Source: Nocardioides sp. (GTDB taxonomy: Bacteria > Actinomycetota > Actinomycetes > Propionibacteriales > Nocardioidaceae). From it: a stretch of DNA of 64,000 nucleotides. The notes under the pieces are model-generated. The model had not been told where the DNA came from and did no database searches. It was given only the letters and a program-made list of their open reading frames with translations. Shown piece by piece: positions 1 through 64,000 of this stretch; positions within the stretch are counted from its first letter, which is position 1; each line of letters starts with the position of its first letter. Location: the NCBI GenBank assembly GCA_002729525.1, contig PBYI01000042.1, positions 1 through 64,000 on the forward strand, given 5' to 3'. Both the position numbers and the translations under genes were made by a program.

Positions 1-989
1 CAACCCCGGTCGGTCTCGTCGCTGCCGTCAGGGCTGCTGCGGAGGTCAAGAAGCAGGCCGCACTGACCGAGGCGTACGCCGTGCTGGAGTGGGTCGCCGC
101 CCGCCAGCTCCCCGAGGACCGCGCGGCCGAGGAGTGGGCCGACGACCACCTCGACCAGATGACGCGCGACCGGTTCGGGAGCCAAGCGCTGCACCTCGCC
201 GGCCCGGGCGCGCCGGTGGTCGAGGAGGACGAGGCCTACGAGATCTCCGCAGCCCTCGGCCTCTCACGGCAGTCCGGCAGCAGGTACGTCGGTGAGCTGA
301 TCGAGCTTCGCTACCGACTGCAGCGTGTCTGGTCCCGCGTCATCGCGCTCGACCTGCCGTTGTGGAAGGCGCGCAAGATTGCCGCCGCGACCTGCACGCT
401 GCCCGAGGCTGGTGCGGCGTACGTCGACGCGCAGCTCGCCTGGGCCGCCGCCCGGACCACGCTCGCGCAGATCGACCGCACCGTCGACGAGGCGATGGTG
501 CGGTTCGCGCCGGAGCTGCTGCCGGAGGACCCGTCGGATCATCGCGACGTACTGATCGACCTCGACCCAGGCCAAGCACGGCCTCGTCTCCATCGACGCG
601 CTCCTGGACCTGGACGACGCCCTCGACCTCGAGGACGCGCTGCGCGCCGGCGCCGCAGCCTTGAAGGAAGCGGGCTCGGACGACCCGCTCGGCGTCCGCC
701 GTGCCAAGGCCCTCGGCGACCTCGCCCGCGGCCAAGGCTCGTTGGACCTGCAGCAGAAGCGACGGCCGCTGGTCGTGAGTGTGGTGAATGGGCATGCCAC
801 GTCGAGCCCTACGCCGACGGCGGCCCGACCTCGACGGCGAATCTCGCGCCGCTGTGCAGGACGCATCACCGGATGAAGACCCACGCGAGATGGCGCTACG
901 GGCGCAGACCCGACGGCGTCTTCGTCTGGACCGGCCCGATGGGCCAGGTCTTCACAGTCGACGACCGCACCCATCCGGACGTCGAGTAG
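1..989 (+). pseudogene. Decayed DUF222/HNH endonuclease gene, 5' end outside the window
   Basis: The reading frame is open to the first base, so the gene begins upstream of the window. The first ~570 bases read as a DUF222 domain (ELIELRYRLQRVWSRVIALD). The homology then moves to another frame (KHGLVSIDALLDLDDALDLE, on to LDLQQKRRPLVVSVVN) until about 785. It then returns to the original frame at HVEPYADGGPTSTANLAPLC, followed by HHRMKTH, the HNH core, and stops at TAG 987-989. Family members run to about 400-450 residues with roughly 100 or more residues between these blocks, so a frameshift near 570 and an internal deletion near 785 are both needed. Such proteins are multicopy in Nocardioidaceae. 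A catalytically competent product is unlikely. Confidence 0.85.
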
Positions 990-990
990 C

Positions 991-1015
991 CCGGTCCCGA
1001 GGAACGAGGGACCGG
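991..1015. repeat. 8-bp inverted repeat after the HNH remnant
   Basis: CCGGTCCC and GGGACCGG flank a 9-nt loop, starting two bases after the stop codon. It could end transcription of the remnant, although no T-run follows. It directly abuts the TATCGAGACG repeat pair and may belong to the same repeat-rich spacer. Confidence 0.5.
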
Positions 1016-1019
1016 GGGG

Positions 1020-1096
1020 TATCGAGACGCCCGCCCCCGACCAGCAGCCGCGCCCACCGTCGTCATCCGCCCCTGTCGTCTCGCTGCGTCTCGATA
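1020..1096. repeat. TATCGAGACG / CGTCTCGATA inverted repeat
   Basis: A perfect 10-bp inverted pair at 1020-1029 and 1087-1096, followed by a CTCCGCTCGTGCCTCGCTCC-like tract and TACTCGACGACCGG. From memory, strings of the TCTCGATACG...CTCGACnACCGG kind recur in intergenic DNA of Nocardioidaceae. This is therefore probably a dispersed repeat and not a gene-specific site. The rest of the 990-1211 spacer shows nothing codable. Confidence 0.5.
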
Positions 1097-1211
1097 CGGA
1101 GCTCCGCTCGTGCCTCGCTCCGCACCTACTCGACGACCGGGGGCACCCGGTGCGGTTTCGACTCCGCCCTCGCCGAGGGCTCGGTCGGGCTCAACCACCT
1201 GAGGAGTGCGC

Positions 1212-2069
1212 CTAGTAGCTGACGGTCGGCGCGTCGCCGGGCTCACCGGTGCCGTCGGAGCCGCCGTCGGGCGGGTCGACCAGGTCGCGCTCGCGCTCGG
1301 TCTGCGAGCGGAGACGTTCGCCGCGGTCGTTGCGCTGGGACAGCTGGTCGTCGGGGTCCGGGTCGGGTGACGATGACTGATCGGGCGAGGGCGTGGCCTC
1401 AGGCTGCTGGTCGGGCGGTGGGACGTCGGCGAGCTTGTCGGCCAGACGTTCGTCCACGACCCGCGCGGCGCGGACCTCCCGACGCCGGGTGCCCTCCGGT
1501 GCCGAGGTGCGTGCGTCCGTCACGGACTCCGGGTCGGTGTCCGGGTCGGTGTCCGGATTGCTGTCCTGCTCCTCGTCCGACGACGTCGAGTCGTCGGCCG
1601 GGGCGAGCTCGGGAGGCACCAGGCAGCCGCCGTCGGCGAGCACCTCCCGCCCGGTGGTCCACTCGTCCCGCGCGGCGGCGAGATCGGCGGGTGAGGCGGC
1701 GGCGTACGCGTCGCCGACGGCCTCGTGCGCGACGGCCAGGTTGACCCGCACCCGGCACTCCTCGTCGGGCGGTACGACGACGAGCGCGTCCTCGAAGGCC
1801 GTCACCGCGAGGCTGGGCTCGTCGAGGCCGTAGAGCGCGATGCCCTCGTCGTACGGCGCCACCCACCGCTCGACGAGGTTGAGCGTCCGGTTGGCGGCGA
1901 AGTGGTCCCGGGCGTCGGCGTACCGCTCCTCGGCGAGCGCGTCGCGACCCTGCCGGTCGTGCCACAGCATCAGCCCGACCTTGCCGGACAGCACCAGGGC
2001 GGGCAGCAGCAGGAGCAGGCCGAGCAGCAGCAGGCGACGGCGGGTACGACGTGCGACGTGGACGCTCAC
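1212..2069 (-). CDS. Membrane-anchored TPR-like protein of the MoxR/VWA operon
   Basis: This 285-aa protein has one N-terminal membrane segment (about residues 11-36, LLLLGLLLLLPALVLSGKVG). A TPR-like helical region follows (residues ~40-130: RYADARDHFAAN, GLDEPSLAVTAFEDALVVVP). The C-terminal half is a long acidic, low-complexity tail rich in D, S, P and E, including a DPDTDPDTDPES run. It is the last gene of a five-gene operon and starts at GTG, overlapping the preceding VWA gene by GTGA. TPR proteins in this position occur in Bat (Bacteroides aerotolerance)-type operons and are thought to scaffold VWA proteins at the membrane. That role is inferred here from context. Confidence 0.7.
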   Translation of the reverse strand: MSVHVARRTRRRLLLLGLLLLLPALVLSGKVGLMLWHDRQGRDALAEERYADARDHFAANRTLNLVERWVAPYDEGIALYGLDEPSLAVTAFEDALVVVPPDEECRVRVNLAVAHEAVGDAYAAASPADLAAARDEWTTGREVLADGGCLVPPELAPADDSTSSDEEQDSNPDTDPDTDPESVTDARTSAPEGTRRREVRAARVVDERLADKLADVPPPDQQPEATPSPDQSSSPDPDPDDQLSQRNDRGERLRSQTERERDLVDPPDGGSDGTGEPGDAPTVSY

Positions 2070-2995
2070 GCGCGCTCACCCCGCAGCCGTCGGGCCTCGC
2101 GCCACCCGCGCCACCCGCCGCGCAGGTCGACCAGCACCAGCGCGCCCAGCAGCAGCGCCCACAGCCACGCGACCTGGCGCTCGGCCTCGACGGGGGGCTC
2201 CTCGCCGAGCGCGTCGGTCACCAGCCGGTCGGCGACCTCGTCCATGCCGCCGGGGGCCGTGCGGTGCTCCAGCCGCAGGTCGAGGGTGTCGGCGATGGCG
2301 CCGAGCGTGTCCAGGTCGATCCGCGAGCGCAGCGGGTCGCCTGTTGCGGGGTCGGTGAGGACGACGGCCGGGTCGGGGTCGCGCGGGGACACCGGCATCT
2401 CGGCGCCCTCCTCGGTGCCGTAGCCCAGCACCACACCGGCGTCGAGCTGCGCGGCCAGCGCGTCGAACTCCTCGGCCACGTCGTCGACGGTCGCGTCGGC
2501 CTCGTCCCCGGTGTTCTCCCCGTCGGTGACCAGCACCACGACCCGTCGTACGTCGCCGCGGTCGATCTCCGACAGCGAGGCGAGCTCCAGCGACACCGCC
2601 GCCACCGGCCGGGTCACCGACGAGCCCGACCCTTGGAACGGGTCCTGCAGCGTGACCCGCTCCAACGACCGGCTGAACGCCTCGAGGTCGCTGGTGAGGG
2701 GGAGCGCGAGGCCGATGTCGGAGTCGAAGGTGAGCAGGGTGAAGGCGGTGCCGGTCGGCATCGCCCCGGCGAGCGCGTCGAGGTCGTCGACGGCGCCCGC
2801 GAGCCGTGAGCCCGCCGGATGGTCGAAGGCCGCCATCGACGTGGTCCGGTCGAGCGCGACGACGACCTGCAGGTCGGGCTCCTTGCGGTCCTCCGGCGCG
2901 TCGACGTCGCCGACGCGCAGCAGCAGCGCGACCAGCACGGCGACCAGCGCGAGCCGGCGCACCACGGTCACGAACCGGACGACCCGCGCGCTCAC
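2066..2995 (-). CDS. VWA-domain membrane protein (BatB-like)
   Basis: A 309-aa protein with an N-terminal membrane segment (RLALVAVLVALLL), a VWA domain (VVVALDRTTSM to VVVLVTDGENTGDEAD) and a C-terminal membrane segment (VAWLWALLLGALVLVDL). The MIDAS motif reads D-R-T-T-S, so the first serine of the usual DxSxS is a threonine. The track starts further upstream, but GTG at 2995 overlaps the stop of the previous gene by GTGA, the spacing used throughout this operon. VWA proteins next to MoxR ATPases act in metal-dependent protein interactions or maturation at the membrane; the client is unknown. Confidence 0.8.
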   Translation of the reverse strand: MSARVVRFVTVVRRLALVAVLVALLLRVGDVDAPEDRKEPDLQVVVALDRTTSMAAFDHPAGSRLAGAVDDLDALAGAMPTGTAFTLLTFDSDIGLALPLTSDLEAFSRSLERVTLQDPFQGSGSSVTRPVAAVSLELASLSEIDRGDVRRVVVLVTDGENTGDEADATVDDVAEEFDALAAQLDAGVVLGYGTEEGAEMPVSPRDPDPAVVLTDPATGDPLRSRIDLDTLGAIADTLDLRLEHRTAPGGMDEVADRLVTDALGEEPPVEAERQVAWLWALLLGALVLVDLRGGWRGWREARRLRGERA

Positions 2996-4029
2996 GAGGC
3001 ACCCCCGCGCCGCCGCGGACGACGTACGACGTCCTGGGCACCCCACCCGACGCCGAGCAGCACCACACCGGCGGCGGCGAGCAGCGCGCCGGGCACCGGG
3101 TCGTCGCGCCGCACCGGCTCCGGGTCCTCCTCGACCCGCTGCTGCTCCAGCGCGTCGATGCGCGCCACGATCTGGTCGACCGACCCGTCCTGCCCGGCCA
3201 CGGCGACCACGCCTCCGGTCGCCTCCACCGCGGTGGAGAGCGTGCCGAGCCGGTCGCGTTCCTCGGCGGAGCCCTCACCCAGCTCGGGGGCGCCGATCGC
3301 GTGCACGACCACGTCGCGCTCGGTGGCGAACGCCGCGGCCGCTGTGAGGTCGTAGACCGACTTCCCGCGCGGCTCGTTGTCCGACGACAGCAGCACGACC
3401 CGCGACCGCTCCTCGGTGGGCAGGTCGAAGCGGCGCGCGCACGACACCACACCGTCGCCGATGAGCGAGGAGCCGCCGCTGAGCTGGACGCCGGCGAAGT
3501 ACCGCTCGTCGCCGCCCTCGAAGGCCTGCTGGGCCCGGTCGAGCTGCTCGCGGACGTAGTCGAGGTCGCCGGTGAGCGGTACGACGGTCACGGCCGCGCC
3601 GCTCCAGAGCGTCAGGCCGACCCGGTCGCCGTCCAGGCCGTCGAGCACGTCGCGCACCGCCCCGACGACGGCGGCGTTGTCGTCGTCCATCGAGGTCGAG
3701 GCGTCCAGGCAGAGCATCACGTCGCGGCTGCGCTCGTCCGGCGGCAGCACCTCGACCTGGGTCGGCCGGGCGACCACGAGCGCGACGCCGGCGAGGGTCA
3801 CCAGCGCGGCAGCGGTCACCCACGCACCGACGAGCACGCGGCGGCGCACCAGGCCGGCGTACCGGGGGAGCCGCCGGAGGCGGTCGAGATGGGCCAGCAG
3901 CACCGGGTCGCCGGAGCGCCCGCGGTCGCGACCCCGACGCGACCACCAGGCGAGCAGGACGACGACCAGCACCACGGCGGCCGGGAGCACCCACGGCCAC
4001 CGCAGCCCGAGGTCGAGCACGCCGCTCAC
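2992..4029 (-). CDS. VWA-domain membrane protein (BatA-like)
   Basis: A 345-aa protein with two N-terminal membrane segments (WPWVLPAAVVLVVVLLAWW and VLVGAWVTAAALVTLAGVAL). A VWA domain with a canonical MIDAS (DVMLCLDASTSMDDDN) follows, then a C-terminal membrane segment (ALLAAAGVVLLGVGWG). It is the first of two VWA genes in tandem, as in BatA/BatB. The GTG start at 4029 overlaps the upstream stop by GTGA; the longer track start runs in a shadow frame of the upstream gene. The predicted topology places the VWA domain between membrane anchors, where the MoxR ATPase could act on a complex of both VWA proteins. Confidence 0.82.
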   Translation of the reverse strand: MSGVLDLGLRWPWVLPAAVVLVVVLLAWWSRRGRDRGRSGDPVLLAHLDRLRRLPRYAGLVRRRVLVGAWVTAAALVTLAGVALVVARPTQVEVLPPDERSRDVMLCLDASTSMDDDNAAVVGAVRDVLDGLDGDRVGLTLWSGAAVTVVPLTGDLDYVREQLDRAQQAFEGGDERYFAGVQLSGGSSLIGDGVVSCARRFDLPTEERSRVVLLSSDNEPRGKSVYDLTAAAAFATERDVVVHAIGAPELGEGSAEERDRLGTLSTAVEATGGVVAVAGQDGSVDQIVARIDALEQQRVEEDPEPVRRDDPVPGALLAAAGVVLLGVGWGAQDVVRRPRRRGGAS

Positions 4030-4496
4030 CAGCGCTCCACCAGCTCGCGGGCGCGGCGCACGGCCTCGGGGAACCCGTCGCGCCCCGGCTGCTCCTCGGG
4101 CGCGAACTCCGGCGGGTAGACCAGCGCCACCAGGTCGGCGAGGTCGGCCGGCCCCTCCCGGCGCAGGTCGGCCAGGGTCATCCGCGGGGCGGGCAGCCCG
4201 GCGACGGCGGCGGCGTACGACCGGGCCGTCTCGCTGACCTGCTGGTGGCCCTCGCGGGCGCTGATCGTGCCGGAGGCGACGGCGCGCTCGACCTCGGCGA
4301 GCCGGTCGAGGTGCGTACGTCGTGCGCCGGCGGGCGCGCGGGACGGGCCCGCCCCGGCCGGCCGCTCCCGCTCGGGCCGGCCGAGCCAGAGCACGACGGC
4401 GTAGTAGAGCGCGGTGACGGCGAGCGCGGCGACGGCCACCCAGAGCCACGGGCCGTCGTACCCCACCGGTCCGCGCAGGGACCCCGTGCCGCCCAC
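4026..4496 (-). CDS. Small membrane protein of the MoxR/VWA operon
   Basis: A 156-aa protein with one N-terminal membrane segment (LWVAVAALAVTALYYAVVLWL) and a soluble helical tail ending PEAVRRARELVERW. I do not recognise a named family with certainty. Its place between DUF58 and the first VWA gene is where DUF4381-like proteins sit in Gram-negative Bat operons, so an equivalent role is plausible. GTG at 4496 lies one base after the DUF58 stop; the 225-aa track version runs in a shadow frame of the DUF58 gene. Confidence 0.65.
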   Translation of the reverse strand: MGGTGSLRGPVGYDGPWLWVAVAALAVTALYYAVVLWLGRPERERPAGAGPSRAPAGARRTHLDRLAEVERAVASGTISAREGHQQVSETARSYAAAVAGLPAPRMTLADLRREGPADLADLVALVYPPEFAPEEQPGRDGFPEAVRRARELVERW

Positions 4497-4497
4497 G

Positions 4498-5394
4498 TCA
4501 GCGCCCCCTCGCGTGCCGGTGCTGCTGGAGCAGCGCCAGCACCGACCGCACGGCACCGTCGGCGTCGACGACCCGCTCGTGGGCGATGCCGAGCCGGGCG
4601 AGCGCCTCGTCGAGCCGGCCGTGCCGGGCGGTCGCCTCGTCGGCCAGCTCCGCCGCGAGCACCGGGTCGTCGCGCAGCCAGGCCGGCAGCGCGCCCGCGC
4701 CACCCGCCACGTCGACGTCGTACGCCGCGGACCCGGCGGGCACCGTGGTGGGGTCGAGGTCGCCCAGCGAGGCGACGAGCACCTCGTGCTGCACCGCGAG
4801 CCGGCGCAGCAGCGCGACCACCTCGGGCGTCGGCTCCTCGTCCTCGCAGACCAGCAGCAGGATCGTGCGACACCGCACGGTGCGGGCGACGTGGCGCAGC
4901 AACGCGACGAGGTCGCCGGCCGCGGCGTACGGGCTGCACGCCTCGTGCACCTGCTCCAGGGCTCGCTCGACGTGCAGCTCGCCCCCGCGCGGCGGCAGAC
5001 CGTGCACGCCGTCGGCGTCGCCGTGCAGCAGCCCGACGAGGTCGCCGTGCTGCACCGCGAGCCAGCCCACGACGCCGGCGACCGTGACCGCCAGGTCGCG
5101 CTTGGGCGTGCCGACCTCGGCGTGCGCGGCGAGCCCGCGGCCGGTGGCGACCACGAGGAGCACGTGGTGCTTGCGCTCGGCGGTGAACCGCTTGACCAGC
5201 AGCGCGCCGGTGCGGGCCGACGCCTTCCAGTCGAGGTCCTTCACGTCGTCGCCGCGGACGTACTCGCGCAGGTCGGTGAAGTCGGTGCCGCGCCCGGTGG
5301 TGACGGCGGCGTACTCGCCCTCCAGCAGCCCGCGGACCCGCCGGTGGGCGTGCAGCACCACCCGGGCCTTCACGCGGGGCAGGAGAGAGGTCAC
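4498..5394 (-). CDS. DUF58 domain protein
   Basis: A 298-aa protein with the DUF58 signature (YVRGDDVKDLDWKASARTG, then LLVKRFTAERKHHVLLVV), about the usual family length. DUF58 proteins have a VWA-like fold and are nearly always encoded next to MoxR ATPases, as here. The chosen start is GTG 5394 (VTSLLPRVKARV), 29 bp after the MoxR stop. A CTG overlapping that stop (CTGA) would add ten residues and cannot be excluded, because neither start has a clear ribosome-binding site. The 876-aa track entry is an artefact of reading through an antisense frame. Confidence 0.85.
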   Translation of the reverse strand: MTSLLPRVKARVVLHAHRRVRGLLEGEYAAVTTGRGTDFTDLREYVRGDDVKDLDWKASARTGALLVKRFTAERKHHVLLVVATGRGLAAHAEVGTPKRDLAVTVAGVVGWLAVQHGDLVGLLHGDADGVHGLPPRGGELHVERALEQVHEACSPYAAAGDLVALLRHVARTVRCRTILLLVCEDEEPTPEVVALLRRLAVQHEVLVASLGDLDPTTVPAGSAAYDVDVAGGAGALPAWLRDDPVLAAELADEATARHGRLDEALARLGIAHERVVDADGAVRSVLALLQQHRHARGR

Positions 5395-5423
5395 GACGCG
5401 GGCGTTGGCGCGGTCAGGCGCGG

Positions 5424-6449
5424 TCAGGGGGTCGGCACGGCGTCGAACACCGCGTCGACCACGGTCTCGGGCGCGACCCGGTCGGCGAGCGCCTCGAACG
5501 ACAGGTGCAGCCGGTGGCGCAGCACCGCGTGGCGCAGGGTCCGGACGTCCTCGGGCACGGCGTAGTGGCGTCCGTCGAGCAGGGCGAGCGCCTTGGCCAC
5601 CTGGAGGAACGCGATGGTGCCGCGCGGGCTGGCGCCGGTCTCGACGTACCCCGCCAGGTCGGGGAGCAGGGTGTCGACCCGACGCGTCGCACCGACGACG
5701 GACACGATGTACCGCTTGACCGCCGGGTCGACGTAGACCCGGTCGACCAGCGCCTGGAGCTCGACGACGTCGGGGGTGCCCACACTCGCGGTCACGTCGG
5801 TGGTGGAGCGGCCCAGGGTGCCGGCGTCGACCCGGTCGAGGACGACGAGCTCCTCCTCGTCGGTCGGGTAGTCGAGCACCTCCTTGAGCAGGAACCGGTC
5901 CATCTGCGCCTGGGGGAGGACGTGCGTGCCCTCGTCGTCGAGCGGGTTCTGGGTGGCCAGCACCAGGAACGGGCGGGGGAGCCGGTGCACCTCGCCGGCG
6001 ATCGAGGTCTGCCGCTCCTGCATCGCCTCGAGCATCGCCGACTGGGTCTTGGCGCTGGCGCGGTTGATCTCGTCGAGCAGCACCACGTTGGCGTGCACCG
6101 GACCGAGCTGGGTCTCGAAGAGGTGGTGGCGCGGGTCGTAGACCTGGGTGCCGACGATGTCGCTGGGCAGCAGGTCCGGCGTGCACTGGATGCGGGAGTA
6201 GCGCGCCCCGACCGCGTGCGCGAGCGTCGAGCTGGCCAGGGTCTTGGCCAGCCCCGGCACCGACTCCACGAGCACGTGCCCCTCGCTCATCAGCGCCACG
6301 AGCAGGGCGGTGCGCAGCCGGTCCTGGCCGACCACGCGACTGGCGAAGGTGGTGGTCACGGCGTCGACGACGGAGGCGGCCCGCTCGAGCTCCGGCGGGC
6401 TGAGCGGCCGGTGGGTCGCGGCAGGGCTGTCGGTCGGTCCGAGGGTCAA
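5424..6449 (-). CDS. MoxR-family AAA+ ATPase
   Basis: A 341-aa AAA+ ATPase with Walker A at about residues 64-71 (VPGLAKTL), Walker B plus sensor (LLDEINRASAKTQSAMLEAM) and ATQNPLDDEGTHVLPQAQMD. A C-terminal MoxR lid domain follows (ASPRGTIAFLQVAKALALLDGR). It heads the Bat-like operon and should drive remodelling or maturation of a partner that the DUF58 and VWA proteins present. The start is TTG at 6449, chosen because GGAG lies 6 nt upstream and no ATG or GTG start fits the N-terminus. It diverges from the sigma factor gene across 139 bp. Confidence 0.9.
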   Translation of the reverse strand: MTLGPTDSPAATHRPLSPPELERAASVVDAVTTTFASRVVGQDRLRTALLVALMSEGHVLVESVPGLAKTLASSTLAHAVGARYSRIQCTPDLLPSDIVGTQVYDPRHHLFETQLGPVHANVVLLDEINRASAKTQSAMLEAMQERQTSIAGEVHRLPRPFLVLATQNPLDDEGTHVLPQAQMDRFLLKEVLDYPTDEEELVVLDRVDAGTLGRSTTDVTASVGTPDVVELQALVDRVYVDPAVKRYIVSVVGATRRVDTLLPDLAGYVETGASPRGTIAFLQVAKALALLDGRHYAVPEDVRTLRHAVLRHRLHLSFEALADRVAPETVVDAVFDAVPTP

Positions 6450-6509
6450 CGCGTGCTCCGGGCGGTCGACGGGTGAGGGCGCCCATTGTCCACGGGTGGT
6501 GCGGCGGGC

Positions 6510-6535
6510 AGGTCGTCGGGCGAGGTCGTCGGGCG
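6510..6535. repeat. 13-bp tandem duplication in the moxR/sigma promoter region
   Basis: AGGTCGTCGGGCG occurs twice head to tail between the divergent MoxR and sigma factor genes. The location fits paired binding sites for a shared regulator, but a chance duplication is equally possible. Confidence 0.4.
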
Positions 6536-6588
6536 ACGCACGCGGTGGCGCCCGGTCGGGTGGGGCCCGGTGTGGCACCGTGACCACG

Positions 6589-7155
6589 ATGAGGGGGACG
6601 CCGGCCGAGCGCGTGCGCTTCGAGCGCGCCGTGCACGAGGTGGTGGAGCCGCTGCGGCGGTACCTCGCCCGGCGTACCGACCCCGACACCGCCGAGGACG
6701 CGCTCGCCGAGACCCTGCTGGCACTGTGGCGACGACGCGACGTCTGGCCGGGGGAGGCGGCCGAGGAGTCGCTGCCCTTCGCGTACGGCGTCGCGCGGCG
6801 CTGCCTGGCCAACGCCCACCGCGGCGAGCGCCGGCGCGAGCGGCTCGCGGCCCGGCTGGCCGTCGCCGCGCCCCCGGAGACCGTCACGACCCAGCCGGCC
6901 GACGCCGACGACGAGGCCGCGCTGCAGGTCCGCGACGCCCTGGACACGCTGCGTCCGGACGACGCCGAGGTGCTGCGCCTGTGGGCCTGGGAGGGCCTGG
7001 AGGCGCGCGAGGTCGCGGTGGTGCTCGACGTCAGCGCCAACGCGGCCGGCGTACGGCTCCACCGCGCACGGGGGCGGCTGCGCGAGGCTCTCGAGCAGAC
7101 CGGTAAGAGCAGGCCCGCTGCCGGACATGAACAGGTCGAAGGAGGGACGCCGTGA
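6589..7155 (+). CDS. ECF-type RNA polymerase sigma factor
   Basis: A 188-aa sigma-70 family protein with only regions 2 and 4. Region 2 reads DTAEDALAETLLALWRRRD, then PFAYGVARRCLANAHRGERR; region 4 reads LRPDDAEVLRLWAWEGLEAR, then VSANAAGVRLHRARGRLREAL. Extracytoplasmic-function sigma factors recruit RNA polymerase to a small stress regulon and are held by a membrane partner. The next gene overlaps by GTGA and encodes a single-span membrane protein, consistent with that pairing. ATG 6589 is used; GTG 6580 would add three residues. The target promoters cannot be told from this window. Confidence 0.85.
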   Translation: MRGTPAERVRFERAVHEVVEPLRRYLARRTDPDTAEDALAETLLALWRRRDVWPGEAAEESLPFAYGVARRCLANAHRGERRRERLAARLAVAAPPETVTTQPADADDEAALQVRDALDTLRPDDAEVLRLWAWEGLEAREVAVVLDVSANAAGVRLHRARGRLREALEQTGKSRPAAGHEQVEGGTP

Positions 7156-7853
7156 CCGATGACGTGACCGATGACGAGCGCGACCTGCGGGCGCTGCTGC
7201 ACGCAGCCGACCCGGCGTCCACCCTGCCGCCCCTCGGGGGACGGCAGATCGACCGGATGGTGGAGGAGACCATGACCGACGACACCGACACCCAGCCCGT
7301 CCCCGCGCGCAGCCGACGGCTGACCTGGCTCGTCGCCGCGGCCGCCGCGGTGGTGATCCTGGCCGTCGTGGGCGGCTTCGCGCTCACCGGTGGCACCGAC
7401 CAGGTCGACAGCGCCGGGGACACCCCCGGCGAGGTCGTCGACAGCGTCGCCGAGGACCCCTCGGCCGACGCGGGCGAGGAGGCGGACGCCCCGACCGTCA
7501 CCGAGCTCAGCGTCGGCGACACCGGTACGGCGGGCCGCTGCCTGCCGCCCGACCGGGCGCCGCAGGTCATCGCCGGCCAGGACGTCGTGGTCGACGCGGT
7601 CGTCGAGTCGATCAGCGGCTCGACCGTCACCCTGCGGCCCACCCGCTGGTTCTCCGGCGAGGAGACCGACCTGGTGACCGTCCAGGCGCCCGACGAGCAG
7701 CTCCAGCAGCTGCTGGTGGCCGTCGACTTCGCCGAGGACGAGCGCTACCTCGTCGCCGCCACCGAGGGCCAGGTGACGCTCTGCGGCTTCACCGCCCCCT
7801 GGACGCCCGAGCTCGAGCAGGTCTACGAGACCGCGTTCGACGCGGCCGGCTGA
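7152..7853 (+). CDS. Single-span membrane protein partnered with the sigma factor
   Basis: A 233-aa protein with a cytoplasmic N-terminus of about 55 residues (DDERDLRALLHAADPASTLP), one membrane helix (LTWLVAAAAAVVILAVVGGFAL) and an extracytoplasmic domain of about 150 residues with two cysteines (GRCLPPDR and TLCGFTAP) that could form a disulfide. No HxxxCxxC zinc-binding anti-sigma motif is present. The layout matches membrane regulators co-encoded with ECF sigma factors in actinobacteria, so anti-sigma function is likely but not shown. It starts at GTG within the sigma factor stop codon. Confidence 0.65.
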   Translation: MTDDVTDDERDLRALLHAADPASTLPPLGGRQIDRMVEETMTDDTDTQPVPARSRRLTWLVAAAAAVVILAVVGGFALTGGTDQVDSAGDTPGEVVDSVAEDPSADAGEEADAPTVTELSVGDTGTAGRCLPPDRAPQVIAGQDVVVDAVVESISGSTVTLRPTRWFSGEETDLVTVQAPDEQLQQLLVAVDFAEDERYLVAATEGQVTLCGFTAPWTPELEQVYETAFDAAG

Positions 7854-7867
7854 GGTCGGTCGCCCCC

Positions 7868-8434
7868 ATGACCTACGTCGCCGGGCTGCTGCTCGCCGCC
7901 GGCGCCGGCCGGCGGATGGGTGGGCCTAAGGCCCTGGTGCGTCACGACGACGGCACCCCCTGGGTGGCCGGGGCGGTCGGGGTGCTCGTCGACGGCGGCT
8001 GCGGCGGGGTGACCGTCGTGCTGGGCGCGTCCGCCGAGGAGGCCCGGCCCCTCGTGCCCGCCGCCGCCGACGTCGTCGTCGCCGACCACTGGGCCGACGG
8101 CATGGGCGCCTCCCTGAGAGCAGGGCTCGCGGCGCTGGAGTCCGGGCCGGCCGATGCGGCGCTGGTGCTTCTCGTCGACCTGCCCGACCTGGTGCCCGCC
8201 GTGGTCGCCCGGCTGCTCGCCGACGCGAGCGGGCCCGCCGCCCTCGCGCGGGCGGCGTACGAGGGCGTGCCGGGGCACCCGGTGCTGCTCGGTCGTGACC
8301 ACTGGGCCGGCGTGGCGGACACCGCCGTCGGCGACCGGGGCGCGCGCGACTACCTCGCCGCGCACGCCGCCGTCGTACGACCGGTGGAGTGCGGTGACCT
8401 GGCCACGGGCGCGGACCGGGACCGCCCGGAGTGA
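7868..8434 (+). CDS. MocA/MobA-like molybdenum cofactor nucleotidyltransferase
   Basis: A 188-aa protein with the NTP-transferase signature LLAAGAGRRMGGPKAL at the N-terminus, then VVVADHWADGMGASLRAGL and LLVDLPDLVPAVVARLL. MocA adds CMP to molybdopterin to make the dinucleotide cofactor (MCD) used by xanthine dehydrogenase and CO dehydrogenase-type enzymes; MobA adds GMP for the DMSO reductase family. The MocA reading is preferred because CoxD, CoxE and XdhC homologues follow and a Mo-hydroxylase lies 11 kb downstream. It begins 14 bp after the sigma-partner gene, so read-through from that operon is possible. Confidence 0.8.
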   Translation: MTYVAGLLLAAGAGRRMGGPKALVRHDDGTPWVAGAVGVLVDGGCGGVTVVLGASAEEARPLVPAAADVVVADHWADGMGASLRAGLAALESGPADAALVLLVDLPDLVPAVVARLLADASGPAALARAAYEGVPGHPVLLGRDHWAGVADTAVGDRGARDYLAAHAAVVRPVECGDLATGADRDRPE

Positions 8435-9393
8435 GCGGCCCCCGCCTCCAGCCGATGGTCCGGCAGCGCCTGGCCGGGCTGGGGCCGGCCGGCGCCGCCT
8501 GGCAGGCCGGGCTCGACGGCCTGCTCGCCGCGCTCGAGCGGCGTTGGGGGATCACGGTCGAGCGACGCTCGCTGCCCGGCGGCAGCGGCTCGCTGGTGGC
8601 GCCCGCGACCACGGCGGCCGGCGAGCCCCGGGGGGTGAAGGTCGTCGTCCCCGGTGAGGGCGTGGCCGAGGCGCTCGCGCAGGAGGCGCGCGTGCTCGGC
8701 GCCGCGGAGGGCCGCGGCTACGCACGCCTGCACGCGTACGACACCGAGCTCGGTGCGCTGCTGCTCGACCGGCTCGGGCGCTCGCGCGAGCAGACGCCGG
8801 GCGCGCCCGAGGCCGTGCTCACCGACCTCGCGACCACGCTGCGCGAGGCCTGGGGGACCGACCCCTCGGTAGCCCCGCACCCGGAGCCCGGCGAGGACAA
8901 GGGCAGCACGCTGCACGCGCTGGTGAGCCGGCTCGCCGAGCGGCTCGGCCGCACAGGGGCGGCGGACGCACTCGACCCCCGCGCGCTGGCCCTGGCACTG
9001 GAGTACGCCGGGCGCCGCGCCGCTGCGCACGACCCGGCTGACTGCGTCGTCGTCCACGGCGACCCGCACGCCGGCAACCTCCTGCGCGACGAGCGCTCGC
9101 CCACCGGCTGGTCGTACGTCGACCCGGACGGCTTCGCCGCCGACCCGGCGTACGACGTGGGGGTCGCGCTGCGCGACTTCTCCGGCGCGCTCCTCGCCCT
9201 CGACCCCGCCACCGCCCGGGCGACCCTCGAGCACTGGTGCGCCCTCGCTGCCGACCTCACCGGCACCGACCCGCAGGCCGTCTGGGAGTGGGCGTACGTC
9301 GAGCGGGTCTCGACCGGGCTCTACGTCACCGACTTCGGGGCCGCCCGGGTCGGGGCGCCGTTCCTGCGCACCGCCGGCCACCTGCTGGGCTGA
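8431..9393 (+). CDS. Aminoglycoside phosphotransferase-fold kinase
   Basis: A 320-aa protein of the APH superfamily. The catalytic loop VVHGDPHAGNLL (Brenner-type HxDxxxxN) and the metal-binding segment YVDPDGFAADPAYDVG are intact. Lengths and spacing resemble streptomycin 6-kinase-like APHs, but the family also includes many small-molecule kinases, so antibiotic resistance should not be assumed. The start overlaps the MocA-like gene by GTGA, so the kinase belongs to the Mo-cofactor maturation transcript. That is unusual company; its substrate is unknown. Confidence 0.8.
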   Translation: MSGPRLQPMVRQRLAGLGPAGAAWQAGLDGLLAALERRWGITVERRSLPGGSGSLVAPATTAAGEPRGVKVVVPGEGVAEALAQEARVLGAAEGRGYARLHAYDTELGALLLDRLGRSREQTPGAPEAVLTDLATTLREAWGTDPSVAPHPEPGEDKGSTLHALVSRLAERLGRTGAADALDPRALALALEYAGRRAAAHDPADCVVVHGDPHAGNLLRDERSPTGWSYVDPDGFAADPAYDVGVALRDFSGALLALDPATARATLEHWCALAADLTGTDPQAVWEWAYVERVSTGLYVTDFGAARVGAPFLRTAGHLLG

Positions 9394-9437
9394 CGGCGAG
9401 GCGGCACCGGGCCAACCCCGCGCCAACACCACCCACC

Positions 9438-9443
9438 TACGGT
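9438..9443 (+). promoter_or_regulatory. Leaderless -10 element for the CoxD-like gene
   Basis: TACGGT lies exactly 6 nt before GTG 9450, matching the TAnnnT-N6-7-start pattern seen across the window. It gives the ATPase gene its own promoter within the maturation cluster and favours GTG 9450 over GTG 9444. Confidence 0.5.
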
Positions 9444-9449
9444 GTGACC

Positions 9450-10361
9450 GTGACCACACCGGACGCCGGGGCCCTCGACGTGCCCACGCCCGACGCCGTC
9501 GCCGAGCGGCTCGCGAGCACGGGCTACCTCACCGACCCCGACCTCGCCACGGTCGTCTTCCTCGCCCTGCGCCTGCAGCGCCCGGTGCTGCTCGAGGGCG
9601 AGCCCGGCACCGGCAAGACCGCCCTTGCTGAGGCGCTCGCGCAGAGCTTCGGCCTGCCGCTGGTGCGGCTGCAGTGCTACGAGGGAATCGATGCCACCCA
9701 GGCGCTCTACGACTGGGACTTCCCGCGCCAGATCCTCCACCTGCGCGCCCTGGAGGCCGCGGGTGCCGTGCGCGGCGAGCAGAGCGTCGCCGACGCCGAG
9801 AAGAGCCTGTACGACGAGCGCTTCCTGCTCGCGCGCCCGGTGCTCGCCGCCCTCCAGCAGAGTCCGGCGGTGCTGCTCGTCGACGAGGTCGACCGGGCCG
9901 ACGACGAGTTCGAGGCCTTCCTGCTGGAGGTGCTGTCGACGTACCAGGTCTCGATCCCCGAACTCGGCACCGTCGCCGCAGCGACCCCGCCGCTGGTGGT
10001 GCTGACCTCCAACCGCACCCGCGAGCTGCACGATGCCCTCAAGCGGCGCTGCCTCTACCACTGGATCGACCACCCGGGCCTGGAGCGCGAGGTCGCCATC
10101 GTGCGCAGCCGGGCGCCGGAGGTGTCGGAGACACTGGCCCGCCAGGTCGTCGGCGTCGTCCAGGGCCTGCGCGACGACGCGCTGTCGCTGGAGAAGCCGC
10201 CCGGCGTCGCGGAGACCCTCGACTGGGCCCGGGCGCTCCAGCAGCTCGGCGCCACCGAGCTCGACCTCGAGGTCGGCGCCCGCACGCTCGGCGCGCTGGT
10301 GAAGTACCGCGAGGACGGCGAGAAGGTGCGCCACGCCCTCGATCAGGTGCTCCGCTCGTGA
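9450..10361 (+). CDS. CoxD-like MoxR AAA+ ATPase
   Basis: A 303-aa AAA+ ATPase with Walker A EGEPGTGKTALAEAL, the family-typical stretch LQCYEGIDATQALYDWDFPR, and Walker B VLLVDEVDRADDEFEAFLLE. CoxD of Oligotropha carboxidovorans is a MoxR-type ATPase needed to assemble the sulfur/copper site of CO dehydrogenase, and homologues accompany many Mo-hydroxylases. Here it is followed without a gap by a CoxE-like VWA protein and XdhC. GTG 9444 is an alternative start two codons upstream. Confidence 0.85.
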   Translation: MTTPDAGALDVPTPDAVAERLASTGYLTDPDLATVVFLALRLQRPVLLEGEPGTGKTALAEALAQSFGLPLVRLQCYEGIDATQALYDWDFPRQILHLRALEAAGAVRGEQSVADAEKSLYDERFLLARPVLAALQQSPAVLLVDEVDRADDEFEAFLLEVLSTYQVSIPELGTVAAATPPLVVLTSNRTRELHDALKRRCLYHWIDHPGLEREVAIVRSRAPEVSETLARQVVGVVQGLRDDALSLEKPPGVAETLDWARALQQLGATELDLEVGARTLGALVKYREDGEKVRHALDQVLRS

Positions 10362-11539
10362 CGGTGTCGATCTCGGCGCTCGCCGACGACCTCGCCCGGC
10401 CCGACCACCAGCCCGACGAGATCCTCCTGGCCTTCACCCACGCACTGCGTGGCGCCGGGGTGCCGGTCACGCCCGACCGCGGCCAGGCCTTCCTCGACGC
10501 CGCGGCCGCCGTGGGCGCCGACGACGCCACCGCCGTCCGGGTCGCCGGCCGGGCCACCCTGTGCGGCTCGCCCGACGACCTCGCCCGCTTCGACCAGGTG
10601 TTCGTGGAGTTCTTCGACCACCGCACCGTGCTGCCGCGCCGCCGCGACGTACCGCCCCGCGCACCCGCGCCGACGTCGCTCCCGCTGAGCGACGAGACCG
10701 GTGACGGCGACGGTCGGGAGGATGCCGACGAGGACGTCGTCCGGGCCGCCGCGAGCGCTGTCGAGCGCCTGCGGCACCGCGACGTCGCCGACCTGTCCGC
10801 CGGTGAGCGCGAGCGGCTCAACGCGCTGCTCGCAGGCCTGCCCGTGCGGCCCCCGCTGCGTCGCGTCGCTCGGCACGAGCCCTGGCGCCGCGGCACCCTC
10901 GACGCCCGCCGCACCCTGCGCGACTCGCTGCGTCGGGCCGGCGAGCCCGGGCGGGTCGCCTGGCGGCGTCGCGCCGTACGGCCTCGCCGCGTCGTGCTGC
11001 TCGTCGACGTCTCCGGGTCGATGGCGCCGTACGCCGACGCGCTGCTGCGGCTCGCGCACCGGCTCACCAGCGGCTGCGCCGCCGGTGCCGCTGGTGGCGG
11101 GCGGGTCGAGACGTTCGCGCTCGGCACCCGGCTCACCCACCTGACCCGTGCGATGCGGCTGCGCGACCCCGAGCGGGCCCTGGTTGCCGCGGGCGACGCC
11201 GTGCCCGACTGGTCGGGCGGCACCCGGCTGGGGGAGACGCTGCAGGCGTTCGACCGCCGGTGGGGCCGTCGCGGCCTGGCCCGCGGGGCGGTCGTCGTGG
11301 TGCTGAGCGACGGCTGGGAGCGCGGCGACTGCACGCTCCTGGCCGAGCAGGTCGCCCGCCTCCAGCGGGCGTCGCACCGCCTGGTGTGGGTCAACCCGCA
11401 CCGCGGCAAGGCCGGCTACCAGCCCGTGCAGGCCGGCGTACGGGCGGTCCTGCCGTTCGTCGACGACTTCGTCGCGGGACACTCGGTGGCGACGTTCGCC
11501 GCGCTGCTGCGGATCGTGGAGGGAGACCGACGTGCGTGA
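10358..11539 (+). CDS. CoxE-like VWA domain protein
   Basis: A 393-aa protein with a helical N-terminal half and a C-terminal VWA domain carrying an intact MIDAS (RRVVLLVDVSGSMAPYADAL) and GAVVVVLSDGWERGDC. CoxE-type proteins work with the CoxD ATPase in maturation of the Mo-hydroxylase active site. The GTG start overlaps the CoxD-like stop by GTGA, so the two are translationally coupled. The longer 621-aa track entry runs in a shadow frame of the ATPase gene. Confidence 0.85.
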   Translation: MTVSISALADDLARPDHQPDEILLAFTHALRGAGVPVTPDRGQAFLDAAAAVGADDATAVRVAGRATLCGSPDDLARFDQVFVEFFDHRTVLPRRRDVPPRAPAPTSLPLSDETGDGDGREDADEDVVRAAASAVERLRHRDVADLSAGERERLNALLAGLPVRPPLRRVARHEPWRRGTLDARRTLRDSLRRAGEPGRVAWRRRAVRPRRVVLLVDVSGSMAPYADALLRLAHRLTSGCAAGAAGGGRVETFALGTRLTHLTRAMRLRDPERALVAAGDAVPDWSGGTRLGETLQAFDRRWGRRGLARGAVVVVLSDGWERGDCTLLAEQVARLQRASHRLVWVNPHRGKAGYQPVQAGVRAVLPFVDDFVAGHSVATFAALLRIVEGDRRA

Positions 11540-12662
11540 GGTGCTGCCGGAGCTGCTGGCCTGGTGGGAGGCGGGGGAGGCCGTCGGGGTCGGCACGGTG
11601 GTCGCGACCTTCCGGTCCGCGCCGCGCCCACCTGGGGCGTCCATGCTCGTCGGCCCCGACGGTGAGGCGGTCGGGTCGGTGTCGGGCGGGTGCGTCGAGG
11701 GCGCGGTCTACGAGACGGCGCAGATGGTGGTCGCGGACGGCACGCCCGTGCTCGAGCGGTACGGCGTGAGCGACGACGACGCGTTCGCCGTCGGGCTCAC
11801 CTGCGGCGGCATCCTCGACGTCTACGTCGAGAAAATCTCCCGCGAGACGTTCCCCGAGCTCGCCGAGGTCGCCGCCGACGTCGAGGCAGGCCGGCCGGTC
11901 GCCGTCGCCAGCGTCGTCGAGCACCCCGACCCGGCCTGGCTCGGCCGTCGCCTCGTGCTGCGCCCGGACGAGGACCCGTCCGGCACGCTCGGCTCGCCCC
12001 GCGCCGACGACGCGGTCCGCGACGACGCCCTCGGCCTGCTCGCGCAGGGCAGCAGCGCCACCCTCACCTACGGCCCCGACGGCGAGCGCCGGGGCGAGGG
12101 GATGCGGGTCTTCTGCTGGGGCTTCGCCCCCAAGCCGCGGATGCTGGTCTTCGGTGCCATCGACTTCGCCGCCGCCGTCGCCCGGGTCGGCTCCTTCCTC
12201 GGCTACCACGTCACGGTGTGCGACGCCCGGCCCGTCTTCGCCACCACCAGCCGCTTCCCGCACGCCGACGAGGTCGTCGTCGACTGGCCGCACCGCTACC
12301 TCGCCGCCGAGGTCGAGGCCGGCCGGATCGACCCGCGCACCGTGCTCGCCGTCCTCACCCACGACCCGAAGTTCGACGTACCCCTCCTCGAGGTCGCGCT
12401 GCGCCTGCCCGACGTCGCGTACGTCGGCGCGATGGGCTCGCGGCGTACCCACGACGACCGCGAGCAGCGCCTGCGCGAGGCCGGGCTGACCGACGAGGAG
12501 ATCGGCCGGCTCTCCAGCCCGATCGGGCTCGACCTCGGTGCCCGCACCCCGGAGGAGACGGCGGTCAGCATCGCCGCCGAGATCGTGGCCCACCGCTGGG
12601 GCGGCACGGGCGAGCGGCTGGCCGGGCGGGACGGCCGGATCCACCACGACGCACCGCGCTGA
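11532..12662 (+). CDS. XdhC/CoxF family molybdenum cofactor protein
   Basis: A 376-aa protein with the N-terminal XdhC/CoxI domain (RPPGASMLVGPDGEAVGSVS, then GGCVEGAVYE) and the C-terminal Rossmann-like XdhC domain (MLVFGAIDFAAAVARVGSFL, then YVGAMGSRRTHDDREQRLRE). XdhC binds molybdenum cofactor, promotes its sulfuration and delivers it to the apo-hydroxylase. The gene overlaps the CoxE-like gene by 8 bp and ends the maturation cluster. The Mo-hydroxylase structural genes are 6.7 kb further on. Confidence 0.88.
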   Translation: MREVLPELLAWWEAGEAVGVGTVVATFRSAPRPPGASMLVGPDGEAVGSVSGGCVEGAVYETAQMVVADGTPVLERYGVSDDDAFAVGLTCGGILDVYVEKISRETFPELAEVAADVEAGRPVAVASVVEHPDPAWLGRRLVLRPDEDPSGTLGSPRADDAVRDDALGLLAQGSSATLTYGPDGERRGEGMRVFCWGFAPKPRMLVFGAIDFAAAVARVGSFLGYHVTVCDARPVFATTSRFPHADEVVVDWPHRYLAAEVEAGRIDPRTVLAVLTHDPKFDVPLLEVALRLPDVAYVGAMGSRRTHDDREQRLREAGLTDEEIGRLSSPIGLDLGARTPEETAVSIAAEIVAHRWGGTGERLAGRDGRIHHDAPR

Positions 12663-12743
12663 CCGGCGGGGCCGGGGTCGACCGGCCCGGACCGTGGTCC
12701 CGGTCGGCCGAGTCGAGCGACCGGGACTGGTACGGACGCACTG

Positions 12744-12770
12744 CCTGGTACGTGGTGCGCATGTACCAGG
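12744..12770. promoter_or_regulatory. Inverted repeat, candidate operator before the 79-aa gene
   Basis: CCTGGTAC and GTACCAGG are perfect 8-bp arms separated by 11 nt. A third TGGTACG copy sits just upstream at about 12738. The centre-to-centre spacing of about two helical turns suits a dimeric regulator. No regulator gene adjoins it. Confidence 0.45.
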
Positions 12771-12826
12771 CCGTTGTGCCCGTGAGGCCGTCCCGTGGAA
12801 ATCCACAGAACGGCAACATTGTCCTC

Positions 12827-13066
12827 ATGAACGACACCCCCCACACCCCCCGCACCGCCACCCGTACCACGCGCAACGCCGCCGAGATCGCCACCTTCTG
12901 GGCGCTCGTCGAGGGCATGGGTCGCACCGAGACCGTCGAGTCCGTCGAGACCGGCGCCAACGAGATCGCCGCCCTCGAGGCGCTGATGGACGCCCCCGCC
13001 GCCCCCACGATCCTCCCGAACGGCCTCGTCATCCACGAGCCCGGCGACTGGAACGGCGTCCTCTGA
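12827..13066 (+). CDS. Small hypothetical protein (79 aa)
   Basis: Begins ATG (MNDTPHTPRTATRTTRNAAE) and ends IHEPGDWNGVL. The N-terminus is Thr/Arg-rich; the middle (IATFWALVEGMGRTETVESV) looks helical and is acidic. There is no signal peptide, membrane segment or cysteine. I do not recognise a family. Coding is supported by the high third-position GC and an upstream inverted repeat with spacing typical of an operator. There is no convincing ribosome-binding site; AACATT lies 6 nt before the ATG, compatible with a leaderless start. Nothing nearby suggests a peptide-modifying role. Confidence 0.5.
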   Translation: MNDTPHTPRTATRTTRNAAEIATFWALVEGMGRTETVESVETGANEIAALEALMDAPAAPTILPNGLVIHEPGDWNGVL

Positions 13067-13212
13067 GACTGCTCCACCACCCCCACCACCCGGCTCCAGC
13101 AGCTGGACCCGCTCCACGGCACCACCCGCGCCACCCCACGCGCACCACCCGGCACGCCCAGCACCACCCCCACTCCGGCCCGCGGTCGAGCAGCGTCGCT
13201 CCCGCCCTCCGG

Positions 13213-13230
13213 GTCCGCACCGTTGCGGAC
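13213..13230. repeat. 7-bp hairpin in the spacer before the DinB gene
   Basis: GTCCGCA and TGCGGAC with a 4-nt loop. It lies just upstream of the -10 of the DinB-type gene, so it may be an operator or may end transcription of the 79-aa gene. The rest of 13067-13265 is a CCACC-rich spacer with nothing recognisable. Confidence 0.35.
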
Positions 13231-13252
13231 GCGGACCGACCGGATCCCTGCC

Positions 13253-13258
13253 TAGCGT
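13253..13258 (+). promoter_or_regulatory. Leaderless -10 element for the DinB-type gene
   Basis: TAGCGT, 7 nt before ATG 13266. Transcription would start at or next to the start codon. Confidence 0.5.
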
Positions 13259-13265
13259 CAGCGTC

Positions 13266-13856
13266 ATGACCGACGAGACCACCCCGTCCTCACCGCCCGC
13301 CGACCGCTCCCTCACCCCGCCGCCGTGGGACCCGCCCCCGGCCGGCACCGAGGTCGAGCACCTGCTTGGTGCCCTCGAGCGCCAGCGCGTCACCTTCCGC
13401 TGGAAGCTCGAGGGCCTCACCGCCACGCAGCTCGCCACCACCGTCGGCGCCTCGACGATGACCGCCGCCGGCCTGCTCAAGCACGTCGCCGCCGTCGAGG
13501 ACTGCAAGGTCGTCACCGCCCTCGGCGAGATCCCGCCCGAGCCCTGGCGCTCGGTGGGCGAGGACGCCCAGGACTGGGCGTTCTCCTCGGCCGCCGACGA
13601 CGCCCCCGACGACCTCTACGCCTTGTACGACGCCGCTGTCGGCCGCGCCCGCGCCCGGACGGCTCGCGCGATCGAGGAGGGCGGACTGGACACCCCGACC
13701 GTCTTCACCTGGCCCGACGGCACCCGGGCGTCGCTGCGCCGGCTGCTGTTCGACCTGCTCGAGGAGTACGCCCGCCACACGGGCCATGCCGACCTGATCC
13801 GCGAGGCTGTCGACGGACGCGTCGGGGAGGACCCCGACTGGGACGGCTGGGCCTGA
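13266..13856 (+). CDS. DinB-type DUF664 protein (mycothiol-dependent enzyme fold)
   Basis: A 196-aa four-helix-bundle protein of the DUF664/DinB superfamily: VEHLLGALERQRVTFRWKLE, MTAAGLLKHVAAVEDCKVVT and LFDLLEEYARHTGHADLIRE. The histidines in HVAAVE and YARHTGHAD are the likely metal ligands. Relatives include mycothiol-dependent maleylpyruvate isomerase and bacillithiol transferases, so a thiol-transfer or detoxification role is possible, but the substrate is unknown. It is monocistronic with its own promoter. Confidence 0.75.
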   Translation: MTDETTPSSPPADRSLTPPPWDPPPAGTEVEHLLGALERQRVTFRWKLEGLTATQLATTVGASTMTAAGLLKHVAAVEDCKVVTALGEIPPEPWRSVGEDAQDWAFSSAADDAPDDLYALYDAAVGRARARTARAIEEGGLDTPTVFTWPDGTRASLRRLLFDLLEEYARHTGHADLIREAVDGRVGEDPDWDGWA

Positions 13857-13864
13857 CGCCCAAC

Positions 13865-13880
13865 GGCTCACTCGTGAGCC
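13865..13880. promoter_or_regulatory. Palindromic candidate operator before the GAF regulator
   Basis: GGCTCAC-TC-GTGAGCC lies between the DinB stop and a TAGGTT -10-like hexamer at 13898. The CTCAC/GTGAG arms recur around the coxS promoter with a longer spacer. It could be an autoregulatory site or a short terminator of the upstream gene. Confidence 0.4.
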
Positions 13881-13962
13881 ACGTCACACCCCGGTGCTAG
13901 GTTGGCCTCCGCCACCGCGGCAGGGGTCGCGGGTCGCCGACCATGGGTCCCAGGGAGGGTCG

Positions 13963-15192
13963 ATGTCGCGCCAGGAGCTGCACGCACGCCGGGTCGCCGC
14001 ACTGCAGGCGTGGTCGAGGTTCGTCGAGCACGGCGACGAGGCGGCCGAGGCCGTGCGGCCCGAGATCCTCAGCAGCTGGGCTCGGTCCTTCGGCGCGGTC
14101 GGCACCGACGTGGTGGCCGCGCCGATGGGCGACGAGGACGAGGCGCAGTCGCTGTGGCGCGACTCGCCGCTCCAGCGCGCGGTGCGCGCCGTCGAGGACG
14201 ACCTGCGCCGCACGGCCGAGGACGGCGAGCTCGTGCTGGCCGTCACCGACACCGACACTCGGGTGCTGTGGACCTACGGCGGCCGGGTGATGCGACGCCG
14301 CGCCGAGACCGTCAACTTCGCCCCCGGCGCTCGGTGGGACGACTGCTCCGTCGGCACCAACGCCCTCGACCTCGCCGGACGCACCGACGCCCCGGCGATG
14401 GTCTTCTCCGCCGAGCACTACGCCCCGATCGTGCACAACTGGGTCTGCTGGGCGGCGCCGGTGCACGACCACCAGGGCAACCGGCTCGGCGTCATCGACC
14501 TCTCGACCACCTGGGACCGCACGCACCCGATCGGGCTGGCGACCGCACGCGTGATGGCTCGCCTCATCGAGGGTGCGCTGCCGCGCTCGGCGCACCACCC
14601 GACGGTCGACGCGGCGACGTCCGACGCCACCGGCCTGCGACTGCGACTCCTCGGCCGGGCCGAGGCCACCCTCGACGGCCGCCGGCTCCTGCTCAACCGT
14701 CGCCAGACCGAGGTGCTCGCGGTGCTCGCCCTGCACCCGGACGGTCTCTCCCTGGAGCGGCTGCACGCCCTCGTCTACGGAGACCACCGGGTGACGCTGT
14801 CGACCCTCAAGGCCGAGGTCAGCCACCTGCGCTCGGCGCTCGGCGGCCGGCTCGCCTCGCGCCCGTACCGGCTGATGCTCGACGTCTCGACCGATGTCGA
14901 CGAGGTGCTGCGCCACCTCGCCCGCGGCCGGGTGGCGGCAGCCGTCGAGGGGTACGGCGGCGACCTGATGCCCGGCACGGACGCCCCGCACCTCGTCGAG
15001 CTGGGGGAGTACGTCGCGGTGTCGGTGCGCGAGGCGCTGCTGGCCGACCCGCAGCCCGACGCGGTCCTCGGCTACGCCGAGAAGGCGCCGCACGACACCG
15101 AGGTGGTGCGGCGCTGCCTCGCGGCGCTCGGCGACCGGGCGCACCCGGCCAAGCCGCTGCTCAAGGGCAGGGTGGCGGCGTCCGAGGCCTGA
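13963..15192 (+). CDS. GAF-domain / winged-helix transcriptional regulator
   Basis: A 409-aa protein. Residues ~15-200 resemble the AcoR-type GAF sensor (PEILSSWARSFGAV, WDDCSVGTNALDLAG, YAPIVHNWVCWAAPVHD, LGVIDLSTTWDRTHP). Residues ~225-310 form an OmpR-like winged helix (LDGRRLLLNRRQTEVLAVLA, then TLSTLKAEVSHLRSALGGRL). It lacks the AAA+ and Fis domains of true AcoR, so it is not a sigma-54 activator. The start is ATG 13963, with GGAGGG 6 nt upstream. It lies between the maturation and structural halves of the Mo-hydroxylase system and could control either it or the betaine importer; the ligand is unknown. Confidence 0.75.
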   Translation: MSRQELHARRVAALQAWSRFVEHGDEAAEAVRPEILSSWARSFGAVGTDVVAAPMGDEDEAQSLWRDSPLQRAVRAVEDDLRRTAEDGELVLAVTDTDTRVLWTYGGRVMRRRAETVNFAPGARWDDCSVGTNALDLAGRTDAPAMVFSAEHYAPIVHNWVCWAAPVHDHQGNRLGVIDLSTTWDRTHPIGLATARVMARLIEGALPRSAHHPTVDAATSDATGLRLRLLGRAEATLDGRRLLLNRRQTEVLAVLALHPDGLSLERLHALVYGDHRVTLSTLKAEVSHLRSALGGRLASRPYRLMLDVSTDVDEVLRHLARGRVAAAVEGYGGDLMPGTDAPHLVELGEYVAVSVREALLADPQPDAVLGYAEKAPHDTEVVRRCLAALGDRAHPAKPLLKGRVAASEA

Positions 15193-15209
15193 GCCGGTCG
15201 TGACGCGAC

Positions 15210-15243
15210 GACGCCGCCGGACCCCGGAGGGCCCGACGGCGTC
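15210..15243. terminator. Convergent terminator-like hairpin
   Basis: GACGCCG and CGGCGTC enclose further paired CCGG/CCGG-type segments between two converging genes. It is GC-rich without a T-run, as is common in actinobacteria. Confidence 0.5.
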
Positions 15244-15264
15244 GGTGCGGATCGTGCGGCTGCG

Positions 15265-16209
15265 TCAGAGCAGGCCGACGTCCTTGAGGTAGTCCTCCGC
15301 GACCTTCTCGGCCGGGATGGCGTCGATGTCGACCTGCTTGTTGAGGTCGGCCATCTTCTCCTCGTCGAGGTCGGCGAGGATGGTGTCGGCGATCTCGTCG
15401 TACGTCTCGGCGTTGGCCTCGTAGACGTCGTTGTCCATGGTGAAGGACACGTTGTAGAGGATCATGACGCCCGGGTCGTCGACGAGCTCGAGGTTGAGCT
15501 CGAGGATGCGGCCGTCGGTGGTGAAGACCTCGCCGAAGTCGCAGGCGCCGTCAGCGGTCTCGGTGTAGATCAGACCGGTGTCGAGGATCTGCTGCTGGCT
15601 GGTCGGCAGCTCGTAGCCGGTGGCGTTCTCCCACAGCACCAGACCGTCGGGGCGGTCGGGGAACTCCGTCTCCATGCACACCGTGGCGTCGGGGTTCGAC
15701 TCCAGGTAGGCGGCCATCGAGTCGAAGTCGAAGCCACCCTCCTGCTCGGCCAGGTCACCGTTGGCGGCGAAGCCGTAGGTGTCGTTGAACGGCGAGAGGC
15801 CGATCCACTTGATGTTGTTGTCGGCCAGGTCCTGCTCGGCCGTCACGTCGTACAGCTCCTGCGGGTCCTGGCTCGGGTCCTCGTTGCCGAGGTGCACAGT
15901 CCAGCCGGTGCCGTTGTACTCCGGGTAGGTGGTGCTGTCACCGCTGGTCAGCGCCTGGCGGTTCACCTCGGTGCCACCCAGGTTGGTGTCGTTGGTGACG
16001 TCGGCGCCGGCGGCGGAGAGCGCCTGCGCCCACATCTCACCGAGGAGGATGTTCTCGGTGAAGTCCTTCGAGCCCACGGTGATCGAGACGCCGGACAGCG
16101 GGTCGCCGCTGGCGGCACCGCTTCCACCGTCGTCGCCTCCGCAGGCGGCCATGCTCAGGCTCAGGACGGCGCCCAGGGAGGCAGCCGCCAGTTTCGTACC
16201 ACGTCGCAT
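15265..16209 (-). CDS. Glycine betaine/choline ABC transporter substrate-binding lipoprotein
   Basis: A 314-aa OpuAC-family lipoprotein. The signal peptide MRRGTKLAAASLGAVLSLSM ends in the lipobox MAAC, followed by GGDDGGSG. The mature part begins ITVGSKDFTENILLGEMWAQ, typical of QAC-binding OpuC/ProX proteins. It captures compatible solutes for the importer encoded just upstream on the same strand. ATG 16209 is preferred to the track start because the signal peptide begins there and AAGGA precedes it. It has a long leader and probably its own promoter (TAGGGT near 16333-16338, reverse strand). Confidence 0.88.
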   Translation of the reverse strand: MRRGTKLAAASLGAVLSLSMAACGGDDGGSGAASGDPLSGVSITVGSKDFTENILLGEMWAQALSAAGADVTNDTNLGGTEVNRQALTSGDSTTYPEYNGTGWTVHLGNEDPSQDPQELYDVTAEQDLADNNIKWIGLSPFNDTYGFAANGDLAEQEGGFDFDSMAAYLESNPDATVCMETEFPDRPDGLVLWENATGYELPTSQQQILDTGLIYTETADGACDFGEVFTTDGRILELNLELVDDPGVMILYNVSFTMDNDVYEANAETYDEIADTILADLDEEKMADLNKQVDIDAIPAEKVAEDYLKDVGLL

Positions 16210-16443
16210 CGATTCGTCCTTCAGCTCGCGTTCAGGTCCCACCCACGAGTCGCGACCAGCGGACGAGCGACGTCCGACCGGCCCCGATGCCGCGTGTGCC
16301 TGAGGCAGCACGAGGCGTCGCGGGGCCCGTCCACCCTAGGTAGTGATGCGCGTGCTCAGGGGTGAACAGCCTCCTCGGGAGGTCACGATCCGGTATCACT
16401 GCCCTGCCTCTGACCTGCGGAGACGTCGTTCGGGCAGGCCAGA

Positions 16444-16473
16444 TGCCCCCGGGGGCGACGGCCGCCGGGGGCA
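16444..16473 (-). terminator. Hairpin between permease and binding-protein genes
   Basis: TGCCCCCGG and CCGGGGGCA form a 9-bp stem 30 bp after the permease stop. It would separate or attenuate transcription between the permease genes and the binding-protein gene, which often needs higher expression from its own promoter. Apart from a possible promoter, the rest of the 16210-16502 spacer holds nothing recognisable. Confidence 0.5.
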
Positions 16474-16502
16474 CCGGGAGTGGTCTGGACCGGCGCGCCG
16501 GG

Positions 16503-17336
16503 TCAGAGGCCTCGCGGCTTGAGGAAGCGCTCGGCGAGGGCGCCGGCGTAGTCGAAGACCAGCGCGATCAGGATGACGATCGCGGCCCCGATGAGGAGCA
16601 CCGGCGTCTGGTTGAGCTTGATGCCGGAGAAGATCGTGATGCCCAGCCCGCCGCCGCCGATGAGCGCGGCCAGCGCGGCCATGCCGATGGTCAGCACGAC
16701 GGCGGTGCGGACGCCGGCGATGATGACCGGCACCGCGAGCGGCAGCTCGATCCGGCCGAGCACCTGCAGGCGGGTCATGCCCATCCCCTTGCCGGCCTCG
16801 AGCAGGTTCCGGTCGACGCCCTCGAGGCCGACCATCGTGTTGCGCAGCACCGGCAGCAGGGCGTAGATCGCCAGCGCGACGATCGCGGTGCGCTGGCCCT
16901 GGCCGCCGACGGTGATGCCGATGACCAGCAGGCCGTACGCCGGCAGCGCCTGGCCGGAGTTGGCCACCGCCAGGACACCCGGGGCGATCTTGCGCAGGCC
17001 GGGACGGGTGAGCATCACGCCGATCGGGATGGCGATGACGATCGTCAGCAGCGACGACCAGAAGGCGATCGTGAGGTGCTGGGTGATCTGCGGCTGGAGG
17101 CGGTCGGACCAGTCGAGCGCACTGCGCTGCTGCGTCGGTGCGTTCTCCAGGTCGAGACTGCGGTAGTAGACGAACACCAGCACGCCCAGTCCGGCGATCA
17201 GCACCGGCGCGATGACCAGGCTGAGGGAGTTGATCACCTCGCCGGGGCTGCGGCGTACGCGCTTCGGTGCGTCGTCGGGCTCGGGGACGCCGGCGGCGGG
17301 AGCGTCGTCGCGCTCGAGGGTCTGGGTGTCGCTCAT
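16503..17336 (-). CDS. Glycine betaine/choline ABC transporter permease (second)
   Basis: A 277-aa inner-membrane permease (BPD_transp_1). A ~35-residue hydrophilic N-terminus leads into a first helix (SLVIAPVLIAGLGVLVFVYY) and several more. The EAA loop EAGKGMGMTRLQVLGRIELP contacts the ATPase. ATG 17336 overlaps the ATPase stop by ATGA, so the two are coupled. The importer carries two different permeases, as in OpuCB/OpuCD, which pair as a heterodimer. The 375-aa track version runs in a shadow frame of the ATPase gene. Confidence 0.88.
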   Translation of the reverse strand: MSDTQTLERDDAPAAGVPEPDDAPKRVRRSPGEVINSLSLVIAPVLIAGLGVLVFVYYRSLDLENAPTQQRSALDWSDRLQPQITQHLTIAFWSSLLTIVIAIPIGVMLTRPGLRKIAPGVLAVANSGQALPAYGLLVIGITVGGQGQRTAIVALAIYALLPVLRNTMVGLEGVDRNLLEAGKGMGMTRLQVLGRIELPLAVPVIIAGVRTAVVLTIGMAALAALIGGGGLGITIFSGIKLNQTPVLLIGAAIVILIALVFDYAGALAERFLKPRGL

Positions 17337-18493
17337 GCGCGCTCCATCTCCTCGTAGTGGCGCTGCGCCTCGTACTGCGCGCGCCGGATCGCCTTGTTGA
17401 GGTGCGCCATCTCGACGACGCCGGCGAACCTCCCGGACTCGTCGACGACGCAGCTCTTGCCGGCGGCGCTCTGCACCATGTGCTCCAGTGCGGTGAAGAG
17501 GGTGTCGTCCTGGTTCAGGGTGTCGCCCACCTCCTCGCCCTTCTCGCCGTACGTCGACGGGCCCGCGGCGACGTCGTCGGTCGACAGCCAGCGCTGCGGG
17601 TGGCCGGCGTCGTCGAGCAGCACCAGCCACTCCTCACCGGCGGCGTCGAGCTTGCCGCGCGCCACGTCGGCTGAGTCCTCGGGCCGGATCGCCGGGTAGT
17701 CCGGCAGTGTCAGCGAGCTGACCTGCTGGAAGTTGAGGCCCTTGATGGTCGAGCCGGTGCCGATGAAGTCGTTGACGAAGTCGTCGACCGGGTAGGCCAG
17801 GATCCGCTCGGGGGTGTCGTACTGGCGGATCGTGCTGCGCTCGCCGAGGATCGCGATCCGGTCGCCCATCTTGATGGCCTCGTCGATGTCGTGGGTGACG
17901 AAGACGATGGTCTTGTGCAGCTCCTCCTGGAGGCGGAGGAACTCGTTCTGGAGCCGGTCGCGGGTGATCGGGTCGATCGCGCCGAACGGCTCGTCCATCA
18001 GCATGATGTCGGGGTCGGCGCCGAGCGCCCGGGCGACGCCGACGCGCTGCGCCTGGCCTCCGGAGAGCTCCTTGGGGAACCGGTCGCGGTACTGCTCGGG
18101 GTCGAGCCCGACGGTGGCGAGCAGCTCGTCGGCGCGGGCCGCGATCTTCTTCTTGTCCCAGCCGAGCATCTTCGGCACCGTGCCGATGTTCTGCGCGATG
18201 GTCTGGTGCGGGAAGAGGCCGATCTGCTGGATGACGTAGCCGATGCGGCGGCGCAGCTTGTCCGGGTTCGCCTTGGTGACGTCCTCCCCGTCGAGCATGA
18301 TCCGGCCGCCGCTGGGCTCGATCATCCGGTTGATGAGGCGCAGCGTGGTGCTCTTGCCGCAGCCGGAGGGGCCGACGAGCACGAGGATCTCGCCCTCGAG
18401 GATGTCGAGCGTCAGCTCGTCGACGGCGGGCACCTTCGAGCCGGGGTAGGTCTTGGCTACCCGGTCCAGGTGGATCTTCGCCTTCGAGGTCAT
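17333..18493 (-). CDS. Glycine betaine/choline ABC transporter ATPase with CBS region
   Basis: A 386-aa ABC ATPase: Walker A GPSGCGKSTT (about residue 42), signature LSGGQAQRVGVAR, Walker B IMLMDEPFGAIDPITRD, then the H-loop FVTHDIDEA. The C-terminal ~130 residues contain CBS-type sequence (LNQDDTLFTALEHMVQSAAG, then VVDESGRFAGVVEMAHLNKA). In OpuA, such domains sense ionic strength and gate transport. Length and domain order match OpuCA/ProV. ATG 18493 is preceded by AGAAGGA. Confidence 0.9.
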   Translation of the reverse strand: MTSKAKIHLDRVAKTYPGSKVPAVDELTLDILEGEILVLVGPSGCGKSTTLRLINRMIEPSGGRIMLDGEDVTKANPDKLRRRIGYVIQQIGLFPHQTIAQNIGTVPKMLGWDKKKIAARADELLATVGLDPEQYRDRFPKELSGGQAQRVGVARALGADPDIMLMDEPFGAIDPITRDRLQNEFLRLQEELHKTIVFVTHDIDEAIKMGDRIAILGERSTIRQYDTPERILAYPVDDFVNDFIGTGSTIKGLNFQQVSSLTLPDYPAIRPEDSADVARGKLDAAGEEWLVLLDDAGHPQRWLSTDDVAAGPSTYGEKGEEVGDTLNQDDTLFTALEHMVQSAAGKSCVVDESGRFAGVVEMAHLNKAIRRAQYEAQRHYEEMERA

Positions 18494-18537
18494 GGGGTCC
18501 TTCTCTCTGGCAGTCGTTCGCGGGGTCGGGCTGGTGG

Positions 18538-19197
18538 TCAGACGCGCAGGCCGCGCGGGGTGGTGAAGCGCTGGACCGTGGCGAGCACGGCGTCGAGCGC
18601 CAGGCCGAGCAGCACGGTGAAGATGACGCCGGTCCAGACCGACTCCTCCGAGCGGGGCAGGCCCAGGCGGGTCAGACCGGCCTGGATGAAGTCGCCGAGG
18701 CTCTCGCCGCCGACGAGCGTGGCGATGGCGGCGATGCCGACCGCCATCAGGGTGGCGACCCGGATGCCGGTCATGATCACCGGCCAGGCCAGGGGCAGCT
18801 TGACCCGGAACAGCTGCTCCCAGCGAGTCATCCCCATGCCCCTGGCGGACTCGACGATGGCCGGGCTGACCGCGTCGAGGCCGGTGACGGTGTTGCGCAT
18901 GATCGGCAGCTGCGCGTAGAGGAAAAGCGCGATGATGGCGGGCGTGTTGCCCGTGCCCACCAGTGGGATGAAGACCGCGAACAGCGCCAGGGACGGGATC
19001 GTCAGGAAGATCGCGGTGGTGCTGAGCACCAGCGAGCGGGCGATCGGCCGGCGCTGGATGAAGACGCCCATGAGCACGGAGTAGACGGTCGCCAGGCCGA
19101 CTGCGATCAGGGTGATCCGCAGGTGGGCGAGCAGCGCTTCCCAGATGTACTCGAGGTTGTCGTTGACGTAGGTGAACCAGTCGGTGATCGCTAGCAC
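18538..19197 (-). CDS. Glycine betaine/choline ABC transporter permease (first)
   Basis: A 219-aa BPD_transp_1 permease with the EAA loop [20 protein letters not shown] and the usual five to six helices, close to OpuCB/OpuCD length. It is the first gene of the importer operon (permease, ATPase, permease, binding protein). The GTG start at 19197 is preceded by AAGGAA. Its promoter shares a 191-bp divergent region with coxS, so osmoprotectant uptake and the Mo-hydroxylase may share regulatory DNA. Confidence 0.88.
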
Positions 19198-19294
19198 GGG
19201 TTCCTTCCAGTGGCGAACAGCCCGTCGACCCTATGCGCTGCGGGGGACCAAAGGGGTGGATCGGTCGGATCCGTCCAGGACCAACGGGTGACCA

Positions 19295-19313
19295 ACCTCA
19301 CACGCTTAGCGTG
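19295..19313. promoter_or_regulatory. Palindrome overlapping the coxS -10 region
   Basis: CTCACACGCTTAGCGTGAG has arms CTCAC/GTGAG around an inner odd palindrome CACGCT-T-AGCGTG, which contains the -10-like TAGCGT (19307-19312). A bound regulator would occlude the promoter. coxS begins about 75 nt downstream. Confidence 0.45.
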
Positions 19314-19388
19314 AGCCGGGCCACACCCGACGAGGCCGCGCCCGGTCGTCGCCGGACCCACCGCCTCACGGATCGCGAAGGAGCGTCC

Positions 19389-19922
19389 ATGGCCCGGATC
19401 ACCCTGAAGGTCGACGGATCGACCGTCTCCGACGACGTCGAGCCGCGCATGCTGCTCGTGCAGTACCTGCGCGAGAAGCTCGGCAAGACCGGCACCGTCA
19501 TCGGCTGCGACACCAGCAACTGCGGCGCCTGCACCGTGCACCTCGACGGCACCAGCGTGAAGTCCTGCAACGTCCTCGCCGTCCAGGCCGACGGTCGCGA
19601 GGTCACCACCATCGAGGGTCTCGCCGACACCGTCGACGACGAGCTGCACCCGGTGCAGGAGGCCTTCCGCGAGTGCCGCGGCCTCCAGTGCGGCTTCTGC
19701 ACGCCGGGGATGATCATGCAGTCGGTCGACCTGCTCAAGGACAACCCCGACCCGTCCGAGGAGGAGATCCGCCTCGGGCTCGAGGGCAACCTCTGCCGGT
19801 GCACCGGCTACCACAACATCGTGAAGGCGGTGCAGCAGGCGGCCGGGCAGTCCGGGGCCGCAGGTCGCCACCGCGCGGGCGCCACCACCGCGGGCGCCCC
19901 GGCCGAGGAGGTGGCCGAGTGA
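19389..19922 (+). CDS. coxS: Mo-hydroxylase small subunit, two [2Fe-2S] clusters
   Basis: A 177-aa iron-sulfur subunit of the xanthine oxidase family. The plant-ferredoxin-type cluster motif is [16 protein letters not shown] with a further C in VKSC; the second cluster motif is [10 protein letters not shown]...[11 protein letters not shown]. It passes electrons from the Mo site to FAD. It is slightly longer than usual owing to an Ala/Gly-rich tail ([14 protein letters not shown]). ATG 19389 follows GAAGGAG at good spacing. The S-L-M-G gene order is used, with GTGA/ATGA overlaps. The name follows CO dehydrogenase usage; the true substrate is not known. Confidence 0.9.
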
Positions 19923-22390
19923 CCGCCGTGCAGGAGCCCGCCGTGGGCGCCGACCGCGAGATCGGACGCGAGCGTCGCCGCAAGGAGGACGCCCGCCTCA
20001 TCACCGGTCGCACGCGCTGGACCGACAACATCGTGCTGCCCGGGATGCTGCACCTGGCGATGGTGCGCAGCCCGTTCGCGCACGCCTCGATCGTCTCGAT
20101 CGACACCAGCGAGGCCGAGGAGGCACCCAACGTCGTCGCCGTCCTCACCGGTGCCGACCTCGGCGAGGCACAGGGAGCCTGCATCAACGCCTGGGCGATC
20201 ACCGAGGACCAGGTCACCCCGCCGCACCTTCCGATGCCCAGCGACCGGGTCGCCTTCGCCGGCGAGATTGTCGCCGTCGTCGTCGCCCGCAGTGCGGCCG
20301 AGGCGCGTGACGCCGCCGAGCTCGTCGACGTGGAGTACGACGAGCTGCCGGCCGCGCTCGACCTCAAGGAGGCGGCGGCCGACACGGTGCTCGCGCACCC
20401 CGACCTCGGCACCAACAAGTCGGCGTTCTGGAAGTTCGACTCCGCCGAGGCCGGCACCGGCGGCGACGTCGACGAGGCGATCGCTGCGGCCCGCACCGAC
20501 GGCGTCGTCATCGAGCGGGAGTACCGCCAGCAGCGCCTGATCCCGGCCTTCATGGAGCCGCGCTCGGTGGTCGTCGACCCGACCGGCGAGCAGCACACCA
20601 TCTGGTCGGCCACCCAGGTGCCGCACATCCTGCGCTTCGCGATCGCAGCCACCACCGGCGTACCGGAGTCGAAGATCCGCGTCATCGCCCCCGACGTGGG
20701 CGGCGGCTTCGGCGGCAAGCTGCAGCAGACGCCGGAGGAGATGATCGCCTTCGCCGTCGGCCGCCGCCTGGGCAAGCCGGTGAAGTACACCGAGACCCGG
20801 TCGGAGTCGCTGCTGGCTGCCCACCACGGACGCGACCAGTGGCAGAAGCTGACCCTGTCGGCCGAGAAGGACGGCACCGTCACCGGCTTCAAGGTCGAGC
20901 TGCTCGCCGACCTCGGTGCCTACGTCGCCATCGTCGGCGGCGGCGTCCCGGTGCTCGGCGCGTTCATGTTCAACGCCATCTACAAGTTCCCGGCGTACCA
21001 GTTCAACTGCCAGACGGTCCTCACCAACAAGACCTGGACCGACGCCTACCGCGGCGCCGGGCGGCCCGAGGCGACGTACGCCGTCGAGCGGATGATGAGC
21101 GAGCTCGCCGCCGAGCTCGGCATGGACCCGCTGGAGCTGCGCGAGAAGAACTGGATCAAGCACGAGGAGTTCCCGTTCACCACGGTGGCGGGCCTGGAGT
21201 ACGACACCGGCAACTACGAGGCGGCCACCGCCAAGGCCAAGGAGCTCTTCGGGTACGACGAGCTGCGCGCCGAGCAGGCCCGCCGGCGCGAGTCCGGCGA
21301 CCCCGTGCAGCTCGGCATCGGCGTCTCCACGTTCACCGAGATGTGCGGTCTCGCGCCGTCGCGGGTGCTCGGCCAGCTCAACTACGGAGCCGGCGGCTGG
21401 GAGCACGCCAGCGTCCGGATGCTCGCCACCGGCAAGGTCGAGGTCGTCACCGGTGCCTCCGCGCACGGGCAGGGCCACGAGACGGCGTTCAGCCAGATCG
21501 TCGCCGACCGGCTCGGCGTGCCCTTCGACGACGTCGAGGGGCTGCACGGCGACACCCAGATCGCCCACAAGGGCCTCGACACCTACGGCTCGCGCTCGCT
21601 GGTCGTCGGCGGCGAGGCCCTGGTGAAGGCCGTCGACAAGGTCATCGAGAAGGCCCGGCCGATCGCCGCCCACCTGCTCGAGGCGTCGGTCGACGACCTG
21701 GAGTTCGCCGACGGCCGGTTCAGCGTGCGCGGCACCGACTCCGGCGTGGCGATCACCGAGATCGCCACCGCGGTCTTCGCCGCGCACGACTACCCCGAGG
21801 GTGTCGAGCCGTCGCTGGACTCCGAGGCGACGTACGACCCCGTCAACTTCAACTACCCGCACGGCACCCACCTGTGCGCGATGGAGGTCGACACCGAGAC
21901 CGGGGCCGTGCGGATGCGCAAGTACGCCTGCGTCGACGACATCGGCACGATCATCAACCCGTTGATCGTCTCCGGGCAGGTGCACGGCGGACTGGTGCAG
22001 GGCATCGCTCAGGCGCTGTGGGAGGAGGCGGTCTACGACGACGCCGGCACGCTGGTGTCGGGTTCGTTCGTCGACTACCTGCTGCCGACCGCGGCCGACA
22101 CGATCAGCTTCGACGTCGACCACACCTCCTCGCCGTCGATCACGAACACGCTCGGCACCAAGGGCGTCGGCGAGGCCGGCACCATCGCGTCCACGCCGGC
22201 GGTCATCAACGCCGTCGTCGACGCGCTGCGCCACCTCGGCGTCGACGACGTCCGCATGCCGGCGACACCGTCGCGGGTGTACGCCGCCATCCAGGGCGCG
22301 TCGGCGGGCGGTGCCACCGACGGTGCTGCCATGCCCCACTTCGACCCGGCCGAACCCGGTCGCTCGAGCACGGAAGGAGCGGGAGCATGA
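19919..22390 (+). CDS. coxL: Mo-hydroxylase large subunit, form II CoxL-like
   Basis: An 823-aa molybdopterin-binding subunit. Features include DVGGGFGGK (residues ~262-270), the active-site loop [13 protein letters not shown] (~375-385) and the catalytic glutamate segment [13 protein letters not shown] near the C-terminus. Genuine (form I) CO dehydrogenases have AYxCSFR with the cysteine that binds copper; this protein has the form II AYRGAGR, lacks that cysteine, and may oxidise an aldehyde, N-heterocycle or other substrate. The start is GTG 19919, overlapping the coxS stop by GTGA; the 905-aa track start lies in a shadow frame. Confidence 0.9.
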
Positions 22391-23250
22391 TCCCCGCAGC
22401 GTTCGACTACGTCGCCCCGACCTCGGTCGAGGACGCGGTGGCCGCCCTGGCCCAGCACGGCGACGAGGCCAAGATCATCGCCGGCGGGCAGAGCCTGCTG
22501 CCGGTGCTCCGGATGCGGCTCAACGCCCCGGAGATGGTGATCGACCTCGGCCGCATCGACACCCTGCGCGGCGTGCGCGACGACGGCGACGCGATCGTCA
22601 TCGGCGCGATGACACCGCACTCGGTCGTCGGCTCCGACCCGCTGGTCGCGCAGCACGCCGGCCTGGTCGCCGCGGCCGTCGAGCACCTCGCGGACGCCCA
22701 GGTGCGCCACCGGGGCACGTTCGGTGGTGCGCTCGCGCACGCCGACCCGGCGGGCGACCTCGGTGCGCCGGCCCGGGCGCTGGGGGCGGAGTTCGCCATC
22801 GCCGGCTCCGGCGGCACCCGCACGGTCTCGGCCGACGACTTCTTCGTCGACCTCTTCGAGACCGCCATCGGCGAGGACGAGATCCTCACCGAGGTGCGGA
22901 TCCCGAAGCACACCGGCTGGGGCTCGCACTACGAGAAGTTCGTGCGGGTCGCCCACCAGTGGCCGATCGTCGCCGTCGCCGCGAGCGTCCGGATGGAGGG
23001 CGGCACCATCGCCGAGGCCCGCGTCGGACTCACCAACATGGGCTCCACGCCGCTGCGGGCACGTCAGGTCGAGGACGCCCTCGCCGGCCAGCCGGCGACC
23101 CCGGACGGCGTACGGGCCGCGGCGGAGCTGGCCGCCGACGGCACCGAGCCGCCGTCCGACCTCAACGGCGACGCCGGCTACCGGCGCCACCTCGCCCGGG
23201 TGCTGACCCGGCGGGCGGTGCTGGCAGCCGCGGGTGCGGACGGGGCCTGA
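22387..23250 (+). CDS. coxM: Mo-hydroxylase medium subunit, FAD-binding
   Basis: A 287-aa FAD subunit of the CO dehydrogenase/xanthine dehydrogenase family. FAD-binding motifs AGGQSLLPVLRMRL (residues ~32-45) and RGTFGGALAHADPAGD (~112-127) are intact. A CO_deh_flav_C domain follows (KFVRVAHQWPIVAVAASVRM). It takes electrons from the small subunit and hands them to an external acceptor. ATG 22387 overlaps the coxL stop by ATGA. Confidence 0.9.
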   Translation: MIPAAFDYVAPTSVEDAVAALAQHGDEAKIIAGGQSLLPVLRMRLNAPEMVIDLGRIDTLRGVRDDGDAIVIGAMTPHSVVGSDPLVAQHAGLVAAAVEHLADAQVRHRGTFGGALAHADPAGDLGAPARALGAEFAIAGSGGTRTVSADDFFVDLFETAIGEDEILTEVRIPKHTGWGSHYEKFVRVAHQWPIVAVAASVRMEGGTIAEARVGLTNMGSTPLRARQVEDALAGQPATPDGVRAAAELAADGTEPPSDLNGDAGYRRHLARVLTRRAVLAAAGADGA

Positions 23251-23253
23251 CGC

Positions 23254-24003
23254 GTGGAGCTGACCCACACGTTCACCGTCCCCACCTCGGTCGAGGACAC
23301 CTGGGCGCACTTCCAGGACATCGCGGCAGTCGCGGAGTGCTTCCCAGGAGCCGTGGTCGAGTCGGTGGAGGGCGACACCTTCACCGGCTCGGTCAAGGTC
23401 AAGCTCGGTCCGATCGCGCTCACCTACAAGGGGTCGGGCACGTTCGTCGACAAGAACGAGTCCGACCACGTCTTCACCGTCGAGGCCAAGGGCAAGGACA
23501 AGCGGGGCAACGGCACGGCCGGTGCCGACGTCGTGCTGTCCATGAGCGAGGCCGCCGGCGGTGCGACCGACGTCAAGGTCGTCACCGAGCTCGCGATCAC
23601 CGGCAAGCCGGCGCAGTTCGGGCGCGGCGTCATGCAGGACGTCTCCGACAAGCTGCTGGGCCAGTTCGTCTCGTGCCTGGAGCAGCGGCTCTCCGCCGGG
23701 GACGCCGACGCCGAGGAGGTGCCGGCCGACGAGCCCGTCGCCGCGACCGACGGCGCGACCGCGGGCGAGGCCCCGCCGCAGCCCACCCCGATCGGGACGG
23801 CCGCCTCGGCCGCCGCGCGCCCGACAGCCCCGCCGCCCCGGGTCACCACGGCGTCCGGGTCCGCGGGCACGTCCGCCCCGGCCGGCGCCGAGGAGCTCGA
23901 CCTGGGCGCGACGGTGCTCCCGGTGCTCGCCAAAGCCTACTGGAAGCAGGGCCTCGGCGCGCTCGTCGTGCTGCTCCTGGTGTGGCGGCTGGTCCGCCGC
24001 TGA
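23254..24003 (+). CDS. coxG: CoxG-like SRPBCC protein with C-terminal membrane anchor
   Basis: A 249-aa protein. Residues 1-150 form the CoxG SRPBCC fold (MELTHTFTVPTSVEDTWAHF, then CFPGAVVESVEGDTFTGSVK). A Pro/Ala/Thr-rich linker of about 60 residues leads to a C-terminal membrane helix (GLGALVVLLLVWRLV). CoxG recruits CO dehydrogenase to the cytoplasmic membrane so that electrons reach the quinone pool. This copy has its own anchor, consistent with that role. It starts at GTG three bases after coxM and ends the operon. Confidence 0.85.
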   Translation: MELTHTFTVPTSVEDTWAHFQDIAAVAECFPGAVVESVEGDTFTGSVKVKLGPIALTYKGSGTFVDKNESDHVFTVEAKGKDKRGNGTAGADVVLSMSEAAGGATDVKVVTELAITGKPAQFGRGVMQDVSDKLLGQFVSCLEQRLSAGDADAEEVPADEPVAATDGATAGEAPPQPTPIGTAASAAARPTAPPPRVTTASGSAGTSAPAGAEELDLGATVLPVLAKAYWKQGLGALVVLLLVWRLVRR

Positions 24004-24020
24004 CGGGTCGCGCTGCGAGA

Positions 24021-24079
24021 TAGTCCCTCACGCAGATCAAGGTTTCCGGCACCGTGCACGTGATGTGCGTGAGGGACTA
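24021..24079. repeat. 14-bp perfect inverted repeat between convergent genes
   Basis: TAGTCCCTCACGCA at 24021-24034 and TGCGTGAGGGACTA at 24066-24079 are exact complements around a 31-nt loop. It lies between coxG and the DUF2256 gene, which converge. It could be a two-way terminator, but the long loop, lower GC and absence of a T-run are also compatible with a dispersed repeat or a small mobile-repeat remnant. Confidence 0.6.
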
Positions 24080-24111
24080 CCGCCGTCGGGCCGATCCTCC
24101 GTCGGCCGCTG

Positions 24112-24489
24112 TCACCGCGTACGACGAACCCGGATCGGGCCGCGGGCGGTGCTGGGATCGACGACCGAGCCCTGCTGGGTGATCTCGACCTCGCCGGCAG
24201 CGACGAGTCGCCGGGCAGCGCGACGGGCGGGCTCCATCAGGTCGCGCCACTCGTCCCCGCCGACCTCGCGCGCCGCCTCGGACGGGCAGATGGTCGCGCC
24301 GCCCGCGCGCCGGTCGAGCAGGTCGAGGATCGAGCGCTCGAGGCGCTCGTCGGTCGGGTCGACCTTGTGTCGACGGCACGCCTTCGAGCAGTAGCGGACC
24401 TCGTCCCAGTCGCGCTCCCACTTCTTGCGCCACTCGATGCGGCGTCCGCAGGTCGCGCAGGTCTTCTCGTCCCCGGGTCCGCCGGCCAT
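24112..24489 (-). CDS. DUF2256-DUF3253 fusion protein
   Basis: A 125-aa protein with an N-terminal zinc-ribbon-like DUF2256 ([20 protein letters not shown], then [12 protein letters not shown]) and a C-terminal DUF3253 winged-helix-like region ([12 protein letters not shown], then [20 protein letters not shown]). Function is unknown; the two parts suggest nucleic-acid binding. The start is ATG 24489; the 452-aa track entry is mostly antisense to the next gene. Confidence 0.75.
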
Positions 24490-24534
24490 GCCGCCATCCT
24501 GCGCCGCGGCGGCACCGCCCTTCGGGTGGCTGCC

Positions 24535-24540
24535 TAGGTT
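24535..24540 (+). promoter_or_regulatory. Leaderless -10 element for the hydrolase lipoprotein
   Basis: TAGGTT, 6 nt before ATG 24547. Confidence 0.5.
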
Positions 24541-24546
24541 CGTGGC

Positions 24547-25647
24547 ATGCGCCGCACGCTGCTCGTCGTCCCGCTCGTGCTGCTCGCGGGCTGCACCTCC
24601 GACCCCGACCCCGACCCCGACCCCGACGGCGGTACGGCGGGCGGCTCGACGTCCGCGTCCGCCGAGGCCACCTCGACGCCGTCCGCGTCGAGTGAGGCCG
24701 AGTCGAGCGCGTCGGCCGAGCCCACGGAGGCCGAGCCCACCGACGACCCGACCGAGGAACCGGCCGACACCCTCCCGCCTGTGCGCGCCCGCCCGTCGCT
24801 CGCCGGGATCATGCGCAGGCCCCTCGACGGTGGCCGGATCGTGCGCACCGGCTACATCGGGGAGAACGACGCCTACACACGCCGGACGGTCACCTACACC
24901 AGCGACGGCCGCACCGTCTCCGGCGTGCTCTACCGACCGAAGGGCGCGGGGCCGTTCCCGGGGATCGTGCTCGCCCACGGCTACATCGACCCGGCCGTCT
25001 ACACGACCGGGCAGGGCCTGGCCCGCGAGCAGGACTGGCTGGCCCGGCAGGGGTACGCCGTGCTGCACACCGACTACCGCGGTCACGCGGCGTCCGACCC
25101 GGCGTCGGCGCGCGAGCGGGAGCTGCGGCTCGGCTACGTGCGCGACGCCGCCAACGCCGTACGGGCCCTGGCGCGCGAGCCGTGGGTCGACGGTGACCGG
25201 ATGGCGATGCTGGGCCGCTCGACGGGCGGCGGGGTCGCCCTCGGCGTCGCGGTCGCCTACCCGGGCCTGGTGGACGCCCACGTCGTCTACGCGTCGGTGA
25301 GCTCGGACTTCGTCGACAACCTGCGGCAGTTCACCGAGCCCAACCGGCCCGACGGTGCCGCGGCGTTCTACGACCGCTACGGCACCCCGGAGGAGCGTCC
25401 GGTGTTCTACGAGGGGCTGTCGCCACGCACCTACATCGACCGGGTCACCGAGCCGGTGCTGATCCACCACGGCACCAGCGACGACGTCTGCCCGATCCGC
25501 TGGTCACGCACCACGCACCGGCTGCTCCAGCGGGCCGGCGCCGACAGCAGGCTGGTCGAGTACGACGGCGAGGAGCACGCCTTCGTGCCGCAGTGGCAGG
25601 ACTCGATCGAGCGCACGGTGCGCTTCCTCGACCGCCGACTGTCCTAG
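24547..25647 (+). CDS. Secreted alpha/beta-hydrolase lipoprotein (prolyl oligopeptidase-like)
   Basis: A 366-aa protein. The signal peptide [16 protein letters not shown] ends in a lipobox. A (DP)n tract and a Ser/Ala/Glu-rich spacer (~55 residues) follow, then a hydrolase domain ([20 protein letters not shown]). The nucleophile elbow is [13 protein letters not shown], the acid HGTSDDVCP and the histidine GEEHAFVPQ, so the triad is complete. The fold resembles S9 peptidases and acyl-peptide hydrolases; an esterase role is equally possible. It is lipid-anchored outside the membrane. The Asp-Pro repeat is encoded by a GACCCC microsatellite. Confidence 0.8.
24600..24627 (+). repeat. GACCCC hexamer microsatellite
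   Basis: Four consecutive CGACCC/GACCCC units encode the Asp-Pro run just after the lipobox. The unit length keeps the reading frame, so copy number can vary without inactivating the protein. Confidence 0.7.
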
Positions 25648-25667
25648 CGCCCCGGACGAAGCGGGCC

Positions 25668-26216
25668 CTAGCGGAACCGGGGGACCGGCTGCTCCTGCGA
25701 CGCCCGCACCACCACGACGACGAACCACACCGCGACGCCGAGCGCCACCAGCACCAGCCCGGCGACGGTCAGCGCCAGCCCGTCGTCGCCGGTCGACCCG
25801 GAGTCGAGCGCGAACGCGAACGACGCGGAGACCAGCATCAGTCCCAGGTCGGCCCAGCGGAGCACGTCGGCGCTGCCGCGGACTCGCGGCACCGTCGCGA
25901 CCAGGGCGGTGCACGTCGCGAACACCACCACCGTCTGCGCCACGGCCGCGAGGGTCGCGAGCAGGCCGGTCGGCTCGCCGAGCACCGCAGGGACGCTGAT
26001 GAGCACGCCGAGCGCACCCGCCGCCGCGCCGACGCCGTACGCCGGGTGGTGGGCGCGCACCTGCGCCAGCCCCGCGGCGACGAGTGCGAACCCGAGCGGG
26101 TCGGGCAGTACGTCGAGGCCGTCGAAGCGGAGGTCGGCGATGACCACCACGAAGCCCCACGCGACCAGCGCGAGCGGGCGCAGCGGTCGGTCGGTCGTCG
26201 TCGCCGGCTCGGTCAC
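25668..26216 (-). CDS. Hypothetical multi-span membrane protein
   Basis: A 182-aa protein with about five hydrophobic segments, among them LALVAWGFVVVIADLRF, AGALGVLISVPAVLG and LALTVAGLVLVALGVAVWFV. I recognise no family. GTG 26216 lies 10 bp after the LapA-domain gene stop, so the two are co-transcribed; the longer track start runs in a shadow frame of that gene. It converges with the hydrolase gene with a 20-bp gap. Confidence 0.6.
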   Translation of the reverse strand: MTEPATTTDRPLRPLALVAWGFVVVIADLRFDGLDVLPDPLGFALVAAGLAQVRAHHPAYGVGAAAGALGVLISVPAVLGEPTGLLATLAAVAQTVVVFATCTALVATVPRVRGSADVLRWADLGLMLVSASFAFALDSGSTGDDGLALTVAGLVLVALGVAVWFVVVVVRASQEQPVPRFR

Positions 26217-26226
26217 CCGGCGGACG

Positions 26227-26667
26227 TTAGCGGCTGCGCTGGGCGATCTTGCGTTCCTTGCGCACGCGCCGGCGCAGCTGGAGGATCCGCAGGCTGCCGA
26301 CGGCGACCACGATCGCCATGCCGAGCGCGGTGGCGGCCAGCAGCGCCGCGGCGAGCGGCATCGAGACGTCCCAGCCGAGGAACGCGACCGGCACGCTGGT
26401 GGTGTTCTGCACGATGAAGACGACGAGGAGCGCGAGCAGCACGACGACCGCGACCACGGCGGCGTACGCGCCGCTGGTGCGCGAGCCGCGCAGAGGGTCC
26501 TTGCCCGGGTCGTCGGTGTGCGTCGTGCTCGGCGCGGCGCCGGCCGGCTCTGTCTGGCCCGTGCCGGACGGCGCCACCTCGCCGCTCGGCGGCGGGGGAG
26601 GCGGAGGCGTGGCGTCACCCGTACCACCGGCGGCGCTGCTCGGCTTCGCGGACTCCTGGCTGCTCAT
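26227..26667 (-). CDS. LapA-domain (DUF1049) membrane protein
   Basis: A 146-aa protein with a ~65-residue disordered Pro/Gly/Ser-rich N-terminus (PPPPPPPSGE), then two membrane helices with the LapA/DUF1049 signature (VVFIVQNTTSVPVAFLGWDV) and a basic tail (QLRRRVRKERKIAQRSR). LapA-type proteins help assemble envelope lipopolysaccharide in Gram-negatives; in actinobacteria their role is unknown. Confidence 0.75.
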   Translation of the reverse strand: MSSQESAKPSSAAGGTGDATPPPPPPPSGEVAPSGTGQTEPAGAAPSTTHTDDPGKDPLRGSRTSGAYAAVVAVVVLLALLVVFIVQNTTSVPVAFLGWDVSMPLAAALLAATALGMAIVVAVGSLRILQLRRRVRKERKIAQRSR

Positions 26668-26673
26668 GGCTCG

Positions 26674-26679
26674 AGCCTA
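26674..26679 (-). promoter_or_regulatory. Leaderless -10 element for the LapA-domain gene
   Basis: Reads TAGGCT on the minus strand, 6 nt before ATG 26667. Confidence 0.5.
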
Positions 26680-26734
26680 GGTCGCGGCGGACCCGGACGG
26701 GCCACCCGAGCGACGAGGTCCGCGTGCCCGAAGC

Positions 26735-27355
26735 TCAGAAGACGTTGAACGGGCGGAACTGCACCGAGATGCGCGGGCCGGCCGAGGCGACCTTGGGCAC
26801 CGCGTGCTCCCAGGTGCGCTGGCAGGAGCCGCCCATCACCACCAGGTCGCCGTGGCCCATCTCGACCGAGATCGACGCGCCGCCCCCGCGGGGCCTCAGG
26901 GCCAGGCGACGCGGGTCGCCGAGGGAGACGATCGCGACCATCGTGTCGTGGGTCGAGCCGCGGCCGATGGTGTCGCCGTGCCAGGCGACGGAGTCGCGGC
27001 CGTCGCGGTAGTAGCAGCAGCCGGCCGTGCGGAACGGCTCGCCGAGCTCGTCGGCGTAGTGCGTGCTCAGCCGGTCGCGGGCCTGGGTGAGCAGCGGGTG
27101 CGGGAGCTCCTCGCCGATCATGTAGGTGTAGACGAGCCGTGGCACGTCGACCAGTCGGTCGTACATCTGACGCCGCTCGGCACGCCACGGCACGGTCCTC
27201 ACCAGCGTGCCGAGCACGTCGTCGGGGGCGGGCACCCAGCCGCGGCGGACGTCGATCCAGGCGCCGTGCGAGAGTTCGCGGCGCTCGAGGCCGTCGAGCG
27301 GGCCGACGCCGTCCGCCGCCGCGGGCGGCTCGAAGAGGGTGCTCTGGAAGTCCAC
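26735..27355 (-). CDS. AlkB-like 2-oxoglutarate/Fe(II) dioxygenase
   Basis: A 206-aa AlkB-family protein. The iron-binding HxD is in SVAWHGDTIG, the distal histidine in TWEHAVPK, and the 2-oxoglutarate-binding Arg-x5-Arg in RISVQFRPF. AlkB proteins oxidatively demethylate 1-methyladenine and 3-methylcytosine in DNA or RNA. The start is GTG 27355, supported by a leaderless -10 just upstream. It is a single gene, divergent from the ABC exporter ATPase. No Ada/SOS box is evident. Confidence 0.85.
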   Translation of the reverse strand: MDFQSTLFEPPAAADGVGPLDGLERRELSHGAWIDVRRGWVPAPDDVLGTLVRTVPWRAERRQMYDRLVDVPRLVYTYMIGEELPHPLLTQARDRLSTHYADELGEPFRTAGCCYYRDGRDSVAWHGDTIGRGSTHDTMVAIVSLGDPRRLALRPRGGGASISVEMGHGDLVVMGGSCQRTWEHAVPKVASAGPRISVQFRPFNVF

Positions 27356-27361
27356 GCGAGC

Positions 27362-27367
27362 AGCGTA
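27362..27367 (-). promoter_or_regulatory. Leaderless -10 element for the AlkB-like gene
   Basis: Reads TACGCT on the minus strand, 6 nt before GTG 27355. Confidence 0.5.
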
Positions 27368-27485
27368 CGCCGACAGTCGAACACCTGTTCGACAGCGCGG
27401 GCGTGCTGGCGTGTCGCGACCCCGGGACGCACTCGGGGACATTCCGGGTGGCGGGCCGTCGGCGGTCACCGGCAGGCTGGGGTGC

Positions 27486-28295
27486 ATGACGGTCCCCCCG
27501 ACGCCGGCCCCCACCGACCCGCCCGCACCCGCTGCGCAGATGACCGCGGCGGCCGACGTCGCCGCGCGCGTGGTCGGGCTCCGCAAGACCTACGGCCGCG
27601 GCGAGGCCGTCGTGCGCGCACTCGACGACGTCACCCTCGAGCTGCGCTCGGGTGAGTTCACGGCGGTGATGGGCCCCAGCGGGTCCGGCAAGTCGACCCT
27701 CATGCACATGTGCGCCGCGCTCGACCGGCCCGACGAGGGCGAGGTCTGGATCGGCGACACCGAGATCGGCCGGCTCGGCGACAAGGCGCTCACCCTGCTG
27801 CGACGCGAGGAGATCGGCTTCGTCTTCCAGTCGTTCAACCTGGTGCCGACCCTCACTGCGGAGGAGAACGTCCTCCTGCCGCTGTCGATCGCCGGGCGCA
27901 GGCCCGACCCGGAGTGGTTCGACGCCGTCGTCGACACGGTCGGCCTGCGCGAGCGCCTCGGCCACAAGCCCAACGAGCTCTCCGGCGGGCAGGTGCAGCG
28001 CGTCGCGGTCGCCCGCGCCCTGGTCAGCCGCCCGCGCATCGTCTTCGCCGACGAGCCGACCGGCAACCTCGACTCCCGCTCGGGCGCGGAGGTGCTGCGC
28101 CTGCTGCGCGGGGCCGTCGACGACCACGGACAGACCGTGGTGATGGTGACGCACGACCCGGTGGCGGCGGCGTACTGCGACCGCGTGGTGTTCCTCGCCG
28201 ACGGCCGCGTCGTCGACGAGCTGCGAGCGCCCGACCGTGACGCGGTGCTGGAGATCATGACCCGGATGACCGACGCCGGGGAGGCGTCGGCGTGA
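27486..28295 (+). CDS. ABC exporter ATPase (MacB/LolD type)
   Basis: A 269-aa ABC ATPase: Walker A GPSGSGKSTLMH (about residue 63), signature NELSGGQVQRVAVARAL, Walker B IVFADEPTGNLDSRSG, H-loop MVTHDPVAA. The NLDS segment is typical of the MacB/FtsE/LolD group. It pairs with the FtsX-domain permease immediately downstream (GTGA overlap). Such pairs act as mechanotransducers that export lipoproteins, peptides or antibiotics; the cargo is unknown. ATG 27486 has CAGGCT 7 nt upstream, a weak version of the leaderless -10. Confidence 0.9.
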   Translation: MTVPPTPAPTDPPAPAAQMTAAADVAARVVGLRKTYGRGEAVVRALDDVTLELRSGEFTAVMGPSGSGKSTLMHMCAALDRPDEGEVWIGDTEIGRLGDKALTLLRREEIGFVFQSFNLVPTLTAEENVLLPLSIAGRRPDPEWFDAVVDTVGLRERLGHKPNELSGGQVQRVAVARALVSRPRIVFADEPTGNLDSRSGAEVLRLLRGAVDDHGQTVVMVTHDPVAAAYCDRVVFLADGRVVDELRAPDRDAVLEIMTRMTDAGEASA

Positions 28296-30844
28296 TCCGC
28301 GCAGCCCTGCGCAGTCTGCTCGCCCGCAAGCTACGCCTGGTGATGAGCACGTTCGCGATCGTGCTCGGCGTGGCCTTCGTGGTCGGCACGCTGATCTTCT
28401 CCGACACCCTCAACCGCAGCTTCACCGCGCTGTTCGCCTCCACGGTCGGCGACGTCGTGGTGCGCCCGGTCGGCGGCACGACCGAGGCCGGCGGCCCCTC
28501 CTCGGCGACCCTGCCGGCCGCCCTGGTCGACGAGCTCGCCGCCCTGCCCGGCGCGGCCCGCGCCGACGGCAACGTCACCGCGATCGGCGTGTACGTCGTC
28601 GACAGCGACGGCAAGGCGGTCGGTGGCTACGGGCCGCCCGCCCTCGGTCTCAACGACAACGACGCCCCGGCCGCCGGGGGCGAGGGACTGGCGCTGGTCG
28701 CCGGCGAGTCCCCGGTCGGCCCGGACGAGCTCGCGCTGGACCAGGTGACCGCGGAGTCGGCCGGCTACCAGATCGGCGACACCGTGCCGGTCCTCCTGCC
28801 GCGCGGCGACCCCGACCGGATCGAGGCGACGCTGACCGGCCTGGTCGGCTTCCCCGAGGGCGGGTCGCTCAACGGCGCCACCCTCGTCGTGCTCGACACC
28901 CCGACCGCGCAGGACCTCTTCCTCGACGGCGAGGAGGCCTTCAACGACATCTGGGTCACCGCCCGGGACGGGGTCTCCCAGGAGGAGCTCGCCGCCGAGG
29001 CGTCCGGGCTGCTGCCCGACGGGGTCGAGGCCGTCACCGGCGACGCCGCGGCCGACGAGAGCGCCGACGAGCTGCTCGACGCCATCTCGTTCCTCACCAC
29101 GTTCCTGCTGATCTTCGCTGGCATCTCGCTGGTGGTCGGCTCGTTCCTCATCGTCAACACGTTCTCGATGCTGGTGGCGCAGCGCAGCCGCGAGCTGGCG
29201 CTGCTGCGGGCCCTCGGCGCCTCCCGCGTCCAGGTGGTGGCGTCGGTCCAGGCCGAGGCGGCGGTGCTCGGCGTGGTCGGGTCCACGATCGGCCTCGGAC
29301 TCGGTGTGCTGCTCGCGGTCGCGCTGCGGGCGCTCTTCGCCCAGGTCGGCCTCGACCTGTCCGGGCAGTCGCTGGTGTTCACCCCGCGCGTGGTCGTGGC
29401 GGCGTACGCCGTCGGCATCCTGGTCACCGCGGTCGCCGCGCTCGCGCCGGCCCTGCGCACCGTGCGGATCGCCCCCGTGCAGGCCCTGCGCGACGACGTC
29501 GCGCTGCCGGAGGCCTCGCTGGCCCGGCGGTTCCGCGGCGGCCTCGCGCTCTTCGTGCTCGGCTGCCTCTCGCTGGTCGCCGGGCTCACCGACCTGCTGG
29601 ACGACGTCGTCGACGCCGGCGGCTGGTTCACCGGCGCCGGGGTGCTCCTCGTGCTGCTCGGCACCACCGCGATGAGCCCCGTGCTGGCGCAGCCGTTCCT
29701 CGGCGCGACCCGGCGCGCGTACGCCGCCGTCTTCGGCTCCGTGGGCAACCTCGCGGGCCAGAACTCCCTGCGCAACCCACGACGCACGACCGCCACCGCG
29801 TCGGCCCTGATGATCGGGCTGACCCTGGCCTGCACGATGGCGATCGTCGGCGACTCCGCGAAGGCGTCGACCGACCGGGCGATCGAGCAGAACTTCGTCG
29901 GCGACTACGTCGTCAGCAACCCCTTCGGCGGCGAGCTCAACCCTGCCCTGGCCGACCAGGTGGCGGCCGTCGACGGCGTCGCGTCGGTCGCACGGGAGCG
30001 GTTCGCGCTGGCCCAGGAGGACGGCGACGCCCGGGCGCTGGCCGCCACCGACCGGGCCGGGCTCGCGCTGTTCGACCCGGTGTTCGTCGAGGGCGCGCCC
30101 GACGATCTCGTCGACGGGACGGTCGTGCTCAAGGAGGACTTCGCCGCCGACCGCGACCTCGGCGTCGGCGACGAGCTGACCGTCACCGTCCCGGCGGGGG
30201 AGCAGACCTGGACCGTCGCCGGCGTCATCGAGGACAACCCGGTGATCTTCACGCCGGTGCTGACCACGATCGGCACGCTGGAGGCGGGTGGCTTCCCGGC
30301 CGCCGACTACGTGCTGTTCGTGACGGCCGAGGATGAGGCCGGAGCCACGGCCCGCGACGGCCTCGACGACCTCGTCGCCGACCTGCCGGTCGTGTCGGTG
30401 AAGGACCAGCAGGAGTTCGCCGCCGACCAGCGGGCGCAGATCGACCAGTTCGTCCTCATCATCTACGCGCTGCTCGGCCTGGCGCTGCTGATCGCCGTCC
30501 TCGGCATCGTCAACACCCTCGCCCTCTCGGTCATCGAGCGCACCCGTGAGATCGGTCTGCTCCGGGCCGTCGGCCTCACCCGTGGCCAGCTGCGCCGGAT
30601 GATCACGCTGGAGTCCGTCGTCATCGCGGTGCTCGGCGCGCTGCTGGGCGTCGTGCTCGGTCTCGGCTTCGGCGTCTCGCTGATGTACGCCGTGCGCGAC
30701 CAGGGCCTGGAGGTCATCAGCGTCCCGTTCGGGCAGGTGGCGGTCTTCCTGCTGCTGGCCGTGGTGGTGGGCGTGCTGGCCGCCTTCTGGCCGGCGCGAC
30801 GCGCGGCGCGGCTCGACGTGCTGGAGGCCATCGCCACCGAGTGA
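28292..30844 (+). CDS. FtsX-domain ABC exporter permease
   Basis: An 850-aa permease with two FtsX-like halves: an N-terminal helix (LVMSTFAIVLGVAFVVGTL) and an extracytoplasmic domain, then core helices ending in the loop RSRELALLRALGASRVQVVA; a second extracytoplasmic domain, then ERTREIGLLRAVGLTRGQLR and a final helix. The duplicated layout is typical of actinobacterial and Firmicute exporters. It begins at GTG inside the ATPase stop codon. Confidence 0.9.
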   Translation: MIRAALRSLLARKLRLVMSTFAIVLGVAFVVGTLIFSDTLNRSFTALFASTVGDVVVRPVGGTTEAGGPSSATLPAALVDELAALPGAARADGNVTAIGVYVVDSDGKAVGGYGPPALGLNDNDAPAAGGEGLALVAGESPVGPDELALDQVTAESAGYQIGDTVPVLLPRGDPDRIEATLTGLVGFPEGGSLNGATLVVLDTPTAQDLFLDGEEAFNDIWVTARDGVSQEELAAEASGLLPDGVEAVTGDAAADESADELLDAISFLTTFLLIFAGISLVVGSFLIVNTFSMLVAQRSRELALLRALGASRVQVVASVQAEAAVLGVVGSTIGLGLGVLLAVALRALFAQVGLDLSGQSLVFTPRVVVAAYAVGILVTAVAALAPALRTVRIAPVQALRDDVALPEASLARRFRGGLALFVLGCLSLVAGLTDLLDDVVDAGGWFTGAGVLLVLLGTTAMSPVLAQPFLGATRRAYAAVFGSVGNLAGQNSLRNPRRTTATASALMIGLTLACTMAIVGDSAKASTDRAIEQNFVGDYVVSNPFGGELNPALADQVAAVDGVASVARERFALAQEDGDARALAATDRAGLALFDPVFVEGAPDDLVDGTVVLKEDFAADRDLGVGDELTVTVPAGEQTWTVAGVIEDNPVIFTPVLTTIGTLEAGGFPAADYVLFVTAEDEAGATARDGLDDLVADLPVVSVKDQQEFAADQRAQIDQFVLIIYALLGLALLIAVLGIVNTLALSVIERTREIGLLRAVGLTRGQLRRMITLESVVIAVLGALLGVVLGLGFGVSLMYAVRDQGLEVISVPFGQVAVFLLLAVVVGVLAAFWPARRAARLDVLEAIATE

Positions 30845-30973
30845 GCGGGGCGCCGGGCCGCTGCCCCGGGCCCGACGGCGCCGACGACACCGCCGACACC
30901 CAACCGGGCATCGTCTGCTCACACGATCGTGACCTTCCCGTTCTTGTCCGGACGACGTGCCGGGGGTAAAAGG

Positions 30974-30984
30974 TGGTCTAATCA
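30974..30984. promoter_or_regulatory. Possible GntR operator upstream of the GntR gene
   Basis: TGGTCTAATCA resembles one and a half half-sites of the TGGTCTAGACCA sequence bound by DasR/NagR-type GntR regulators. It lies 47 nt before the GntR gene and would allow autoregulation. Confidence 0.35.
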
Positions 30985-31017
30985 GGCGATTTCGCTGCCG
31001 TTGCTGTGAGACCTCCC

Positions 31018-31023
31018 TAGCCT
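31018..31023 (+). promoter_or_regulatory. Leaderless -10 element for the GntR gene
   Basis: TAGCCT, 7 nt before ATG 31031. Confidence 0.5.
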
Positions 31024-31030
31024 GACGGAC

Positions 31031-31747
31031 ATGGAAGAGGCCCTGCTCGACGGTCGGACGCTCAAGCACGTCGCGGTGCGCGAGTACGTACGCGACCTCC
31101 TCGCCGGACAGGCGCCCGGGTCGCCGGCACCCTCCGAGCGCGAGCTCGTGCAGCGGTTCGGGGTCGCCCGGATGACCGTCCGTCAGGCGCTCGACACCCT
31201 CGTCTCCGAGGGCCTCCTCGAGCGGATCCCCGGTCGCGGCACGTTCGTCGCGCGCCCGAAGCGGATGCCCTCGGCCATCACCGGCTTCACCGAGGAGATG
31301 CAGCGCCGCGGGATGCTCGCGGAGTCGCAGACCCTGCTGGCCCGACGCGAGCAGGCCGGCCCCGGTGTCGCCCGGGCGCTCAGCCTCACCGAGGGCGACG
31401 CCGTCCTGCACTGGCGCCGGCTGCGCCGCGGCGACGGCGTACCGGTGTGCGTCGAGGACGCCTACCTCAACGAGGTGCTGCTGCCCGGCTTCCTCCAGGG
31501 CGGCATGCCCACCAGCCTGTACGACGCCCTGGCCGCGCGCGGTCTGCGCCCGACCTGGGCCGAGGACTCCATCGCCGCCGACGTCGCCATGGCCGAGGAG
31601 GCCGCGCTGCTCGAGGTGGCCACCGGCGCGGTCGTGCTGCGCCACTCCCGCCGCGGCCTGGTCGGCGACAAGACCGTCGAGGTGTCGCGCAGCGTCTACC
31701 GGGCCGACCGGTTCACGCTGTGGGTGCAGCTCGGCGCCGAGGGCTGA
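31031..31747 (+). CDS. GntR-family regulator with UTRA domain (HutC subfamily)
   Basis: A 238-aa regulator. The N-terminal winged helix (SERELVQRFGVARMTVRQAL, then GLLERIPGRGTFVA) precedes a UTRA effector domain from about residue 90 (ALSLTEGDAVLHWRRLRRGD, EDAYLNEVLLPGFL, VSRSVYRADRFTLWV). UTRA domains bind sugars, amino-sugar phosphates or amino acids. No sugar-uptake operon adjoins it, so its targets may be elsewhere. Confidence 0.85.
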   Translation: MEEALLDGRTLKHVAVREYVRDLLAGQAPGSPAPSERELVQRFGVARMTVRQALDTLVSEGLLERIPGRGTFVARPKRMPSAITGFTEEMQRRGMLAESQTLLARREQAGPGVARALSLTEGDAVLHWRRLRRGDGVPVCVEDAYLNEVLLPGFLQGGMPTSLYDALAARGLRPTWAEDSIAADVAMAEEAALLEVATGAVVLRHSRRGLVGDKTVEVSRSVYRADRFTLWVQLGAEG

Positions 31748-31787
31748 GCCCCGCCGCGAGCCACCTGGCGGGTCCGGCACCGGCCGG

Positions 31788-32147
31788 TCAGCGTCGCTGA
31801 CCGGCGAGGTACCCGAGCGCCGCCGCGATCTCGCCGGACTCCTCGCACACCCACACCGGGTCCGGCCCGCCGAGGTCGGGATGGATGTAGAGCGAGTGCA
31901 CCGGCTCGTCGGCGTCGCACTCGGTGCACGCCGGCCACCGGCCGACGGTCTCCAGCAGGGCGTCCTGGACGTCCTGGGCGACCAGCCCGGCGACGTACAC
32001 CTCGCCGGCGGGCCACTGCTCGGCCCACCACTGCCGCGACGAGCAGGCCTCCTCCAGCACCGACACCGCGTCGGCCGTGGCACACCCGCGGGCGGCCAGG
32101 TCGGCGAGCACGCGGGCGCGCGCGTCGAGGAGAAGCCGGTGGTCCAC
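31788..32147 (-). CDS. Hypothetical protein (119 aa)
   Basis: A small soluble protein: LLLDARARVLADLAARGCAT, QWWAEQWPAGEVYVAGLVAQ, then WPACTECDADEPVHSLYIHP. Histidines and cysteines in CTECDADEPVHSLYIHP and VWVCEESGE could bind a metal, but I do not recognise the family. The GTG start at 32147 is preceded by ACTAAT at 6 nt. It converges with the GntR gene and diverges from cutC. Confidence 0.6.
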   Translation of the reverse strand: MDHRLLLDARARVLADLAARGCATADAVSVLEEACSSRQWWAEQWPAGEVYVAGLVAQDVQDALLETVGRWPACTECDADEPVHSLYIHPDLGGPDPVWVCEESGEIAAALGYLAGQRR

Positions 32148-32215
32148 CCGTCCATTAGTAGCACCGCCCCGGCGTGGCCCGCGGCGACCTCGCGCCCGCA
32201 CGGGCCGGGCGTCCC

Positions 32216-32221
32216 TACGCT
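32216..32221 (+). promoter_or_regulatory. Leaderless -10 element for cutC
   Basis: TACGCT, 6 nt before ATG 32228. Confidence 0.5.
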
Positions 32222-32227
32222 GAGCGC

Positions 32228-32968
32228 ATGACCGGCTCCGCGCGACCGCTCCTGGAGGTGGCGGTCCACCACGCCCGCGACGTCCGCGGCGCGGTCGAGG
32301 GCGGCGCCGACCGGCTCGCGCTGGTGGCGCCGGGGGAGCACGCCGCACTCTCGCCGGACGTGCCGACGGCCTCGGCGGTCATCCGCTCCAGCGAGGTGCC
32401 GGTGCGGGTGCTGCTGCGCCTCGACGAGAGCCTCTCGGTCACCGGCGGGCAGTTCGTGCGCCTGGTGGGCCTGGCGAAGGAGTACCTCGAGCTGGGTGCC
32501 GAGGGTGTCGTGATGGGGTTCCTCGACGCCGACCTGCGCGTCGACGTCGACACCTGTCGCGCCTTCGCCGACGCGCTGCCGGGCGTGCCGTGGACCTTCC
32601 ACCGCGCTGTCGACCGGGTGCTGGAGCCCGCCCGGGCCTGGCACGCGCTCGTCGGGCTCCCCGGCCTCGACGCGGTGCGCACCGCCGGCTCGGCCCGCGG
32701 CCTCGCGGAGGGGTACGACGACCTGCTGGCGCTCGTGCGCGGCGACGCGGCGATCGCCCGGCTGGCGATGCCCGGCGGCGGACTGGCGCCCGAGCACGTG
32801 CCGTGGTTCCTGCGGGCGGGCGTGCGCCAGGTGCACCTCGGCCCGCAGGCCCGTCCGGGCGGCAGCTACCGCGCGTACGTCGACGCGGGGTTCGTCCGCT
32901 CGTGGCGCCGGATGCTCGACGAGGAGAGCGCCCGGCTCGGGCCCGGGCGCGGGGGCAACGCCCGATGA
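32228..32968 (+). CDS. cutC: CutC-family protein
   Basis: A 246-aa TIM-barrel protein of the CutC family: LEVAVHHARDVRGAVEGGAD, EGVVMGFLDADLRVD, WTFHRAVDRVLEPARAW. CutC was named for copper homeostasis in Escherichia coli, but the evidence for copper binding is debated and its enzymatic role is uncertain. It is translationally coupled (ATGA) to the DUF4031 gene. Confidence 0.8.
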   Translation: MTGSARPLLEVAVHHARDVRGAVEGGADRLALVAPGEHAALSPDVPTASAVIRSSEVPVRVLLRLDESLSVTGGQFVRLVGLAKEYLELGAEGVVMGFLDADLRVDVDTCRAFADALPGVPWTFHRAVDRVLEPARAWHALVGLPGLDAVRTAGSARGLAEGYDDLLALVRGDAAIARLAMPGGGLAPEHVPWFLRAGVRQVHLGPQARPGGSYRAYVDAGFVRSWRRMLDEESARLGPGRGGNAR

Positions 32969-33237
32969 CCGTGCTGGTCGACCCGCCGCTGGTGGAGTCG
33001 CGCGGACGACGCTGGTCGCACCTGGTCAGCGACGAGTCGCTGGCCGAGCTGCACGCCTTCGCCGAGCGGGTCGGGCTGCCGGCGGGAGCCTTCGACCGCG
33101 ACCACTACGACGTGCCCGGCGAGTGGTACGACGACCTGCTGGCCGCCGGCGCCGTGCCGGTGCGACCGCGCGAGCTGGTGGCCCGGCTGCGCGCGGCGGG
33201 GCTCAGGCGACCGTCAGGTCCCGACCCAGCCGGGTGA
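32965..33237 (+). CDS. DUF4031 protein
   Basis: A 90-aa protein with the DUF4031 hallmark at the start (MTVLVDPPLVESRGRRWSHL, VSDESLAELHAFAERVGLP, FDRDHYDVP). Function is unknown; the family is widespread in actinobacteria and often sits next to small hydrolases. ATG 32965 overlaps the cutC stop. Its last 35 bp overlap the convergent HD-hydrolase gene. Confidence 0.8.
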   Translation: MTVLVDPPLVESRGRRWSHLVSDESLAELHAFAERVGLPAGAFDRDHYDVPGEWYDDLLAAGAVPVRPRELVARLRAAGLRRPSGPDPAG

Positions 33238-33862
33238 GCTCGGCGCCGGCGTTGGCGCGGGCCCGCTCCTCCCACTGCCGCCCGTGGGCGGTGTGGAAGA
33301 GCCGCTCGGCGTCGAGCAGGTGCGCGAGCACGGCGTAGCGCCCCTCGCGGAACTCGTCGTCCTCGAGGTGGGCGAACTCGCGGCGCACCGCGGCGACGTA
33401 CTCGGCGTACCGGGCGTCGTCGGCGGCCAGGATGCCGAGGTCGGCGTCGACCAGCGCGCAGCCGTCGAGGTCGTCGGGCTCCGGGTCGTGGGTCTCGGTG
33501 AGGCGCACCAGGCGTACGACGTCGGCGACGGTAGCGTCGTCGACGAGGCCGGGCAGCTCGATCTCGGCCCAGGTGGCCGAGCGCTCCTCGGCGTCGCGCT
33601 CGCCGTCGTACACGCTGTCGTGGAACCACGCGGCGAGCTCCACGGTGGTGCGGTCGAAGGCGACGCCGGCGGCGGCCAGCTCGTCGAGCCGGTCGAGCAC
33701 CTCGGTGAGGTGGCGCTGGTCGTGGTAGCCGCGGGTGGGCTCGGCGTAGGCGGCGAGCAGGCGGTCACGCAGGTGGTGCCCCTCGGTCAGTGGCCAGCGC
33801 TCGACGAGCGTGGCGGGCGACGGACGGGGCTCAGGATGGTCGGACGGAGGTTCCACCCGCAC
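33203..33862 (-). CDS. HD-superfamily metal-dependent phosphohydrolase
   Basis: A 219-aa protein with the HD-type motifs YHDQRHLTEVLDRLDEL (His), LAAWFHDSVYDGERDAEERS (HD) and a late Asp (ALVDADLGILAADDARY). Residues fit the YfbR/YpgQ-like predicted phosphohydrolases that act on nucleotides. The start is GTG 33862, with GTG 33856 as an alternative. It overlaps the DUF4031 gene tail to tail. Confidence 0.8.
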   Translation of the reverse strand: MRVEPPSDHPEPRPSPATLVERWPLTEGHHLRDRLLAAYAEPTRGYHDQRHLTEVLDRLDELAAAGVAFDRTTVELAAWFHDSVYDGERDAEERSATWAEIELPGLVDDATVADVVRLVRLTETHDPEPDDLDGCALVDADLGILAADDARYAEYVAAVRREFAHLEDDEFREGRYAVLAHLLDAERLFHTAHGRQWEERARANAGAELTRLGRDLTVA

Positions 33863-33871
33863 TAGTGAACC

Positions 33872-35026
33872 TCAGACTCGCGTCGAGGGCAGCCTCATGG
33901 CCGCACTCGCCGCCGATCGGCGGGCCCAGCGGGCCTCGTGGCCGCTCCACGGGAGCACCACGTCGCCGAGGTGGTGGCGCACGCCGAGGTTGACGCCGAC
34001 GTCGGCGCGGGCGACCTGGGTGACCCGGAGGGTCTGCGGCCCGGACGTCGCGACGACGGTGAGGCCGGTCAGGGTGCGCAGGCCGACCCCGAGCTCGAAG
34101 CCGCCGTCGGGTCGGGTGCGGGTGCGCTCGAGCACCTCGCCGGCGGCGTCCAGCAGGGTGACCACGGCGGCGTACCGGCGGACCGCGCTGGCCGCGTCGG
34201 GGCCCTGGCGCTGCACGACCCGACCGGTGACCAGCGCGCCGACGGGCAGCGGCACGTCCAGGACGGCGACGTCGCCCGCCTCGACGTGGGCGAGGGTGCC
34301 GGCGCCGAGGTGGCCCAGCGACGGGAGGACGGCCACGAGGGCGGGGCCGGGGCGCAGGCCGCGGACCTCGGCGCAGCCGCGGACGACCGGGACGGTGGTG
34401 GTGACGCCGGCGGCGTCGGTGACGACGACCTCGGTGTCGTGGACCGGGCGGGCGCCGGTGCTGCGGACCCGGACCAGGAGGCGGCCGGTCTCGCGGGCCA
34501 GCGGCAGGGCGACCTCGGTCGGGGCGGGGCCGGCGGCGACGTGGGCCGCGTGGACGGTCGAGGACGTACGGCGGCCGTAGTCGAGGGCGTCGAGGGTCCA
34601 GGCACCCGGCTGCAGGCCGCACAGCAGCGCACGCCCCGTGTGGTCGGTGCGGGCCTCGACCCGGGTGCCGTCGGGGTGGACGGCGAGCACGACGGCCCGG
34701 GCGGTCGGGCGGCCGGCGCGCAGCACCTCGGCGCGCACCGACCCGCCCCGGGTCAGGGCGGCCTCGGCGTCGACGACACCGCCGCGGACGACGTCGACCT
34801 CGACGGTCGCCGGGGCCAGGCGGCGCGGGTCGCGCAGGTCGCGGGCGTCCTCCACGGTCAGCCGGAGCCTGCCGCTGGGCAGCACCATGGACGTCTCGTG
34901 CCCGTGCAGCCGCCGGCGGCCCACGGCCTGCCCCTCGAGGTCGTGGACCGTCAGCGTCAGCGGGCACGTCACCGGCGTCGAGACGCGCAGGGCCACCAGG
35001 CCCGTGTCCCCCGGTCGTGTGTGCAT
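33872..35026 (-). CDS. Hypothetical beta-sandwich-repeat protein
   Basis: A 384-aa protein built of repeated beta-rich modules resembling carboxypeptidase-regulatory or Ig-like repeats: LTLTVHDLEGQAVGRRRLHG, RTDHTGRALLCGLQPGAWTL, VTDAAGVTTTVPVVRG and RTRPDGGFELGVGLRTLTGL. No signal peptide or membrane helix is seen, which is odd for such repeats. ATG 35026 is preferred over GTG 35035, because TAGCGT lies 7 nt upstream of the ATG. Function is unknown. Confidence 0.6.
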   Translation of the reverse strand: MHTRPGDTGLVALRVSTPVTCPLTLTVHDLEGQAVGRRRLHGHETSMVLPSGRLRLTVEDARDLRDPRRLAPATVEVDVVRGGVVDAEAALTRGGSVRAEVLRAGRPTARAVVLAVHPDGTRVEARTDHTGRALLCGLQPGAWTLDALDYGRRTSSTVHAAHVAAGPAPTEVALPLARETGRLLVRVRSTGARPVHDTEVVVTDAAGVTTTVPVVRGCAEVRGLRPGPALVAVLPSLGHLGAGTLAHVEAGDVAVLDVPLPVGALVTGRVVQRQGPDAASAVRRYAAVVTLLDAAGEVLERTRTRPDGGFELGVGLRTLTGLTVVATSGPQTLRVTQVARADVGVNLGVRHHLGDVVLPWSGHEARWARRSAASAAMRLPSTRV

Positions 35027-35033
35027 GGCGCCC

Positions 35034-35039
35034 ACGCTA
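35034..35039 (-). promoter_or_regulatory. Leaderless -10 element for the beta-repeat protein
   Basis: Reads TAGCGT on the minus strand, 7 nt before ATG 35026; it would overlap the alternative GTG 35035. Confidence 0.5.
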
Positions 35040-35100
35040 GGAGCGAACGACGCAAGAGGTCCCCGGTGGCAACCTCAAGGAACCCGCAAGGTCGGAGGGC

Positions 35101-35165
35101 GGGGGCTCAGGGCAGGGGCTCAGGCCGGGGGCTCAGGCCGGGGGCTCAGGCCGGGGGCTCAGGCC
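35101..35165. repeat. 13-bp tandem repeat (minisatellite), about five copies
   Basis: Three perfect copies of GGGGGCTCAGGCC (35127-35165) follow two imperfect ones (35101-35126). On the minus strand each unit reads GGCCTGAGCCCCC, and the gene-proximal unit supplies the TGA stop of the MpaB-like gene. Changes in copy number would therefore alter the 3' UTR, not the protein. Confidence 0.85.
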
Positions 35166-36046
35166 GCGCGCTCGGGGCCCGGAGCCGGCGTCATGGCCCA
35201 GCGGATCGTGCTCGTCGCCAGCGCGCCGCCTGCCCGCACGACGGTGCGCTCGGTGACCGGCAGCCACGGGAGCAGCAGGTGGCGGCGGGTCCAGGCCGGC
35301 AGCAGCCCGACGGCGGCGGCGCCGATGACGGCGTACGGCGGCCGCGCGGCCAGCGGCAGCGGGGGTGTGAGCAGCACGTGGCGCACGGCCTCGCGGGCGG
35401 CGGGGGAGCCGCGCAGCTCGGGCCGGTACGCCGCCAGCGCGTCGGCGAGCTGCTGCTCGGTGCGGGGCACGTCGGTCGCACCGAGCTCCTCGGCGACCCG
35501 GGCGGCCTGGGCGACGTAGGCGTCGCGGCCGGCGGCGTCGAGCGGGCGGGCGCCGTACACCTGGTGGGCGCGCAGGAAGCTGTCGACCTCGGCGACGTGC
35601 ACCCAGCGCAGCAGGTGCGGGTCGGAGGCGACGTACGGCGTGCCGTCCGGCAGGGTGCCGCGCACCCGCTCGTGGATGGCGCGCACCGCGGCGCAGGCGC
35701 GCTCGGCGTCCGCGGCGGTGCCGAAGGTGGTGACGGCGAGGAAGCGGCTGGTGCGCTGGAGCCGGCCCCACGGGTCGCCGCGGTAGCCGGAGTGCTCGGA
35801 GACCGCGAGCATCGCCGCGGGGTGCAGCATCTGCAGCAGCAGCGCCCGCAGGCCGCCGACGAACATCGACGCGTCGCCGTGCACCCGCGCGATCTCGCTG
35901 TCGGGGCCGAACCAGCGCGGGCCCGGGCTGCCGTGGATGCGCTCGCGCTCGGCCGGCCCGGAGGGGCCGGCCACGCGGGCGAACAGCGCGGCGCCGAGAC
36001 CGGCGCGCACGTCGGCGAGGGGTCGCGTCAGCGGCGGTGGGAGCAC
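35159..36046 (-). CDS. MpaB-like oxygenase (DUF2236)
   Basis: A 295-aa all-helical protein of the DUF2236/MpaB/Lcp superfamily: FVGGLRALLLQMLHPAAMLA, HSGYRGDPWGRLQRTSRFLA, LLRWVHVAEVDSFL and HQVYGARPL. The conserved histidines (LHPAA, WVHVAEV) are candidate haem ligands, as in rubber oxygenase Lcp and the fungal mycophenolate oxygenase MpaB'. The substrate is unknown. The GTG start at 36046 follows a leaderless TAGGCT. Its stop lies in the 13-bp tandem repeat. Confidence 0.8.
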   Translation of the reverse strand: MLPPPLTRPLADVRAGLGAALFARVAGPSGPAERERIHGSPGPRWFGPDSEIARVHGDASMFVGGLRALLLQMLHPAAMLAVSEHSGYRGDPWGRLQRTSRFLAVTTFGTAADAERACAAVRAIHERVRGTLPDGTPYVASDPHLLRWVHVAEVDSFLRAHQVYGARPLDAAGRDAYVAQAARVAEELGATDVPRTEQQLADALAAYRPELRGSPAAREAVRHVLLTPPLPLAARPPYAVIGAAAVGLLPAWTRRHLLLPWLPVTERTVVRAGGALATSTIRWAMTPAPGPERAA

Positions 36047-36053
36047 GCCGTCG

Positions 36054-36059
36054 AGCCTA
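36054..36059 (-). promoter_or_regulatory. Leaderless -10 element for the MpaB-like gene
   Basis: Reads TAGGCT on the minus strand, 7 nt before GTG 36046. Confidence 0.5.
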
Positions 36060-36107
36060 CGAGCGGGGAGTACCCACCCTCAGGTGGTCGGGCCCCAGGT
36101 CGTCGGC

Positions 36108-37307
36108 TCAGGCGGAGTAGGTCCGCACCCACCGGCACTGCTCGGCGCCGGCGAGCCGCTCGACCACGGTCGCGGGGAGCGGCTGGTCGGAGTCGGCGAC
36201 GACGTACCCGAGCTCGCCGGAGGTGGCGAGGTACTGCGCGGTGACGTTGACGCCGGACTCGGCGAGGAGGGCGTTGACCTCCGCCAGCACGCCCGGGACG
36301 TTGAGGTGCAGGTAGGACACCCGCGACCCGGTGCCGAGCGCGGGGGCCTGGACGGCCGGCAGGTTGACCGAGAGCTCGGTACGGCCCTCGAGCACGAAGC
36401 CGGCGAGCTTGCCGGACACGAACCAGCCGATCTCCTCCTGCGCCTCCTGGGTGGAGCCGCCCACGTGCGGGGTGAGGATGACGTTCTCGAGGCCGACCAG
36501 CGGCGACTCGAAGGAGTCGCCCTGCGCCTTGGGCTCGATCGGGAAGACGTCGAGCGCGGCGCCGGCGATGTGGCCGCTGATGATGTGGTCGTGCAGCGCC
36601 TGGGTGTCGACCACCATGCCGCGGGCGGCGTTGATGAACAGCGAGCGAGGCTTCATCGCGGCGAACTGCGCGTCGCCGAAGAGGCCGGCGTTGCCGGGGC
36701 GGCCGTCGACGTGGAGGCTGACGACGTCGGCCTCGGCGAGCAGCGCCTCCAGCGTGGGCATCCGTCGCGCGTTGCCGTGCGCGAGCCGGTCGGCGGTGTC
36801 GAAGAAGATGACGCGCAGGCCCATCGCCTCGGCGAGGTTGGACAGCTGGGTGCCGATGTTGCCGTAGCCGACGATGCCGAGCGTGCGGCCGCGGATCTCG
36901 TGGCTGCCCTGGGCCGACTTGTCCCAGACGCCGGCGTGCATCTTGGCGGTCTTCTCGCCCAGCCGGCGGGCCAGCACGATGATCTCGCCGATGACGAGCT
37001 CGACGACGCTGCGGGTGTTGGAGTACGGCGCGTTGAAGACCGCGATCCCGCGCTCCGCCGCGGCCTCCAGGTCGACCTGGTTGGTGCCGATGCAGAAGCA
37101 GCCGATCGCCTTGAGGTCGGGGGCCGCGTCCATGATGCGCGCGGTGATCGTGGTGTTGGAGCGGATGCCGAGCATCGTCACGCCGGGGAGCGCGGCGACG
37201 AGCTCGTCCTCGCCCATCGACGCGGTGTGCGCCTCGACCTCGAAACCACGACGCTCGAGGTTGTCGGTGGCGACGGTGTGGATGTTCTCCAGGAGCAGGG
37301 CCTTCAC
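36108..37307 (-). CDS. serA: D-3-phosphoglycerate dehydrogenase, ACT-domain form
   Basis: A 399-aa enzyme, the short SerA type. Substrate-binding motifs include IRSNTTITARIMDAAPDLKA; the NAD-binding loop is GIVGYGNIGTQLSN; the catalytic residues lie in NAARGMVVDTQALHD (Arg), EP in FPIEPKA (Glu) and LTPHVGGSTQEAQEE (His). A C-terminal ACT domain (SRVSYLHLNVPGVLAEVNAL) allows serine feedback. It catalyses the first committed step of serine synthesis. The GTG start at 37307 follows TAGGCT at 7 nt. Confidence 0.92.
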   Translation of the reverse strand: MKALLLENIHTVATDNLERRGFEVEAHTASMGEDELVAALPGVTMLGIRSNTTITARIMDAAPDLKAIGCFCIGTNQVDLEAAAERGIAVFNAPYSNTRSVVELVIGEIIVLARRLGEKTAKMHAGVWDKSAQGSHEIRGRTLGIVGYGNIGTQLSNLAEAMGLRVIFFDTADRLAHGNARRMPTLEALLAEADVVSLHVDGRPGNAGLFGDAQFAAMKPRSLFINAARGMVVDTQALHDHIISGHIAGAALDVFPIEPKAQGDSFESPLVGLENVILTPHVGGSTQEAQEEIGWFVSGKLAGFVLEGRTELSVNLPAVQAPALGTGSRVSYLHLNVPGVLAEVNALLAESGVNVTAQYLATSGELGYVVADSDQPLPATVVERLAGAEQCRWVRTYSA

Positions 37308-37314
37308 TCCGTCC

Positions 37315-37320
37315 AGCCTA
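37315..37320 (-). promoter_or_regulatory. Leaderless -10 element for serA
   Basis: Reads TAGGCT on the minus strand, 7 nt before GTG 37307. Confidence 0.5.
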
Positions 37321-37361
37321 GGCCCGTCCGCGCGGTGGCCCCACTCCTGGCCGAGGGGTGG

Positions 37362-37829
37362 TCATCCCACCGGCAGCGCGATGGCGGCGACGACCAGCGC
37401 CACGACCGCCACCATCGCCAGCACGAGGAGCACCAGGCCCAGCACCCCGGGGCGCTGCTGCCTCACGTGCCCCATCGCACCCCGGCTGAACTGGTGGTAC
37501 GGCGAGGCGTAGAACACCGGCACGACCTGTCCCGGACCGGCGTGGAAGTCGAGGTGGGCCTGCCCGTAGCGGCGCAGCCACTGGTTGGAGGCCTCCACGC
37601 GGCACGGCCCGGGCGGCACCGGGAACCGGTTGGCGCCGTAGCGGGCCGGCACGACCCAGCCGTTGAGCAGCACCGTCGGGGTCACCGGGCTGCTGGTCAG
37701 CATGCTGCCCTGCACGGTCAGGTCGACCCACGCGGTGCCCGGGGGCAGGGGCGCGCCCTGCGGCCCGTACGACGGGGGCTGCTGCAGGCCGTCCGGGCGG
37801 TACGGCGGAGGCGGGGGCGGCTGGTCCAC
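37362..37829 (-). CDS. Hypothetical protein with C-terminal membrane helix
   Basis: A 155-aa protein with a Pro-rich N-terminus (PPPPPPYRPD), a beta-rich central domain (WVDLTVQGSMLTSSPVTPTV, NRFPVPPGPCRVEASNQWLR) and one C-terminal membrane helix (VLGLVLLVLAMVAVVALVVA). The central module looks like those in actinobacterial proteins that sit cytoplasmically beneath a tail anchor; the function is unknown. GTG 37829 is preferred to the track ATG because AGGAGG lies five bases upstream. Confidence 0.65.
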   Translation of the reverse strand: MDQPPPPPPYRPDGLQQPPSYGPQGAPLPPGTAWVDLTVQGSMLTSSPVTPTVLLNGWVVPARYGANRFPVPPGPCRVEASNQWLRRYGQAHLDFHAGPGQVVPVFYASPYHQFSRGAMGHVRQQRPGVLGLVLLVLAMVAVVALVVAAIALPVG

Positions 37830-37911
37830 CCCGCCCTCCTGCCACCTCACGCCGTACGGCAAACCCGCCCGGCCCGCCTCGTCGGCGGGTCGGGCGGGTC
37901 GGGCGGGTGCG

Positions 37912-39093
37912 TCAGTCGCCCTTGACGTTGACGACCTGCCGGAGCACGTGGCGCACCTCGACCAGGTCGGCGGCGTCGGCCATCACCCGGTCGATGTCCT
38001 TGTACGCCGCGGGGATCTCGTCGAGGAACGCGTCGGTGTCGCGGTACTCGATGCCGACCATCGCCTGCTGGAGCTGCTCGCGCGTGAACGCCTTGCGGGC
38101 GGCGGTCCGGCTGTACTCCCGGCCGGCGCCGTGCGGCGCGGAGTTCAGCGCCACCGGGTCGCCCTTGCCGACCACGACGTACGACGCGGTGCCCATCGAC
38201 CCGGGGATCAGCCCGGGCCGCCCGGCCTCGGCGTTGATGGCGCCCTTACGCGAGAGCCACACGTCGCGCCCGAAGTGCCGCTCGCGCTCGGTGTAGTTGT
38301 GGTGGCAGTTGATCCCCTCGGTGCGCACCACGTCGTCGGCCGAGCCGGCGCCCACCCACTCGGCGAACTGGCGGACCACCCGGTCCATCATCTCCTCGCG
38401 GTTGAGCAGCGCGTAGGTCTGCGCCCACTGCATCTCGCGCACGTAGGCGTCGAGCTCGTCGGTGCCGTCGACCAGGTAGGCCAGGTCGCGGTGCGGGAGG
38501 TCGATCCACCAGCGCTCGCACTGCTCCCGGGCGACCGTGATGTGGTGCTGGGCGATCCGGTTGCCCACGCCGCGCGAGCCGGAGTGCAGGAACAGCCAGA
38601 CCCGGTCCTCCTCGTCGACGGTGATCTCGATGAAGTGGTTGCCCGAGCCGAGCGTGCCGAGCTGCAGGTCCCAGCGCTTCGCGTAGTCGCCCGGCTCGAA
38701 GCCGGCGTCCTGGGCGAGCGCCGTCAGCCGCTCCAGCCGCGAGCGGGTGTGCTCACGGCTGATCGTGCGGTTGGCCGCGCCGGCCGAGAGCGGGACGGCC
38801 CGCTCGATGGCCTCGCGGACCGGACGCCGGTCGGCCGGCAGCTGCGCGCGGGGGTACTCGGTGCGGACCGCGATCATGCCGCAGCCGATGTCGACGCCGA
38901 CCGCCGCCGGCACGATCGCGCCGCGCGTCGGGATGACCGAACCGACGGTCGCGCCGAGGCCGAGGTGGGCGTCGGGCATGAGTGCGACGTGCGGGTGCAC
39001 GAACGGCATGCTCGCCGTGGTGACCGCCTGCTCGCGCGTCGTGTCGTCGAGGATCGACGCCCAGCTGAGGAGCGTCGGGGTGATCTTCTCCAT
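37912..39093 (-). CDS. rtcB: RtcB-family RNA ligase
   Basis: A 393-aa RtcB protein. Metal-binding and active-site motifs are present: MPDAHLGLGATVGSVI, GVDIGCGMIAV (Asp and Cys ligands), LGTLGSGNHFIEI, INCHHNYTE, and SAPHGAGREYSR with the guanylylated histidine. RtcB joins 3'-phosphate (or 2',3'-cyclic phosphate) to 5'-OH RNA ends using GTP, in RNA repair or tRNA splicing. The ATG at 39093 follows AAAGGA; TAGCCT at 39161-39166 (minus) is a likely -10. No archease or RtcA gene adjoins it. Confidence 0.92.
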   Translation of the reverse strand: MEKITPTLLSWASILDDTTREQAVTTASMPFVHPHVALMPDAHLGLGATVGSVIPTRGAIVPAAVGVDIGCGMIAVRTEYPRAQLPADRRPVREAIERAVPLSAGAANRTISREHTRSRLERLTALAQDAGFEPGDYAKRWDLQLGTLGSGNHFIEITVDEEDRVWLFLHSGSRGVGNRIAQHHITVAREQCERWWIDLPHRDLAYLVDGTDELDAYVREMQWAQTYALLNREEMMDRVVRQFAEWVGAGSADDVVRTEGINCHHNYTERERHFGRDVWLSRKGAINAEAGRPGLIPGSMGTASYVVVGKGDPVALNSAPHGAGREYSRTAARKAFTREQLQQAMVGIEYRDTDAFLDEIPAAYKDIDRVMADAADLVEVRHVLRQVVNVKGD

Positions 39094-39236
39094 CGTCCTT
39101 TCCCTGTCGTGTCCCCGCGGGGCCCGCGGGGTGGCCCCGCGGTGGTGCGGAGCGGCGACGAGGCTAGGAGCCCGAAAATCGGTGGTGCACGGGATTTCCG
39201 GTGTGCGGGTGCGGCTCCGGCTGGTCGGCGCCCCGG

Positions 39237-39884
39237 TCAGGCGAGCCGGTCGAGCCAGGGGTGGCCGGGGTGCAGGGCGGCCACGGCGTCGCGCAGCCAG
39301 GAGCGTCGCTCCGCGTCGAGGAGCGGTACGGCGGCCTCGAGGTCGGCGCGGTCCTTCGGCCGGTCGCCCTTGGCCTTCATCAGCAGCTGCACCTCGGCGG
39401 CGAGGTGGGGTACGCCGTCGTACGTCACGACCGCACGGGTGCGAGGCAGCCGGATCGCGTGGTCGCGCTTGCAGACCCACTCCTCGGGCGTGCCGGGGTC
39501 GAGCAGCACGTCGTACTCCCACGGGTCGGTGGCGCTGCGGCGGGTCCAGACCTGTCCGGCGCCGCCGTCGGGCAGCAGTGCGTCGGGGTCGCCGTCCGGG
39601 TCGTCCTCCAGCAGCGGCACCATCGCGCCCGACGAGACTCCCCAGACGTGCAGCCGACCGGCGAGGTGGCGGCGCAGCAGCGGCAGCTCGGACCGGAGCA
39701 CCACCAGGTCGGTGTCCTCGTGCGGGCGGGCGACGCCGGTGAACGCCTCCACGGCCCAGCCGCCGGCGACGGCCCAGGTGCCGGGGTAGTCGCGCATCAG
39801 CACGGCCGCGTCGGCGGGTGTGCGACCGGCCCAGCCGCCGTACAGCGCGGTGAAGGCGTCGTGGTCGAGGTCGTTCACGCCCAT
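39237..39884 (-). CDS. Nucleotidyltransferase-fold protein (aminoglycoside adenylyltransferase-like)
   Basis: A 215-aa protein with the nucleotidyltransferase core WAVAGGWAVEAFTGVARPHE, followed by DTDLVVLR; the GGWA and DTD residues match the metal-binding site. Later residues (EYDVLLDPGTPEEWVCKRDH, RLPRTRAVVTYDGVPHLAAE) resemble AadB-like or MNT-type families. Whether it modifies an antibiotic is unknown. It begins 8 bp after the Uma2 gene and is co-transcribed with it. Confidence 0.7.
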   Translation of the reverse strand: MGVNDLDHDAFTALYGGWAGRTPADAAVLMRDYPGTWAVAGGWAVEAFTGVARPHEDTDLVVLRSELPLLRRHLAGRLHVWGVSSGAMVPLLEDDPDGDPDALLPDGGAGQVWTRRSATDPWEYDVLLDPGTPEEWVCKRDHAIRLPRTRAVVTYDGVPHLAAEVQLLMKAKGDRPKDRADLEAAVPLLDAERRSWLRDAVAALHPGHPWLDRLA

Positions 39885-39892
39885 GGGTGCCG

Positions 39893-40438
39893 TCAGCCGA
39901 GGTCGCGTGGCGTGACGCTGACGGGGAACGGCTGGTCGGTCGCCCAGGTGTCGTCGGGGCCGACGTCGGTGCGCGGGTAGTCGCCGTCGACGAGGCGGTG
40001 GGCGAGCAGGTGCGGTCCGTCGGGGTCGACGACCCAGTAGTGCGGGACGCCGGCGTCGCGGTACGCCGCGAGCTTCTCGCCGAGGTCGCGGCGGCGGGTG
40101 CTGGGGGAGAGGACCTCGACGACGAGGACGGGTGGAGCCGGGAGGTCGCGGCTGGTGAAGTCGGACAGGCGCGCGACCAGGAGGTCGGGCACGACGACGT
40201 CGCCCGACGGCAGCGCGACGTCGAAGGGCGCGGGCAGCAGGCGCAGGTCGGCCGGGACCGCGGCGTCGAGCAGGCGGAACATCGACGTCACTACCGACTG
40301 GTGCGCGAAGCCCGGTGACGGGCTCACGATGATGCTCCCGCCGAGCAGCTCGTGGCGGCGCCCGTCATCCGGCATCGCGTCCAGGTCGGCGCGCGTCAGC
40401 CGGGGCTCGGTGGAGCGGGCGGCGGTCACGGCTCCCAT
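39893..40438 (-). CDS. Uma2-family endonuclease (DUF820)
   Basis: A 181-aa PD-(D/E)XK-like protein: DGRRHELLGGSIIVSPSPGF, VVPDLLVARLSD (Asp), VLVVEVLSPSTRRRDLGEKL (ExL), YRDAGVPHYWVVDPDGPHL. Uma2 proteins are common in cyanobacteria and actinobacteria, frequently in multiple copies, and their biological role is unsettled. ATG 40438 with GAGGTGAGG upstream. Confidence 0.85.
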   Translation of the reverse strand: MGAVTAARSTEPRLTRADLDAMPDDGRRHELLGGSIIVSPSPGFAHQSVVTSMFRLLDAAVPADLRLLPAPFDVALPSGDVVVPDLLVARLSDFTSRDLPAPPVLVVEVLSPSTRRRDLGEKLAAYRDAGVPHYWVVDPDGPHLLAHRLVDGDYPRTDVGPDDTWATDQPFPVSVTPRDLG

Positions 40439-40518
40439 GGTGCCTCACCTCTCGACGTCGGGGCATGCCTCGATCGTCGTCGGCTGGCCGGTCGGACGCG
40501 ACCGGCTCTCCACAGGCG

Positions 40519-42168
40519 TCAGGCCGAGAGGCCGCCCAGCTCCTCGGCGTCGACGATCCGGTAGGCGTACCCCTGCTCGGCGAGGAACCGCTGGCGGTTC
40601 TGCGCGAAGTCGGCGTCGACGGTGTCGCGGGAGACGACGGTGTAGAAGTGCGCGGACTTCCCCTCCGACTTCGGCCGCAGCAGCCGGCCGAGGCGCTGGG
40701 CCTCCTCCTGGCGCGAGCCGAACGAGCCCGAGACCTGGATGGCCACCTCGGCGGACGGCAGGTCGATGGAGAAGTTGGCGACCTTGGAGACGACCAGCAG
40801 GCCGATCTCTCCTGAGCGGAACGCGTCGAAGAGGCGCTGGCGCTCCTTCACGCTCGTGTCGCCCTTGATGACTGGTGCGTCGAGCTTCGCGGCCAGCTCG
40901 TCGAGCTGCTCGATGTACTGCCCGATCACCAGCGTCGGCTGCCCGGCGTGCCGGTCGACGAGGTCGCGCACGACCTTCACCTTCTGCGGCGTGCACGCCG
41001 CGAGCCGGTAGCGCTCCTCCGGCTCCGCGGTGGCGTAGACGAGGCGGTCGGAGTCGGGCAAGGTCACCCGCACCTCGACGCAGTCGGCGGGCGCGATGTA
41101 GCCCTGGGACTCGATGTCCTTCCACGGGGCGTCGTACCGCTTGGGGCCGATGAGGGAGAACACGTCGCCCTCGCGGCCGTCCTCGCGCACCAGGGTGGCG
41201 GTGAGGCCGATGCGGCGGCGGGCCTGGAGGTCGGCGGTCATCCGGAAGATCGGCGCGGGGAGCAGGTGCACCTCGTCGTACACGATGAGGCCCCAGTCGC
41301 GGGCGTTCAGCAGGTCGAGGTGCGGGTAGGCGCCCTTCCGGCGGGTCGTCAGCACCTGGTACGTCGCGATGGTGACGGGCCGGACCTCCTTGACCGCACC
41401 GGAGTACTCGCCGATCTCGTCCTCGGTGAGGCTCGTGCGACGGACCAGCTCGTCCTTCCACTGCCGCGCGCTGACGGTGTTGGTGACGAGGATCAGCGTC
41501 GTCGCCTGGGCGTGCGCCATCGCGGCCGCCCCGACGAGCGTCTTGCCGGCCCCGCAGGGGAGCACCACGACGCCCGAGCCGCCGTGCCAGAACGACTCCG
41601 CGGCCTCGCGCTGGTAGGAGCGCAGCTGCCACTCGGTCTCGTCGAGCGCGATCGCGTGCGCCTCGCCGTCGACGTACCCGGCGTAGTCCTCGGCCGGCCA
41701 GCCGATCTTCAGCAGCGCCTGCTTGAGGTTGCCGCGCTCGGACGGGTGCACGGCCACCGTGTCGGCGTCGATGCGGTCGCCGAGCATGCCCTGCACCTTC
41801 TTGGCGCGCAGCACCTCCTCCAGCACCGGCCGGTCGTTCGTGGTGAGGACGAGCCCGTGCGTGGGGTGCTTGTCGAGGCGCAGGCGGCCGTAGCGGGCCA
41901 TCGTCTCCGCGACGTCGACCAGGAGTGCGTGCGGCACCGGGTAGCGGCTGAAGGTGAGCAGGGTGTCGACGACCTGCTCGGCGTCGTGCCCCGCGGCGCG
42001 GGCGTTCCACAGGCCGAGCGGGGTCAGCCGGTAGGTGTGCACGTGCTCGGGCGAGCGCTCGAGCTCGGCGAACGGCGCGATCGCCTTGCGGCAGTCGTCG
42101 GCGGCGTCGTGGTCGATCTCGAGCAGGAGCGTCTTGTCCGACTGGACGATGAGGGGGCCGTCGGTCAC
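40519..42168 (-). CDS. XPB-type DNA helicase
   Basis: A 549-aa superfamily 2 helicase of the actinobacterial XPB group (M. tuberculosis Rv0861c type). Motifs: I VVVLPCGAGKTLVGAAAMAH, II LIVYDEVHLLPAPIF, III and RED GLTATLVREDGREG, VI SFGSRQEEAQRLGRLLRPKS. The N-terminal ~150 residues form the damage-recognition region. It unwinds DNA 3' to 5' and is assigned to repair. The partner gene (helicase-C3) lies just upstream on the same strand. GTG 42168 is chosen because TACAGT lies 6 nt before it. Confidence 0.9.
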   Translation of the reverse strand: MTDGPLIVQSDKTLLLEIDHDAADDCRKAIAPFAELERSPEHVHTYRLTPLGLWNARAAGHDAEQVVDTLLTFSRYPVPHALLVDVAETMARYGRLRLDKHPTHGLVLTTNDRPVLEEVLRAKKVQGMLGDRIDADTVAVHPSERGNLKQALLKIGWPAEDYAGYVDGEAHAIALDETEWQLRSYQREAAESFWHGGSGVVVLPCGAGKTLVGAAAMAHAQATTLILVTNTVSARQWKDELVRRTSLTEDEIGEYSGAVKEVRPVTIATYQVLTTRRKGAYPHLDLLNARDWGLIVYDEVHLLPAPIFRMTADLQARRRIGLTATLVREDGREGDVFSLIGPKRYDAPWKDIESQGYIAPADCVEVRVTLPDSDRLVYATAEPEERYRLAACTPQKVKVVRDLVDRHAGQPTLVIGQYIEQLDELAAKLDAPVIKGDTSVKERQRLFDAFRSGEIGLLVVSKVANFSIDLPSAEVAIQVSGSFGSRQEEAQRLGRLLRPKSEGKSAHFYTVVSRDTVDADFAQNRQRFLAEQGYAYRIVDAEELGGLSA

Positions 42169-42174
42169 CGGTCC

Positions 42175-42180
42175 ACTGTA
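42175..42180 (-). promoter_or_regulatory. Leaderless -10 element for the XPB helicase
   Basis: Reads TACAGT on the minus strand, 6 nt before GTG 42168, downstream of the palindrome cluster. Confidence 0.5.
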
Positions 42181-42210
42181 CGGAGGGGGTGCGTGTCTGC
42201 GTCGGTCGGC

Positions 42211-42236
42211 AGTTTCACCGGCCGGCCGGTGAAACT
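42211..42236. repeat. 26-bp perfect palindrome (copy 1)
   Basis: The core TTCACCGGCCGGCCGGTGAA is extended by AGT and ACT to a perfect 26-bp self-complementary sequence. As RNA it would fold into an 11-bp stem with a CCGG loop. It lies between the two XPB-module genes. Confidence 0.9.
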
Positions 42237-42240
42237 GATC

Positions 42241-42268
42241 CTCGTCGTACAAAACTTCGTACGACGAG
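42241..42268. repeat. 10-bp inverted repeat between the two palindromes
   Basis: CTCGTCGTAC and GTACGACGAG are exact complements around AAAACTTC. This AT-containing loop stands out in the local GC background. It could be a regulator site or part of one composite repeat with the flanking palindromes. Confidence 0.8.
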
Positions 42269-42275
42269 CGACACA

Positions 42276-42295
42276 TTCACCGGCCGGCCGGTGAA
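42276..42295. repeat. 20-bp perfect palindrome (copy 2)
   Basis: TTCACCGGCCGGCCGGTGAA, the same core as copy 1, followed by ACTGC as in the reverse complement of copy 1. The two copies flank the inverted repeat at 42241-42268. Confidence 0.9.
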
Positions 42296-42325
42296 ACTGC
42301 GCCGAAGGGGCCTGCGCCGAGCCGC

Positions 42326-44617
42326 CTACCCCTCCACCACCCGCACCGACCGGATCCGGTGCACCGCGAAGGACCGCTCGTCGTCGCTGCGGTGGTCGTG
42401 GGCGCGCAGCGAGCCGTCGGCCACCCCGAGCGGGTCAACCATCCGGTCGGCGACGGTGCCGTGGGCGTCGACGTACCCGATGACGACGGTCGTGCCGGTC
42501 TCGACGGCCTCGCGGAGCGCGGTGAGCGCGCCGGACGGGGTGAGCGCCGGACCGCCCGACGAGGAGGCCGAAGCGGCCGACGGACGCGACGTGGCCGCCC
42601 GGTCACCGGCGCGCACGGCGGTGACGACCTGCGCGACCCGGGCGGTGTCGGAGGCGGCGGCAGCCCCCAGCGGACGCCGCTCGCGCGGGGTGCGGGCGCG
42701 CAGCGCGTCGGGCCGCACCACCTGCACGGTGCCGTCGGCGGCCTCCAGCACCGGGGCCGAGCCGAGCTCGCGGAGCCGGTCGAGCAGCACGTCGACCGGC
42801 ACGGTGCTGACGAGCACCGTAGGCGCGATCCGGCGCAGCCCCAGCGAGCCCGCCCGCGGGTGGTGCAGCAGCTCCGACAGCGCGGTCTCGTCGTCGGCGC
42901 GCAGGAACGCCTCGGCCGCGCCGATCCGCACGGTGCCGTAGGTGCGCACCGCGTCGTCGACGAGGTAGGTCAGCGGCTGCGGCACGGGAGTGCGCGAGAC
43001 CGAGGCGAGGAAGGCGTGCACCTCCGCACCCGACCAGCCGACGTCGAGCGCGCGGCGTACGGAGGAGCTGGAGAAGCGGTACGTCGTCGCACCGCCGCGC
43101 GACTCCACGTCGGCGACGAGCGCGAGACGGCGGGCCAGCCCGGCCTCGAGCGGACCGGGCGCGACCGCCGTCAGGTCGGCCTGCACCAGCACGTGGTCGA
43201 CCGGCTCGGGCAGCAGCGGCGCGAGCACGGCGACGGCGTCGTCGCCGGCGAGCAGCGCGCGGGTGGCCGCGGGGGCGCCGTCCAGCCCGAGCACCCCGAG
43301 CAGCCCGGCCTCCCGGACGGTCCACGCGACGTGGTCGGCCCGTGACGCCGGCCGGCGGGGCCGGTGCCAGGCGACGTGGTCGACCAGCGACGGCAGCCCG
43401 GTGCCGGCAGCGAGGACCTCGCCGGCCGGCAGGCGGGAGAGCGCCTCGAGCACGTCGTGCCGGGTCTCGACGATCCACGGCGACCCCAGCTCGGGCACGA
43501 GCGGGTTGAGGCCCTTGCCGCTCTGGTCGCGACTGCCGACCAGAGCCGGGAGCCGGGGCATGTCGAGCCACGCCCGCACCAGCCGCAGCCAGCGCTCGGC
43601 GGGCGGCGCGTCGGTCCAGGCGTCGAAGGCGTCGGTCGGCACCCACACCGGATCGCCCTCGGCGTCGGCGCGGCTGCCGAGCAGACCGGCCGCGGAGGCG
43701 ACCTCGACCAGCAGGGCCGCCACCGGCTCGTCGACCTGGAGCAGGGTCGCTGCCGCCTTGAGGTCGCGGACGCCGAGCCCGCCGCTGCGCAGCACGCCCG
43801 GCGGGTCGGTGCCCCACAGCTCCAGCAGCAGCTCGACGTGGCGGACGGCCTCGAAGGCCGCCCCGGACGCGGCGGAGTCGACCAGCCGCGCTCCCCGCTC
43901 GGCGGTCGCGACCTCCGGCACCGCGTCGACGGCGTCGTACGTCGTGCGCCCGCCGCGCAGCGCGAGCCCGACCTCGCCGGGCGCGTGCACGCGCGAGCCT
44001 GACCCGCGCGGCACCAGCAGGCGGCGGGCCAGGAGCTCCTCGGCGGGCGTGCTCGCCTCCTCGGGCAGCAGCGTGTGCCGCGACCCGGCGGTCGTGGCCT
44101 CGCCGCCCTCGGAGACCACGTGCTCGAGCATCGCCCGGGCGCGCGGGGACAGCTCGGCGACGCGCTGCTCCACCAGGTCGGCCGGCGGCGGCTCGGGGGA
44201 CCGGGGCTGGAGCCCGCTCACGCCGGGGCCGGTGCCCATCGCGTCGGCGACCCCGGTCAGCGGTCGGAGCCCGGCGACGGCGTGCCAGGCGAGCGCGAGG
44301 TCCTCCAACCGGTCCAGGGCGGCGTCGACGGCGGCGGGCTCGGCGTGCACGATGGTCCGCACGTCCTCGGCGGTGGTTTGACCGGCCACCACGAGGGCAT
44401 CAAGCACCGACAGCTCCAGCAGGGTCAAGGTGTCGAGCGCGCGCGAGATCGACGCTCGCACGGCGGCCCGGGAGGCCAGGTGACCGACGTCGTGGGGGGC
44501 AGGTGTGGTGAGGTCGAGCCGGGCGGCGAGCAGCCGCGCGAGGCGGTCGTCGGACCACGCGCGCAGCTGGTCGGCGAGCGAGCGGAACCCCGCGTCGTCC
44601 CTGGACGTCGACACCAC
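42326..44617 (-). CDS. Helicase-C3 / XPB-partner protein (Rv0862c-like)
   Basis: A 763-aa protein, about the length of M. tuberculosis Rv0862c. It has winged-helix-like repeats in the N-terminal half and a helicase_C_3 (XPB/Ssl2-like N-terminal) domain further on (LAGDDAVAVLAPLLPEPVDH, VLVQADLTAVAPGPLEAGLA, ALDVGWSGAEVHAFLASVSR). The C-terminus carries a WYL-like segment (VIGYVDAHGTVADRMVDPLG). It has no Walker motifs, so it is probably a regulatory or DNA-binding partner of the XPB helicase. GTG 44617 is selected because TAGCGT lies 7 nt before it. Confidence 0.8.
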   Translation of the reverse strand: MVSTSRDDAGFRSLADQLRAWSDDRLARLLAARLDLTTPAPHDVGHLASRAAVRASISRALDTLTLLELSVLDALVVAGQTTAEDVRTIVHAEPAAVDAALDRLEDLALAWHAVAGLRPLTGVADAMGTGPGVSGLQPRSPEPPPADLVEQRVAELSPRARAMLEHVVSEGGEATTAGSRHTLLPEEASTPAEELLARRLLVPRGSGSRVHAPGEVGLALRGGRTTYDAVDAVPEVATAERGARLVDSAASGAAFEAVRHVELLLELWGTDPPGVLRSGGLGVRDLKAAATLLQVDEPVAALLVEVASAAGLLGSRADAEGDPVWVPTDAFDAWTDAPPAERWLRLVRAWLDMPRLPALVGSRDQSGKGLNPLVPELGSPWIVETRHDVLEALSRLPAGEVLAAGTGLPSLVDHVAWHRPRRPASRADHVAWTVREAGLLGVLGLDGAPAATRALLAGDDAVAVLAPLLPEPVDHVLVQADLTAVAPGPLEAGLARRLALVADVESRGGATTYRFSSSSVRRALDVGWSGAEVHAFLASVSRTPVPQPLTYLVDDAVRTYGTVRIGAAEAFLRADDETALSELLHHPRAGSLGLRRIAPTVLVSTVPVDVLLDRLRELGSAPVLEAADGTVQVVRPDALRARTPRERRPLGAAAASDTARVAQVVTAVRAGDRAATSRPSAASASSSGGPALTPSGALTALREAVETGTTVVIGYVDAHGTVADRMVDPLGVADGSLRAHDHRSDDERSFAVHRIRSVRVVEG

Positions 44618-44624
44618 CCGCCCC

Positions 44625-44630
44625 ACGCTA
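44625..44630 (-). promoter_or_regulatory. Leaderless -10 element for the XPB-partner gene
   Basis: Reads TAGCGT on the minus strand, 7 nt before GTG 44617; the divergent PP2C gene begins 61 bp away. Confidence 0.5.
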
Positions 44631-44677
44631 CTGAGGTCGGCCGACACGCATCGCAGAGGCGTCGAGGAAGGATCCGC

Positions 44678-45496
44678 ATGACCCGCGTCGAGCTGCACCA
44701 CGGCGCCTCCACCGACGTCGGCAAGGTCCGCGAGGTCAACGAGGACTCCTACCTCGTGGCGCCGCCCGTCTTCGCCGTCGCCGACGGCATGGGCGGCCAC
44801 GACCGCGGCGACGTCGCCAGCCGGATCGTCGTCGAGGAGTTCGCCGGCCTCGCCGAGCGCGGCTACGACCCCACCCGGGGCGCGGAGGAGGTCGCGCAGG
44901 TGCTGCGCCACGCGCAGGAGCGCGTCGCGGCGTACGACGACGAGCAGCGCGCCGCGGGCGCCCGCGACTTCGCGGCGGGGACGACCGCCGTCGCCGCGCT
45001 GCTGGTCGAGCAGTCCGGCGAGCCGCGCTGGCTGCTGGCCAACCTCGGAGACTCCCGCGCCTACGTCTACGCCGGCGGAGCGCTCGACCAGGTGAGCGTC
45101 GACCACAGCCTCGTCCAAGAGCTCGTCGACTCCGGTGCCATCACGCCCGACGACGCCCTGGTCCATCCCGAGCGCCACGTGATCACCCGCGCACTCGGCG
45201 GACGCGGCAGTGCGGAGGCCGACTTCTTCGTGCTCCCGCTCTCGGCCGCCGAACGGCTGCTGCTGTGCAGCGACGGCGTCAGCGGCATGGTCGACGACGC
45301 CACCATCGCCCGGGTCCTGGCCGAGACCACCGACCCCCGCGACGCCGCCGACCGGCTGGTCGCCGCCGCCCTCGAGGCGGGCGGCCACGACAACGCGACG
45401 GCCGTCGTCGTCGATGTGGTGGGATTGATCGACGACGCCCACGACTCTGACGGCGACCGTCGGAGCCTCGAGCAGAAGCTGGGAGCCCTGCCGTGA
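44678..45496 (+). CDS. PP2C-family Ser/Thr protein phosphatase
   Basis: A 272-aa PP2C (PPM) phosphatase with all metal-binding motifs: VREVNEDSYL, FAVADGMGGHDRGDVAS, LLANLGDSRAYVY, LLLCSDGVSGMVDD and GGHDNATAVVV. It is cytosolic, with no transmembrane tail, unlike PstP. ATG 44678 follows GAGGAAGGA. The downstream FHA-domain gene overlaps by GTGA, suggesting the phosphatase acts on a target that the FHA protein recognises when phosphorylated. No protein kinase gene lies in the window. Confidence 0.9.
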   Translation: MTRVELHHGASTDVGKVREVNEDSYLVAPPVFAVADGMGGHDRGDVASRIVVEEFAGLAERGYDPTRGAEEVAQVLRHAQERVAAYDDEQRAAGARDFAAGTTAVAALLVEQSGEPRWLLANLGDSRAYVYAGGALDQVSVDHSLVQELVDSGAITPDDALVHPERHVITRALGGRGSAEADFFVLPLSAAERLLLCSDGVSGMVDDATIARVLAETTDPRDAADRLVAAALEAGGHDNATAVVVDVVGLIDDAHDSDGDRRSLEQKLGALP

Positions 45497-46680
45497 CCGA
45501 GCCCGTTCTGGACCGCTGGACCCTCACGAGCGGCGGCTGGTGCTGCGTGCTCGGGAGCGACGTCCTCGTGATGCTGCCCGCCGACCAGCGCGACCGGGCG
45601 GTCGCCCTGTGGTCCGCCGTCGACGAGGGTGCGCCGCTGCCGCGGCTGCTCGACCTGCTCCTGGCCGACGGTCTGGCCGCGCTCGACGACCTGGTCGTCG
45701 TCGCGACGGGCGGGTCGGTCACCACCGCCGTCGTCCGGGGCGCGACCGCCCGGGTCGAGCTCGCGACGCCCGACGGCCCCGTCGAGGTCACCGGTACCGG
45801 CGCCCGCACCTGGGTCGAGCGGACGGTCACCGACGTCACCGGGGGGCGCGTGACGACCGGTGACGACGACGGCGACACCTTCACGCTGCCGGCCGGTCTG
45901 GTGCGTGCGGCCGGTGCCACCTGGGGCGACGCCGCGGCACCCGTCGTCGACGACGGGCCGGCGGACGCCGCGGCGCCCGCGTTGCCGGTGGCGGCACCGG
46001 CCGCCCCCGCGCTGCCGGGTGAGCCGGAGCCTCCGGAGCCCTCCCCGCTGGACGTCGACGACGAGACCTCCGACCAGCCGACGCCGGGCTACGAGCCCGA
46101 GCCCACTCCCGAGTCCACTCCCGAGCCCGAGATGGCGGACGAGCCCCTCGACGCGCCCGAGCCCGCCGACGAGGAGCCGGAGCTGCTCGCCCCGGCCCCG
46201 CCGGCGGCCCCGGCGATGGCGCCGCCGATGGGAGCACCGACCCCCGGTCTGCCGCCGCCTCCGGCCCCGCCGGCCCCGGTCGACCCGGCAGCCGCGGCGC
46301 CTGCACCCGACCACGACCACGACGGTCGCGCCGAGGCGCCCGCCCACCGCTGGCGGGTCGCCTTCGACACCGGCCAGGACCTCGTGGTCGAGGGGATGAC
46401 CCTCGTCGGCCGTGACCCGGAGCCGCGCCCGGGTGAGCCGGTGCGTCACGTGGTGCCGCTGGGCAGCGACGACATGTCCCTGTCGAAGACCCATGCGCAG
46501 TTCCAGGTCGTCCCGGACGGTGCGCTGGTCGTGATGGACCGCGGCTCGACCAACGGCACAGTCGTGCTGCGCCAGGGCGTCGCCCGGTCGCTCACCGCCG
46601 GCCGCCCCGCGACGCTCGTCGACGGCGACGTCGTCCGGTTCGGCGACCGCACCATGACGGTGCGCCGCGAGCCGGTCTGA
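45493..46680 (+). CDS. FHA-domain protein with uncharacterised N-terminal domain
   Basis: A 395-aa protein. Residues 1-~160 form a compact beta-rich domain I cannot assign (LTSGGWCCVLGSDVLVMLPA, LVVVATGGSVTTAVVRGATA). An Ala/Pro/Glu linker (~160-285) follows, then a C-terminal FHA domain (MTLVGRDPEP, then MSLSKTHAQFQVV and MDRGSTNGTVVL) with the Arg, Ser, His and Asn residues that bind phosphothreonine. Translational coupling to PP2C suggests a phosphorylation-dependent switch. Confidence 0.8.
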   Translation: MTEPVLDRWTLTSGGWCCVLGSDVLVMLPADQRDRAVALWSAVDEGAPLPRLLDLLLADGLAALDDLVVVATGGSVTTAVVRGATARVELATPDGPVEVTGTGARTWVERTVTDVTGGRVTTGDDDGDTFTLPAGLVRAAGATWGDAAAPVVDDGPADAAAPALPVAAPAAPALPGEPEPPEPSPLDVDDETSDQPTPGYEPEPTPESTPEPEMADEPLDAPEPADEEPELLAPAPPAAPAMAPPMGAPTPGLPPPPAPPAPVDPAAAAPAPDHDHDGRAEAPAHRWRVAFDTGQDLVVEGMTLVGRDPEPRPGEPVRHVVPLGSDDMSLSKTHAQFQVVPDGALVVMDRGSTNGTVVLRQGVARSLTAGRPATLVDGDVVRFGDRTMTVRREPV

Positions 46681-46702
46681 CTGGGCTCGAGGGTGCGCGT
46701 GG

Positions 46703-47491
46703 CTACTGCGGGTCGGGCACCGCGTCGAAGGCGTCCGGCGTACCGATGAAGTGCGCGTGGTCGAACGGCCACACCAGCACGAAGACCTTGCCGACGATCA
46801 GGTCCAGCGGCACGAACGGCCGGTCGGGGTCGCAGGAGGCGTTCTTCGGCCCGCACAGCCGGTCGGAGGAGTCGGCCGAGGCGGCGCGGTTGTCGCCCAT
46901 CACGAAGATGCGGTCCTCGGGCACCGTCACCGACCAGTCACGTCGGCAGCCGTTCGGCATGGGGCCGTCGCAGTCGGCCTGGGGACGGATGAAGGCGTCC
47001 TCGTCCACCGAGACGCCGTTGACCTGGAGCTGTCCGAGGTCGTCGCAGCAGGTGACGGTGTCGCCGGGCAGCCCGACGACGCGCTTCACCAGGTGGCCGC
47101 CGGTCGGGTAGAGCCCGACCTTGGCCATGGCCTTGGCCAGCACGGTCTGCGGGCCAGGCTCCGGTCCGGCCAGCCACCCGCCCGGGTCCTCGAAGACCAC
47201 GACGTCGCCGCGGGACGGGGTGTCGTCGAACCAGCTGCTGACCTTCTGCACCAGGATCCGGTCGTTCTCGACCAGGCCCGGCTCCATCGAGGCCGACGGG
47301 ATGTAGAACGCCTGCACCAGGAAGGTCTTGATGATCAGGGCCATGCCCAGCGCCACGGCCAGGAGGATGATCGTCTCCAGCCACAGCGGCGTACGCCGTC
47401 GCTCGCGCCCGGTCGCCCCGCTGTCCCCGGAGGCGTCCGCGGAGGTCGCCTCGGCGTCGGACGGCGGGGGGGTGGCGTCGTCGTCGGGCAC
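46703..47491 (-). CDS. lepB: Signal peptidase I
   Basis: A 262-aa type I signal peptidase with a ~50-residue Asp/Ala/Ser-rich cytoplasmic N-terminus and one membrane helix (ETIILLAVALGMALIIKTFL). The catalytic serine is in FYIPSASMEPGL and the lysine in HLVKRVVGLPGDTV; box E is VMGDNRAASADSSD. It removes signal peptides from Sec and Tat exports, including the secreted proteins in this window. GTG 47491 is chosen because TACATT lies 7 nt upstream. Confidence 0.92.
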   Translation of the reverse strand: MPDDDATPPPSDAEATSADASGDSGATGRERRRTPLWLETIILLAVALGMALIIKTFLVQAFYIPSASMEPGLVENDRILVQKVSSWFDDTPSRGDVVVFEDPGGWLAGPEPGPQTVLAKAMAKVGLYPTGGHLVKRVVGLPGDTVTCCDDLGQLQVNGVSVDEDAFIRPQADCDGPMPNGCRRDWSVTVPEDRIFVMGDNRAASADSSDRLCGPKNASCDPDRPFVPLDLIVGKVFVLVWPFDHAHFIGTPDAFDAVPDPQ

Positions 47492-47498
47492 GCAGGGG

Positions 47499-47504
47499 AA
47501 TGTA
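47499..47504 (-). promoter_or_regulatory. Leaderless -10 element for lepB
   Basis: Reads TACATT on the minus strand, 7 nt before GTG 47491. Confidence 0.5.
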
Positions 47505-47550
47505 CGCCAGGGTGTCGAGCCCGGGCAGCGTCCCTCCGGGGCGGTGCGGC

Positions 47551-49701
47551 TCAGCGGGCGACGACGACCGGCAGACGGAGGGTCGTGCCGTCGCTGCCGC
47601 GCCACACGACGTGCCCGTCGTCGACGCCGCCGCGCTGCGGCACGGGCGCGCTGACGCGGAACCTCGCGGTGGCGCCGGGTGCGAGCTCGAGGCGGTCCGG
47701 GCGCACCCGCACGTCGGAGCGCAGACCGCGCACCGTGGCGGTGTACGTCACCCGGCGGTCGCTGGTGCTGGTGAGACGTCGGGTGGTGCTCGCCCCGCCG
47801 GCGCGCAGCACCACCGAGGTCTCGTCGAGACGGGTGACCTCGCCGTCGTACCAGGCGCGGAACCGGCCGGCGGACACCAGCAGCGCCAGCGAGGAGCGGC
47901 GCCCGGGGCGGACCTCCCCGGCGCCCGCGCGCAGCACGGGAGCGCCCGGGACCGCGGACGTCGTGGTCACCAGGTCCGAGCGCACCCGGGCGGGCCGGTC
48001 ACCGCGGCCGAGGTGCACCGCCGCCACACCGGCGACGTACGCCGCCGCCACGGCCGTGCCGCTGGCGAAGTCCCACCCGGAGCCGTCCGGGACCGCGCCG
48101 AGCAGCCCGCTGGCGGGGGCCACCAGGTCGGGCTTCACGACGCCGTCGCGGGTGCTGCCGGTCGGGGACCACGGGGCCGGACGCGCGCGCCGCGCGGGTG
48201 TCGCGCTCGGGGCGAGCACGACCCGGGCGGCCGGGTGCTCGGCGAGCCAGCGGCCGAACCGGACGCCGTCGTCGGCGTCGAGGTGGATCGTCGGCACGTG
48301 GTGCGGGTCGGCCTGCACGTCCGCGCCGGCCCGGGAGCCCGGGCGGGCCCGGTTGACGAGCACCATGGCGGCGCCGTCGGCGAGGGCGACGGCGCGGGAC
48401 TTGTCGACCCGGCCGATCCGGCCGCGCTCGCACAGCACGGCGGCGCCGGCGACCTGCGCGGCGTCGAGACTGCCGGGTGCGCAGACCCGGGCGTCGGAGG
48501 ACCGGGCGGCGGTGGTCGCGACGTCGGCGCCCCGGACGACCCGGACGGGTCCGACGCGCCCGCGCGACAGCATCGCGCCGGTCAGGGTCGGTCCGTCCGG
48601 CAGCAGCAGTCGCCCACGGGGCTCGGTGCCGGCGAGCGCACCCACGGTGGTCACCCATGGGACGGGGTGCGCCGCGCCGGCGTCGTCGGTGCCGCGGTCG
48701 TCACCCGCGGCCGCCGCGACGACCACCCCGGACTCGGCCGCGCCCAGGAGGGCCAGGTCGAGCGCGTCGACGGTGGCCGGCCCGCCGACCGAGAGGCTGA
48801 GCACGTCGACGCCGTCGGCGGTCGCGTCGTCGACGGCGCTGACCAGGTCGGTGGTCGAGCAGCCGTCGTCGTCGGGGTCGGGGGCGCTCCAGCAGGCCTT
48901 GTAGACCGCGAGCGAGGCGTCCGGTGCGCGGCCGCCGTGTCGGCCCAGGTCCGTGCCGGCGACGGACGCGGGCACTCCGGCGTTGCCGGCCGCGACCGAG
49001 GCGACCAGGGTGCCGTGGCCGTCGGTGTCGAGGGGCGAGAGCGCCGCCGACGAGGCGACCGCGTCGGCGCCGAACCCGTCGACGTACCACCGGGCGGCCA
49101 CGACCTTGCCGCCGCAGTCGGAGGCCGACCAGCCGGGGCCGTCCTCGCAGTGGTCCGGGTCGAGCGGAGCGGGTCCGGCCGTGACACCGGCGAACGACGG
49201 CGCGTCGACGTCGATGCCGGTGTCGACGACGCCGACCACCACGCCGCTCCCGCCCCGGGCCGCGCCGGTCGTGCGCGCTCCTCCCGGCACCGCGCCGGCC
49301 GCGGCCCGACGCGACCCGGCGAGCGGGCGCACCGAGTCGGCCTCGACGAGCTGCACGTCGGGCTGCGCCCGGAGCACGTCGGCCTGGTCCTCGGTGACCC
49401 GGACGGCCAGCCCGACGAGCGCGTCGCTCCACCGGGCCACCACCTCGACGTCCGAGCCCTCGTCGTCCACCGCCGCCAGCACCCGGTTCTGCCGGGCCAG
49501 CGCGGTGTAGCGCGCCAGTACGCCGGCGGCGTCGTTCGCGGCCGCCGCCACGCCGGGGCCGTCGAGCACGACGACGTACAGCCGGGTGGTGTCGCGGGCC
49601 TGCGCGGGCGCGCCGAGCGGGGCCGCGACCAGCGCGGTCGCGGCGACCAGGGCGGCGACCAGCGCGGTCACCACCTGCCGTCCCCCGGCACGGAGCCCCA
49701 T
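47551..49701 (-). CDS. Subtilase-fold secreted protein lacking the catalytic serine
   Basis: A 716-aa secreted S8-family protein. Domain order: signal peptide (to about residue 36, APAQARD), inhibitor-I9-like propeptide (~40-125), catalytic domain with Asp160 (VVVGVVDTGID) and His229 (DTDGHGTLVAS), PA-like insert (~400-480), and a C-terminal beta domain. In the canonical GTSMAxP motif this protein reads SGTAVAAAYVAG, with Ala550 at the catalytic serine, and the oxyanion-hole Asn is Asp334 (AAGDD). The gene is otherwise intact, with GAAGGAGG before ATG 49701. It is probably a non-catalytic pseudoprotease. Confidence 0.85.
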   Translation of the reverse strand: MGLRAGGRQVVTALVAALVAATALVAAPLGAPAQARDTTRLYVVVLDGPGVAAAANDAAGVLARYTALARQNRVLAAVDDEGSDVEVVARWSDALVGLAVRVTEDQADVLRAQPDVQLVEADSVRPLAGSRRAAAGAVPGGARTTGAARGGSGVVVGVVDTGIDVDAPSFAGVTAGPAPLDPDHCEDGPGWSASDCGGKVVAARWYVDGFGADAVASSAALSPLDTDGHGTLVASVAAGNAGVPASVAGTDLGRHGGRAPDASLAVYKACWSAPDPDDDGCSTTDLVSAVDDATADGVDVLSLSVGGPATVDALDLALLGAAESGVVVAAAAGDDRGTDDAGAAHPVPWVTTVGALAGTEPRGRLLLPDGPTLTGAMLSRGRVGPVRVVRGADVATTAARSSDARVCAPGSLDAAQVAGAAVLCERGRIGRVDKSRAVALADGAAMVLVNRARPGSRAGADVQADPHHVPTIHLDADDGVRFGRWLAEHPAARVVLAPSATPARRARPAPWSPTGSTRDGVVKPDLVAPASGLLGAVPDGSGWDFASGTAVAAAYVAGVAAVHLGRGDRPARVRSDLVTTTSAVPGAPVLRAGAGEVRPGRRSSLALLVSAGRFRAWYDGEVTRLDETSVVLRAGGASTTRRLTSTSDRRVTYTATVRGLRSDVRVRPDRLELAPGATARFRVSAPVPQRGGVDDGHVVWRGSDGTTLRLPVVVAR

Positions 49702-49776
49702 GTGCCCTCCTTCGAGCGAACGTCCATCCTCTCTCACCCCGCCAGGTGACGCCACGGGTGCGTCCAGACCGGGCCG

Positions 49777-49782
49777 TACGCT
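49777..49782 (+). promoter_or_regulatory. Leaderless -10 element for the HAD phosphatase
   Basis: TACGCT, 7 nt before GTG 49790. Confidence 0.5.
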
Positions 49783-49789
49783 CGCCGCC

Positions 49790-50395
49790 GTGGCACCAGT
49801 CATCGGCTTCGACCTCGACCTCACCCTCATCGACACCCGCCCCGGCGTGGCCGCGGTGCTCGAGGTGCTCGGCGAGGAGCTCGGCGTGGACCTGCCGGTG
49901 GCCGACCTGGTGCACCAGCTCGGCCCGCCTCTGGACGTGATGCTCGCCCCGCACCTGCCGGCGGACGCCGTCGGGCCGGCGGGTGACCGCTTCCGCGAGC
50001 TCTACCCGTCGCTGGCGATCAAGACGGTCCCGCTGCTGCCCGGAGCCCGCGACGCGGTCGCGGCGGTCAAGGAGGTCGGCGGTCGGGTGCTCGTGGTGAC
50101 CGGCAAGTACCCCGCCAACGCCCAGCGCCACGTCGACCACCTCGGGCTGGCGATCGACCACCTCGAGGGCTGGGTGTGGGGCACCGGCAAGGCCGACGTG
50201 CTGCGCCGCGAGGGCGCGCTGGCGTACGTCGGCGACCACGTCCACGACGTCGAGGGCGCGCTCGCCGCGGGGGTCACCAGCGTGTCCGTCCCGACGGGCG
50301 GCAGCAGCCGGGCGGACCTCGAGGCAGCCGGCACCCACGTCGTGCTCGACAGTCTCCTCGAATTCCCCTCCTGGCTGGCGGGGGTCGTGGCCTAG
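49790..50395 (+). CDS. HAD-family hydrolase (phosphoglycolate phosphatase-like)
   Basis: A 201-aa HAD hydrolase. Motif I FDLDLTLIDTRPG (nucleophile Asp and acid/base Asp), motif II VVTGKYPANA, motif III Lys around GTGKADVLRREG and motif IV YVGDHVHDVEGAL are complete, with a helical cap between I and II. It resembles Gph-type phosphatases, but the substrate cannot be told. The GTG start at 49790 has a leaderless TACGCT. It is divergent from the pseudoprotease and followed by the cold-shock gene. Confidence 0.82.
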   Translation: MAPVIGFDLDLTLIDTRPGVAAVLEVLGEELGVDLPVADLVHQLGPPLDVMLAPHLPADAVGPAGDRFRELYPSLAIKTVPLLPGARDAVAAVKEVGGRVLVVTGKYPANAQRHVDHLGLAIDHLEGWVWGTGKADVLRREGALAYVGDHVHDVEGALAAGVTSVSVPTGGSSRADLEAAGTHVVLDSLLEFPSWLAGVVA

Positions 50396-50398
50396 TCT
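50393..50398 (+). promoter_or_regulatory. Candidate -10 for the cold-shock gene
   Basis: TAGTCT overlaps the stop codon of the HAD gene and would give a leader of about 60 nt; long leaders are typical of cold-shock mRNAs. No clear -35 is seen. Confidence 0.35.
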
Positions 50399-50466
50399 GT
50401 GACGCCGGCCCGACCAGGGCCGGTCGCGAGCAGCAGACCCGGTACGACCAGCAGGTGAGGAACGCA

Positions 50467-50862
50467 GTGCCCAACGGCAAGGTGAAGTGGTACGACGCCC
50501 AGAAGGGCTTCGGCTTCCTGTCCCGCGAGGACGGTCCGGACGTCTACGTGCACGCCGACGCGCTGCCCGCCGGCACGACCTCGCTCAAGCCCGGCACCCG
50601 GGTGGAGTTCGGCGTCGCCCAGGGCCGACGCGGCGACCAGGCGCTCCAGGTGAAGGTCCTCGCCGCCCCGTCGTCGGTCAGCCGCAACCGCTCGCAGGCC
50701 CGCCGCAAGCCGCCCGAGGAGATGGCCTCCATCGTCGAGGACGTCATCCGGCTCCTCGACGACGTCGGCGAGACCTACCGCCGCGGTCGTCACCCCGAGG
50801 CCCGCACCGCAGCCCCTGCGGCCAAGCTGCTGCGCGCGCTGGCCGACGAGCTCGAGCTCTGA
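50467..50862 (+). CDS. Cold-shock domain protein with C-terminal extension
   Basis: A 131-aa protein. The N-terminal cold-shock domain starts at VPNGKVKWYDAQKGFGFLSR (RNP1) with RNP2 DVYVHADALP. The C-terminal ~60 residues (KPPEEMASIVEDVIRLLDDV, AAKLLRALADELEL) are helical and not part of the domain. It resembles the longer CspB-type actinobacterial proteins. GTG 50467 follows GTGAGGAACGCA. It binds single-stranded nucleic acid, probably as an RNA chaperone. Confidence 0.88.
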   Translation: MPNGKVKWYDAQKGFGFLSREDGPDVYVHADALPAGTTSLKPGTRVEFGVAQGRRGDQALQVKVLAAPSSVSRNRSQARRKPPEEMASIVEDVIRLLDDVGETYRRGRHPEARTAAPAAKLLRALADELEL

Positions 50863-50885
50863 GGCGCTAGCCCCACCCGGCGCCG

Positions 50886-52376
50886 CTACGCCGTACGACG
50901 TGCGGTGCGGCGCGGGCGTGACGAGAGCACGAAGAGCGTCCAGGCCGCGAGCACCGCGAAGCCGACGCCGAGCCCGAGGTGCGGCACCTGCGGCATCGCG
51001 ATGCCGACGAACCCGCCGACCACCCAGGCGAGCTGGAGCGTGGTGTCGCTGCGGGCGAACGCCGAGGCCTGCACGTGCACCGGCACGTCGCTCTGGATGG
51101 TCGAGTCGAGGCTGACTTTGGCCAGCGCCTGGGCGAGGCCCGCGCCGAGGCCGAGCAGGGCGAGCGTCAGTACGCCGTAGAGCAGCGCGCCGAACAGCAC
51201 TGCGGCCAGGTCGATGAGCAGGGCGACCGTCACGGTGATCGCCGGGTTGACCTTCTTCAGCATCGAGGCCAGCAGGATGCCGATCGCGTTGCCGGCGCCC
51301 GCGCCCGCGACGACCACGCCCAGCAGCAGCTCGGGCCGGTCCTCCCAGCCGGCGAGCGGCTCGTCGCGCAGCAGGAAGGCCATGTACATGGTGAGGAAGC
51401 CCGACAGCCAGCGCGGGCCGAGGTTGGCGCGCAGGGCGTAGGCGACCGAGGCCGGGATGCGGGTGCCCCGGCGGCGGCCGGGCTCCAGCGGACCGCCGCG
51501 CAGCGACTGCTCGCCGGCCGACGAGTCGACCTTGGGCGGCAGCAGGATGGCTGCCACCGTGCCGATCACGAAGACGGCGAATGCGTACCGCAGCGTCCAG
51601 TCGGGCCCGGCCAGCGCCGCGGCGCCGGCGATCGGCGCCGACAGGCTCGCGCCGACGATGCCGGCCAGCGACACCCGCCCGTTGGCCTTGACCAGGGTGA
51701 TCTGCTCCGGTCGCAGCCGCGGCACCGCGGCGGCGCGCGTCACGCCGTACGCCTTGGACGCCACGAGCACGCCGAGCGCGGTCGGGTAGAGCAGCGCGGA
51801 CTCGTCGACGACGACACCGGCGAGCACCCAGCACAGGAACGCCCGCAGCGCGAAGGTCGATCCGATCGCCCAGCGACGGCCGTGGCTGAACCGGTCGAGG
51901 AACGGTCCGATCAGCGGCGCGACGATCGCGAACGGCAGCATCGTCAGACCGAGGAACAGTGCGGTCTGGCTGCGGGCCTCCGCCGTGGCGCCGGCGAAGA
52001 AGACGGTGGTCGCCAGCGAGATCGCGACCGCGGCGTCACCCGCGGCGTTGGCGGCGTGCAGGTAGATCAGCCGGTTGAGGCCCGACTGCTCGGCGCCCTG
52101 GGCGCCGGCTGCCCGCTTCGCCTGCCCGACGGCGTACCGGCCCGCTCGACCGGCGCCCCGGGCCGCGGCCCTCGAGCCGACGGCTGCGCCGTGCGCGGTC
52201 GCCCGCGCCCCGGTGCCCAGTGACCGGCCCACCGCGGCGGCGCGACGCGCGGCGTCGCTGCCGCCGGTGTCGGCGGTCCCGTGCGGTTCCTCCGGGGCCG
52301 TCGTGCCCGCCGGCCCCGGGGGTGGGGGCGGCGGCCAGCCGCCCGGGGGCGGCGGCGGGGGAGGGGACGAGGTCAC
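50886..52376 (-). CDS. MFS transporter with disordered N-terminus
   Basis: A 496-aa protein. A ~100-residue Pro- then Ala/Arg/Gly-rich N-terminus precedes about 12 membrane helices (LFLGLTMLPFAIVAPLIGPF, DRFSHGRRWAIGSTFALRAF, LGVVVAGAGAGNAIGILLAS). The loop DRFSHGRR between helices 2 and 3 is the MFS signature. The substrate is unknown. GTG 52376 is preferred because GAGAGG lies 9 nt before it; ATG 52385 would put that element directly against the start. Confidence 0.75.
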   Translation of the reverse strand: MTSSPPPPPPPGGWPPPPPPGPAGTTAPEEPHGTADTGGSDAARRAAAVGRSLGTGARATAHGAAVGSRAAARGAGRAGRYAVGQAKRAAGAQGAEQSGLNRLIYLHAANAAGDAAVAISLATTVFFAGATAEARSQTALFLGLTMLPFAIVAPLIGPFLDRFSHGRRWAIGSTFALRAFLCWVLAGVVVDESALLYPTALGVLVASKAYGVTRAAAVPRLRPEQITLVKANGRVSLAGIVGASLSAPIAGAAALAGPDWTLRYAFAVFVIGTVAAILLPPKVDSSAGEQSLRGGPLEPGRRRGTRIPASVAYALRANLGPRWLSGFLTMYMAFLLRDEPLAGWEDRPELLLGVVVAGAGAGNAIGILLASMLKKVNPAITVTVALLIDLAAVLFGALLYGVLTLALLGLGAGLAQALAKVSLDSTIQSDVPVHVQASAFARSDTTLQLAWVVGGFVGIAMPQVPHLGLGVGFAVLAAWTLFVLSSRPRRTARRTA

Positions 52377-52466
52377 GGGCGTCATCCTCTCCCGCCACCG
52401 GTCACGACACGGCACGACCCGCCCCGGTCTGACAGACGACGGTGTCATCGGTCATGCTTGGCGGTC

Positions 52467-53243
52467 GTGAGCCCGTCGTCCCGCACGCAGCCCGACTCCG
52501 CCGCCGCCGCCGCGGTCGACGACGCGCGGGCGGCGCTCCTGCAGGAGGTGCCCGCCTCCGAGGTGGGCGACCACCTCGGCGCCGTCGCCGAGGACACCCG
52601 CGTCGTCAGCCACCTGTTCGGCTGCGATCGGCCCGGCTACCGCGGCTGGCACTGGTCGGTGACCGTCGTGCGCGCCTCGCGGCAGCGCAAGGTCACGGTG
52701 CTCGAGGTCGTGCTCCTCCCGGGCGACGAGGCCATCGTGGCGCCCGCGTGGGTGCCCTACCGCGAGCGGATCCAGCCGGGCGACATGTCGCCTGGCGACC
52801 TGCTGCCGGTCGACGACGACGACCCGCGACTGGTGCCGACGTACGCCTTCGGCGACGACCCGCTCGACGCCGACGACAAGGCGCAGGTCCGCGAGGTCGC
52901 CAAGGACCTCGGCCTCGGCCGGGTCCGCACCCTCTCGCCCGAGGGCCGCGACGCCGCCGCGCAGCGCTGGTACGACGGCCAGGGTGGCCCCGCGAGCCCG
53001 CTGGCCCAGCAGGCGCCGGAGCCGTGCTCGACGTGCGGGTTCCTCCTGCGGATCGCCGGCCCGCTGAGCGAGACCTTCGGCGTCTGCGCCAACGGCGACG
53101 CCAACGACGACGGCCGGGTCGTGGCGCTCGGCCACGGCTGCGGCGCGCACTCCGAGGTGCGCCTGGCCAAGAAGCACCAGCCGCAGCCGCTGCCCGACCA
53201 CGTGCACGACACCCTCAGCGCGGGTCCGGTCGAGGAGTTCTGA
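52467..53243 (+). CDS. DUF3027 protein
   Basis: A 258-aa protein of the actinobacterial DUF3027 family: VSHLFGCDRPGYRGWHWSVT, VLLPGDEAIVAPAWVPYRER, QPGDMSPGDLLP, and two cysteine pairs in CSTCGFLL and FGVCANGDANDDGRVVALGH, CG. The cysteines suggest a zinc site. Function is unknown; the gene is found near cold-shock genes in actinobacteria. GTG 52467 is chosen over a longer frame; CATGCT lies 8 nt before it. Confidence 0.82.
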   Translation: MSPSSRTQPDSAAAAAVDDARAALLQEVPASEVGDHLGAVAEDTRVVSHLFGCDRPGYRGWHWSVTVVRASRQRKVTVLEVVLLPGDEAIVAPAWVPYRERIQPGDMSPGDLLPVDDDDPRLVPTYAFGDDPLDADDKAQVREVAKDLGLGRVRTLSPEGRDAAAQRWYDGQGGPASPLAQQAPEPCSTCGFLLRIAGPLSETFGVCANGDANDDGRVVALGHGCGAHSEVRLAKKHQPQPLPDHVHDTLSAGPVEEF

Positions 53244-53270
53244 GCCGGCCCGGCCGTCGCGGCCGGGTCC

Positions 53271-53567
53271 TCAGGCGGAGGCGTCGCGCTCGCGGCGCGC
53301 CTTGCGCCGGCGGCGTACGTACTCCAGGCCGAGCAGGCCCAGGCCGGTGCCGGCCGCGCAGGTCCACAGCCACCACGTGTGGCCGTCGTCGACGAGACGG
53401 TCGTAGAACGGCAGCAGCGCGATCCCGGCGAGGAAGAACAGTCCGGTGCCGACCTCCACGGTGCGCACGCCGTCGACGTCGAGCGGCTGCACGGGCGCCA
53501 CGACGTAGGTCCGGTCGCCGATCTCGTGCTGGGTCGGCTGCTCGTCGCGCAGCTCCACGGGCCTCAC
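53271..53567 (-). CDS. DUF2530 membrane protein
   Basis: A 98-aa protein with two membrane segments (VEVGTGLFFLAGIALLPFYD and WWLWTCAAGTGLGLLGLEYV) and a basic tail (RRRRKARRERDASA), typical of DUF2530. Function is unknown. GTG 53567 overlaps the upstream lipoprotein stop by GTGA and is preferred over GTG 53558. The 672-aa track entry is mostly antisense to the MFS gene. Confidence 0.75.
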   Translation of the reverse strand: MRPVELRDEQPTQHEIGDRTYVVAPVQPLDVDGVRTVEVGTGLFFLAGIALLPFYDRLVDDGHTWWLWTCAAGTGLGLLGLEYVRRRRKARRERDASA

Positions 53568-54175
53568 CCTACCGACCCGGCGTCCGGGACGGTCCCGGCG
53601 TGCGACAGGGCGGTGGCCAGCTCCGCCTCCGTCGCCGCGACCCGCCACCACGCCGAGCGCCAGGTGAGCCGCACGCCGTCGGCCTGGACCATCCGGACGG
53701 TCGACTCCTGGCCGTCGCAGAAACAGTCCCAGCCGACGCGGTCCCCGGCCACGCCACCGTACGTCGGCACGTCCTCGTCGAGCCTCAGGTGGAGCACCGC
53801 GTCGTCGCCGTAGGACTCGCCCTCGTCCACCGCGTACGGCGCCTGGGCGTCGCGCACGCTGTCGAGGCCGTCGTCGGCGGCGACCAGGGAGACCTCCTCG
53901 TCGGCGACCTCGCCGGCACCGCCCGGCTCGGGCCGGCCGCGCACGGTCCGGGTCCAGGTGCACCGCCGGTCGCCGGCGCTGAAGCCGGCCGGCAGGTCGA
54001 CGGCGACCGTCACCGGTCCGTGCCCGGATCGCACCTCGCAGGTCGCCCTCGTGGTGCCGGGCGGTGCGCCGCCGGCCGCGGGCAGCGCGGCGGGCTGGTC
54101 GGCGGCGCACGCGGTGACCAGCGCGGCCGAGACCACGCCGGCGAGCAGCGGTGGGACGGACCGTCGGGGGAGCAC
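53564..54175 (-). CDS. Secreted lipoprotein, hypothetical
   Basis: A 203-aa protein with signal peptide VPPLLAGVVSAALVTAC ending in a lipobox, then a domain with one CTWTRTVRG strand and WDCFCDGQESTV, where two or three cysteines could pair. I recognise no family. The GTG start at 54175 follows the signal sequence; the track extends upstream. It is coupled to DUF2530 by a GTGA overlap and is divergent from the MarR gene across 65 bp. Confidence 0.65.
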   Translation of the reverse strand: MLPRRSVPPLLAGVVSAALVTACAADQPAALPAAGGAPPGTTRATCEVRSGHGPVTVAVDLPAGFSAGDRRCTWTRTVRGRPEPGGAGEVADEEVSLVAADDGLDSVRDAQAPYAVDEGESYGDDAVLHLRLDEDVPTYGGVAGDRVGWDCFCDGQESTVRMVQADGVRLTWRSAWWRVAATEAELATALSHAGTVPDAGSVG

Positions 54176-54212
54176 GTGCCCAGTGTGCGCGTCTGCCCGC
54201 CGCCCGGGAATA

Positions 54213-54227
54213 GTTAGCAGAGGTAAC
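54213..54227. promoter_or_regulatory. Candidate MarR operator
   Basis: GTTAGCAGAGGTAAC has GTTA/TAAC arms around 7 nt, and lies in the 65-bp space between the divergent lipoprotein and MarR genes. It is the only AT-rich symmetric element there. Confidence 0.5.
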
Positions 54228-54240
54228 GAGTTCACCTGGC

Positions 54241-54690
54241 GTGCCCACCGTGCAGTCCGTCGTCCGCACCGACGCGGGGCTCGCCTCCGAGCTCCGCGTG
54301 TCGGTGATGCGCCTGCGCCGCCGGCTGGTCTCCGAGCGCAGCCCCGACCACGCCCTGAGCCTCACCGCCGCGGCCGTGCTCGGAGCGCTCCACCGCTGCG
54401 GCGACCTCACCCTCGGTGCGCTCGCCGCCCGCGAGCGGGTGCGCCCGCCGAGCATGACCCGCACCGTCACCGCCCTCGAGGAGCTGGGGTACGTCGTACG
54501 CCGCCCCGACGAGCGCGACGGCCGCGCGGTGCTGGTGCACCTCACCGACCTCGGACGCTCCACCGTCCTCGACGACCGGCGCCGCCGCGACGAGTGGCTC
54601 GCCCGTCGCTTGCGCGACCTCACCCCCGACGACCGCGACGTGCTGCGTCGCGCCGCCCCGATCCTGGAAAGGCTGGCCGACATCGATTGA
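54241..54690 (+). CDS. MarR-family transcriptional regulator
   Basis: A 149-aa winged-helix regulator: LSLTAAAVLGALHRCGDLTL, the recognition helix RVRPPSMTRTVTALEELGYV, and the wing RRPDERDGRAVLVHLT. MarR proteins repress efflux or detoxification genes until a ligand binds. The downstream MFS gene starts within its stop codon (TTGA), so both are probably repressed from the operator at 54213-54227. Confidence 0.88.
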   Translation: MPTVQSVVRTDAGLASELRVSVMRLRRRLVSERSPDHALSLTAAAVLGALHRCGDLTLGALAARERVRPPSMTRTVTALEELGYVVRRPDERDGRAVLVHLTDLGRSTVLDDRRRRDEWLARRLRDLTPDDRDVLRRAAPILERLADID

Positions 54691-55973
54691 GCCCCACGTT
54701 CCGCTCCCTCGCCAACCCCAACTACCGCCGCTACGCCCTCGGCTCGCTGGTGTCCAACACCGGCACCTGGATGCAGCGCATCGCCCAGGACTGGATGGTC
54801 CTCGCCCTGGGCGGCGCCGGCACCGGCCTGGGCATCACCACCGGCCTGCAGTTCCTGCCGGTCCTGCTGCTCTCGCCGTACGCCGGCGTGGTCGCCGACC
54901 GGTTCGCCAAGCGCCGGCTGCTCCAGGTCACCCAGGGCACGATGATGCTCTCGGCGCTCGCGCTCGGCCTGCTCGCCGTCACCGGTCAGGCGCAGCTGTG
55001 GCACGTCTACGTGCTCGCGCTGGTGCTCGGTGCGGGGTCGGCCTTCGACGCGCCGGCGCGCCAGTCGTTCGTCTCGGAAATGGTGGGGCCTGACGACCTG
55101 ACCAACGCCGTGGGGCTCAACTCCGCGTCGTTCAACGCCGCCCGCCTGGTCGGCCCGGCGCTCGCCGGTCTGCTGATCGGGGCGTTCGGCGGCGGGGTCG
55201 AGGCCACGGGGTACGTGGTGCTGCTCAACGCCGCGAGCTTCCTCGCCGTGATCGGTCAGCTCCAGCGGATGGACGTCGCGCGACTGCACTCCCCGCGCCC
55301 GGTGGCCCGTCGACCGGGCGCGCTGCGCGAGGGCGTCTCCTACGTGCGCAGCCAGCCGCGGATGGTGATGGTGCTGGTGATCGTGTTCTTCGCCGGCACG
55401 TTCGGGATGAACTTCCAGATCACCTCGGCGCTCATGGCGACCGAGGTCTTCGGCAAGGGCGCGGGGGAGTTCGGGCTGCTCGGCTCGGCGCTCGCCGTCG
55501 GGTCGCTCACCGGCGCGCTGCTCGCCGCGCGCCGGGTGCGGGTCCGCCTACGTCTGCTCGTCCTGGCGGCCCTGGCCTTCGGCGTCGCCGAGCTCGTGGC
55601 GGCCGCGGCGCCGTCGTACTGGACCTTCATGGCGGTCTCGCCGTTCATCGGGCTGTTCACGCTGACCCTGCTCAACTCCGCCAACGCGACGATGCAGCTG
55701 AGCGCGGCCCCCGAGCTGCGCGGGCGGGTGATGGCGCTGTACATGACCATCGTGATGGGCGGTACGCCGCTGGGCGCGCCCCTCATCGGCTGGGTCGGCG
55801 AGCACCTCGGCGCCCGGTGGACCCTGGTCGCCGGCGGTGCCCTCACCATCGCCGGTGCGCTGCTCGCCGCGGCCGTCTACGCTCGCCTCACCGGCGGTCG
55901 TGACCACCTCGTCGAGGTGCTCCGGGCCGAGCGCGCGCAGCGCCACCCGGCCGGTGCTGCCCGCGCATTTTGA
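54687..55973 (+). CDS. MFS exporter controlled by MarR
   Basis: A 428-aa MFS protein of the EntS/DHA type (FRSLANPNYRRYALGSLVSN, then TGTWMQRIAQDWMVLALGGA). The helix 2-3 loop reads GVVADRFAKRR. The start is TTG at 54687, overlapping the MarR stop by TTGA, so translation is coupled. The likely substrate is a drug or siderophore-like compound. Its stop codon overlaps the -35 element of the rpsL promoter. Confidence 0.85.
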   Translation: MSPTFRSLANPNYRRYALGSLVSNTGTWMQRIAQDWMVLALGGAGTGLGITTGLQFLPVLLLSPYAGVVADRFAKRRLLQVTQGTMMLSALALGLLAVTGQAQLWHVYVLALVLGAGSAFDAPARQSFVSEMVGPDDLTNAVGLNSASFNAARLVGPALAGLLIGAFGGGVEATGYVVLLNAASFLAVIGQLQRMDVARLHSPRPVARRPGALREGVSYVRSQPRMVMVLVIVFFAGTFGMNFQITSALMATEVFGKGAGEFGLLGSALAVGSLTGALLAARRVRVRLRLLVLAALAFGVAELVAAAAPSYWTFMAVSPFIGLFTLTLLNSANATMQLSAAPELRGRVMALYMTIVMGGTPLGAPLIGWVGEHLGARWTLVAGGALTIAGALLAAAVYARLTGGRDHLVEVLRAERAQRHPAGAARAF

Positions 55974-55998
55974 CCCCCCTCAGGGGCCCGGGTAGATT
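55970..55998 (+). promoter_or_regulatory. Strong promoter of the str operon
   Basis: TTGACC (55970-55975) and TAGATT (55993-55998) are separated by 17 bp, close to the housekeeping sigma consensus. The -35 overlaps the stop codon of the MFS gene. The leader to rpsL is about 150 nt. Confidence 0.8.
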
Positions 55999-56154
55999 TT
56001 CACCTCGTGTCTGGCCTGCCCAGGCACGCGCGTGCGCCCGACCGGCAGCCGTCCCGGCCCGGTTCGCGCACCGCGGCACAAGCAACAACGAAGCACACCC
56101 GTGCCCGGCAGAGCGCCGGGCCGTGATGACGAAAACCGAGAGGGAACCACCCGC

Positions 56155-56529
56155 GTGCCCACAATTCAGCAGCTGGTCCGCAAGGGCCGCCAGGACAAGG
56201 TGTCGAAGAACAAGACGCCTGCCCTGAAGGGGTCTCCGCAGCGCCGTGGCGTCTGCCCCCGCGTCTACACCACCACCCCGAAGAAGCCGAACTCTGCCCT
56301 GCGGAAGGTTGCCCGTGTGCGCCTGTCCAGCGGCATCGAGGTCACCGCTTACATCCCGGGTGTCGGTCACAACCTCCAGGAGCACTCGATCGTGCTCGTC
56401 CGCGGCGGCCGTGTGAAGGACCTTCCCGGTGTCCGCTACAAGATCATCCGCGGCTCGCTCGACACCCAGGGCGTGAAGAACCGCAAGCAGGCTCGTTCCC
56501 GCTACGGCGCCAAGAAGGAGAAGAGCTGA
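56155..56529 (+). CDS. rpsL: 30S ribosomal protein S12
   Basis: A 124-aa S12 protein, full length ([20 protein letters not shown]). The decoding-site lysines are wild type in [15 protein letters not shown] and [12 protein letters not shown], so no streptomycin-resistance substitution is visible. It is the first gene of the str operon and has a GTG start after AGAGGGAA. Confidence 0.97.
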
Positions 56530-56530
56530 T

Positions 56531-57001
56531 ATGCCGCGCAAGGGTCCCGCACCGAAGCGGCCGATCGACGTCGACCCGGTCTACGGGTCCCAGCTGGTCA
56601 CCCAGCTGGTGAGCAAGGTGCTGCAGGACGGCAAGAAGCAGGTCGCCCAGCGCATCGTCTACTCCGCCCTCGAGGGCTGCCGCGAGAAGACCGGCACCGA
56701 CCCGGTCGTCACGCTCAAGCGCGCGCTCGACAACGTCAAGCCCGCCATCGAGGTCAAGTCCCGCCGCGTCGGCGGTGCGACCTACCAGGTCCCGATCGAG
56801 GTCAAGGGCGGCCGCGGCACCACGCTCGCGCTGCGCTGGCTCGTCGGCTACGCCGGTGAGCGCCGTGAGAAGTCGATGCACGAGCGCCTCATGAACGAGA
56901 TCCTCGACGCCTCCAACGGCCTCGGAGCGGCCGTAAAGAAGCGCGAGGACACGCACAAGATGGCCGAGTCCAACAAGGCCTTCGCCCACTACCGCTGGTG
57001 A
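56531..57001 (+). CDS. rpsG: 30S ribosomal protein S7
   Basis: A 156-aa S7 protein ([49 protein letters not shown] at the end). It initiates assembly of the 30S head. ATG 56531 follows the rpsL stop by one base, with AAGGAG ahead of it. Confidence 0.97.
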
Positions 57002-57005
57002 CCGC

Positions 57006-57034
57006 GTCCCCCGGGCCGAGCAGGCCCGGGGGAC
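57006..57034 (+). terminator. Strong hairpin between rpsG and fusA
   Basis: GTCCCCCGGGCC and GGCCCGGGGGAC form a perfect 12-bp stem with a 5-nt loop. It lies inside the str operon, 55 bp before fusA. It may reduce read-through, protect or process the mRNA, or attenuate; no T-run follows. Confidence 0.6.
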
Positions 57035-57088
57035 CGCACCCGGTGGACCACCACACTCCGCTCCCGACGTAAGGAACGCTGACCAACC

Positions 57089-59200
<2,112 letters not shown>

Positions 59201-59203
59201 CCC

Positions 59204-59221
59204 GGTCGCCCTCGGGCGACC
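59204..59221 (+). repeat. Hairpin between fusA and tuf
   Basis: GGTCGCCC-TC-GGGCGACC, immediately after the fusA stop. It is short and could help set the fusA/tuf expression ratio. Confidence 0.45.
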
Positions 59222-59294
59222 CACTCACGCAGGCCCTCGGCCGCAACACCCACCAGTACGAGTCAAGTAACAACCACACCAGGAGGAGCCCACA

Positions 59295-60488
<1,194 letters not shown>

Positions 60489-60516
60489 TCCCTGGGCTTC
60501 GGCCCTGATCCACTGC

Positions 60517-60554
60517 ACGAGGCCCGCACCCCCGCCAGGGGGTGCGGGCCTCGT
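60517..60554 (+). terminator. Terminator of the str operon
   Basis: ACGAGGCCCGCACCCCC pairs exactly with the downstream arm around a GCCA loop (17 bp), ending TCGTCGTCGT. It begins 29 bp after the tuf stop. Confidence 0.85.
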
Positions 60555-60585
60555 CGTCGTCCCGGGCGGGTGCGATGATGCCGCG

Positions 60586-61005
60586 GTGACCCAGGACCCC
60601 TACGGCGAGCAGCCCTCCGGCCAGGACCCGTACGGCCAGCAGCAGGGCGGCTACCAGAGCTACGGCAGCCCGTCGGGCCCGCAGGGCCCGGGCGCGCCCA
60701 ACCCGTACGCCGGCAACCCCTACGGCGGCAATCCCTACGGCGCCCCGGCACCGGACCACCCACAGGCCACCACGATCCTCATCCTCGGCATCCTCAGCCT
60801 GATGGTGTGCCCGGTGACCGGCCCCTTCGCCTGGGTGATGGGCGGGCGCGCGAAGCGCGAGATCGACGCCGCGCCGCACCGGTACGGCGGCCGTGGCCAG
60901 GTCGTCGCGGGCTACGTGACCGGCATCGTCGGCACCCTCCTCATGCTCGGCATCGTGCTCGTCTTCGTCGTCGCGGTGCTCGCGGCCATCGCGAGCGCCT
61001 CCTGA
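60586..61005 (+). CDS. DUF4190-type membrane protein
   Basis: A 139-aa protein with a Gly/Pro/Tyr/Gln-rich N-terminus of ~60 residues ([32 protein letters not shown]) and two membrane helices ([40 protein letters not shown]). DUF4190 proteins are common in actinobacteria, and their function is unknown. GTG 60586 is preceded by TGCGATGAT, a weak extended -10. Confidence 0.8.
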
Positions 61006-61006
61006 C

Positions 61007-61762
61007 GTGGGCAACGGACTCGCACGGGGCCAGGACGGTCCCGGCCACCGCCACGCCCGACCGGTCACCGGGTCGGAGCAGGCCGACGACGGCACCCAGC
61101 TGCGCCGGGTGCTCACCTACGCCCGTCGCGGCAGCCGGCTGACCCCCCGCCAGGCTGCCGCCTGGGAGCGCCGGGCCGAGGCCTGGGCGGTCGGGCCCGA
61201 GGTCGCGGAGGACCCGACGGTCCGGTGGGCCGAGGTCTTCGGTCGCGACGCGCCGCTGACCGTCGAGATCGGGTCCGGCGTCGGTGAGACCGCGATCGCG
61301 GTGGCGGCGGCGCGGCCGGAGCACAACGTCCTCGCACTCGAGGTGTGGCACCCCGGCCAGGCCGACGCGCTCGCGCGGGCCGAGGAGGCGGGGATCGAGA
61401 ACCTCCGTGTGTGCGGGCTCGACGCCGTGTGGGCGGTCGAGCACCGCTTCGCCGACGGCGAGATCGACGAGCTCCTCACGTTCTTCCCCGACCCGTGGCC
61501 CAAGACCCGGCACCACAAGCGCCGGATCGTGGCGCCCGACTTCGCCGCCCGCGCGGCCACGCGGCTCGCGGTGGGCGGGTGGTGGCGGCTGGCGACCGAC
61601 TGGGCGCCGTACGCCGAGGTCATGCGGGAGGTGCTCGACGCCGAGCCCGCCCTCGACGGCGGGCCGGTCGAGCGCTGGGACCTGCGCCCGCTGACGCGGT
61701 TCGAGCGCAAGGGCCACGCCGCCGGCCGCGAGGTCGCCGACCTCGCCTACCGCAGGGTCTGA
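61007..61762 (+). CDS. trmB: tRNA (guanine-N7-)-methyltransferase
   Basis: A 251-aa SAM-dependent enzyme: LTVEIGSGVGETAIAVAAAR (SAM binding) and LLTFFPDPWPKTRHHKRRIV (TrmB hallmark). It makes m7G46 in the tRNA variable loop. The start is GTG, one base after the DUF4190 stop, so the two are coupled; the first ~30 residues are poorly conserved and may include a later start. Confidence 0.92.
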   Translation: MGNGLARGQDGPGHRHARPVTGSEQADDGTQLRRVLTYARRGSRLTPRQAAAWERRAEAWAVGPEVAEDPTVRWAEVFGRDAPLTVEIGSGVGETAIAVAAARPEHNVLALEVWHPGQADALARAEEAGIENLRVCGLDAVWAVEHRFADGEIDELLTFFPDPWPKTRHHKRRIVAPDFAARAATRLAVGGWWRLATDWAPYAEVMREVLDAEPALDGGPVERWDLRPLTRFERKGHAAGREVADLAYRRV

Positions 61763-61883
61763 CCCTCGCCCGCTGCCCCGGGCTCGAGGGTTTCCTCCGT
61801 ACCGCGGCCCCACCCTGCCTCGGCAGGGTCGGCCGGGACGTCGCACGACCGTGCGGCGTCCCGCTCACGGAGGGATCCCACCC

Positions 61884-63104
<1,221 letters not shown>

Positions 63105-63129
63105 CACCAGCGGGTCGCTCCCACCGGCC

Positions 63130-63165
63130 CTCCGCCCCGTCCGGTCCTGCCCGGGCGGGGCGGAG
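63130..63165 (+). terminator. Terminator-like hairpin after the protease gene
   Basis: CTCCGCCCCG and CGGGGCGGAG form a 10-bp stem with a 16-nt loop, 26 bp after the stop codon. Confidence 0.6.
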
Positions 63166-63301
63166 TCGTGTCCGGACCCGGCCACTGGCCGCATTCGCTC
63201 CCCCGATCTGGCTATTCACCGGCTGTGCGCCGCACACGAGAGTGGACGGACTGCCGGCGTGCCGGACTCGGGTGGCCGGACGACCCCTGAGGAGCACGCC
63301 C

Positions 63302-64000
63302 ATGCCACGTCCGTCCCACCGCCGCGCCCTGCGCGCCGTCGTCGGCGTCAGCGCCGTCGCACTCGTCGCCACCGGGCTCGGCCCGGCCGCCGCCCTCGCC
63401 CCCGAGCCCTGGGAGACCGAGCTCTCGTTCGCCGCCGACCCCGGGACCGTCGGGGCGGCGTCGGACTCGCCGGGCACCCCTTCGCTGTGCGGGACGGCCG
63501 GCGCCCCTCTCGACGTCGAGGTGCCGGTCAGCGATGTCCCGGACGGCATCGTCACCGATGTGGAGGTCGGGATCTCGTTCAGCACCGGCGCCTGGGGCGG
63601 CGACGCCGCCGTCACGCTGGTCGCCCCCGACGGCATGACCTCGTCACCGGTGTTCGGCCGCACCGGTGCGGCCACGCCGACCGGCTGTGGCTCCCCGAAC
63701 GACCTCGTCGGTGACTACGTCTTCTCCGACCGCGCCGTGGCCGACTGGTGGACCTCGGCCCTCTCCGCGACGCCGATGCCGTCCGGCGAGTTCCGGGCGC
63801 ACTCGATCGGTCCGACCAACGAGCAGGTGCTCCTCACCCCGACGTTCGCCGCGGTCGACCCGAACGGCACGTGGGTGCTGCGCGTCACCGACTCGGGAGG
63901 CGGCGACATCCTCACCGTCACCGACGCGGCCGTCACCATCACGGTCGACGAGCCCCCGGTGCTGAACCTCTCCGGGCCCGGCAACGGCGCGCGCCTGCCG
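63302..64000 (+). CDS. Secreted P-domain-like protein, truncated by the window end
   Basis: The frame from ATG 63302 stays open to base 64000 (233 codons), so the ORF track omits it. The product has a signal peptide (RALRAVVGVSAVALVATGLG, then AAALA) and a domain resembling the proprotein-convertase P-domain: VSDVPDGIVTDVEVGISFST, DAAVTLVAPDGMTS, VDPNGTWVLRVTDSGGGDIL. P-domains usually sit at the C-terminus of subtilases; here one is in a separate secreted protein directly after a subtilase that lacks one. The part beyond the window is unknown. Confidence 0.7.
   Translation, partial: MPRPSHRRALRAVVGVSAVALVATGLGPAAALAPEPWETELSFAADPGTVGAASDSPGTPSLCGTAGAPLDVEVPVSDVPDGIVTDVEVGISFSTGAWGGDAAVTLVAPDGMTSSPVFGRTGAATPTGCGSPNDLVGDYVFSDRAVADWWTSALSATPMPSGEFRAHSIGPTNEQVLLTPTFAAVDPNGTWVLRVTDSGGGDILTVTDAAVTITVDEPPVLNLSGPGNGARLP

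Follow-up and report, generated by a model that had tools for sequence, protein, structure and literature searches.

Catalytically dead subtilases are a known class within the S8 family; a survey of 227 prokaryotic subtilases counted 8 of them (PMC2605481). CspC of Clostridioides difficile, an S8 protein, is functional despite its dead triad, and its prodomain stays uncleaved owing to that broken triad (PMC6636752). PIMMS2 of Plasmodium is a subtilisin-like pseudoenzyme that lacks the GTS motif (PMC5520436). Here we describe a subtilase gene from a Nocardioides draft genome (5.0 Mb, 99% complete), located within a stretch of 64,000 nucleotides that was analyzed as a whole and is referred to below as the window, in which alanine occupies the position of the nucleophilic serine. 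The initial annotation had read the product as a secreted subtilase that had lost both its catalytic serine and its oxyanion asparagine, and as a maintained pseudoprotease.

Locus and domain architecture

The gene starts at an ATG at 49701 on the minus strand and is flanked by lepB and a divergent HAD hydrolase gene, with the following features.

47551 to 49701, minus strand: subtilase ORF, 716 amino acids, Ala550 variant (from translation; S8, I9, PA, and fn3_6 by Pfam)
49706 to 49712, minus strand: ribosome-binding site AAGGAGG, 4 nt 5' of the subtilase ATG (read from the sequence)
49597 to 49701, minus strand: Sec-type signal peptide, residues 1 to 35, predicted cleavage after AQA (by sequence inspection)
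49321 to 49578, minus strand: Inhibitor_I9 prodomain, residues 42 to 127 (PF05922, 22.1 bits against a cut-off of 21.2)
47959 to 49251, minus strand: Peptidase_S8 domain, residues 151 to 581 (PF00082, 96.8 bits against a cut-off of 21.8)
48262 to 48486, minus strand: PA domain insert, residues 406 to 480 (PF02225)
47560 to 47799, minus strand: fn3_6 domain, residues 635 to 714 (PF17766)
46703 to 47605, minus strand: signal peptidase I (lepB) ORF, the gene that follows downstream, probably starting within the ORF (PF10502; syntenic neighbor)
49586 to 50395, plus strand: HAD hydrolase ORF, divergent neighbor, true start probably near 49770 (PF13419; syntenic neighbor)

All four Pfam families of the subtilase ORF score above their curated cut-offs, and the I9 prodomain, the S8 domain with its PA insert, and the fn3-like C terminus together give the architecture of a cucumisin-type S8A protein. 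Among solved structures, the plant subtilases cucumisin and SBT3 come closest both by sequence (E values of 8e-38 to 6e-25 against the PDB) and by fold (4yn3, E value of 7e-30). An AlphaFold2 model has a mean pLDDT of 67.7, with residues 131 to 280 below 50. The protein scores far below the cut-offs for the Csp germination pseudoproteases (NF040809, 18.4 bits against 1250) and the mycosins of type VII secretion (TIGR03921, 37.3 bits against 278.75); its S8 insert is a PA domain, not the jelly roll of the Csp proteins.

The order of genes, a cold-shock gene (csp) and HAD on one side and lepB on the other, is conserved in Nocardioides. In several relatives a GNAT-like acetyltransferase gene and/or an acyl-CoA-ligase-like gene (MESYARGETDQPLL...), both named from the sequences as read rather than from a family search, lies between the subtilase and lepB genes (L189, L190, L213, and L219, compared against 47500 to 47551 of the window); the window and its sister sequence, G029, have neither at this locus. 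A search of the window for Rfam families and tRNAs found none.

The active site and its orthologues

Translation, Pfam, and the orthologue alignment confirmed the S8 assignment and the four active-site residues named in the initial annotation.

49222 to 49224, minus strand: codon of catalytic Asp160, kept, in VVDTG (sequence and orthologue alignment)
49015 to 49017, minus strand: codon of catalytic His229, kept, in DGHGT (sequence and orthologue alignment)
48700 to 48702, minus strand: oxyanion position, Asp334, in AAGDD (Asn in 109 of 120 aligned orthologues)
48052 to 48054, minus strand: nucleophile position, Ala550, codon GCC, in SGTAVAAAYVAG (Ser in the other 119 orthologues)

The Asp-His-Ser triad of an active S8 peptidase is therefore incomplete, with Ala550 standing beside an intact Asp160 and His229, and we infer that the product is without catalytic activity.

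Orthologues were collected by a DNA search over 220 Nocardioides genomes, presence being counted in a sample of 200. The window gene belongs with them to a lepB-linked group, by full-length similarity and by its HAD and lepB neighbors; the orthologues are 41 to 56% identical to it over their full length and are widespread in the genus. The catalytic Ser is found in 119 of the 120 aligned sequences, the sole exception being the window, and is also kept in 20 further relatives, of which 2 are orthologues and 18 are longer homologues from genera elsewhere in the family. The catalytic His is present in all 120, and the Asp is missing from one (G032), whose reading frame breaks nearby. A pseudoprotease family, in which the catalytic loss would be common to the orthologues, was ruled out by these counts; an intact serine motif in orthologues was also what the initial annotation had named as evidence against its own reading, and the Ser is present in every one of the other 119. 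Only two sequences depart from a TCN codon at this site: one has AGC, and the window has GCC. The codon of the sister, G029, is TCC, from which a single base change gives Ala.

The same arithmetic would fit an error of sequencing or assembly at 48052 to 48054, the true protein being an ordinary active subtilase with Ser at this site, as in all 119 other orthologues. We consider this improbable: a lone substitution is a rare kind of error in a draft genome of this completeness, neither the frame nor the flanking motif is disturbed, and Val551, the residue that follows, also differs from the commonest one at its position.

The oxyanion position is a different matter. The column holds Asn in 109 of the 120 orthologues, Ser in 4, Asp in 3, Gly in 2, and Thr and Glu in 1 each, and 10 sequences other than the window combine a non-Asn residue with the catalytic Ser, among them the sister G029, which has Ser there. 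In the convertase PC2 the natural oxyanion residue is Asp, and its replacement by Asn gave no measurable difference (PMC4182778). Asp334 lies within the ordinary variation of the family. Because the oxyanion residue varies in Ser-bearing orthologues and Asp is natural in PC2, it is only the loss of Ser that counts as a strong sign of inactivation in this subtilase. Of the two losses in the initial annotation, that of the Ser stands, as unique among 120 sequences, and that of the oxyanion Asn is weakened as a second, independent inactivation. The ten orthologues with an intact triad and Asp, Glu, Ser, Gly, or Thr at the oxyanion position (G013, G067, G225, G232, G231, G029, G174, G016, G149, and G141) offer a natural series in which the role of that residue could be tested.

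In subtilisin, turnover falls by several orders of magnitude with the S221A substitution. Catalysis that is altered and not absent, such as a weak, water-mediated hydrolysis relying on the Asp-His pair or action on an unusual substrate, would draw on the retained Asp160 and His229 and on the tolerance of PC2 for an oxyanion Asp; set against the subtilisin result, and with no Ser, Thr, or Cys substituting at position 550, it seems very improbable.

The serine motif is unusual throughout the group (window positions 48040 to 48054 and the orthologues), reading mostly GTSAATA or GSSAATA, and Ala occupies the usual place of Pro, four residues past the Ser, in all 120 orthologues. Some family-level homologues keep GTSMSxPH.

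Constraint, dispensability, and a proposed partner

Of 109 columns conserved at 97% or more in the other orthologues, the window keeps 106, departing only by Leu43Val, Leu102Val, and Ser550Ala. The full reading frame of 716 residues, the AAGGAGG site, and the signal peptide likewise bear out the description of a gene that is not visibly decayed. With a looser threshold of 85%, 202 columns qualify; departures number 26 in the window (rank 3 of 120) and 22 in the sister. The window sequence has an unremarkable root-to-tip length, ranking 39th of 120, and its terminal branch, at 0.61 amino acid substitutions per site, matches the 0.62 of the sister. Relative-rate counts over the whole protein with five outgroups gave no acceleration against the sister (unique changes 84 to 91 versus 74 to 100; Tajima chi-square below 1.8). 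A codon model returned omega values of 0.055 to 0.090 in trios with the window and 0.052 to 0.123 in trios without it, rough figures with synonymous change near saturation. Relaxed selection on the window branch was not seen in the relative-rate counts, the near-invariant columns, or the trio omega values. A cluster of departures lies in the prodomain, at window positions 49423 to 49443 (residues 87 to 93: P87V, Y89A, T92S, and T93D, against a consensus of 92 to 97%); the sister keeps the consensus at these positions except 93.

This constraint bears on the reading of the initial annotation, that the protein is a maintained pseudoprotease. In such a secreted protein, resembling CspC and CspA, the dead S8 cleft would bind peptides or a partner and act as a decoy, a scaffold, or a sensor; the prodomain, left uncleaved, would keep it closed, or a second protease would open it. 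The full-length frame with its good ribosome-binding site, constraint equal to that of the sister, departure from the consensus at two active-site positions, and the precedent of CspC with its dead triad and uncleaved prodomain (PMC6636752) all agree with such a role. The nucleophile loss and the constraint of that reading stand, but maintenance does not follow from them: the loss of Ser is seen in a single genome, the sister has TCC, and the oxyanion variation predates the loss or is independent of it. The dN/dS comparison proposed in the initial annotation did give a low ratio, about 0.06 to 0.09; this is an average along a long branch, perhaps mostly passed with Ser still in place, and leaves maintenance unproven. 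Nor is there an active paralogue of the same type, a conserved partner gene, or a new domain. We regard maintenance as possible but doubtful. Its more specific form, a selected conversion to a binding-only protein in one Nocardioides lineage without gene duplication, the protein being locked in the proprotein state because its own prodomain cannot be cut, we hold to be rather unlikely.

The gene is dispensable in the genus, since only 118 of the 200 sampled Nocardioides genomes have it, complete or broken copies counted, and five genomes carry frame-broken copies (G121, G012, G045, G133, and G032, at loci L180, L181, L182, L186, and L188). As evidence of decay these five are suggestive only, as some of the breaks adjoin runs of G or C and may be sequencing errors. 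A sixth candidate, G119, proved to be a run of N.

In the window genome this subtilase type occurs only once, with the second-best match at 33% identity, and synteny marks the window gene as the orthologue, which rules out a paralogue accompanied by an active copy elsewhere in the genome. A different, canonical type of subtilase is encoded at 61884 to 63104, and the initial annotation had suggested that the Ala550 protein might regulate it. Among 200 genomes, 41 have both types, 77 only the lepB-linked one, 40 only the canonical one, and 42 neither; co-occurrence is not above expectation (odds ratio of 0.56, P = 0.057), and the suggestion was set aside. The canonical type recurs about 11 to 18 kb from the lepB-linked subtilase in G102, G189, G176, G157, G081, and G041, perhaps owing only to regional synteny.

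Origin of the Ala550 protein and comparison with known subtilases

Pseudoproteases usually retain an active paralogue. We lean to a recent loss of activity in a dispensable protease, caught before further decay, over an established pseudoprotease with a new job, because the change is confined to one genome, many relatives lack the gene, the genome holds no active paralogue of this type, and nothing points to a partner; we give this reading close to an even chance of being right, which makes it the likeliest of those considered. A single T-to-G change (TCC to GCC) in the window lineage would have swapped the nucleophilic Ser for Ala in a cucumisin-type S8 protease. Export and folding would be expected to be unchanged. 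Because the nucleophile is missing, the protein would be expected neither to cleave peptide bonds in substrates nor to release its own I9 prodomain, a step argued from subtilase biochemistry and from CspC. Unless some other secreted protease trims it, the product would then persist as a proprotein whose uncleaved prodomain sits in the active-site cleft.

Under neutral evolution since the loss of Ser, the gene can have accumulated no more than about 0.06 changes per site (95%), given only two further departures at near-invariant columns, and the loss must therefore be recent; if the loss is older than that, the fold has been maintained for another reason. An intact remainder of the protein would be seen soon after such a loss, and just as much if selection still acts on the fold. 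Since 0.06 changes per site is a small slice of a 0.61 branch, the neutral reading requires recency rather than demonstrating it. The oxyanion change could mean a longer relaxation of the active site, though the sister is also non-Asn there. A recent loss would be an ordinary snapshot of gene decay. Were the protein maintained, it would offer a clean example of a single-copy orthologue losing catalysis, set against more than a hundred counterparts that look active, and an easily tested step from enzyme to binding protein.

Cucumisin and the plant SBT subtilases (S8A; PDB 4yn3, 3vta, 3i6s, and 7eox) share the domain order of the Ala550 subtilase, which differs in being bacterial and about 25% identical, in having Ala as nucleophile residue and Asp at the oxyanion position where they have Ser and Asn, and in having Ala where they have Pro, four residues after the Ser. 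The Nocardioides orthologues at the same locus are closer in sequence and share its neighbors; they differ from it by the Ser. Likeness to CspC and CspA lies in the S8 fold and the dead triad, whereas an uncleaved prodomain would be a likeness by analogy. The Csp proteins have a jelly-roll insert, have lost two triad residues, and work beside an active paralogue, CspB; the Ala550 subtilase has a PA insert and has lost one triad residue, in one genome. The loss in PIMMS2 is common to all its orthologues, whereas that at Ala550 is private. The Ala550 subtilase is a further instance of the known inactive S8 class, not a new kind.
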